Part shown: positions 1-30,978 of the stretch, piece after piece
How the letters are laid out: the number at the start of each line of letters is the position of its first letter
Numbering within the stretch: position 1 is the stretch's first letter
DNA from: a virus
Length of the DNA stretch: 30,978 nt
Direction: 5' to 3' (one strand)
IMG/VR virus record: IMGVR_UViG_3300037296_000224
Span: 1-30,978 of that record
Program-made: the position numbers and the translations under genes
Notes under the pieces: model-generated
The model's input: only the letters and a program-made list of their open reading frames with translations
Told to the model about the DNA's origin: nothing
Databases searched by the model: none

Positions 1-175
1 GTAGTTGCTCAGCTGAAGATATTACCAAACCAAGAAACTGCAACTGTTTATAGTAATGCTATGAAAAGTTTAACTGACGGAATAGCTGCACTAAAAAAGA
101 TTGGTACAGATATAACACTAAGTGAAATCAATGACTTTTTAAAAGTTGATGGTGTCAAAGAAGTCGTAATAACTT
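1..175. repeat. Terminal overlap, left copy
   Basis: Bases 1-175 match 30804-30978 with one difference: position 48 is T here and A in the right copy (GTT versus GTA, both valine). The J reading frame runs in phase through both copies, so they are the same locus seen twice at the ends of a circular or circularly permuted molecule, not a duplicated gene. Removing one copy leaves about 30,803 bp. The mismatch suggests population variation or a read error. Confidence 0.93.
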
Positions 176-255
176 CACCAGCTGCTAATGTAGAAGTAGC
201 TGATAATGAAATAGGGGTAAATGGTGGAAACACAATCACTTATACCATCATTTGA
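1..255 (+). CDS. J: Baseplate protein J, 3' part (P2 gpJ-like)
   Basis: These 84 codons are the C-terminal end of the baseplate protein whose start lies at 29964; base 1 is the first base of codon 281, so the whole protein would be 364 residues. The ATG at 61 is internal and should not be used as a start. gpJ-family proteins form the baseplate wedge of contractile tails with gpW and gpI. The end overlaps the following gpI-like gene by 35 bases, as in a tightly packed tail operon. The family call rests on the N-terminal part at the other end of the window and on the gene order V-W-J-I-fibre. Confidence 0.85.
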   Translation, partial: VVAQLKILPNQETATVYSNAMKSLTDGIAALKKIGTDITLSEINDFLKVDGVKEVVITSPAANVEVADNEIGVNGGNTITYTII

Positions 256-841
256 GTCTTATGAGCTACATAGTTCTGATGTAGTAGCCGGTGAAGTTGT
301 TGGTGCTTTAAGTAGTGAGGTAAAAGCTTTTAAAGATTTGGCTAATCCTGAAACTTGTGAAGCAAAATATCTACCATATTTGGCTTATGCTTTTAAGGTT
401 GATTTTTGGGATGAAAGTCTTAGGGAAGTAGATAAAAGAGCTTTGATAAAACAAAGCTTAAAACTACATCAACATAAAGGCACTAGATGGGCTATTTTAG
501 AAGTTTTAAAAGCAGTTGGATTAAGTAAAGAAAATTACGAAGCGATTATAGTTGAATACAGAGACAGAAACAATTATAAATACAACATCAAGAGAAATGG
601 TGAATATTCATATAACAGTGATGTGAAACATAATGATGGATCTGCAATATATGATTTTAATTTAAAACATTGGGCAGAGTATGGTGTAATAATAAAAGTT
701 CCTATTACTCAAAATCAAGCAGAAAAAGCAAAAGTACTTATAAAGAAATATGCACCAGTTAGGTGTGTACTTAATGGGTTTGTAAGTGAAACAAAACAAA
801 GAGATGGAGCTATTTTTTATAATAGTTCTTATACACATTAA
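221..841 (+). CDS. I: Tail protein I (P2 gpI-like)
   Basis: The 206-residue product matches the P2 gpI tail-protein family: an acidic N-terminal part, then the stretch around residues 40-100 with YLPYLAYAFKVDFWDE and the helical segment KQSLKLHQHKGTRWAILEVLK, the usual core of this family. gpI acts with gpJ in the baseplate periphery and connects to the tail fibre. It starts inside the end of J (35-base overlap) and is followed after 14 bases by the fibre gene, reproducing P2 order J-I-H. The C-terminal third (repeated Tyr/Asn, KYNIKRNGEYSYNSDVKHN) is less conserved and may mediate fibre attachment. The ATG at 221 is used; no strong ribosome-binding site is seen, suggesting translational coupling. 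Confidence 0.85.
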   Translation: MVETQSLIPSFESYELHSSDVVAGEVVGALSSEVKAFKDLANPETCEAKYLPYLAYAFKVDFWDESLREVDKRALIKQSLKLHQHKGTRWAILEVLKAVGLSKENYEAIIVEYRDRNNYKYNIKRNGEYSYNSDVKHNDGSAIYDFNLKHWAEYGVIIKVPITQNQAEKAKVLIKKYAPVRCVLNGFVSETKQRDGAIFYNSSYTH

Positions 842-855
842 AATAAAGGAAAGTA

Positions 856-2178
856 ATGGCTAATATTAATGAAGCTGAACAATGGGATACCGGAGTTTAT
901 CAGCTTGAAACTACAGACCCGGTACAAGGTGGAGCAGATGGGGTAGATAACTTACCACATAAGCATTTAGCTAATAGAACTATTTGGCTGAAAAACAATA
1001 TGGCTTTAAAGAATGGAAATAATGATGAAAAATTCAAGGTAGCAGCTGCTGAAAATGATAATGAAGCTGTTAATAAATTACAAATGGAAGAAGCATTAAA
1101 AGCAGCAAAAAGTAGTGATACATTTTTAAAACCATCAAAATATAAACCTTTATTTGCAAAAACATCACCAACATCAATAATAATTCCAGCTGGATTTGCT
1201 GTAGTTGTTAATAATAACTTAGTTTCAACTGTATCTGATTATTCACTTGATTTAAATTTAGATTTAGATATAGGAACAAAAATTCAAGGAAAGGATTATT
1301 ATGTATATGTAACTTCTTCCGGTGTTTTTTATATTAGCTTAGATAATTCAATAGCAATAGATAAGCTTATCGGTGGTTTTCATTATGGCTTAACTGGTGA
1401 AAGTGAAGTTTTACCAACAAATGCTTTAAAAACTGAAGCTGACATGGTAGCTAACAGAGGTATTAAAGCCTATTCAATGTGGGATTTAACTTGGAAACCA
1501 GCAAACAAAAGACCAGAGGGTAAAGTTTTAGTAAATAATCTTTTTTGGAGAGATATTTATCCAGCTGATGAAGATTATGCAATTAGAGGTTATTCATCTT
1601 GTTTTGCTATTGATGGAGTTACCCCAGCTAAACTTGCTGGTGGCGATGAAAGTTATGGAAGAAAGTTTCCAAAAGTACCACTTTCAAAAGGTGGAAATGG
1701 AACTATAAACTATGGTTCACTTACTTGGTATGAAGCAAATGAAATAGTAAGTGAAGTTGGTATGAGAATGATTTCTTATGATGAGTTTTCTAATTCTTCT
1801 TATGGTGTTGTTGAGGAAAAATCACTTCAAGAACTTGGATATGCAACTGGAACTGGTGTCATTCAACATTATCCTGAATTTGAAAGTAAATGGGGTGTTG
1901 AAATGGCTGTTGGTGTTCAATACTATTGGGGTGGTCAAATCCTCAATGGATATGGTTCAACAAATTTTGCACATAGAAGTGGTTTAACTGATGGTAGAGG
2001 TCAAATATATGCTACTTCAAACTCACCGGTAGCTACAAGATTAGGAGGTTATGAATTATCAACCAGCACCACGCTCGTTGCCGGTTCTCGCCACCTCAAT
2101 TTGAATCATTACGTTTGGTATCCGCATTGGCATAGTGGGTTCGTTGCTGTCTGTGACCACGTGAACCTTGATAAGTGA
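856..2178 (+). CDS. Tail fibre, DGR variable (target) protein
   Basis: This 440-residue protein takes the tail-fibre position after J and I. Its N-terminus (residues 10-48, including QLETTDPVQGGADGVDNL and HLANRTIWLK) is the attachment module common in P2/Mu-type tail fibres. From about residue 205 the protein looks like the C-type-lectin/formylglycine-enzyme-like fold of DGR targets (WDLTWKP, LFWRDIYP, YEANEIVSEVGMRMISYDEF, and YYWGG and R-S-G-L motifs). Residues 404-434 are encoded by the variable repeat. The residues that differ from the template are L407, H413, N417, H418, Y422, P423, H424, H426 and S427; all sit at template AAY, AAA or ACG codons. The conserved GFVAVC scaffold follows them. 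Known DGR targets place such residues on the ligand-binding face, so this is probably the receptor-binding tip. A ribosome-binding site, AAAGGAAAG, lies just upstream. Confidence 0.92.
   Translation: MANINEAEQWDTGVYQLETTDPVQGGADGVDNLPHKHLANRTIWLKNNMALKNGNNDEKFKVAAAENDNEAVNKLQMEEALKAAKSSDTFLKPSKYKPLFAKTSPTSIIIPAGFAVVVNNNLVSTVSDYSLDLNLDLDIGTKIQGKDYYVYVTSSGVFYISLDNSIAIDKLIGGFHYGLTGESEVLPTNALKTEADMVANRGIKAYSMWDLTWKPANKRPEGKVLVNNLFWRDIYPADEDYAIRGYSSCFAIDGVTPAKLAGGDESYGRKFPKVPLSKGGNGTINYGSLTWYEANEIVSEVGMRMISYDEFSNSSYGVVEEKSLQELGYATGTGVIQHYPEFESKWGVEMAVGVQYYWGGQILNGYGSTNFAHRSGLTDGRGQIYATSNSPVATRLGGYELSTSTTLVAGSRHLNLNHYVWYPHWHSGFVAVCDHVNLDK
2064..2156 (+). repeat. DGR variable repeat (VR)
   Basis: This 93-base segment aligns without gaps to the template repeat at 2541-2633. 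All 10 differences are at template adenines (VR positions 2074, 2075, 2092, 2106, 2107, 2119, 2122, 2125, 2131, 2135). Ten of 25 template adenines are changed and none of the 68 other bases. Changes are A to C (6), A to T (3) and A to G (1). One further A to C lies just outside at 2063. The last 20 bases, GGGTTCGTTGCTGTCTGTGA, are identical in both copies and nearly free of A, as expected for the 3' homing-initiation end. Homology stops at 2157. Confidence 0.97.
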
Positions 2179-2190
2179 GTGAAAACGAAC
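2139..2190 (+). other. Possible VR-side initiation element with inverted repeat
   Basis: The 3' end of the VR contains GTTCGTT (2139-2145), whose reverse complement AACGAAC lies at 2184-2190, just past the target stop codon. In the Bordetella phage DGR, a hairpin or cruciform just downstream of VR promotes retrohoming, and the VR-side initiation sequence differs slightly from its template counterpart. Here the VR and TR sequences diverge right after 2156/2633, which fits that asymmetry. The arms are only 7 bp with a 38-base spacer, so the structure itself is tentative. Confidence 0.35.
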
Positions 2191-2191
2191 G

Positions 2192-2518
2192 ATGAATAAC
2201 CTACTAATAATTGAAAAATATGAAGAGTTTGTAAACTATGTTTATCCAGTTGTGCAAAATATAGATAGAAAACATGGCTATGTAAAACAAAAGTTTATAG
2301 ACTTGATTTTTCAGCAAGTAGATATATTCTACAAAGCTATAAAATCAAATCAAAAATCAAGACTTTATGAAGCTGATGGGAATTTGGCTTCAATCAGATT
2401 TTATTTAAGATTTTTAGCAAATGATAAAAGAAAATTACTTTCAAAAAAGCAGCAACAAGTGTGTGAAATAAAACTTGCTGAAGTTGGAAGTATTTTAAAT
2501 AGTTGGATTAAAAAATGA
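2192..2518 (+). CDS. avd: DGR accessory variability determinant (Avd-like)
   Basis: A 108-residue, almost entirely helical, basic protein lying between the target gene and the template repeat, the position of Avd in Bordetella-type DGRs. Avd forms a barrel-like pentamer of four-helix-bundle subunits (related to S23/23S-intervening-sequence proteins), binds the reverse transcriptase and template RNA, and is required for mutagenic homing. Consistent features are the N-terminal amphipathic helix (YEEFVNYVYPVVQNI), the lysine-rich second half (NDKRKLLSKKQQQ) and the typical length. It begins 13 bases after the target stop. Its stop overlaps an ATG at 2515 that opens the frame running through TR. 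Identification rests on context plus composition; there is no catalytic motif to check. Confidence 0.85.
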   Translation: MNNLLIIEKYEEFVNYVYPVVQNIDRKHGYVKQKFIDLIFQQVDIFYKAIKSNQKSRLYEADGNLASIRFYLRFLANDKRKLLSKKQQQVCEIKLAEVGSILNSWIKK

Positions 2519-2540
2519 AAACTATAGGGCAAAAAGATAA

Positions 2541-2633
2541 CAGCACCACGAACGTTGCCGGTTCTCGCAACCTCAATTTGAAAAATTACGTTTGGAATAC
2601 GAATTGGAATAATGGGTTCGTTGCTGTCTGTGA
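2541..2633 (+). repeat. DGR template repeat (TR)
   Basis: Invariant master copy for the variable repeat (2064-2156). Read in the target frame it carries asparagine codons at seven of the nine positions that differ in VR, plus AAA and ACG at the other two; AAY codons give wide diversity without stop codons when A is randomised. G/C content is 41 of 93, visibly higher than the surrounding A/T-rich phage DNA. It lies 22 bases after avd and 167 bases before the reverse transcriptase. Confidence 0.97.
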
Positions 2634-2800
2634 GCATTTACATCTTTTGCACTCATTACAAGTTAAGGCTTTAATGGTGCGACCTTTAAAAACAATGGTC
2701 AGCTTTTTGTCCTACGAAAGTAAACACATTACGAGGTCTGTAAAAATAGGAGTATTGAAATATAGAAACTATAAGACAGCACAATTAAGGAAAATAATTA
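2541..2800 (+). ncRNA. TR-spacer RNA template for cDNA synthesis
   Basis: In the Bordetella phage DGR, the reverse transcriptase-Avd complex primes cDNA from a TR RNA that includes a structured spacer of roughly 140 bases downstream of TR. The interval 2634-2800 here is of similar size, lies in the right place and has no recognisable gene, so it is inferred to be that spacer. Transcription is presumably from the tail operon, since no separate promoter is evident. The exact 5' and 3' ends cannot be read from sequence. A 97-codon open frame (2515-2808) crosses the interval; see findings. Confidence 0.7.
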
Positions 2801-3808
2801 ATGGGTAAAAAATATAAAAATTTATTTGAACAAATTATTGATATAGATAATATCAGAGCAGCTTATAACAAAGCTGTAGCTGGTGGAAATAGATATGGTT
2901 CAAGTCATTTATTTTTTAAAGAGAACTTAGAACATAACCTTTTTTTAATTCAAGAAGAACTGAAAAATGAAAGTTATGTTGTAGGCGAATATTATCAATT
3001 TAAAGTATATGAACCAAAAGAAAGATTAATCCATGCACTACCTTTTAAAGATAGAGTTGTACAACACGCAATTCATAATGTAATCAGTCCTATTTTTGAA
3101 AAAACTTTTTATCCATGTTCTTATGCTTGTAGAAAAAATAAAGGCACTCACAAAGGTGTGAAAGAAGTTCAAGGAACAATAAGAAAATTAGCAAAAATAG
3201 GTGAAGTTTTTTATCTAAAAATGGACTTTTCAAAATACTTTAATAGTATCTTTGGAATTTTTCTTTTAAAGGAAATATCAAACAAAATCAAAGATTTAAA
3301 AGTTTTAAAGTTATTGAAGCTTTTTATCAATGATGTTGGTATTCATATTGGTAATTTATTATCTCAACTTTTTGCAAATATTTACGGGCATATTTTTGAT
3401 AGATTTATCAAAACAAAACTAAAAATAAAATACTACTTTAGATATATGGATGATACAGTTATTCTTTTAAATGATAAATCAAAGCTTATCTATATTCAAA
3501 GAGTACTTCAAAGATTTATTTCAATGTTTATGAAACTAAAGTTTAGTAAATGGTTTATTAATAGTGTTGAAAGTAAGAGTTTGAACTTCTTGGGATATAG
3601 AATAAGAGAAAAATATAAATTGATAAGAAAAGATAGTGTAGTTCGTGCTAAAAGAAAAATAAAAAAGTATAAGAAACAAAATAATGAAGAACAACTAGCA
3701 AAGTTTTTAGGTTCTTGGACTGGACATATAAACACTTGTGATAGTGCAAATCTTAAATTCTATATAAAAAAGGAGTATGAATTATGGAACAACAAACAGT
3801 TAGCTTAA
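2801..3808 (+). CDS. DGR reverse transcriptase
   Basis: A 335-residue reverse transcriptase of the retroelement class associated with DGRs. Visible motifs in order: KVYEPKERLIHALPFKDRVVQHAI (residues 68-91, fingers), the first catalytic aspartate in LKMDFSKYFNSI (D142), the DGR-type motif IGNLLSQ (183-189) where group II intron enzymes carry QG..SP, the catalytic YMDD box (215-218), and LNFLGYRI (261-268). No maturase, thumb-X or endonuclease domain follows, as expected for DGR enzymes. It makes error-prone cDNA from TR RNA, misincorporating opposite adenines, and the cDNA replaces VR in the fibre gene. The ATG at 2801 overlaps the end of the frame crossing TR. The 3' end overlaps the next gene by 25 bases. 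Confidence 0.97.
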   Translation: MGKKYKNLFEQIIDIDNIRAAYNKAVAGGNRYGSSHLFFKENLEHNLFLIQEELKNESYVVGEYYQFKVYEPKERLIHALPFKDRVVQHAIHNVISPIFEKTFYPCSYACRKNKGTHKGVKEVQGTIRKLAKIGEVFYLKMDFSKYFNSIFGIFLLKEISNKIKDLKVLKLLKLFINDVGIHIGNLLSQLFANIYGHIFDRFIKTKLKIKYYFRYMDDTVILLNDKSKLIYIQRVLQRFISMFMKLKFSKWFINSVESKSLNFLGYRIREKYKLIRKDSVVRAKRKIKKYKKQNNEEQLAKFLGSWTGHINTCDSANLKFYIKKEYELWNNKQLA

Positions 3809-4119
3809 AGCAATGTATCAGTGAAACAACTGGTAAACAAATAGTAGTGAATGGAAAAGACTTTATTTATCTTGATGATAAAAGCAAAGTTGAAAGTGAG
3901 GTTATTACTGTATCTGAAACACTAAAATCACAAAAGGAGAAAGTATTATACAACGAAGATATATTAAAGCAAATAGAAGATTTAGAAAAAGAGCTAATAA
4001 GACCTTTATCTGAATTATTGGATACAAGTTCTAGCCAAGAAATAAAAGATTTTGCACAGGCTAAGGTTGATGATATAAACATCAAAAAAACAAATTTGAG
4101 AAATCAAATTTTATCTTAA
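3784..4119 (+). CDS. Putative tail-fibre accessory or assembly protein
   Basis: A 111-residue acidic protein. The first 35 residues look like a small beta domain (GKQIVVNGKDFIYLDD); the rest is helical, with a coiled-coil style segment (DILKQIEDLEKELIRPLSELL, then FAQAKVDDINIKKTNLRNQIL). The second half resembles small proteins found directly after tail-fibre genes in Mu/P2-like phages, where they act in fibre assembly or attachment. It starts inside the reverse transcriptase end with a strong ribosome-binding site, AAGGAG, 9 bases before the ATG, and precedes the sheath gene by 15 bases. The function is inferred from position and shape. An uncharacterised DGR partner is an alternative. Confidence 0.5.
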   Translation: MEQQTVSLKQCISETTGKQIVVNGKDFIYLDDKSKVESEVITVSETLKSQKEKVLYNEDILKQIEDLEKELIRPLSELLDTSSSQEIKDFAQAKVDDINIKKTNLRNQILS

Positions 4120-4134
4120 AATTAGGAGTTAAAG

Positions 4135-5256
4135 ATGAATTTAAACTTTGGTATAAATGGTAGTTTTGGTGTTCAAGCAGCAAGACCAATTACAATAAGC
4201 AGTTCTACACCTATTGGTATAGTTTGTACTGCTGGTGCTGGTAATATGGGGCTTATGAAGTTCAATAATGCAGATGAGGGTTTAACTTATGTTGAAGATA
4301 ACACTATAGTAGATGGTACTTTAGAAGTAGCACTTACTGGTATATCTCTTCAAGGTGTAAACTGTCCTTTAGTAGTGTTTGTTGCACCACTAGATGTAGA
4401 TGAAGCTGTAAATAAAACAAATGTACTAGATGGACTTGATAAATTAAAACAATCAGACCCAGTAACTGGTATTGATTTAAAAAATGGTTTGATTATAGCA
4501 CCTGAATATTCAGCTGATGTAGAAGTAGCTGCAAAGATGGATAGTATCGCTTCAGCTATGTGGTGTACTGGTATTACAGATGATTTTAGTGAAGATGAAG
4601 CTGGTGTATCTAACTTTGTAAGTAACTTTGGTAGTAAGTATTTATTGGTTGGTACTGGTAGATATAACGCTGATGGTAAATTGATACCGTTTAGTTCACT
4701 TATGGCTGGACTTATAGCTTATCACGATGGTAATACTGCATTTGGTTGGGCTAAAAATCACTCAAATAGAGTAGCAAAAGGTGTAGCTGGTACTGAAAGA
4801 GTTATTGAGTATCTTGATGGTTCTGATTGTGAAGCTAGAAGATTAAGACAAAGTTCTGTATCTATGATTTTAAAAGATGTAGGTTGGAGAACATACGGTT
4901 TTGAAACTACTGATATTGACCCTATTTGGCAATCACTAGATAGAGTTAGAACATTCCACCGACTTTTAGCAGCTATTTTAGAAGCTAGTAAATGGGCTAG
5001 AGATAGAGAAGCTGATCAGCTAATTTGGGTTAAAAAATCAGTAGTTGAGTTTATGAATGAACTTAAAGGTAACAATGTAGTAATAGGTTTTGATGTGTAT
5101 TTTGATACAGAAAAAAATACTGCTGCAACTGTAACAGCTGGTAAGTTTTATCTAACAATTTTGGTACAAGATATGCCAAGTATTAGAGAATTGAATATTG
5201 AACTTGTGTACTCAGATAGCTGGGGCGATACACTTATAAATTACATTAACGGTTAA
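4135..5256 (+). CDS. FI: Contractile tail sheath protein (P2 FI-like)
   Basis: The 373-residue product matches the contractile sheath family. The conserved C-terminal half is clear: ARRLRQSSVSMILKDVGWRTYGFETTDIDPIWQSLDRVRTFH (about residues 233-275), then the LLAAILEASKWARDREAD helix and the C-terminal strand motif MPSIRELNIELVYSDS. Sheath subunits ring the tail tube and contract to drive it into the host envelope. Length is close to P2 FI (396 residues). It has a ribosome-binding site (AGGAG) 8 bases before the ATG and is followed by the tube gene, as in all P2-like tails. Confidence 0.95.
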   Translation: MNLNFGINGSFGVQAARPITISSSTPIGIVCTAGAGNMGLMKFNNADEGLTYVEDNTIVDGTLEVALTGISLQGVNCPLVVFVAPLDVDEAVNKTNVLDGLDKLKQSDPVTGIDLKNGLIIAPEYSADVEVAAKMDSIASAMWCTGITDDFSEDEAGVSNFVSNFGSKYLLVGTGRYNADGKLIPFSSLMAGLIAYHDGNTAFGWAKNHSNRVAKGVAGTERVIEYLDGSDCEARRLRQSSVSMILKDVGWRTYGFETTDIDPIWQSLDRVRTFHRLLAAILEASKWARDREADQLIWVKKSVVEFMNELKGNNVVIGFDVYFDTEKNTAATVTAGKFYLTILVQDMPSIRELNIELVYSDSWGDTLINYING

Positions 5257-5266
5257 GGAGTTAAAA

Positions 5267-5767
5267 ATGAGTTTACCACAAACACTTACGGATATTAACA
5301 TCTTTGTAGATGGTATTGGTCACTTAGGTACAAGTAAAAAAGTTACTTTACCTAAGATTGAACAAATAAGAGAAACACAAACAGCTGGGGGCTTTGAAAG
5401 AAGTATTGATACTGGTATTTTTAAAGAGTTATCAGCTGAGTTTATACTAAGCGAATATAGTCCTATTGTATTTGCTGCTATGGCTGCTGGTGTTGCAACT
5501 AATTTAGGTGTAAACATTACAGTAAAAGGTTCATTTTTTCAAGATGGAAAAAGAACATCAGTACTTGCAACTCTTCAAGGTAGTATAGATATTGATGATG
5601 GTGATTTAGAAGCTAATAAAGCTGTAGAGCGAAAAGTATCTATGAAACCTAATCTATATGCTATGGAAATTGATGGTAAGCAAGGCTGCTTATTTGATAC
5701 TAACAATATGATAGCTATTGTTGATGGTGTTGATTTATTGGCTGACCTTAGAAGTCACATAGCGTAA
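5267..5767 (+). CDS. FII: Major tail tube protein (P2 FII-like)
   Basis: A 166-residue tail tube protein of the P2 FII family. Typical features are the N-terminal LTDINIFVDGIGHLGTSKKVTLPKI and the TAGGFERSIDTG-FKELSAEF block, shared with P2 FII. The tube forms the rigid inner channel covered by the sheath. It starts 10 bases after the sheath stop with an AAGGAG ribosome-binding site. Length is close to P2 FII (172). Confidence 0.93.
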   Translation: MSLPQTLTDINIFVDGIGHLGTSKKVTLPKIEQIRETQTAGGFERSIDTGIFKELSAEFILSEYSPIVFAAMAAGVATNLGVNITVKGSFFQDGKRTSVLATLQGSIDIDDGDLEANKAVERKVSMKPNLYAMEIDGKQGCLFDTNNMIAIVDGVDLLADLRSHIA

Positions 5768-5778
5768 AAGGGGATATT

Positions 5779-5988
5779 ATGGAAAAAATTATACTTAGCA
5801 CAAATGTAGAGATCGAGATGAGAGAACCAAAGGTGAGAGATATGAGAATTGTTTCTGATATTACTGATGAAGTAGAAAAAGAGATCAAGCTACTAGGAAA
5901 CCTTACAGGTTTGACTTCAGATGAATTAGATGATCTCTCTTTGAAAGATTATGGATTGTTACAAAAAGGTTTACAAACTTTTTTATAA
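5779..5988 (+). CDS. E: Tail assembly chaperone E (zero-frame product)
   Basis: The 69-residue product resembles the P2 gpE tail-assembly chaperone family: a short beta start (IILSTNVEIEMREPKVRDMRIVSDI) followed by an acidic helix (DEVEKEIKLLGNLTGLTSDELDDLSLKDY). It lies exactly where E lies in P2, between the tube and tape-measure genes. It ends at the TAA at 5986-5988, immediately after a slippery heptamer, and is expected to be the more abundant of two products. Such chaperones coat the tape measure protein during tail tube polymerisation. Confidence 0.85.
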   Translation: MEKIILSTNVEIEMREPKVRDMRIVSDITDEVEKEIKLLGNLTGLTSDELDDLSLKDYGLLQKGLQTFL

Positions 5989-6137
5989 TAAGCTATAGCG
6001 ACACTATTCAAGGTATGGCTCTCATAGGCTCTACCTTGCATTTTGGCTATAGCGATATGCTCGATATGTATATAAATGATTTTATGGAGTTTATAAATAT
6101 TTCAAATGAGATAGTAAAAACAAAAAAGGAATTTTAG
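5779..6137 (+). CDS. Tail assembly chaperone E-E' frameshift fusion
   Basis: With a -1 slip at 5979-5985, the E product (69 residues) gains 50 residues, giving about 119. The extension begins IISYSDTIQGMALIGSTL, includes HFGYSDMLDMYINDFMEFI and ends KTKKEF at the TAG 6135-6137, which directly abuts the TTG start of the tape measure gene at 6138. The extension has no start codon or ribosome-binding site of its own; the G-M and Y-x-D pattern is reminiscent of E' extensions. The annotated CDS requires a one-base back-step at 5985. P2 E+E' is 142 residues. Both products are needed in fixed ratio for tail assembly in phages where this was tested. Confidence 0.82.
5979..5985 (+). promoter_or_regulatory. 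Slippery heptamer T TTT TTA for -1 frameshifting
   Basis: The zero-frame codons ACT TTT TTA TAA create T TTT TTA immediately before the stop. A -1 slip re-pairs both tRNAs and continues from ATA at 5985, entering a frame open for 50 codons. P2 and related phages use a similar run of T residues for the E/E' slip. A stop codon directly after the heptamer is common at such sites; no clear pseudoknot was identified downstream. Confidence 0.85.
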
Positions 6138-7991
6138 TTGGCAAAAACATTAGAACTTGGAGTTGTTCTTGGTGCTACAGATATGTTATCACCAGTCTTT
6201 TCAAAAGCAAGTACAAACCTAAACAAATTTCAAGGTAAAGTAAAAGCACTTGGTGCGAGCATGACAAAGCTTGGTGCAGTATCTCTTGGTCTTGGAGCTT
6301 CTTTAGCAATTCCACTTGGGAAAGCATTAACAAGCTATCAGGATCTAGCAGCTGCACAGGGTGAGATAGCTTCACTTGGTATAAGTGATAGTGGTATAAA
6401 AGCTATTACTAAAGCTAGTATGGAATTTTCTAATCAATTTGCTGGAACAACAGCACCTGAATTTGTAAAAGCTTCATACGATATTAAAAGTGGTATTTCA
6501 AGCTTATCTGATACAGCAGTTGGTCAATTTACAAAGTTAGCAGCTATGACTGGTGCAGCTACAAAATCTTCTACTGGTGAAATGACTTCATTATTTGCTA
6601 GTGGTTTTGGTATCTATAGACAACAATTTGAAAATTTCGGTGCTACTACTATTGGTGGTTGGAATAAACTAAGTGCTGAAGAAAAAGATGTAAAGTTTGG
6701 TGAATATTTTAGTGCTGGTATATCTTCAGCTGTTCAAGCTTTTAAAACTGATGGTGCTAATATGAGTGCTGCAATATCAAATCTTGGTGCAGCTGCTACT
6801 ACTGCAAATGTTCCATTTAATGAACAGCTTTCAATACTTGGTATGCTGCAAAAAACAATGAGTGGTAGTGAAGCAGCTACAAAATACCGAGCTTTTTTAA
6901 GTAGTGCAACTGGTGCTAGTGATAAACTTGGTCTTTCTTTTATGGATAGTAATAATCAGCTACTTTCAATGCCTGAAATTATTAGCCAAATCAAAGATAA
7001 GTATGGTGAAACAATAGATGCAGTTGAAGCTGCTGAGCTTAAAAAAGCTTTTGGAACTGAAGAAGCTGTAGCTTTAGTAACACAACTATATGATAAAACA
7101 GATGTTTTAACTGATAGTATGTATAGTTTAGGTGATAGCTTAAAACAAGGAACAGTACTCACTGAAGATATGGCTAAAAAGATGAATAAAGGTCGTGAGT
7201 TTGAAGTACTTGGTCAAAAGATGGGAAATTTATCATCATTAATTGGTCAAACATTCGCACCAGCTGCTTTAATGGTTGGTAATGTCATTGGTGATACAGT
7301 TTTAAAAGTTCAAGTATGGATGAAAGATAATGAAAAACTAGCTGGTACTATTGGTACAGTCTTAGCTGGTGTTGCTGGACTTCTTACTGTTCTTGGTACA
7401 GTAGCTATTACCGTTGGTGCTGTAACTATGGCTATACCAGCTTTAACTACTGCATTTGCTGTACTAAGTGGTGGTATTGGTTTTCTTGGTACTACTATTG
7501 GTTTTGTAGGTAAAATGTTTTTAATGAACCCTATAGGTTTGGCTGTAACTGCTATAGCAACTGCTGCATATTTGATTTATGATAATTGGCAACCAATAAG
7601 TGAATTTTTTATAAACTTATGGGGTGGTGTTACATTAGCAGCTGATAGCTTTTTTAACTGGATAAGTTCTAAGTTTGATTGGTTTGGTAAATCTGTAAGT
7701 AAGTTAAAAAATATTGGTTCATCAATAGCTGGTTTTTTTGGTTTTGGTGGTGATGATCAAAAAGAAAATACAAAAAAAGCAACTGCTAGTAAAAGTGTTT
7801 CAATAGCTCAGCCAAGAATGAACTATGCCACACCAAATATAAGTAGTCCAGCTTCACAAAAAAATCAAAATATTACACAACATATAAAAGTAAATGTACA
7901 AAATCCATCTAGTAATGTTGAAGTAGAAACTGCTATAAGAAATGCTATGGCTAATGGTGGAGCTGATAGAGGGTTAAGTGATGATTTATAA
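6138..7991 (+). CDS. T: Tail tape measure protein (P2 T-like)
   Basis: The 617-residue product has the TP901/P2-type tape-measure organisation: the N-terminal stretch LGATDMLSPVFSKASTNLNKFQGKVKALG, a long Ala/Gly/Ser-rich region (70-380), a hydrophobic segment with probable membrane-inserting helices (about 400-485: LAGVAGLLTVLGTVAITVGAV, then FLGTTIGFVG) and a polar C-terminus. Tape measure length sets tail length; at 617 residues it is shorter than P2 T (815), implying a shorter tail. It uses a TTG start at 6138, directly after the E' stop and preceded by AAAAAGGA. Confidence 0.92.
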   Translation: MAKTLELGVVLGATDMLSPVFSKASTNLNKFQGKVKALGASMTKLGAVSLGLGASLAIPLGKALTSYQDLAAAQGEIASLGISDSGIKAITKASMEFSNQFAGTTAPEFVKASYDIKSGISSLSDTAVGQFTKLAAMTGAATKSSTGEMTSLFASGFGIYRQQFENFGATTIGGWNKLSAEEKDVKFGEYFSAGISSAVQAFKTDGANMSAAISNLGAAATTANVPFNEQLSILGMLQKTMSGSEAATKYRAFLSSATGASDKLGLSFMDSNNQLLSMPEIISQIKDKYGETIDAVEAAELKKAFGTEEAVALVTQLYDKTDVLTDSMYSLGDSLKQGTVLTEDMAKKMNKGREFEVLGQKMGNLSSLIGQTFAPAALMVGNVIGDTVLKVQVWMKDNEKLAGTIGTVLAGVAGLLTVLGTVAITVGAVTMAIPALTTAFAVLSGGIGFLGTTIGFVGKMFLMNPIGLAVTAIATAAYLIYDNWQPISEFFINLWGGVTLAADSFFNWISSKFDWFGKSVSKLKNIGSSIAGFFGFGGDDQKENTKKATASKSVSIAQPRMNYATPNISSPASQKNQNITQHIKVNVQNPSSNVEVETAIRNAMANGGADRGLSDDL

Positions 7992-8066
7992 TAAATATAT
8001 TTTTTGTCCCCTTTTAAAATCTTTACTTATTTTAATAAACTCTTATAAATTAAATAGGGGTTTATT

Positions 8067-8453
8067 TTGTTAGCACAAATAGGTGATTATCTTTTTGAAA
8101 TAAATGATACAAATTTTAATAAACTCAGTAGAAAAGTAAACTTTGGATTTACTGCACAAAAGCGACTAGGTAACTTTGATGGTTGGCAAGGTGTAGGTAA
8201 ATATGAAGAAACTATAAATATTGATGGCACACTTATAGCTAAAAGCCAAACTCAGTTAAAAGACTTTGAACTGATGGCTAGGGAAAAATTACCGGCAACT
8301 ATGGCTTTTACTAATGGTACTTGCTTAACTGTAATTATTTTGGATTTTGAAAATGAAAGAAATACATTTTTAAAAGATGGTTCATTTTTAAGACAAACAT
8401 ATAAAATAAGCCTTGGTGTTGTAGGTGATGGGTTTAATTATGAAAACAATTAA
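8067..8453 (+). CDS. U: Tail protein U (P2 gpU-like)
   Basis: The 128-residue protein belongs to the P2 gpU family of baseplate/tail completion proteins, with the family pattern MLAQIGDYLFEI at the N-terminus, QKRLGNFDGWQGVGKYEETINIDG in the middle and FLKDGSFLRQTYKISL near the end. It uses a TTG start with AGGGG 6 bases upstream; no ATG would give the conserved N-terminus. It sits in the P2 order T-U-X-D. The 75 bases between T and U hold no gene. Confidence 0.9.
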   Translation: MLAQIGDYLFEINDTNFNKLSRKVNFGFTAQKRLGNFDGWQGVGKYEETINIDGTLIAKSQTQLKDFELMAREKLPATMAFTNGTCLTVIILDFENERNTFLKDGSFLRQTYKISLGVVGDGFNYENN

Positions 8454-8643
8454 TGCACAGACTGGTGGTAGATTAGACCAAATAACATACTTACAATATG
8501 GCACACTTGATATATTTGATAAGGTGCTTGAAGCAAATCCACATTTAGCTACTAAAGTTATTTTAGATGATGGTGATATTGTAAATATCCCAGTAATTGA
8601 AATCAAAAAAGAAACTACCAAGGAAGTAAAAAGCCTATGGTGA
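8440..8643 (+). CDS. X: Tail protein X (P2 gpX-like)
   Basis: A small tail protein of the P2 gpX type, which has a LysM-like fold. Starting at the ATG 8440 it has 67 residues; upstream in-frame GTG 8425 and ATG 8428 would add up to 5. The core is GGRLDQITYLQYGTLDIFDKVLEANPHLA and ILDDGDIVNIPVIE, close to the family pattern of a tyrosine, a 'VL..NP.LA' helix and a 'L..G..I.LP' strand. It overlaps U by 14 bases and D by 7, indicating coupled translation. Confidence in the family is high; the exact start is less certain. Confidence 0.85.
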   Translation: MKTINAQTGGRLDQITYLQYGTLDIFDKVLEANPHLATKVILDDGDIVNIPVIEIKKETTKEVKSLW

Positions 8644-9575
8644 AAACTCCAAACTTTAAACTACTAGCAAATGATAAAGATGTAACAGATTTACTACAAA
8701 AAGAATTAATATCAATCACATTTAAAGATGAAGCAAATGAACAAGCTGATGAATTAACTATAAAAGTTGCTGCACAATTTGCTAGACCTCAATATGAAGA
8801 TGAATTAAAGCTATATCTAGGTTATGGTACTGATTTAGCATATTGTGGTTTATTTGTGGTTCAAACTACTACAAGAGAAAGTAACAACACTTTAAGCATA
8901 AGTGCTACTGGTGTAAACTTTAGTAATGTACTCAAAGAAAAAAGAGATATTACTTATGAAAAAATATCTATAAAAGATATATGTAGCCAAATAGCTAATA
9001 GAAATGTTTTAAAGCTAAAAAGTGATTTTGATGATGTAAATATTTTATCAATAGCACAAAGTAGTGAAAGTGATTTACACTTTTTAAATAGACTGGCTAT
9101 TGATTATAATGCAATATTTAATATCAAAAATGGCACATTAATATTTACTCACAAAATCAAAGAAAATAAGAAAAATGAAGATTTACCAGCATATACATTA
9201 AGTGCTGATGAAGTAGCTAGTATCTCTATAAGACACTCAAACAAAACACTATACAAATCTTGTAAATCAATTTGGCACGATACAAAAGAAAATATAACTA
9301 AAGAAATCATAGTTGGAGTTGGTGAACCAGTTTTAATAAACAAAGGCAATTTCAAAAATGCAGCTGAAGCAAAACTAAAAGCACAAGCAAAACTAGAACG
9401 AGCTGTACAAGGTCTAGTAACTGGTAATTTAAGTACAGCTGGTAAAATTATTTTTGCTGGTGGTATATTGAACATTGAGGATACACTTGAAGATGATGGC
9501 GAGTATCAGATTAAATCAGTTGATCATAATTTTAGTGCCAATGGTTGGCAAATAAATTTAGAGTTTGAGAGGTAG
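8637..9575 (+). CDS. D: Late control D family tail hub protein (P2 gpD-like)
   Basis: The 312-residue product is of the P2 gpD family (tail hub, T4 gp27-like). Recognisable parts are the N-terminal TPNFKLLANDKDVTDLLQKELISI, the ADELTIKVAAQF strand, the LYLGYGTDLAYCGLFVVQ barrel, the ISIKDICSQIANRN helix and SDLHFLNRLAIDYNAIFNIKNGTLIF. The hub connects the tube to the central spike (the V protein at 29040). Gene order T-U-X-D is that of P2. It is the last tail gene before the lysis block. Confidence 0.9.
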   Translation: MVKTPNFKLLANDKDVTDLLQKELISITFKDEANEQADELTIKVAAQFARPQYEDELKLYLGYGTDLAYCGLFVVQTTTRESNNTLSISATGVNFSNVLKEKRDITYEKISIKDICSQIANRNVLKLKSDFDDVNILSIAQSSESDLHFLNRLAIDYNAIFNIKNGTLIFTHKIKENKKNEDLPAYTLSADEVASISIRHSNKTLYKSCKSIWHDTKENITKEIIVGVGEPVLINKGNFKNAAEAKLKAQAKLERAVQGLVTGNLSTAGKIIFAGGILNIEDTLEDDGEYQIKSVDHNFSANGWQINLEFER

Positions 9576-9581
9576 ATATAT

Positions 9582-9938
9582 ATGGAAAGTTGGATGATAA
9601 GTTTAGGTATAGCACTTTTAGGGTATGTGGCTATGTTCGTAACTACAAAATCACAAACACAACAAAATAGTAAAGATATTGAAAAGTTACAAAATATAAA
9701 TGTATCACACAAAAAAGAAGATGATATTGCACATGGCTCTATATTTACAAAACTAGATATTGCAAATGAGGTTTTAGCAGAACATAAAGTTAAACTTGGA
9801 ACTGCACCAACAATGGAACAAGTAAGAGCAGAATTTGTATCAAAAGAGATGTTTAAACAGATGGAAAAACATATTGATGAAAAGTTTGACAAACTTGAAA
9901 ATGGTATAGACAAGATACTCAATAAATTAGAAAAATAG
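9582..9938 (+). CDS. Membrane-anchored coiled-coil protein, function unknown
   Basis: A 118-residue protein with one N-terminal membrane helix (ISLGIALLGYVAMFV, about residues 6-20) followed by a charged, mostly helical tail that ends in a heptad-like coiled coil (KQMEKHIDEKFDKLENGIDKILNKLEK). It has a GAGAGGTAG ribosome-binding site and begins six bases after D, directly before the spanin pair. The layout resembles small lysis-block membrane proteins (XhlA-like haemolysin types, or antiholins), but no family is recognised. Confidence 0.6.
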   Translation: MESWMISLGIALLGYVAMFVTTKSQTQQNSKDIEKLQNINVSHKKEDDIAHGSIFTKLDIANEVLAEHKVKLGTAPTMEQVRAEFVSKEMFKQMEKHIDEKFDKLENGIDKILNKLEK

Positions 9939-9951
9939 GGAAAGGATAGAT

Positions 9952-10251
9952 ATGTTTAATCTTAAGTATTTACCTTATATTTTTATTGCTGTAGTAATAG
10001 CGTATGGATATTACACATACGTAAGTATGAAAGATACTATAAACTCTCAAAAATTTACTATAGATAACCAAAAAACAGTTATACAAACACAAATAGAAAA
10101 CGAGATAGTGATAGAACAAATACACGCTGATACTGTTAAAAAAGAGGTATTTAAAGAGGTAAGCAAAGAGAAAAAAACAACTATAGAAAAGGAGATAAAA
10201 TATGACAAAAATAATAGTGTTGATATCAATAGCACTCGTTTTTATCTGTAG
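9952..10251 (+). CDS. Rz: Inner-membrane spanin (Rz-like)
   Basis: A 99-residue protein with an N-terminal signal anchor (YLPYIFIAVVIAYGYYTYV) and a long periplasmic helical part (INSQKFTIDNQKTVIQTQIENEIVIEQI), the layout of i-spanins. In Gram-negative phages, the i-spanin pairs with an outer-membrane lipoprotein and fuses the two membranes at the end of lysis. The lipoprotein gene starts inside its 3' end, in a different frame (50-base overlap), which is characteristic of Rz/Rz1 pairs. The assignment rests on this architecture; spanin sequences are poorly conserved. Confidence 0.75.
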   Translation: MFNLKYLPYIFIAVVIAYGYYTYVSMKDTINSQKFTIDNQKTVIQTQIENEIVIEQIHADTVKKEVFKEVSKEKKTTIEKEIKYDKNNSVDINSTRFYL

Positions 10252-10471
10252 CGGTTGCACGCCTAAAGAGCAAATAGTTATAAAAAAAGAGTATATCAAA
10301 GAAGATAAATATTCTTTTAACAAAATTGATTTTGCTGGTACTTATATAGAATTAGGCTCAAAAGAGATCCAAAAAACTTGCACACCATCTCTTTTAGAAT
10401 TAAACACTATATACAAAGAAGCTATTAACTTTTATGACTGGCAAATAGATGAATATAGCTCAAAAAAATAA
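10202..10471 (+). CDS. Rz1: Outer-membrane spanin lipoprotein (Rz1-like)
   Basis: An 89-residue protein with a signal peptide ending in a lipobox, IVLISIALVFICSGC, so the mature protein would begin at Cys19 and carry lipid there. The mature part is polar and would reach across the periplasm to the i-spanin. It starts 50 bases before the end of the Rz-like gene in another frame, with AAAGGAGATAAAAT upstream as ribosome-binding site. The overlap of an anchored helical protein and a lipoprotein is the standard sign of a spanin pair. Confidence 0.78.
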   Translation: MTKIIVLISIALVFICSGCTPKEQIVIKKEYIKEDKYSFNKIDFAGTYIELGSKEIQKTCTPSLLELNTIYKEAINFYDWQIDEYSSKK

Positions 10472-10661
10472 ATGGAGATTGATCTTTAAAATAGTAAGTA
10501 TGGCACTTGCTTTTATAATATTAATAAGTGCAATTATTATGGATTATAGCGATAAAGAAGCAAAAAACTTAATAAGCATAGCGCCTATGCTTTTCGTATT
10601 TATAGGGGCAGTATTTGGAGCTGATTATTTCAGTAAACCACACGATGATTTTAAAGGATAA
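10449..10661 (+). CDS. Putative holin, two membrane segments
   Basis: A 70-residue protein with two hydrophobic helices (IFKIVSMALAFIILISAII, about 12-30; LISIAPMLFVFIGAVFGADY, about 41-60) separated by a short charged turn, and a basic N-terminus. This matches class II holins in size and shape. It overlaps the lipoprotein gene by 23 bases and is followed after two bases by the peptidase, so it forms a lysis cassette. No sequence family is recognised. Confidence 0.6.
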   Translation: MNIAQKNKWRLIFKIVSMALAFIILISAIIMDYSDKEAKNLISIAPMLFVFIGAVFGADYFSKPHDDFKG

Positions 10662-10663
10662 TT

Positions 10664-11068
10664 ATGTCATTTACATTTGGAAAAAGAAGCAAAGAAAAGT
10701 TACAAGGTGTCGAACAAATTACACAAGATCTATGCTTATTAGCACTAGAAGAAACAAAAGTTGATTTTGGTGTGATAGATGGACTTAGAACAACACAACA
10801 GCAACAAAAACTATTTTTAGAAAATAAAACAGAATTAGATGGACTTATTAAAAAATCAGCACATCAATCAGGGTTAGCAATAGATGTAATTCCAGTTACT
10901 AAACTAGATATTTGGGATATAAATAATCCTGATGTATCGGTATTGTGGTTTGAAATTTATCGTGGATTTATGAGAGCATCAAGAAAGTTAAATATTAATT
11001 TAGAGTTTGGATTTTCTTATAATATTAGTGGTGGTAGAGATTATCCGCATATACAGATAATTCCGTAA
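10664..11068 (+). CDS. Endolysin, M15-family metallopeptidase
   Basis: The 134-residue protein matches phage L-alanyl-D-glutamate/D-Ala-D-Ala M15 peptidases that cut peptidoglycan cross-peptides. Zinc ligands are visible: H67 and D74 in SAHQSGLAIDV (S-x-H-x-x-G-x-A-x-D) and H129 in DYPHIQI; E114 in NLEFGF is the likely catalytic glutamate. GVIDGLRTTQQQQKLF is the usual N-terminal block. It has no signal peptide, so it presumably needs the holin to reach the wall. It is the last gene of the rightward late operon; the integrase lies beyond it in opposite orientation. Confidence 0.9.
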   Translation: MSFTFGKRSKEKLQGVEQITQDLCLLALEETKVDFGVIDGLRTTQQQQKLFLENKTELDGLIKKSAHQSGLAIDVIPVTKLDIWDINNPDVSVLWFEIYRGFMRASRKLNINLEFGFSYNISGGRDYPHIQIIP

Positions 11069-11229
11069 CAAAAACCGTTACAAAAACCGTTACAAAATAC
11101 TAAAAAAAACTACTTTTGCGATAAGGCAGTGGCTTTATTTAGTATTAAATGGACTAATAGACATTAAACTAAGAATGTGATAAACATAGTAGTTTAGGCA
11201 CTTTTAGAGGTGTCGTCACAAAAACTGTT
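11068..11229. repeat. Repeats near int, candidate attP arm-type sites
   Basis: The 12-base sequence ACAAAAACCGTT occurs in direct tandem at 11068-11079 and 11080-11091, and once more with one change (ACAAAAACTGTT) at 11218-11229 inside the integrase 3' end. Repeats of this kind around the stretch next to an integrase gene are often arm-type binding sites of attP. The approximately 125 bases between the endolysin and integrase also hold an inverted repeat, AAACTACT/AGTAGTTT. No core crossover sequence or tRNA fragment could be recognised. Confidence 0.4.
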
Positions 11230-12300
11230 ACAAAAAACATTAAGTGACGTGTCTATTTTGTCCGTTTCATCTTTTAAAAATTTGTTATAATGCTTTATTA
11301 GCATTTGTATATTTGCATGACCTAAGATACTTGCAACCTCATTCATGCTAAATTTATTACTGTTTAGCAATGTAGTAGCGAATGTGTGTCTTGTTTGGTA
11401 TAAAGTCCTATATGGTATCTTCAATCGTTTTAAAAGTGGCATCCACATAAACTTACGAACATTTGGTAAATGTGGCTGTTTCCCTTTATCTGTTAAAAAT
11501 ACATAAGTTTTCATTCCAGTTACTCTTTGTTGATCTATTAAAAACGGAACTAAATTATCAAATAATGGTATAAATCTTGCTTTACCAGTTTTTGTTGTTC
11601 CCTCTTCATATTGTCCTCGTGTCGAATCTATATAAATCTTTTTATTTTTAAAATCTATATTTTGCCATTTTAAAGCAAATAGTTCACCAGTTCTTGCACC
11701 TGTAAAAAATCCAGTTGCTAAAAAGTTTTTAAACCATCCACCAGCAGTATCTAAAATGGTAGAAACTTCATCTATATCAAATGGAAATACATCTGCTTTT
11801 ATTTTATCTTTTGGTAGCTTTACTTTGTTACAAGGATTTATTTCTAAAACCTCGCAAAATATCGCTTCATCAAAAACACCTCTTAAAACGCTTAAATACT
11901 GTTTTGCTGAACTTGTCTTAATATTTAGTGACAAAAGTATATCTCGTATCTCATTTGCTTTAATATCTGCTATATCTCTATCTTTAAAAAATCTTACCCA
12001 TTTATTCAATGTTGCAGTATAATTTTTCAATGAAGATGGTTTTGCATCTCTTTCTTTTATATTTAGAGTTTTTTGACTATAATTGTCAAATGTATTTTTA
12101 TTAACTTCTTGCTTTGTAAGTACGATCTCACCGCTAAGTATTTTCGCACGAACAAGAGGAAGCACCTCTTTTTTAACTTTATCTAAATCTTTCTCTAGAT
12201 AATTTGTTTTTTGAACAACCCTTTTACCGTTGATCGAAAAATTCAGATAAAGAAACTGGCTGTCTTTTCTCTTGAATACAGTCCCTTTGCTTATTTTCAT
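11194..12300 (-). CDS. int: Tyrosine-recombinase integrase
   Basis: A 368-residue phage integrase. The N-terminal 60 residues form an arm-binding-like domain (FLYLNFSINGKRVVQKT), followed by a SAM-like core-binding domain (SSLKNYTATLNKWVRFF, to about 165). The catalytic domain contains R203 (GARTGEL), a probable lysine at 237 (TKTGKARFIP), R304 in YQTRHTFAT, H328 (LGHANIQ) and the nucleophile Y338 (KHYNKF). In the H-x-x-R box the first position is Y301, a variation seen in related integrases. It overlaps an excisionase-like gene by 77 bases and is the last gene of the leftward operon. It probably integrates the phage at an attachment site just downstream. Confidence 0.93.
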   Translation of the reverse strand: MKISKGTVFKRKDSQFLYLNFSINGKRVVQKTNYLEKDLDKVKKEVLPLVRAKILSGEIVLTKQEVNKNTFDNYSQKTLNIKERDAKPSSLKNYTATLNKWVRFFKDRDIADIKANEIRDILLSLNIKTSSAKQYLSVLRGVFDEAIFCEVLEINPCNKVKLPKDKIKADVFPFDIDEVSTILDTAGGWFKNFLATGFFTGARTGELFALKWQNIDFKNKKIYIDSTRGQYEEGTTKTGKARFIPLFDNLVPFLIDQQRVTGMKTYVFLTDKGKQPHLPNVRKFMWMPLLKRLKIPYRTLYQTRHTFATTLLNSNKFSMNEVASILGHANIQMLIKHYNKFLKDETDKIDTSLNVFCNSFCDDTSKSA

Positions 12301-12538
12301 TGTGTTTTCCTTGTGTTAAGAAATCCACCGCCTTATCGCTAAATAATATTTTACCACCATTAGGCTTAGAATAGTGAAGTCCTTCTGTTAATTTTGCTTT
12401 GAGTTTATATAGCGTAGCAACTGCAAATTTTGTTCTTTTTGATAACTCTTCAATCGTAAAATAGAAGTTCATATCTTTTGGAACTAACTTGTATTCTATA
12501 TCATCTAGTATTATTGTTTTGAATTTGAAAGCACTCAT
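12224..12538 (-). CDS. Small HTH protein, probable excisionase
   Basis: A protein of 104 residues from the ATG at 12538, which has an excellent GAGGAG ribosome-binding site; a longer in-frame TTG start at 12556 would itself lie over that site and is unlikely. Residues 26-70 (FTIEELSKRTKFAVATLYKLKAKL then GKILFSDKAVDFL) look like the MerR/excisionase-type winged helix-turn-helix that reads 'turn, recognition helix, wing'. It overlaps int by 77 bases, an arrangement typical of xis-int. A role in controlling direction of recombination is inferred. Confidence 0.65.
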   Translation of the reverse strand: MSAFKFKTIILDDIEYKLVPKDMNFYFTIEELSKRTKFAVATLYKLKAKLTEGLHYSKPNGGKILFSDKAVDFLTQGKHNENKQRDCIQEKRQPVSLSEFFDQR

Positions 12539-12570
12539 AATTTTCTCCTCTCTCAAAAATTTCTCTAACT

Positions 12571-12601
12571 TTTATAGTATAAATCTCATTTTTTTTATCA
12601 A
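12571..12601 (-). promoter_or_regulatory. Candidate promoter for xis-int
   Basis: Reading leftward, TTGATA (12601-12596) is followed after 16 bases by TACTAT and directly by TATAAA (to 12571), about 33 bases before the start of the excisionase-like gene. It lies in the 72 bases between dut and that gene, so int and xis could be transcribed independently of the ssb-dut operon. A/T richness limits certainty. Confidence 0.35.
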
Positions 12602-12610
12602 TATCTAGGT

Positions 12611-13111
12611 CTATAATTTACAATTATCATCTTCCGCAACTCCTAATTCATTTAACATTTTCACACTTTTATAAATATCTTTTTTATCAGTACTTCCAAA
12701 ACCACCACTTCTTTCATCTTCACTATCAATATCATCATCAAATGCTAATACTGTTCTATTTTCACAATTTTGTACAAATCTATGTAGCTGTACTGGATTG
12801 TGTACTATCATCATAATTTCATCTTTATAATCTAAATCAATTACGCCTACACCATTTGGAAGTATTAGACCTTTTTTACCTAATCCACTTCTTAGCATAA
12901 GTTGTAAGTAGTGAGATTTTAAATAGTTTTCTTTAAATTGTTCATCTTTAAATTCAACACATAAACCATCTAAATCAATTTTTACACCTAGTGGTACAAG
13001 TACAGTTTCACCAGCTGCAATAGTAATATCTTCTTTAGCTCTTAAATCTACAGCAGCACTATATTTAGTACCTCTTGTAGGTGTACAAGCTTCATCTAAA
13101 ATTTTAAACAT
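12611..13111 (-). CDS. dut: dUTPase (trimeric dUTP diphosphatase)
   Basis: Hydrolyses dUTP to dUMP and pyrophosphate, keeping uracil out of phage DNA and feeding dTMP synthesis. The 166-residue product shows motif 1 SAAVDLRA (18-25), motif 2 RSGLGKKGLIL (74-84), motif 3 NGVGVIDLDYKDEI (86-99) with the catalytic aspartate and tyrosine, and the glycine-rich motif 5 RSGGFGSTDK (134-143). Motif 4 is weak. An insertion, VEFKDEQFKENYLKSHYLQLM, between motifs 1 and 2 and a C-terminal extension after motif 5 are longer than in typical bacterial enzymes. The ribosome-binding site is GGGAG. It lies in the leftward early operon. Confidence 0.92.
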   Translation of the reverse strand: MFKILDEACTPTRGTKYSAAVDLRAKEDITIAAGETVLVPLGVKIDLDGLCVEFKDEQFKENYLKSHYLQLMLRSGLGKKGLILPNGVGVIDLDYKDEIMMIVHNPVQLHRFVQNCENRTVLAFDDDIDSEDERSGGFGSTDKKDIYKSVKMLNELGVAEDDNCKL

Positions 13112-13180
13112 CTTTTTTTAACTCCCTTAATTTTCACTATCTCTTTCTCCTAGACATCTTTTTTCTGTTTGTTTTAAGGG

Positions 13181-13864
13181 TTAGCATCTGTATTCCACCA
13201 GTTCATACTCATATACAAATACAAAAGGTTTATCTTCCCATCTATAACGCTTTTTAGCTGTTGCGTTCCAAAGATACTTGTACCAAGTAAATGGACTGTC
13301 ACCTTTTTCTAAAATATTATCATGCATATAATATTTATCAACATTCAATCCCTCTTTGACAATATCCTTCTCACTAATATCTTGTAATCCCTCAACTTTT
13401 ATAGAAGTGATTTTATAAAAGTATCTAGCAAGTGACTTGCAACAACCATTAGGTATTCCTTTGCAATCCCATAACCAAGATTTAGCATTTTCAGGAAAAT
13501 CATCCCAGTGATAAAAAATCTCTCCATCTCCGAGATATTGAACATCTGCATAATCATCTAATTCGGCTCCACCATAATTACCAGCAGCACTATAGTGTAT
13601 TATTTTAGCTGGTTCTCTTATCCAAATAATATCACCGACTTTGTATTTAGAAACATAATCTATAAACTCTTTTGTTGTTGATACATCAACAGCACCATTT
13701 TTGTTTTGATATTCTATACAGTCATGTTTAGTGCTATAAATCAGATAATTACTAACAACTCTTCGTGTCATAGTTTTATGTTTTAATAGTTTTGCTACTG
13801 TTTGGTTTACTACTAGGGGTTTTGCTATTTCTAATAGTTGTTGTTTTATTGGTAGGTTATTCAT
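13181..13864 (-). CDS. ASCH-like phage protein
   Basis: The 227-residue product resembles phage proteins with an ASCH-like RNA-binding fold: an early TMTRRVV motif (31-37), a KYKVGDIIWIRE strand (74-85), ARYFYKITSIKVEGLQDISEKDIVKEG (145-171) and a closing tryptophan-rich FVFVYEYELVEY. These proteins are common in the early regions of temperate phages, with unproven roles in RNA or nucleotide-linked processes. It starts at 13864 within the end of a 27-residue gene (8-base overlap). Confidence 0.6.
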   Translation of the reverse strand: MNNLPIKQQLLEIAKPLVVNQTVAKLLKHKTMTRRVVSNYLIYSTKHDCIEYQNKNGAVDVSTTKEFIDYVSKYKVGDIIWIREPAKIIHYSAAGNYGGAELDDYADVQYLGDGEIFYHWDDFPENAKSWLWDCKGIPNGCCKSLARYFYKITSIKVEGLQDISEKDIVKEGLNVDKYYMHDNILEKGDSPFTWYKYLWNATAKKRYRWEDKPFVFVYEYELVEYRC

Positions 13865-13940
13865 AATACTTGTCCCATTCTTCTTTTGTAGCCTGTTTTA
13901 AAAATAGCTCTATTCTTTTTTGGTGAAAGTCTTCATTCAT
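13857..13940 (-). CDS. 27-residue acidic/basic mini-protein
   Basis: A 28-codon frame from the ATG at 13940, reading MNEDFHQKRIELF and ending KEEWDKYYE. Its start overlaps the stop of the zinc-ribbon gene as ATGA, and its end overlaps the next gene by 8 bases, so it is placed for coupled translation in a gap-free operon. A ribosome-binding site (AGAGGA) lies upstream. It is likely a single amphipathic helix. Function unknown; being so short, it could still be fortuitous. Confidence 0.55.
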   Translation of the reverse strand: MNEDFHQKRIELFLKQATKEEWDKYYE

Positions 13941-14458
13941 TTTAATTTTTCCTCTTTTACTGTTAATTTATTTCCGCACTTAGGACAAAAGTGCATATTG
14001 TTGTCTATAGGTGTACCTGCATTTATAGAGAAATACATACCGCACTCACTTTCGTAGTCGTTATCTCCATCTTCCTCTTCGGTCCAATGACAGACTTCTT
14101 TATTATCTTTTTGTTCTAAATCAGTTATTTCTGCTCTTAAATCAGTTATTTCTGCTCTTAACTGAACAATTTCCTCTTCTAGTTCTCCTTTTATTTCTCT
14201 TTCTTCCTCAACTTCTATTTCTAATCTACAGGCATTATATTTATAACTTTTTAAAGAAGATTGTAATTGTAAATACTCTTCGTTTGTTGTAAGAAGTTCA
14301 TTTAGTTCATTTTCAAAGAGCTTTACTTCTGTACCACTATCAAATACATATTTTGTTTGTTCGTTTCCTAAATATTCTGTTGTCATATTATTTCTCTCTT
14401 TTTTAGTTTTATTTATTTTATAAAATAGTTCAGGGTGGTTATCTCTTAGATTTCCCAT
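13937..14458 (-). CDS. Coiled-coil protein with C-terminal zinc ribbon
   Basis: A 173-residue protein. The central part (about 60-125) is a highly acidic coiled coil, including a duplicated heptad (LRAEITDLRAEITDLEQ) coded by a 21-base tandem repeat. The C-terminus has cysteine pairs, CHW..., CGMYF and HFCPKCGNKL, that form a probable zinc ribbon. The start at 14458 is joined to the preceding gene as TAATG; a second good start is the ATG at 14386 (MTTEYLGNEQ) with its own AGAGAG site, giving 149 residues. Function unknown. Confidence 0.7.
   Translation of the reverse strand: MGNLRDNHPELFYKINKTKKERNNMTTEYLGNEQTKYVFDSGTEVKLFENELNELLTTNEEYLQLQSSLKSYKYNACRLEIEVEEEREIKGELEEEIVQLRAEITDLRAEITDLEQKDNKEVCHWTEEEDGDNDYESECGMYFSINAGTPIDNNMHFCPKCGNKLTVKEEKLK
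14118..14159 (-). repeat. 21-base tandem repeat, two copies
   Basis: Two perfect tandem copies, at 14118-14138 and 14139-14159, encode the seven-residue unit LRAEITD twice in the coiled coil. The unit keeps reading frame, so copy-number change would lengthen or shorten the rod in heptad steps. Confidence 0.95.
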
Positions 14459-14583
14459 TATTTTATATCCTTGTGAAATTTTGGTTTATTTTTGTGTATT
14501 TGTTTCTCTTTGTATATTGCATAGCTTATAAAAAGTATGAAATATATACCTGTTATGAGTCCTATTAGTAATTCGCTATTCAT
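14458..14583 (-). CDS. 41-residue single-pass membrane protein
   Basis: A 42-codon frame with a strong ribosome-binding site (GAGGAG, 4 bases before the ATG at 14583). The product is MNSELLIGLITGIYFILFIS (first 20 residues), continuing with YAIYKEKQIHKNK: one membrane helix near the N-terminus, then a short lysine-rich tail. Its stop overlaps the next start as TAATG. Function unknown; small membrane proteins of this kind in early phage operons sometimes act in superinfection exclusion. Confidence 0.75.
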   Translation of the reverse strand: MNSELLIGLITGIYFILFISYAIYKEKQIHKNKPKFHKDIK

Positions 14584-14592
14584 TTAATCTCC

Positions 14593-14629
14593 TCAAGATG
14601 GTATTTCATCATTGTCTATATCACTGGGG
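14593..14629 (-). other. Out-of-frame acidic tail of ssb
   Basis: Skipping one base of the CCCC run (14629-14626 on this strand) lets ssb continue as SDIDNDEIPS to a TGA at 14595-14593, within the ribosome-binding region of the next gene. D-x-D-x-D-E-I-P is the standard end of bacterial SSBs (normally ending in Pro-Phe), so this is a real tail displaced by a one-base insertion or a homopolymer error. The final residue would be Ser instead of Phe. Confidence 0.75.
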
Positions 14630-15121
14630 ATTTTGCATCGGCATATTTTGTTGCTGATACTGTGGTTGTTGTTGTTGATACTGTTGTTGCCCTTGTGGTG
14701 CATTATAATTTTGTTGCTGTTGTTGATACTGTTGCTGTTGCATTGGTTGTTGATGCTGTTGTGGTTGATAGTTTGTTTGTGGTTCTGTAGCTTGATCTTT
14801 ACTATCTAAAAATTTAAACTCTGTTACGCTCAATATGTGTTTACTTCTATTTGTTCCATCTTGTGCTTTCCATTGTTGAAACTGCAATCTACCCTCTAGC
14901 ATAACCTTAGAACCTTTTTTACAATATTGGTTAAGTATCTCCCCACCTTTACCAAACACGCTAAAATCTAAAAAACAAACTTCATCTACTTGTTCACCAT
15001 TTTGCTTTTTATATTTGTGTGAAGTTGCTATTGCTCCGTTTGCTATTGCTGAACCGCTTGGTAGATATTTTAGTTCTATATCTCTTGTGAGATTTCCTAT
15101 TGTTATTAATTTGTTATACAT
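14621..15121 (-). CDS. ssb: Single-stranded DNA-binding protein
   Basis: Binds single-stranded DNA during replication and recombination. Residues 1-110 form the OB fold, with MYNKLITIGNLTRDIELKYL, VCFLDFSVFGKGGEI and GSKVMLEGRLQFQQWKAQDG, close to Campylobacterota SSBs. Residues 113-166 are a Gln/Pro/Tyr/Asn-rich linker made by CAA-rich DNA. The expected acidic tip is absent in frame: translation stops at 14621, although the adjacent frame reads SDIDNDEIPS before a stop. AAAGGGAAAAT precedes the start. First or second gene of the leftward operon. Confidence 0.92.
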   Translation of the reverse strand: MYNKLITIGNLTRDIELKYLPSGSAIANGAIATSHKYKKQNGEQVDEVCFLDFSVFGKGGEILNQYCKKGSKVMLEGRLQFQQWKAQDGTNRSKHILSVTEFKFLDSKDQATEPQTNYQPQQHQQPMQQQQYQQQQQNYNAPQGQQQYQQQQPQYQQQNMPMQNPQ

Positions 15122-15154
15122 ATTTTCCCTTTATTTAATTGTTTTTTCTTTTTA

Positions 15155-15337
15155 TCATCGTATTATCTCCACAAATTTGATACCATCTAAGAAGCCAATA
15201 GGCACAATTCTTTTTCTTATTTTATGTTTGTTCTTTTTTTGCATTTCGTATTTTGATCGCTCGATATTTTCAAAAGCTTTTTTTGCATCTGCTACACACT
15301 TTTCAAAAGATGGATAAATATTTTCATTTTTACTCAT
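15155..15337 (-). CDS. Small basic protein, first gene of the leftward operon
   Basis: A 60-residue protein, highly basic in its middle (KYEMQKKNKHKIRKR), with an AAGGAAAA ribosome-binding site 5 bases before the ATG. It lies between the candidate leftward promoter and ssb. No family is recognised; charge and place suggest nucleic-acid contact, but that is a guess. Confidence 0.6.
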   Translation of the reverse strand: MSKNENIYPSFEKCVADAKKAFENIERSKYEMQKKNKHKIRKRIVPIGFLDGIKFVEIIR

Positions 15338-15368
15338 AATTTTCCTTTTTGTTTCTTTTTTGTATATT

Positions 15369-15524
15369 TAAATATTTACAAGAACTAACTGTTTCAATTA
15401 ATTTTATTCGGTGTGTTACAGGTATCTGGCGTGAACCTTTTATTACCGATATTTTAAGTTTTAGTTATTTTTAGAATAAGGAAGAAATGACAAACTTGAA
15501 ACAGTTAGCTCATATAAATATTTA
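15369..15524. promoter_or_regulatory. Divergent promoter pair on a 29-base inverted repeat
   Basis: The arms are 15369-15397 and 15496-15524, 26 of 29 positions complementary, with a perfect 13-base core (TTGAAACAGTTAG read outward). Each arm contains TTGAAA, a 17-base spacer and TATTTA, like -35 and -10 boxes pointing outward. The left one would start RNA about 25 bases before the gene at 15337; the right one would start near 15531. The shared core could also be an operator that controls both. Confidence 0.5.
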
Positions 15525-15526
15525 TT

Positions 15527-15556
15527 TATGTCTGGGACATTGATGTCCTAGACATA
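15527..15556 (+). other. Hairpin next to the rightward start site
   Basis: TATGTCTGGGACAT and ATGTCCTAGACATA form a 14-base stem (one G-U pair) separated by only TG, so the top pairs would open in RNA. It lies at the predicted start of the rightward transcript. It could stabilise the 5' end of an RNA or be a dyad operator. Confidence 0.55.
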
Positions 15557-15763
15557 AAGATTTTCTTTTCTCGGTATCTTCACAAACCTCATAAGTAAAA
15601 CAACTCTACAACCTCGTAGGGCGAATCGTACCACTAGATGCTACTTAACACATCTTTTCCTTAAAGGCATTTATATATCACTATACAAATCTTTATTTGT
15701 GGATTTAAACATTGGGTTTTAAAATAAACTCAAAATTTGAGATAACTTATCTCGTTTTGTTTT
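15531..15763 (+). ncRNA. Candidate noncoding RNA
   Basis: A promoter-like arm (15496-15524) is followed, about 230 bases later, by a stem and T-rich run that could end transcription, with no open frame between. The predicted RNA begins with the 15527-15556 hairpin and includes a G/C-richer patch with CTAC..GTAG pairing. No known RNA family is recognised. It could equally be a long 5' leader of the nuclease transcript. Confidence 0.35.
15739..15763 (+). terminator. Terminator-like stem and T run
   Basis: GAGATA/TATCTC form a perfect 6-base stem with a 3-base loop (15739-15753), followed by CGTTTTGTTTTTG. It overlaps a second small palindrome, CTCAAAATTTGAG (15729-15741). The stem is A/T-rich, so termination would be weak. 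Confidence 0.4.
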
Positions 15764-15778
15764 TGTAATAGAATTATG

Positions 15779-15827
15779 CCATAATGGAATTAAACTAAGC
15801 TTAATTTTAATTCCATTATGGAATTAA
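15779..15827. promoter_or_regulatory. Two repressor operators before the nuclease gene
   Basis: CCATAATGGAATTA (15779-15792) and TAATTCCATTATGG (15808-15821) are perfect inverted copies. The second is part of a full palindrome centred on 15817 (core ATTCCATTATGGAAT, 15810-15824; symmetric from 15807 to 15827). The same motif recurs three times between the repressor and the Cro-like gene. A -10-like CATAAT lies inside the first site, so binding should block the nuclease promoter. Confidence 0.7.
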
Positions 15828-15828
15828 G

Positions 15829-15860
15829 TCTCATAATATCAATAAATTGATATTATGAGA
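15829..15860. other. Perfect 15-base palindrome upstream of the nuclease
   Basis: TCTCATAATATCAAT (15829-15843) and ATTGATATTATGAGA (15846-15860) are perfectly complementary with a two-base centre, ending 20 bases before the nuclease ATG. It may be a second operator type, or an mRNA hairpin limiting translation. The ribosome-binding site AAGGA lies downstream of the stem, not within it. Confidence 0.7.
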
Positions 15861-15880
15861 TACTCAAAAAAAGGATTTTT

Positions 15881-16315
15881 ATGTTTAATGCAATATTATT
15901 TTTATCACTTTTAAATTTGTGTTTGAGTGCTGAAATACTCAAAGATATAAAGTTTGAAAATGCAACAGTAAAGAAAATAACAAGTATTTATGATGGTGAT
16001 AGTTTTAGGGTAAATATAAAGGACTATCCTAGACTAATAGGATATAGAATGGCTGTAAGGATAAACGGAATTGATACACCTGAGATGCGATATAAGTGTG
16101 AAAATGAAAAAATATTAGCTAGAAAAGCTAAACAGCTTACTGTATCACTTTTGAGAAATGCAGATCATATAGAGTTGAGAAATATAAAAAGAGGTAAGTA
16201 TTTTAGAATAATTGCTGATGTGTATGTAGATGATATATCTATTGCTGATGAGCTTTTAAAGGCTGGTTATGCTGCAAGGTATGAAGGTGGCACTAAGATA
16301 GACTGGTGTAAATAA
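15881..16315 (+). CDS. Secreted thermonuclease-like (SNase) nuclease
   Basis: A 144-residue staphylococcal-nuclease-fold enzyme with an N-terminal signal peptide (MFNAILFLSLLNLCLSAEI, likely cleaved after Ser16-Ala17), hence periplasmic or released. Visible SNase motifs: ITSIYDGDSFRVNI with the calcium-binding aspartates, AVRINGIDTPEMR with the catalytic arginine and aspartate, ARKAKQLTVSLL and GKYFRIIADVYVD with the second arginine region, then ELLKAGYAARYEGG. Such enzymes cut DNA and RNA 5' of phosphates using calcium. It stands alone on the + strand under the phage repressor operators and converges on the 16321 gene. It looks like an accessory cargo gene; prophage nucleases of other families inhibit natural transformation in Campylobacter jejuni, so a similar role is possible. 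Confidence 0.88.
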   Translation: MFNAILFLSLLNLCLSAEILKDIKFENATVKKITSIYDGDSFRVNIKDYPRLIGYRMAVRINGIDTPEMRYKCENEKILARKAKQLTVSLLRNADHIELRNIKRGKYFRIIADVYVDDISIADELLKAGYAARYEGGTKIDWCK

Positions 16316-16320
16316 ATACA

Positions 16321-16770
16321 CTAGTCATCGTTTTCACAAAGTGCTTTTGCTTCTCTCGTGAATATTCCTAAATCTTTGTAAACACCAGACCTAATGCTTT
16401 TATCTTTTAACAAATATTTATTAATAGCATTTAAGTCGCCTTGACCATATTTATTATCTGCATAGCCAGTCAAACCAAATCTTTTGCCATCTAATATGAT
16501 AACTGGTGATATTCCAACTTCATCAACAAAACAAGCTAGTTTAGCTTCATCAGTAGTAAAAGCCCATCTATCACCATAATCAGCTTTATATATGGTTTTA
16601 TCTTGTATATCTCCACTCATAAAATAAGAAATAATAGCGACTATTGCAACAAACCCTATGAAAGTTTTACCCATATTTACAGTAGGATTTTTTTGACCGC
16701 AATGAGGGCAAAGCTTAGCTCCTTTAGCTACTTCTTTTTTGCAACTTTTACATTTAACTATTTTGCTCAT
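16321..16770 (-). CDS. Zinc-ribbon membrane protein with YebY-like (DUF2511) domain
   Basis: A 149-residue protein: an N-terminal zinc ribbon (CKSCKKEVAKGAKLCPHCG, C7-C10-C21-C24), a membrane helix (TFIGFVAIVAIISYFM, about 36-51) and an external domain with YGDRWAFTTDEAKLACF, PVIILDGKRFGLTGYA and a C-terminal alpha part, the pattern of DUF2511/YebY-type proteins. It starts at the repressor stop (TAATG), so it is co-transcribed with the repressor and probably expressed in the lysogen. This is the usual place for lysogenic conversion or exclusion genes. Function unknown. Confidence 0.75.
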   Translation of the reverse strand: MSKIVKCKSCKKEVAKGAKLCPHCGQKNPTVNMGKTFIGFVAIVAIISYFMSGDIQDKTIYKADYGDRWAFTTDEAKLACFVDEVGISPVIILDGKRFGLTGYADNKYGQGDLNAINKYLLKDKSIRSGVYKDLGIFTREAKALCENDD

Positions 16771-17384
16771 TAAAAATCCTTATCTATTTTTCCTACAACT
16801 TTTGACATTCTCAGATCTCTGTTTTCATCAAAATGTATAACTATAATTTCATATTCACTATTTATTGGAATTAAAGATATTATTGTTCCAGCTTCATTTA
16901 TCTTGTATTTTTTTATACCACTTTCACCATCTAAGTTATAATGTACTATATTTCCACAATCTACATGAAGGGATGGATTACAATAAACAATATCGTTTTC
17001 ATTTATTTTAGGACTCATACTTTGCCCTTCAGCCTCTATTGCATACATTCCCACTTTATATATCTCCTTAGGAATTGGAACAGTTTCGTATCCATTCAAT
17101 TCATAATCTTTTGGTTTTCCACAACTTGCTTTACCAATGAGTGGAATATGAAAATTATCTACTAACTTATTTTCTTTACCCAACAGAATATCAGTTGATA
17201 CATTAAAATATGTTGATATTTCTATTAGTAAATCATAGGGTATATCCCTATTTGTTTCTTTATTTTCACTAAGCCATTTAGCAACAGTGCTTTGGACTTT
17301 ATTTAAGTAATTAATTAAATCTTTTTGTTTTTTTTCCTGAACTTCTAATAAATTGTTTATTATTTTTGCAGTTTCTATCGACAT
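16770..17384 (-). CDS. CI-type repressor with LexA/S24 self-cleavage domain
   Basis: A 204-residue repressor. Residues 1-70 form a helix-turn-helix domain (KKQKDLINYLNKVQSTVAKWLSE). The C-terminal part is a LexA/CI peptidase: a cleavage region at KASCGKP (around C88-G89), the catalytic serine S122 in EGQSMSP, and the lysine in ESGIKKYKI (K158 or K159). This predicts RecA-stimulated self-cleavage, so the prophage should respond to DNA damage. It probably binds ATTCCATWATGGAAT sites upstream of itself, of the Cro-like gene and of the nuclease. AAAGGAC precedes the ATG. Confidence 0.9.
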   Translation of the reverse strand: MSIETAKIINNLLEVQEKKQKDLINYLNKVQSTVAKWLSENKETNRDIPYDLLIEISTYFNVSTDILLGKENKLVDNFHIPLIGKASCGKPKDYELNGYETVPIPKEIYKVGMYAIEAEGQSMSPKINENDIVYCNPSLHVDCGNIVHYNLDGESGIKKYKINEAGTIISLIPINSEYEIIVIHFDENRDLRMSKVVGKIDKDF

Positions 17385-17411
17385 TTTAAGTCCTTTCTGT
17401 CACATAACTAT

Positions 17412-17488
17412 ATTATAGCAGAATATTCCATAATAGAATAATCCAAAATGGAATTAATTTAAGCAAAGTATAAATTCCATTTCGGCAT
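17412..17488. promoter_or_regulatory. Repressor/Cro promoter-operator region with three operators
   Basis: A perfect TATAAT lies on the - strand at 17417-17412 for the repressor, and a TATAAA at 17469-17474 on the + strand for the Cro-like gene. Three sites match the 15-base operator: 17425-17439 (ATTCCATAATAGAAT, 14 of 15), 17440-17454 (AATCCAAAATGGAAT, 13 of 15) and 17474-17488 (ATTCCATTTCGGCAT, 12 of 15). The first lies between the -10 and -35 positions of the repressor promoter and the last covers the Cro start site, the layout of a lambda-type switch. Confidence 0.7.
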
Positions 17489-17491
17489 AAT

Positions 17492-17665
17492 ATGAAAATG
17501 AAAAAAACACAAGAAGAAATATCAGCGGTGCTCGGTGTCACACAATCAACTGTATCTAAATATAAAAACAGAAAACTCGAATTGAGCTATGAACAAGGCT
17601 TATTGTTAAAAAAAGGATTGGGTTGGAATGATGACGATATACAAAAGTTTTTATCTGGAAAGTAA
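17492..17665 (+). CDS. Cro-like helix-turn-helix regulator
   Basis: A 57-residue protein divergent from the repressor. It reads MKMKKTQEEISAVLGVTQST, then VSKYKNRKLELSYEQG; the segment TQEEISAVLGVTQSTVSKYK (residues 6-25) is a clear helix-turn-helix. Position and size are those of Cro in lambdoid phages, where it competes for the repressor operators to favour lytic growth. No ribosome-binding site is seen before the ATG at 17492. A second ATG at 17498 is possible, and the message may be leaderless or nearly so. Confidence 0.82.
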   Translation: MKMKKTQEEISAVLGVTQSTVSKYKNRKLELSYEQGLLLKKGLGWNDDDIQKFLSGK

Positions 17666-17671
17666 ATAATT

Positions 17672-17713
17672 TCATTAAAGCTATTTCTTGCTTTATAAAG
17701 ATAGTTTTAATGA
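17672..17713 (+). terminator. Hairpin after the Cro-like gene
   Basis: TCATTAAAGCTAT (17672-17684) pairs with ATAGTTTTAATGA (17701-17713), 12 Watson-Crick pairs and one G-U, with a 16-base loop, seven bases after the stop codon. There is no T run, so it may be a processing or stability element instead of a terminator. Confidence 0.4.
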
Positions 17714-17753
17714 GATTATGAGTGTTTAGTTTGACGACACAGCACTCATAATC
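17714..17753 (+). other. Second hairpin in the gene-free stretch
   Basis: GATTATGAGTG (17714-17724) and CACTCATAATC (17743-17753) form a perfect 11-base stem with an 18-base loop, immediately after the preceding hairpin. A small third stem, CACTT/AAGTG, is at 17764-17776. Together they make the 239 bases between the Cro-like gene and the initiator gene highly structured. Confidence 0.6.
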
Positions 17754-17820
17754 GTAAGCGTTGCACTTAAAAAGTGAACTTTGTAGTTTACCATAAGTGT
17801 GTTTAAACCTTTTATTGAGT

Positions 17821-17900
17821 TAACCTCCAGTTTAATTACCTCCATAGTTGTGGAGGTTAATTCTTGTGTTAATTGAATAAAAACATAAATTCTATGGAGG
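17821..17900 (+). promoter_or_regulatory. Possible RNA switch over the initiator ribosome-binding site
   Basis: Four related segments can pair in exclusive ways. TAACCTCCA (17821-17829) pairs with TGGAGGTTA (17851-17859), 9 bases. ACCTCCA (17838-17844) pairs with TGGAGGT (17851-17857). CCTCCATA (17839-17846) pairs with TATGGAGG (17893-17900), which contains the ribosome-binding site of the gene at 17905. The middle segment can therefore hide or free the site depending on its partner. Confidence 0.45.
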
Positions 17901-17904
17901 AATT

Positions 17905-18609
17905 ATGGCTACAAAATTTATTACTGTTTCAGTAGAAACTATGAGGGACAAAAACTTATCCCCAAATCAAAAATTTATACTTTCAGAAATACAACAATTA
18001 TCAACACTTGACAAAGGATGTTTTGCAAATAATAGACATTTTAGTGAACTTATTGGAATTTCTAATTCTGGTGTTTCTAAAGCAATTACAGGACTTGAAA
18101 AACTAGGATATATTTCAATAGATAATTCAAAGACAAAGCGAAATAATGGTCGAATAATTACTATTGACTTTAGTCAAGGGGGTATTGACTGTAGTCAAGG
18201 GGGTATTGACTGTAGTCAAGGGGGTATTGACTGTAGTCAAGAGTCTAAAGATAATATAACAATTAATAGAACAATTAATATAAAAAATAAACAAAAAGAT
18301 GAAGTATTACCTGAAAATCTAAATATAGAAGCTTTTAACTCTTGGTGTGATTACAAAGGTAAAAGCTATTCAAAGCAAGGTAGAACACTAACTATAAATA
18401 AACTTACTAAATATTCTAAAGATGTTCAGCAACAAATGGTTGATAACAGCATTATGAATAATTATAAAGGCTTATTTGAAGTTAAACAAAACAATCAACA
18501 AAAACAATCACAACAAAATACCTATGAAACAAAATCGCAAAGAAATGCAAGACTTTTAAATGAAGCTTTTGATATGGGAAATAGAAATAATTTAGGAGTT
18601 ATATTATGA
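17905..18609 (+). CDS. Replication initiator (lambda O-like, helix-turn-helix)
   Basis: A 234-residue protein with an N-terminal winged helix-turn-helix (SPNQKFILSEIQQLSTLDKG, then NRHFSELIGISNSGVSKAITGLEKLGYI, residues 18-73) of the type found in phage replisome organisers. Residues 90-112 contain three copies of SQGGIDC, a by-product of DNA iterons embedded in the gene. The rest is polar and Gln/Asn-rich, with a helical segment ENLNIEAFNSWCDYKGKSYSKQ. Having the origin inside the initiator gene is the lambda O arrangement. TGGAGGA is an excellent ribosome-binding site. The end overlaps the next gene as ATGA. The partner helicase loader is not evident. Confidence 0.75.
   Translation: MATKFITVSVETMRDKNLSPNQKFILSEIQQLSTLDKGCFANNRHFSELIGISNSGVSKAITGLEKLGYISIDNSKTKRNNGRIITIDFSQGGIDCSQGGIDCSQGGIDCSQESKDNITINRTINIKNKQKDEVLPENLNIEAFNSWCDYKGKSYSKQGRTLTINKLTKYSKDVQQQMVDNSIMNNYKGLFEVKQNNQQKQSQQNTYETKSQRNARLLNEAFDMGNRNNLGVIL
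18164..18240. repeat. Iterons: candidate replication origin
   Basis: Four dyads, TTGACTTTAGTCAA (18164-18177) and TTGACTGTAGTCAA three times (18185-18198, 18206-18219, 18227-18240), are spaced exactly 21 bases apart, two helical turns. They are separated by GGGGGTA tracts. A very A/T-rich stretch follows (18247-18300), suited to melting. Lambda has four dyad iterons followed by an A/T-rich region inside gene O, so by analogy this is ori. Confidence 0.8.
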
Positions 18610-19220
18610 AACTAGCAATAGATAAAATTGTAAAAATTCTTGGTATTGATTTAGCTGATACAAGTACACTAGCTTTTATGGGTGAAGATATAATCCCTTT
18701 GAAAAATGATATAAATTCTTTTGTTGAATATGTTAGAAATAATTGCAATAGCCATAAATTGAATTATAAAGATGGCTTTCAAAAGTTCATTTTTTTAGTA
18801 GATGAATACAAAAAAAACAAAATAGCACTATCACACGAAGAACAATTAAAAATACATAGCTATTCAAACGATTTAAACAATAAAATAATAATAATCTTTG
18901 AATTATTTAATGAAGAATTGAATAAAAATAAAGTTTCTTTAGATAGTCAAAGTGCCAAAAAGTACTTTAGCTTAGAATCCGTAACAAAAAATTTAGAAAA
19001 CTATCTTGGACAGAAAGGCTTAATGGTTGTTGATGCAATAGGTAGAATAAATATTTGTAAATTTGTAAAATATAATAGATATTCATTACTTGAAGAAATA
19101 AAAGAAACTATAACTTCACTTGCTAAAAATAAAAAATCTATTGTTCTTGGATATTCGCTAACAGCTCAAATTGGAGCTAGAAGAAATGAATTGGTTATGA
19201 ATAAAAGAGCGAGTTTATAA
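18606..19220 (+). CDS. Unknown early protein, coupled to the initiator
   Basis: A 204-residue, mostly helical, lysine-rich protein overlapping the initiator gene by ATGA. No Walker motif, zinc site or membrane helix is visible. Segments such as KIHSYSNDLNNKIIIIFELFNEELNKN and GQKGLMVVDAIGRINICKFVKYNRY look like ordinary soluble domains. Its place suggests a replication partner, but helicase-loader motifs are absent. Confidence 0.65.
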   Translation: MKLAIDKIVKILGIDLADTSTLAFMGEDIIPLKNDINSFVEYVRNNCNSHKLNYKDGFQKFIFLVDEYKKNKIALSHEEQLKIHSYSNDLNNKIIIIFELFNEELNKNKVSLDSQSAKKYFSLESVTKNLENYLGQKGLMVVDAIGRINICKFVKYNRYSLLEEIKETITSLAKNKKSIVLGYSLTAQIGARRNELVMNKRASL

Positions 19221-19252
19221 ATGATCAAGCAATAAAAGAAAGTGAGTGCATA

Positions 19253-19630
19253 ATGAATATAAATCTTAGACAACTATCAATAGAAGAGGGATTTAATAAT
19301 AGTTACTTTTCAGCTATGAGAAACACTAACAGATCTAAGTTTGAGAGAGTATTTGGTTTTGATGAAAATAAAAAAGTATCATTAGAAAAATATAAAAAAT
19401 ATGTTGAGTATTTGAAATGTGATGTAGAAGAGATTTATTATTATTTGAAAGATAACAAAAAAATTAAAGACTTTGTGGAAAATCATACTTCATATAAAAC
19501 TGTTCAAGATTTTGATAGAGCATTATTTTCTGTAACAGAAAATACTATTAAATTGTATTACTCTAAAGTTTTAAAATGGGAAGAGATAAAAGAGTCTTTT
19601 GATTTGTTTAGTTTTGGAGAGGTTGCTTAG
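19253..19630 (+). CDS. Unknown protein
   Basis: A 125-residue protein. The N-terminus (LRQLSIEEGFNNSYFSAMRNTNRSKFERVFGF) could be a small helical DNA-binding segment; the rest is helical and tyrosine-rich (KYVEYLKCDVEEIYYYLKDNKK). It begins 32 bases after the previous gene and its stop overlaps the next start as TAGTG. No family is recognised. Confidence 0.6.
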   Translation: MNINLRQLSIEEGFNNSYFSAMRNTNRSKFERVFGFDENKKVSLEKYKKYVEYLKCDVEEIYYYLKDNKKIKDFVENHTSYKTVQDFDRALFSVTENTIKLYYSKVLKWEEIKESFDLFSFGEVA

Positions 19631-19809
19631 TGGCTAAGAAAAAGCAAACAGAAAAATACTTTAATTGTAGCACTTGTAGAGAGAGTGATTACTTCTTAGG
19701 GGTGATGTATTGTACTTGCAGAAATAGTAAAGAAGATGAACCACAATCATCAAGTTTGTGTGAAGACATTAAGAGTTGTAATTTTTATAGAGAGAGAAAA
19801 ATAAAATGA
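19630..19809 (+). CDS. 59-residue cysteine-rich protein
   Basis: A 60-codon frame starting with GTG at 19630, overlapping the previous stop (TAGTG), with a strong GGAGAGG site 8 bases upstream. The product has six cysteines in FNCSTCRES, MYCTCRNS, SLCEDI and KSCNFY, enough to bind one zinc ion. It ends KIK with ATGA overlap into the recombinase. Tight coupling on both sides argues that it is real. Function unknown. Confidence 0.72.
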   Translation: MAKKKQTEKYFNCSTCRESDYFLGVMYCTCRNSKEDEPQSSSLCEDIKSCNFYRERKIK

Positions 19810-20894
19810 TTAGCTCTAAAAGATATGGTTCAAAAGTACAATTAAATCACCTTGTAAAAGGTGATATTACTTATTATATCGTTTATAAAATAGCTGGTAA
19901 AACACAATATAAAAAAGTAGGTAGAAAATCTGAGGGGATAACTGAAAAGAAATGTATAGAACTTAGAAATCAAATACTTAGTGAACAAAGACACGGTATA
20001 GATCTAAGTCAAAAAAGCTTTAAACATTTAACTTTCGACAAATTGGCTGAAACATATTTTGTAAGTAATGAAGCCCATAATAAAAGCAATAAGAAGTACC
20101 AGCAAATGTATCAAAATCATATACAGCCAAGCTTTGGTGATGTGGTTATAGCAAAACTAGATGATAGTTTGATATATGAACTTCAATCACTTAAAAAAGC
20201 TGAAAATAAAAGTAATAGCACTATAAATATCATAGTAAAACTTATCAAGAGAATTGTTGGATTTGGAATAGCAAAAGGTATTATTAATTATAGTCCATTT
20301 AAGAATATAAAACTTTTTAAAATCAACAATACAAGGCTTCGATATCTTAGTAATAGTGAAGTGTTAAGATTAAAAATTGATGTAATAGATAATAAAATAT
20401 TAAATCTTTTTGTAAGAATTGCCCTGGGAACAGGTGCAAGAGCTAGAAGTATTTTAGCTATTCAAAAAAAAGATATAAACCTTGAAAATAGAACTATTAC
20501 AATAAAAGATTTTAAAAGAAATAATACTTACATCGGTTATGTTCCTGATGATACTTTTAAAATGATTATTGAAAATATTGAAAGTTTTGGTGTAAATGGT
20601 TATGTAGTTTCAGCTGATGGAGCTGCTACAAAATATCAAAGAATATATTTAGAACTTACAAAGATATTTAATCAGTTTAATAGTGGATTACTCAAAGATG
20701 ATAGAGCTAACAGGGTAGTAATCCATACACTTAGACATACATTCGCCAGTCATTTAGCAATGCAAGGTGTATCAATCCAAGAGATACAAAAACTGATGAA
20801 CCATAAAGATATTCAGCAAACATTGAAGTATGCAAAACTAAGCCCTGATAGTGGCAGAAAGTTTGCACAAAATCTATATAAGGAAAGTAAATAA
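19806..20894 (+). CDS. Second tyrosine recombinase
   Basis: A 362-residue tyrosine recombinase, distinct from the integrase at 11194. The N-terminal 65 residues resemble an integrase arm-binding domain (ITYYIVYKIAGKTQYKKVG), then comes a core-binding domain (YQQMYQNHIQPSFGDVVIAKL). Catalytic residues are seen in GTGARARSILAIQ (R), IKDFKRNNT (K), HTLRHTFASHL (H and R) and MNHKDIQQTLKYAKL (H and the nucleophile Y). It is on the opposite strand to int, among replication and packaging genes, and ends with TAATG into the next gene. It might resolve genome multimers, or be a second integrase. Confidence 0.9.
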   Translation: MISSKRYGSKVQLNHLVKGDITYYIVYKIAGKTQYKKVGRKSEGITEKKCIELRNQILSEQRHGIDLSQKSFKHLTFDKLAETYFVSNEAHNKSNKKYQQMYQNHIQPSFGDVVIAKLDDSLIYELQSLKKAENKSNSTINIIVKLIKRIVGFGIAKGIINYSPFKNIKLFKINNTRLRYLSNSEVLRLKIDVIDNKILNLFVRIALGTGARARSILAIQKKDINLENRTITIKDFKRNNTYIGYVPDDTFKMIIENIESFGVNGYVVSADGAATKYQRIYLELTKIFNQFNSGLLKDDRANRVVIHTLRHTFASHLAMQGVSIQEIQKLMNHKDIQQTLKYAKLSPDSGRKFAQNLYKESK

Positions 20895-21415
20895 TGCAAG
20901 TTGAATTTAATGGAGTTGATAAAGTTTTAGCAACTCTAAACCCAAAGATATATCAAAAAGCATTAAACAGAACTGTGAATGATATTGGTGCAAAAATGAA
21001 AACACAAACTACCAAAGATGTGCGAAAAACTTACAATATCAAAGCAAGAGATATTAAACAGTTTATGAATATTAAAAGGTCTAGCTATTCTAAAATGCAA
21101 TATCAAATGATGATAAGAAGTAGCCCACTTAATGCTATTCGCTTTGGTGCAAAAGCATTAAAGAAAAGAGGTAATGTGAGTGTGAGAGTTAGAAAAGATA
21201 ACGGTAGAAAAGTATTAAAAAGAGCCTTTTTGTCTAAGAGTGGTAAAGCAGTACTTCAAAGAGAAAAAGGAAGCCAAAAGATTAAGGCTGTATCAACTGT
21301 ATCAATACCCCAAATGTTTAATAAAAAGATACTAAAAAGTGCTGATGATATGGCACAAAAAGAGTTCGGTAAAAAGCTACAAGATAACTTTAATTTCTAC
21401 ATAGGAAAGGTCTAA
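20894..21415 (+). CDS. Minor tail protein Z (GPZ family)
   Basis: A 173-residue, strongly basic protein with the pattern of prophage minor tail protein Z: LATLNPKIYQKALNRTVNDIGAKMKTQTTKDVRKTYNIKARDI near the N-terminus, then a beta segment with IRFGAKALKKRGNVSVRV. In other phages this gene lies with the tail or head-completion genes; here it is between a recombinase and the terminase, away from the tail. The ATG overlaps the recombinase stop (TAATG). Confidence 0.75.
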   Translation: MQVEFNGVDKVLATLNPKIYQKALNRTVNDIGAKMKTQTTKDVRKTYNIKARDIKQFMNIKRSSYSKMQYQMMIRSSPLNAIRFGAKALKKRGNVSVRVRKDNGRKVLKRAFLSKSGKAVLQREKGSQKIKAVSTVSIPQMFNKKILKSADDMAQKEFGKKLQDNFNFYIGKV

Positions 21416-21818
21416 AAAAGTGGCTTTATTTATGGGTAGAAATAGGGTAGAAATTTCAACACTTCTTTTTATATCAATATCGATAGTCAAGTATTCTATC
21501 ATCAGAGTTTGTAGCTGGTTATGTTATTGGTTAATTAAATGTAACTATAGGGAATATATATATGGGGTAGTGGCTATTGATATAAATAGCTATAAAGCCC
21601 TTATTTTAGGGGAAGTCAAAGGTACTATATCAAGGTTTACCAGTAAGGGTGCTAGCGATCGCGAAAAAGTACTAGATACAGACAAAATTAACTTGGTTAA
21701 TTTTTTAAGTATAGCTCAATACTTAACGAAGCATTTGTCAATGGTAGCTGGTGGCACTTTCGTAACCACTTCTCAACTTGGTTAAGTTTTAGGTGTTATT
21801 AAGTTTGGAGGTTAATAA
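21416..21818. other. Intergenic stretch, candidate cos region
   Basis: These 403 bases lie directly before a lambda-like small terminase gene, where lambda has cos. Three related copies of TTGGTTAAKT are found at 21527-21536, 21693-21702 and 21778-21787 (the last with one change), and could be small-subunit binding (R-type) sites; the middle one is within TTAACTTGGTTAA, a perfect dyad. A rare G/C-rich patch, GCTAGCGATCGC (21651-21662), has an 8-base palindrome and is a possible nicking region. A direct repeat GGGTAGAAAT is at 21434 and 21445. A 121-codon GTG frame crosses the stretch but does not look coding. Confidence 0.45.
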
Positions 21819-22454
21819 ATGGATGTAAATTACATAACAAAGATAGATTTGGCACGAGCAAATGGTGTGAGTGCTGCTTACATTTCAAAGCTTGTAAAAA
21901 AGGGATTATTTGATAATTGTCTTGATGGTAAAAAACTAAAAAGAGATTGTGCTTTAAAAACATATCTTGATGTTAAAGATCCAAAAAGAGATAATCAAAG
22001 AGAAGCAAACAGAAATTCTAAAATATCACCAGCAAAAAAAGCAGCAGCGAAAAAAAGAATAATTTCAAAACCAGTTAATGAAATTGAAGACAATACAAGT
22101 GAAGATATAAGAGATGCTGGATTATATAATCAAGATAATCTCACAGATTTAGAAGGACTGATAAAAAGTGCTGTAACTTCTGCGCAAAAAGTAAATGTTA
22201 TCAAAGACTTTTGGACTGGTAAAATTAATGAACAAAAGTTTTTAGAAGGTCAAAAGCTTTTAATACCAAAAGAACAAATTGTTAAAGATATACAAAGAAT
22301 TTTAAAAGCTTTTAGAGATAGAGCTTTATCTTTACCTACAAAAATATCAAGTGATTTGGTTGGATTAACTGAAAAAAGAGAAGTGGCTGCTGTAGTTGAA
22401 AGTTATATGTATGAACTATTAGAAGACCTTAGTAATTTAGAAGATGTAGAATGA
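21819..22454 (+). CDS. Terminase small subunit (lambda Nu1-like)
   Basis: A 211-residue DNA-packaging protein. The N-terminal helix-turn-helix (TKIDLARANGVSAAYISKLVKKG, 6-28) is of the Nu1/DUF1441 type that recognises cos DNA. A lysine-rich linker follows, then a helical C-terminal domain (AFRDRALSLPTKISSDLVGLTEKREVAAVVESYMYELLEDLS, about 164-205) that matches the family. It has GGAGG seven bases before the ATG and overlaps the large subunit gene by four bases. It should bind sites in the preceding stretch. Confidence 0.82.
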   Translation: MDVNYITKIDLARANGVSAAYISKLVKKGLFDNCLDGKKLKRDCALKTYLDVKDPKRDNQREANRNSKISPAKKAAAKKRIISKPVNEIEDNTSEDIRDAGLYNQDNLTDLEGLIKSAVTSAQKVNVIKDFWTGKINEQKFLEGQKLLIPKEQIVKDIQRILKAFRDRALSLPTKISSDLVGLTEKREVAAVVESYMYELLEDLSNLEDVE

Positions 22455-24238
22455 TTATATCTCAATGTGTAAAAGTTGTGAAACCACCAAAAAAGCTTAC
22501 AGTATCTCAATGGAGTGATGAATATAGACAATTATCAAGTGAAGCTTCAGCTGAAAGTGGAAAATGGCGAACAAGTAGAGCTGAATATCAAAGGGGTATT
22601 ATGGACGCATTTAGTGACCCTAGTATTGATACTGTTGTTTGGATGAGTTCGGCACAAGTTGGAAAAACTGAAGCACTACTAAATATCATTGGTTACTTTG
22701 TAGACCAAGACCCAAGCCCTATGTTATTGCTACAACCAACTTTAGATATGGCACAAGCATTTTCAAAAGATAGATTAGCACCAATGACAAGAGATACAAA
22801 AGTTTTAACTCATAAAATTAAAGATAGTAAAGCTAAAGATAGTGGAAATACTATCTTGCACAAAAGCTTTGCTGGTGGTCATATAACTATGGCTGGTGCA
22901 AATAGTCCGGCTTCACTTGCTTCAAGACCAGTAAGAGTAGTTTTGTGTGATGAAGTAGATAGATACCCACCAAGTGCTGGTGCTGAGGGTGACCCAGTAA
23001 ACTTAGCATTTAAAAGAAGTACCACATTTTGGAATAAAAAAAGAATGCTTACAAGTACACCAACAATAAAAGATGTTAGTAGAATTGAAGCAGCTTATGA
23101 AGATAGCGACCAAAGAAAATTTAATATACCGTGTCCTGAATGCTCAGCACTACAAGTTTTAAAATGGTCTAATGTTTCTTGGGATGATAATAAACCTGAT
23201 ACTGCTAAATATCATTGTGAACATTGTGGAACCGGTTGGGATGATAGCACGAGATGGAGAGCTGTAAGTAAAGGTGAGTGGATAGCTGAAGCACCAGCAA
23301 ATGGTGTAGCTGGTTTTTGGTTAAATGAGATTTATAGCCCTTGGGTTAAACTATCAGATATGGCTAAAGCATTTACTGAAGCTAAGAAGTCACAACATAC
23401 TTTAAAAACTTTTGTAAATACTTCACTTGGTGAAACTTGGGAAGATGACCAAGGTGAACAAATTGAAGATAATAAGCTTATGGCTAATCGTGAAGATTAT
23501 ACAGTTTTACCAAAAGAAGCTGTAGTACTTACTTGTGGAGTTGATACACAAGATGATAGATTAGAGGGTGAGGTGAAAGCTTGGGGTGATGGAAATGAAA
23601 GCTGGGGTGTAATGCCTTTTAGAATCGAGGGTAAACCAAGTCAGAGCCAAGTATGGGATGATTTAGACAATATTATAAATGCAACTTACAAAAGAATTGA
23701 TGGCATAGAACTTAGAGTGTTTTGTACTTGTATTGATAGTGGTGGACATTTCACGGATGAAGTTTATAAATTTTGTAAAAAAAGAGAAATAAAAAGAGTA
23801 TTTGCAATAAAAGGTTCAAGTATAGCTGGTAAACCTATTATATCAAGACCTACTACATCAAACAAATTAAAAGTAAAACTTTTTACAGTTGGAACAGATA
23901 CAGCAAAAGAGCTTATTTTTTCAAGGCTTCAACTAGAAGAATTCGGTGAGGGTTTTATGCACTTTAATAAATTCTTTGATGAAGAATATTTTAAAATGCT
24001 TACAAGTGAAAAACTAGTAACAACTTACAAAAAAGGTAGACCTGTTCGAGTTTGGAAACCTACAAGACCACGAAATGAAGCACTTGATTATACTGTTTAT
24101 AATCTTGCAGCACTTGCAATATTAAATCCAAATTATAAAAAAATTCAAGAAAACATAAGACCGATTGAAAAAGAAACTGTATCCACACAAAAAACAATGA
24201 GACCAAAAAAAAGAGGATGGGTTAATGACTGGAAATAA
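22451..24238 (+). CDS. Terminase large subunit (lambda gpA family)
   Basis: A 595-residue GpA-type terminase: an ATPase motor plus nuclease that cuts concatemers and pumps DNA into proheads. Visible parts: KWRTSRAEYQRGIMDAF, the Walker A-like SSAQVGKTEALLN (residues 66-78), Walker B VVLCDEVDRYP, the TSTPT coupling motif, a zinc-binding pair CPEC...CEHC (about 228-259), and the nuclease aspartate region LTCGVDTQDDRLEGEV with the later CIDSGGH. Length is near lambda gpA (641). The gpA family is linked with cos packaging, hence cohesive ends are expected. Confidence 0.95.
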   Translation: MIISQCVKVVKPPKKLTVSQWSDEYRQLSSEASAESGKWRTSRAEYQRGIMDAFSDPSIDTVVWMSSAQVGKTEALLNIIGYFVDQDPSPMLLLQPTLDMAQAFSKDRLAPMTRDTKVLTHKIKDSKAKDSGNTILHKSFAGGHITMAGANSPASLASRPVRVVLCDEVDRYPPSAGAEGDPVNLAFKRSTTFWNKKRMLTSTPTIKDVSRIEAAYEDSDQRKFNIPCPECSALQVLKWSNVSWDDNKPDTAKYHCEHCGTGWDDSTRWRAVSKGEWIAEAPANGVAGFWLNEIYSPWVKLSDMAKAFTEAKKSQHTLKTFVNTSLGETWEDDQGEQIEDNKLMANREDYTVLPKEAVVLTCGVDTQDDRLEGEVKAWGDGNESWGVMPFRIEGKPSQSQVWDDLDNIINATYKRIDGIELRVFCTCIDSGGHFTDEVYKFCKKREIKRVFAIKGSSIAGKPIISRPTTSNKLKVKLFTVGTDTAKELIFSRLQLEEFGEGFMHFNKFFDEEYFKMLTSEKLVTTYKKGRPVRVWKPTRPRNEALDYTVYNLAALAILNPNYKKIQENIRPIEKETVSTQKTMRPKKRGWVNDWK

Positions 24239-24443
24239 TTTACACGCTGGAGACTGGAAAGATGACAAGAGAGGTAGACCGCTTGTTAAAGATAAAAAAA
24301 TAAAAGTACCACGAGTTGTTGTAAAACAGGGTACCCTAAAAATGATCGAAAAGATCGCAGATGAACAAGGTGTTTCAAGAAGTGAACTCTTTCAAAGAGC
24401 CCTTGATAGCTTGGTTTTGATGACCTATGGTCAAAAGTTTTAG
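24225..24443 (+). CDS. Small ribbon-helix-helix-like protein
   Basis: A 72-residue basic protein that overlaps the terminase end by 14 bases. Its C-terminal half (VPRVVVKQGTLKMIEKIADEQGVSRSELFQRALDSLVLMTYG) has the strand-helix-helix pattern of CopG/Arc-like DNA-binding proteins. It could regulate the following head operon or be a partner of terminase. The 78 bases after it carry a possible promoter (GATAAT) and no gene. Confidence 0.6.
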   Translation: MTGNNLHAGDWKDDKRGRPLVKDKKIKVPRVVVKQGTLKMIEKIADEQGVSRSELFQRALDSLVLMTYGQKF

Positions 24444-24521
24444 ATTTTATTTAAAGGGGATCTTTAAAAAGAGTCCTGTTTTTTGAGATAATACTCTCAT
24501 AATAAAAAAAGGATTTATATT

Positions 24522-24761
24522 TTGACTGAACCTACATTTGCTGCACAAATGCTTACAAAAATAGAAGCCATGCTACTTGGTAAAGCTGATAATGATGTAG
24601 CTAAGTATGAAATAGCCGGTAGGTCTTTAGAAAAATATTCTTTTAGTGAACTTCAAACATTGAGAAGACAATACAAAGGTGAGGTGAAATCTGAACAAGT
24701 AGCTGCTGATTTAGCTGCTGGACTTGGTAACCCAAGTAGAAAAGTACTCACTAGGTTTTAA
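24522..24761 (+). CDS. Head-tail connector (lambda gpW-like)
   Basis: A 79-residue protein with the gpW pattern: FAAQMLTKIEAMLLGKADNDVAKYEIAGRSLEKYSFSELQTLRRQYKGEV, in which a helix, a short beta hairpin and a second helix are evident. gpW closes the filled head and prepares the connector for the tail. It uses a TTG start with AAGGA upstream and overlaps the portal ATG by one base (TAATG), the same order as lambda A-W-B. Confidence 0.82.
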   Translation: MTEPTFAAQMLTKIEAMLLGKADNDVAKYEIAGRSLEKYSFSELQTLRRQYKGEVKSEQVAADLAAGLGNPSRKVLTRF

Positions 24762-26224
24762 TGATGAAATTATTTGGACTTGAAATAAAAAAAGCAGTAT
24801 CACCAACACAAAAAAAATCTTTTAATGCTGCAAATACTGGAAATCTCTATGCTTCTTGGATTCCATCAAACAACACCGCTGATGTAGATATCAAAAAAGA
24901 TTTAAAATCTATTCGTAATCGAAGTCGTGAACTTATGCGAAACGATGACTATGCAAAAAAATTCAAAAGAATGATCAAGTCAAATGTGGTTGGTAGTCAA
25001 GGTATAAAACTTCAAAATCAAGCAAAAGACTTAAATGGCAATTTAGATAAAAAAGCAAACACAGAGATAGAGACTGCATGGAAAAAATGGGCGAAAAAAT
25101 GTAACTGTGATGTTACTGGAAGATATTCGCTTATAGATATTAAAAAAATGGCTATGGGAACACTTGCTGAAGATGGCGAAGTACTTATTCGAAAGATAAA
25201 AGGCTTTGATAATGAGTTTGGTTTTGCACTTCAATTACTTGAAGCTGATCATTTAGATGAACAATACAATGATTTAAATAAAAATATTTTAATGGGTATA
25301 GAATACGACAGATGGAGCAAACCTATTGCATATCATCTTCATAAAACTCATCCAGGTAATCAAACTCTAACTACAAGAGATACTACAAGAGAGAGAATAC
25401 CAGCTGATGAAATCAATCATCTGTTTTTACCATTAAGAATAAGTGCTACTAGAGGTGTACCTTGGATGCATACAGCTATGACTAGAATGAAAATGGTTAA
25501 TGGCTATGAAGAAGCTGAACTTGTAGGGGCGAGACTTGGAGCTAGTAAAGCTGGTTTTTACACAAGAGATAAAGCTGATGGTGAATATAACGGTGATACT
25601 TCTCAACATGGTACACCAGTAAATGAAGTAACACCAGGTGAATTTGAAGTACTACCTGAGGGTTGGGACTTTAAATCTTATGATCCACAACATCCATCAA
25701 CTGCATTTAAAGATTTTATGAAAGTTGTTTTGAGAGGTATTTCAAGTGGTCTTGATGTGAGTTATAACACTTTAGCAAATGATTTAGAGGGTGTAAATTA
25801 TAGCAGCTTAAGAAGTGGAGTTTTAGAAGAAAGAGAGGTTTGGAAAGATCTTCAAAAGTGGCTAGCAGAACATTTACTTGATGATATTTTTACTGATTGG
25901 TTAGATATGGCACTTTTAACAAAGTCTTTATCATTGCCATTTTTTAAATATGAAAAATTTAACAATCCCACTTGGCTTCCTCGTGGTTTTGCGTGGGTTG
26001 ATCCACTCAAAGATATGCAATCAAATATTTTAGCATCAAAAGAGGGATTAAAAACTCATACACAAATAGCTAGTGAAATGGGTCAAGATATAGAAGAGTT
26101 ATACCAACAATTAGCCAAAGAAAAAGAACTTAGAGCTAAGTATGGAATTACAACAATTAGTGAAGCTGAGCTTATGCAGTCACTAGCAGAAACTGCACAA
26201 ATAGAAAAAGAAGAGGATAAATAA
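24761..26224 (+). CDS. Portal protein (lambda gpB-like)
   Basis: The 487-residue product is a phage portal of the lambda B family. Family blocks include RSRELMRNDDYAKKFKRMIKSNVVGSQGIKLQ, MGTLAEDGEVLIRKI, LLEADHLD, NHLFLPLRISATRGVPW and GISSGLDVSYNTLANDLEGVNYSSLRSGVLEEREVW. Twelve copies form the ring through which DNA enters and leaves. It follows gpW directly and precedes the protease-capsid gene by one base. Confidence 0.95.
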   Translation: MMKLFGLEIKKAVSPTQKKSFNAANTGNLYASWIPSNNTADVDIKKDLKSIRNRSRELMRNDDYAKKFKRMIKSNVVGSQGIKLQNQAKDLNGNLDKKANTEIETAWKKWAKKCNCDVTGRYSLIDIKKMAMGTLAEDGEVLIRKIKGFDNEFGFALQLLEADHLDEQYNDLNKNILMGIEYDRWSKPIAYHLHKTHPGNQTLTTRDTTRERIPADEINHLFLPLRISATRGVPWMHTAMTRMKMVNGYEEAELVGARLGASKAGFYTRDKADGEYNGDTSQHGTPVNEVTPGEFEVLPEGWDFKSYDPQHPSTAFKDFMKVVLRGISSGLDVSYNTLANDLEGVNYSSLRSGVLEEREVWKDLQKWLAEHLLDDIFTDWLDMALLTKSLSLPFFKYEKFNNPTWLPRGFAWVDPLKDMQSNILASKEGLKTHTQIASEMGQDIEELYQQLAKEKELRAKYGITTISEAELMQSLAETAQIEKEEDK

Positions 26225-26225
26225 A

Positions 26226-27977
26226 ATGCCAAAAAAAACTATGGAATTAAAACCACAATTTAGAGATTTAGAGCTTAAAAGCTTTGATGAAAAAAAAAGA
26301 ACAGTATCACTATCTTTTAGTAGTGAAGACCCTTATGAAAGGTATTGGGGTGTTGAGATTTTAGACCATTCAACTACATCAGTAAATATGGAGCGAATTA
26401 ATAACTCAGCACCACTATTATTTAATCATAATCGTGATGAAGTAATAGGTGTTGTTGAATTTGCAAAGGTTGAAGATAAACGAGGTATTGCAGTTGTTAG
26501 ATTTGGTAATAGTAAAAAAGCCAAAGAAGTATTTAGTGATGTGGTTGATGGGATTATGAAAAATGTATCTGTGGGATACCAGATAGATGAAATGAAACTT
26601 GAAAGCGAAAAGGATGGTGTGGAAACTTACCGAGTAACTGGATGGCAACCGTTTGAAATATCAATAGTTTCAATACCAGCTGATAATACAGTAGGTGTTG
26701 GTCGTAGTGCTGATGATTTGAAAGAATCTGAAGTTAAAATTTTAAATCAAAAAAAGGAAATACCAAAAATGACAGAAGAAGAAAGAAAAGCTTTAGAATT
26801 AAAAGCACAAACAACAGAAAGAAATAGAGTAAGAGAAATTGGTGCAATTGGTACAAAACACTCAATGACTGAGATTGCTACTAAAGCGATTGAAGATGGT
26901 ATGAGTACAGATAATTTTAGAACAATGGTTCTTGAAAAAATGGGATCAGCAAAACCAGTTGATAGTAAACAAGCACAAATCGATATGAATAAAAATGAAG
27001 TTAAAAGTTACTCTTTTTCAAAAGCTTTAGCAGCTGCTGTAAGTGGTGACTGGACAAAAGCACAAAATGAAAAAGCAGCAAGTGATAAAGTTGCAAAAAT
27101 GTTAGGTAAAGATTCAAGAGGTTTTTTTGTTCCACATCAAGTACTTCAAAGAGAATTAACAACTACAACTGGTGCTGCTATTGTTGATACTACAGCCGGT
27201 GGTGCTAACTTCATTGAGATGTTAAGAAATAAACTTGTAATAGCTAAGCTTGGTGGTCAAGTTCTTAGTGGGCTTCAAGGTAATGTAGCTATTCCAAAAC
27301 AAACTGGTACTGCTACTGCATACTGGATAGCTGAAGGTGGTGATACAACTGCAAGTGAATTAGGTCTTGGTCTAATTGAGTTAAAACCAAAAACAGTAAG
27401 TGCTAAAACTGCATACACTAGACAAATGTTACTTCAAGGTAACCCTGATATTGAAGCTTTAGTTATGAATGATTTAGCTGCAAATATTGCTTTAGCTATT
27501 GATAAAGCTGCTATTAGTGGTACTGGTGCAGCTGGACAGCCATTGGGTGTTTTAAATACTACTGGTATCAATGGCGTAGACTGTTCAGCTGGTTTAACTT
27601 GGGCTAAAGTTGTTGATTTTGATACACAAATTGCTAATAGTAATGCTGATATTGACAATATGAACTTTATTAGTGGTGCTAGTGTTACTGGTAAATTAAA
27701 AACTACTTTAAAATCAACTAATGGAAGCGAACACTTACTTGAAAAAGGTGAAATAAACGGTTACAAGCATACAAGAACAAATCAAGTAGCTGCAAGTACT
27801 TTACTATTTGGTGACTTTAGCCAAATGATAACTGGTCTATGGGGTGGGCTTGATATTATGATTGACCCTTACGAAAAAGCTGATAGTGGTGGGATTGTTA
27901 TTAGAGCATTCCAAAGTGTTGATATTGGTGTTAAATATCCTGAAGCATTTACAGCTTCTACAAATATTCCAGCATAA
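26226..27977 (+). CDS. Prohead protease-major capsid fusion (HK97 type)
   Basis: One 583-residue frame joins two usually separate functions. Residues 1-165 are an HK97-type S78 maturation protease: LLFNHNRDEVIG with probable catalytic H68, then GIMKNVSVGYQI with S115, and TGWQPFEISIVSIPAD. Residues 183-265 are a charged helical scaffold-like (delta) segment. Residues 265-583 are the HK97-fold capsid, with GGANFIEMLRNKLVIAKLGGQVLSGL, AYWIAEGGD and WGGLDIMIDPY. The protease should cut itself free and remove the scaffold during maturation. Such fusions are known in several siphophage and myophage groups. Confidence 0.9.
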   Translation: MPKKTMELKPQFRDLELKSFDEKKRTVSLSFSSEDPYERYWGVEILDHSTTSVNMERINNSAPLLFNHNRDEVIGVVEFAKVEDKRGIAVVRFGNSKKAKEVFSDVVDGIMKNVSVGYQIDEMKLESEKDGVETYRVTGWQPFEISIVSIPADNTVGVGRSADDLKESEVKILNQKKEIPKMTEEERKALELKAQTTERNRVREIGAIGTKHSMTEIATKAIEDGMSTDNFRTMVLEKMGSAKPVDSKQAQIDMNKNEVKSYSFSKALAAAVSGDWTKAQNEKAASDKVAKMLGKDSRGFFVPHQVLQRELTTTTGAAIVDTTAGGANFIEMLRNKLVIAKLGGQVLSGLQGNVAIPKQTGTATAYWIAEGGDTTASELGLGLIELKPKTVSAKTAYTRQMLLQGNPDIEALVMNDLAANIALAIDKAAISGTGAAGQPLGVLNTTGINGVDCSAGLTWAKVVDFDTQIANSNADIDNMNFISGASVTGKLKTTLKSTNGSEHLLEKGEINGYKHTRTNQVAASTLLFGDFSQMITGLWGGLDIMIDPYEKADSGGIVIRAFQSVDIGVKYPEAFTASTNIPA

Positions 27978-27984
27978 GGTGTAA

Positions 27985-28293
27985 ATGATGAAAAAAGATT
28001 TAGTAACTATTACTATTCTTAGCACTATCTTTGTACGAGGTGATATGTACAAAGAGGGTGAAGAGGTAGAAGTAAATCAAAGAGAAGCAAAAGAGCTTAT
28101 CACAAGAGGTGTAGCAACTGATGAAAAAGATGTTGAAATTGAAGAAGATACAACTGTAGCTATTGAAGATATGTTGAAGCCTGACTTATTTGAGTATGCG
28201 GAATCATTAGGTATTGATGTACCAAGCTCAGCAACTAAAGCTGAAATCATTGAACTTATTAATGAGCTTGATAAAGATGAGGGTGAAGAGTAA
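27985..28293 (+). CDS. Head accessory protein, unknown role
   Basis: A 102-residue acidic protein. The N-terminal part (VTITILSTIFVRGDMYKEGEEVEVNQREAKELITRGVA) is a small beta unit common in proteins after capsid genes. The C-terminal part (EDMLKPDLFEYAESLGIDVPSSATKAEIIELINE) resembles a SAP/HeH-like helix-extended-helix motif. It lies between capsid and head-tail joining genes, so a packaging or head-completion role is likely. Confidence 0.6.
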   Translation: MMKKDLVTITILSTIFVRGDMYKEGEEVEVNQREAKELITRGVATDEKDVEIEEDTTVAIEDMLKPDLFEYAESLGIDVPSSATKAEIIELINELDKDEGEE

Positions 28294-28296
28294 CCA

Positions 28297-28614
28297 ATGA
28301 ACTTACAAGGGATGATAGATAAAGATTTAGAAGCTTGTTTTGATAAAGATGAATTTGGTGTTGAAGCTGTGCATTATTTCGCCGGCGAAAATGAAACACT
28401 AGATGTAATCTTTGATGAAACAACTGATGTAGTACTTGAAAAAGGTGAGTATGCTGGTGTAGAAACTACTGTACCATCACTTCAATTATCTACATCAAAA
28501 GCTTCAAATATTGGTCATAAATCCCTTTTTGTAATTGGTGAAGAAAATTTTGGTGTGATTGAAAAACATAAACAAAATGATAGCACTACTAAAGTGTATT
28601 TGGATAGACAATAA
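28297..28614 (+). CDS. Head-tail joining protein (lambda FII-like)
   Basis: A 105-residue protein with the small beta-barrel pattern of FII-like head completion proteins: AVHYFAGENETLDVIFDETTDVV, VPSLQLSTSKASNIGHKSLFVIGEENFGVIEKHK and a final VYLDRQ. It sits after the capsid block and overlaps the next start by one base (TAATG). The exact attachment role is inferred from position and fold pattern. Confidence 0.65.
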   Translation: MNLQGMIDKDLEACFDKDEFGVEAVHYFAGENETLDVIFDETTDVVLEKGEYAGVETTVPSLQLSTSKASNIGHKSLFVIGEENFGVIEKHKQNDSTTKVYLDRQ

Positions 28615-29036
28615 TGAAACGACAAATGATTGTAGATATTATAGTTGATCAGATGAAAAAAATACAGCATGAAAATAGTTTTTATAGTGATGCTGGTAAA
28701 AATGTTTTTGAATGGCTTGAAAAACCACTCGATAAAGATGAATACCCAGCAATTATTATAAGGGATGTTTCAGATGATACACAAGATGGTCAAGTACTTA
28801 ATCATAGTTTGAAAATAGAAGTAGATATTGCTGTAAGTAGTAAAGCTACAACTGTTTGGGATATGAGAGAAGTTTCTAGTGATGTTTTAAAAACTTTTGG
28901 TGTGATTGAAGATACTATCAATTATCAATGTGCTTATTTAGGTAGTGAATTTTTACTTGAACAAAAAGATACTGTTTATGGTGGGGTTAGACTTACTTTT
29001 TCAGTAGCTTATCAAACAAGTAGATGGGAACAGTAG
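28614..29036 (+). CDS. Tail completion (terminator-like) protein
   Basis: A 140-residue protein with an N-terminal helix (MIVDIIVDQMKKIQHENSFYSDAGKNVFEW), a strand YPAIIIRDVSD, and two later strands (HSLKIEVDIAVSSK; GGVRLTFSVAYQTS), the alpha/beta pattern of tail terminator proteins that cap the tube. It bridges the head block and the baseplate spike gene. The family call is moderate; it could instead be a second head completion protein. Confidence 0.6.
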   Translation: MKRQMIVDIIVDQMKKIQHENSFYSDAGKNVFEWLEKPLDKDEYPAIIIRDVSDDTQDGQVLNHSLKIEVDIAVSSKATTVWDMREVSSDVLKTFGVIEDTINYQCAYLGSEFLLEQKDTVYGGVRLTFSVAYQTSRWEQ

Positions 29037-29039
29037 AAA

Positions 29040-29678
29040 ATGTTAGCTGAACTTAAAAGACTAATTAATAATATTGTTTGTTTTGGAACTATATCACAAA
29101 CTAAAAGTACTGATGGTAAAGCATTAGCTAGGGTTAAAGTGATGGATAGAGAAACTGATTTTTTACCAGTAGTATCTTTTTCAAATAGTTTTAAAAAGCA
29201 TTTTATCCCAGTTAGAGTAGGTGAACAAGTTGTAATGTTTAGCCCTTTTGGTGAAGCTAGTGGTGGGTTTGTTATTAGAAGCATTTTTAATAAAAGTGCA
29301 AAAGAACCAGCAGCTGCTAATGAACATACTGAAGTGCTTGAATATGAAGATGGAACTGTAATCACTTATGATACACAAGCCAAAGAGTTAAAGATAAATG
29401 CTAGTGACAAAATCACTATTATTTGTAAAGCTGCAACTATTACAGCTGATACAGTTGATATAACTGCAACTACATCAAATACTGGTGATGTAACAATAAA
29501 CGGTTCATTAACAGTATCTAATTTGATAACTGGTAACGGTGGTCTTAGTATTAGTGGTGGAAGTGGTGCAGCAGTTGATGGTGATATTAGTACAACTGGT
29601 TCAATAACTGATAGCAAAGGTGACTTAACAAATCACCAACATAGTGATACTGATGGTGCAACATCATTACCAAGGTAG
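29040..29678 (+). CDS. V: Baseplate spike protein V (P2 gpV-like)
   Basis: A 212-residue central spike. The N-terminal OB-fold-like part contains GTISQTKSTDGKALARVKV and VRVGEQVVMFSPFGEASGGFVI. A beta-helix of repeating hydrophobic strands follows (KITIICKAATITADTVDITATTS...), then the tip ends with NHQHSDTDG, whose H-x-H is the iron-binding apex motif of P2-type spikes. It punctures the outer membrane during contraction. It starts three bases after the previous stop. Confidence 0.93.
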   Translation: MLAELKRLINNIVCFGTISQTKSTDGKALARVKVMDRETDFLPVVSFSNSFKKHFIPVRVGEQVVMFSPFGEASGGFVIRSIFNKSAKEPAAANEHTEVLEYEDGTVITYDTQAKELKINASDKITIICKAATITADTVDITATTSNTGDVTINGSLTVSNLITGNGGLSISGGSGAAVDGDISTTGSITDSKGDLTNHQHSDTDGATSLPR

Positions 29679-29683
29679 CATAG

Positions 29684-29971
29684 ATGTATAAAGTAAGTAT
29701 AACAAACAGCATAAATAGGATTTTGAAAACTCCATTAGTGCGTAGAGTAAAAAGACCTGAATTTGGTAGTGAACTTTATAAGCTAAGAGATAGAGCATTT
29801 AATGATGAATATAAACTATTAGCTGCTAAATACACTTATGAAGCTATAAGTAAATTTGAACCAAGGGTAAAAGTTGAAAGTGTTGAGTGTAAAGTGAAAC
29901 CAGTAAGTGGTGTGGTGATACTTAGTATCACTTTAGCAAATGGTGAAGTAATAGAGGTTGAAAATGATTAA
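29684..29971 (+). CDS. W: Baseplate wedge protein W (P2 gpW/T4 gp25-like)
   Basis: A 95-residue gp25-like protein: SINRILKTPLVRRVKRPEFGSELYKLRDRAFNDEYK, then an EAISKFEPRVKVESVECK strand, the family pattern around the E-P-R residues. gp25-type proteins start sheath assembly from the baseplate. The end overlaps J by 8 bases (ATGATTAA). Confidence 0.9.
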   Translation: MYKVSITNSINRILKTPLVRRVKRPEFGSELYKLRDRAFNDEYKLLAAKYTYEAISKFEPRVKVESVECKVKPVSGVVILSITLANGEVIEVEND

Positions 29972-30978
29972 TATAAGCAATTTACCAAAACCTGATGTAA
30001 TGCAAGTTTTAGACTATGAAGCGATTTTAAATCAAAACATAGATAATTTTAAAACATTAGTACCTGATTGGATACCACTAGAAAGTGATGAATTTAAGAT
30101 GATACTAGAAGCATTTGCATATAGGGAACTTCATCTAAGATCTGAATTTAACAACTTAGCTACTGCCTTTTTTTTATCTACATCAACTAAAAATGATTTA
30201 GATAATTATGCAGTTTTTTATGATGTTGAAAGGCTTGATGGTTCTAAACCTTATGCTAAATATGAATTTGCACTTAGTGAAGTTTTGGCACAAGATGTAG
30301 TGATACCAGCTAACCTAATCTTAACAGATGAAAATAGCGAGTATCAAGGAAAGCTTTTAAATAGTGTAACTATAGCAGCTGGTGAAGATAAAGCTACTGG
30401 TACAGTTGAATTACAGCTTGAAATACAAACAAGTGATATAAAAACTGAAATCATTACTACATCTTTACCTTTTGTGGTTGAAGCAAAAGCACTAGATGTA
30501 TTTCTAAATGGTTCAGATGTAGAAAGTGATGAAGAGTTTAGAGCTAGAATACTTTTAAGTATGGCTGATAAAAGTACAGCTGGTAGTGAAGAAACTTATA
30601 AATCATTTACTTTTAATGCTGATGAAAGAATTGAAGATGTAGCAGTACTAAATGGTGGTGCTGGTGTGGTGAATGTTTTTTATTATAGTGCAACAGCTGA
30701 TGATCTAATGCAAACTAGAATAGAAGAAATGTTAAATAAAGAGATTGTAAGACCTCTTAGTGATAACCCACAAATAACAACTGCAACTGAAGTACCTTTT
30801 GATGTAGTTGCTCAGCTGAAGATATTACCAAACCAAGAAACTGCAACTGTATATAGTAATGCTATGAAAAGTTTAACTGACGGAATAGCTGCACTAAAAA
30901 AGATTGGTACAGATATAACACTAAGTGAAATCAATGACTTTTTAAAAGTTGATGGTGTCAAAGAAGTCGTAATAACTT
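29964..30978 (+). CDS. J: Baseplate protein J, 5' part (P2 gpJ-like)
   Basis: The first 338 codons of the baseplate J protein, cut by the window end and completed by bases 176-255 at the left end (the last 175 bases here repeat 1-175), for a full length of 364. Family blocks are MINISNLPKPDVMQVLDYEAIL, LVPDWIPLESDEFKMILEAFAYRELHLR, a DNYAVFYDVERL segment and VFLNGSDVESDEEFRARILLSMADKSTAGSEETYK. With W and I it forms the outer baseplate to which the diversified fibre is attached. Confidence 0.93.
   Translation, partial: MINISNLPKPDVMQVLDYEAILNQNIDNFKTLVPDWIPLESDEFKMILEAFAYRELHLRSEFNNLATAFFLSTSTKNDLDNYAVFYDVERLDGSKPYAKYEFALSEVLAQDVVIPANLILTDENSEYQGKLLNSVTIAAGEDKATGTVELQLEIQTSDIKTEIITTSLPFVVEAKALDVFLNGSDVESDEEFRARILLSMADKSTAGSEETYKSFTFNADERIEDVAVLNGGAGVVNVFYYSATADDLMQTRIEEMLNKEIVRPLSDNPQITTATEVPFDVVAQLKILPNQETATVYSNAMKSLTDGIAALKKIGTDITLSEINDFLKVDGVKEVVIT
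30804..30978. repeat. Terminal overlap, right copy
   Basis: Same 175 bases as at 1-175, with A at the position equivalent to 48. See the left copy. Confidence 0.93.

Follow-up and report, generated by a model that had tools for sequence, protein, structure and literature searches.

A complete diversity-generating retroelement (DGR) of the BPP-1 type almost certainly occupies positions 856-3808 of the viral DNA analysed here (30,978 nucleotides, hereafter the window), where it would diversify the tail protein of a temperate Campylobacterota myophage. The initial annotation, which was made from the letters alone, had described such an element aimed at a tail fibre, and profile, structure-sequence and repeat comparisons bear out each part and coordinate that it gave. 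The features of the element are as follows, with VR, TR and RT standing for variable repeat, template repeat and reverse transcriptase.

856-2178, +: target gene, Mtd-like receptor-binding tail protein of 440 aa (aa 89-438 Mtd-like)
2064-2156, +: VR, 93-base alignment to TR
2137-2156, +: conserved IMH-like stretch forming the 3' part of VR; ends GTCTGTGA, followed by CCAC as in BPP-1
2175-2190, +: target-site hairpin GTGAGT-GAAA-ACGAAC; GRNA loop, 6-pair stem, tandem A.G/G.A at pairs 3-4
2192-2518, +: avd (accessory variability determinant), 108 aa; PF22296 bAvd, E 1.3e-31; solved BPP-1 Avd, E 5.8e-27
2541-2633, +: TR, 25 adenines; gapless 93-base match to VR
2650-2780, +: structured DGR RNA in the TR-RT spacer; RF03022 Phage_DGR, full-length model match
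2801-3808, +: DGR reverse transcriptase, 335 aa; IGNLLSQ and YMDD

Three parts were absent from the first reading, namely the RF03022 RNA (2650-2780), the hairpin that follows the VR (2175-2190) and a 175-base terminal repeat of the phage.

Parts of the element and the phage that carries it

The RT displays both the signature of the DGR group, (I/V/L)GxxxSQ in motif 4, as IGNLLSQ, and the catalytic YxDD, as YMDD, and its best match of solved structure is bRT 8ub7_A (E 4.8e-78). Also present is the combination that marks BPP-1-type elements, an Avd and, between TR and RT, a structured RNA; the TR-RT spacer of 167 bases is conserved among relatives, and in an Rfam model search it scored 78.7 bits for RF03022, whose threshold is 50 and which is also matched by nine relatives and by BPP-1 itself. 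The reading frame at 2515-2808, which contains the TR, was without a family match in protein family searches and is read as template RNA, not as a gene. At its 3' end the TR has an IMH*-like sequence that departs from the VR directly past TGTGA (GCA in the TR, CCA in the VR). The VR has a G+C content of 52%, against A+T-rich coding surroundings (25% G+C in the RT gene).

The BPP-1 element (mtd-avd-TR-brt) provides the closest comparison among the known systems, sharing with the window its gene order, a homologous target, Avd and RT (the latter 45% identical to Bordetella bRT), the RF03022 RNA, the IMH 3' end GTCTGTGACCAC and the GAAA loop of the hairpin. The two differ in the N-terminal anchor of the target and in the hairpin stem, which has eight Watson-Crick pairs in BPP-1 but tandem G.A pairs in the window, and the window is a myophage of another phylum. 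The target-avd-RT order is also seen in the DGRs of Pseudoalteromonas phage ACA1, a P2-like phage, of Vibrio phage VP58.5 and of Aeromonas phage, whose RTs, however, are about 35-40% identical to that of the window and form a separate tree group, and whose hairpins have perfect stems and lie farther from the VR.

The window contains sheath, tape measure, P2-like baseplate, portal, major head and terminase families, together with a CI-like repressor and two integrases, so that the earlier description of a temperate myophage stands on the sheath, baseplate, integrases and repressor. The two ends of the window share a near-exact direct repeat of 175 bases (1-175 and 30804-30978, with one T/A mismatch), which implies a near-complete genome of about 30.8 kb, either circular or terminally redundant. 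The integrases of this small phage are two tyrosine recombinases, at 11194-12300 (-) and 19806-20894 (+); a recombinase 61% identical to the latter also lies beside the head module of a related prophage, L324.

The assignment to Campylobacterota is upheld by a prophage-like contig of the Sulfurimonas MAG OB8, which is colinear with the window, starting at the major head protein and continuing to the end of the tail module, and carries a DGR in the same slot (identity to the window 67% for the RT, 73% for Avd and 65% for the sheath); its target, however, has a different N-terminal module, and its TR and VR have diverged. The prophage L324, which belongs to another genome of this phylum group, is likewise colinear with the window and has a sheath 84% identical, but its slot (12301-14455) holds an ordinary tail fibre of 223 residues and two small genes, with avd, TR and RT all absent. 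This fibre and the window target share residues 1-84 alone (52%), and the comparison of the two slots indicates that the cassette is an exchangeable module, attached downstream of an anchor that is the phage's own.

The target protein itself matches Mtd (1yu4, E 6e-26) over aa 89-438, VR included, and also matches PF21916 'Mtd second domain', in keeping with the tail receptor-binding role first ascribed to it. Residues 1-61 match other phage tail-fibre families, and aa 1-81 are the phage-specific tail-fibre anchor. Within the 16 codons after GSR the BPP-1 TR has seven mutable codons, each of which has a mutable counterpart at the same offset in the window TR, where three further codons can mutate as well; about 2e14 protein variants are reachable, and one of the codons (AAA) can mutate to a stop. 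Structure prediction from a 12-sequence alignment was too poor for use (pLDDT 43, with the VR domain unresolved), and it is by homology to Mtd that the target would adopt a lectin-like fold with its variable residues exposed.

By homology to BPP-1, VR variants would switch the receptor, and thus the tropism, of the phage. As the kinship of the target with Mtd is one of homology, the diversified protein might instead serve some role other than host-receptor choice, e.g. virion stability or attachment to non-host surfaces, although this seems improbable, given that the homology covers the whole of aa 89-438, that the gene occupies the tail-fibre slot and retains the phage's own N-terminal anchor, and that its mutable codons align with those of Mtd.

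Adenine-directed rewriting of the variable repeat

Over the 93 gapless bases of their alignment, VR and TR differ at 10, and all 10 fall on TR adenines; the initial count of 10 changed among 25 adenines and none among the 68 other bases is thus exact, with a chance probability of p = 4.0e-7 (hypergeometric). A search with the RT as query gave 80 viral and 80 genomic loci. A comparison of relatives for VR/TR divergence had been put forward as a check, and was made with the window and 20 relatives with RTs 48-93% identical to its own, MAGs of Helicobacteraceae, Sulfurimonas and Arcobacteraceae among them, giving 21 loci and 22 TR/VR pairs. Throughout this family the bias recurs: the VR is changed at 232/553 TR adenines versus 13/1,870 other bases, and several of these 13 changes fall at the IMH/IMH* edge, a place at which the two repeats should differ in any case. 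In a wider set of 134 loci, obtained by automatic TR/VR detection, 2059 of 2203 mismatches are at TR adenines, a figure which is descriptive only, as detection demanded an A bias of at least 75%.

The nearest relative, L002, has an RT 93% identical to that of the window. The two TRs differ at 10 positions that hold adenine in neither, and at all 10 each VR equals its own TR, a match that two independent sequences would not have kept, so that the VR has been recopied from the TR since the two phages diverged. Judged by the substitutions between the same pair (dN 0.039, dS 0.379; dN/dS about 0.10), the RT is under purifying selection. We infer that the element has been active recently, and by homology to BPP-1 it would be active at present. 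The window is one assembled sequence with a single VR, as a relic would also appear if all its parts had survived, diversification had ceased in this phage and the VR differences were old; this we regard as very unlikely in view of the intact RT with its low dN/dS, the intact RNA scaffold (RF03022) and the VR that, after the separation from L002, has tracked its TR at every one of the 10 diverged non-A sites. Ordinary gene duplication and divergence without retrohoming, which the presence of two similar 93-base segments 477 bases apart might suggest, is already refuted by the concerted evolution of TR and VR and by the restriction of every difference to one template base, a pattern repeated in 20 related loci, and the repeats are moreover linked to an RT, an Avd and a DGR RNA.

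Some further observations concern single loci. In L002 the RT (L002:1964-2968) reads GNLLSK rather than GNLLSQ, which is off the DGR signature; the VR/TR differences of this locus are nevertheless almost only at adenines (8/10). The window VR shows A to C in 6 of its 10 substitutions, four of them Asn to His, compared to 28/222 in the relatives (Fisher p 9e-4), and the absence of this excess from L002 points to selection or chance, not to the enzyme. One relative (L022) has a single TR with two matching VRs, at 6318-6415 and 7164-7261, about 850 bases apart. Suspected RT stops in L018 and L019 turned out to be natural gene ends.

In the mechanism proposed for the window, the avd-TR-RT transcript would be the source of TR RNA with its structured 3' spacer, from which an RT-Avd complex would make antisense cDNA with errors opposite adenines; here the RT-Avd-RNA biochemistry is carried over from BPP-1 by homology. 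With the shared IMH stretch and the DNA hairpin 18 bases past the VR as guides, this cDNA would then replace the VR, in the 3'-terminal part of the tail-protein gene. Loops on the surface of the lectin-like C-terminal domain would thereby be randomised, yielding progeny able to bind altered host receptors.

A target-site hairpin with tandem G.A pairs

Homing in BPP-1 requires a hairpin just past the VR, which both strands can extrude, and the published phage hairpins have stems of 7-10 GC-rich Watson-Crick pairs under a GRNA loop (PMC3240598). The hairpin of the window, which starts 18 bases after the VR and overlaps the stop codon of the target gene, has such a loop (GAAA) but a stem of six pairs, the third and fourth of which, counted from the loop, are A.G and G.A. 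It is treated as a stem variant, and the GC-rich stem as non-defining, because loop, position and covariation are all kept. Of the 128 DGR loci left after dereplication, a GNNA loop tops six Watson-Crick pairs in 42, and 30 have exactly A.G/G.A at pairs 3-4 with Watson-Crick flanks, where 0.007 would be expected from shuffling; any other double mismatch occurs in one. The flanking pairs of these 30 loci vary with compensation (pair 1 C-G or T-A; pair 2 G-C or A-T; pair 5 T-A, C-G or G-C; pair 6 G-C, A-T or T-A), whereas both G.A pairs are invariant, which follows in part from the definition of the class. The hairpin arms are found in swapped order too, and at least six switches between the two stem forms have occurred on the RT tree. 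The class counts, covarying flanks and repeated switches together indicate that selection acts on this hairpin, in whose stem tandem G.A stands in for Watson-Crick pairs.

Tandem 5'-GA-3' mismatches in a pyrimidine-GA-purine context are unusually stable in DNA. Nearest-neighbour DNA folding predicts a stable G.A stem on neither strand, and by standard DNA energy parameters the stem is weak; the argument is one of conservation and covariation, not of energy. In a collection-wide search, the 16-base hairpin pattern adjoined a VR in 7 of 78 loci, compared to 0/42 for a control pattern, so the motif is not DGR-specific and is informative only by its place after the VR.

On the antisense strand the two positions read C.T and T.C, so the G.A pairs can form on the sense strand only, a restriction that points to a hairpin of the sense strand and away from a symmetric cruciform. 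A 2026 study accords with this, in that the target orientation it found favoured places the cDNA-complementary strand on the lagging-strand template (PMC12875486); the independence of orientation that was reported in 2011 (PMC3240598) is harder to reconcile with it. On balance we lean slightly towards there being two equivalent hairpin forms, the perfect GC-rich stem and the short G.A-locked stem with a GNNA loop, whose functional form would be a single-stranded hairpin of the sense strand, probably on the lagging-strand template at the site of cDNA annealing, and not a symmetric cruciform. In the literature searched, which is not the whole literature, no earlier description of the tandem-G.A stem form was found.

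Distribution and significance

Placing the RT in a DGR tree had also been proposed, and in a tree of 77 loci, built by a quick search without bootstrap, the window falls within a clade of 24 rows (SH-aLRT 99) that includes the RTs close to its own from all three named Campylobacterota MAGs (Helicobacteraceae, Sulfurimonas and Arcobacteraceae) and has as its neighbour the group with BPP-1. In 397 sampled Campylobacterota genomes DGR markers occur in about 2%, with 8 genomes above the bAvd cut-off and 3 with RF03022; most lower-scoring bAvd matches had no adjoining DGR RT and were left out of the count. Several other genomes of the phylum carry a second DGR lineage with RTs 36-41% identical to that of the window, and four of its loci (L169, L171, L172 and L173) have TR/VR pairs of their own, two with G.A hairpins and two with perfect stems.

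The view that such elements are little described holds within the literature searched, where no paper on a DGR in a Campylobacterota phage was found and a survey of 2012 lumps Delta- and Epsilonproteobacteria as 2.6% of its DGRs (PMC3521204). While the DGR itself is a known device, phage DGRs in Campylobacterota thus seem to be undescribed, and the present one carries receptor diversification of the BPP-1 type into phages of sulfur-oxidising Campylobacterota, where a single tail-fibre slot gains and loses a DGR while the virion anchor is retained. The tandem-G.A hairpin is the part likeliest to surprise the specialist. It bears on which of two shapes, cruciform or single-strand hairpin, the target hairpin takes when it acts in homing, and on the strand concerned; natural variants whose stem is restricted to one strand open this question to direct testing.
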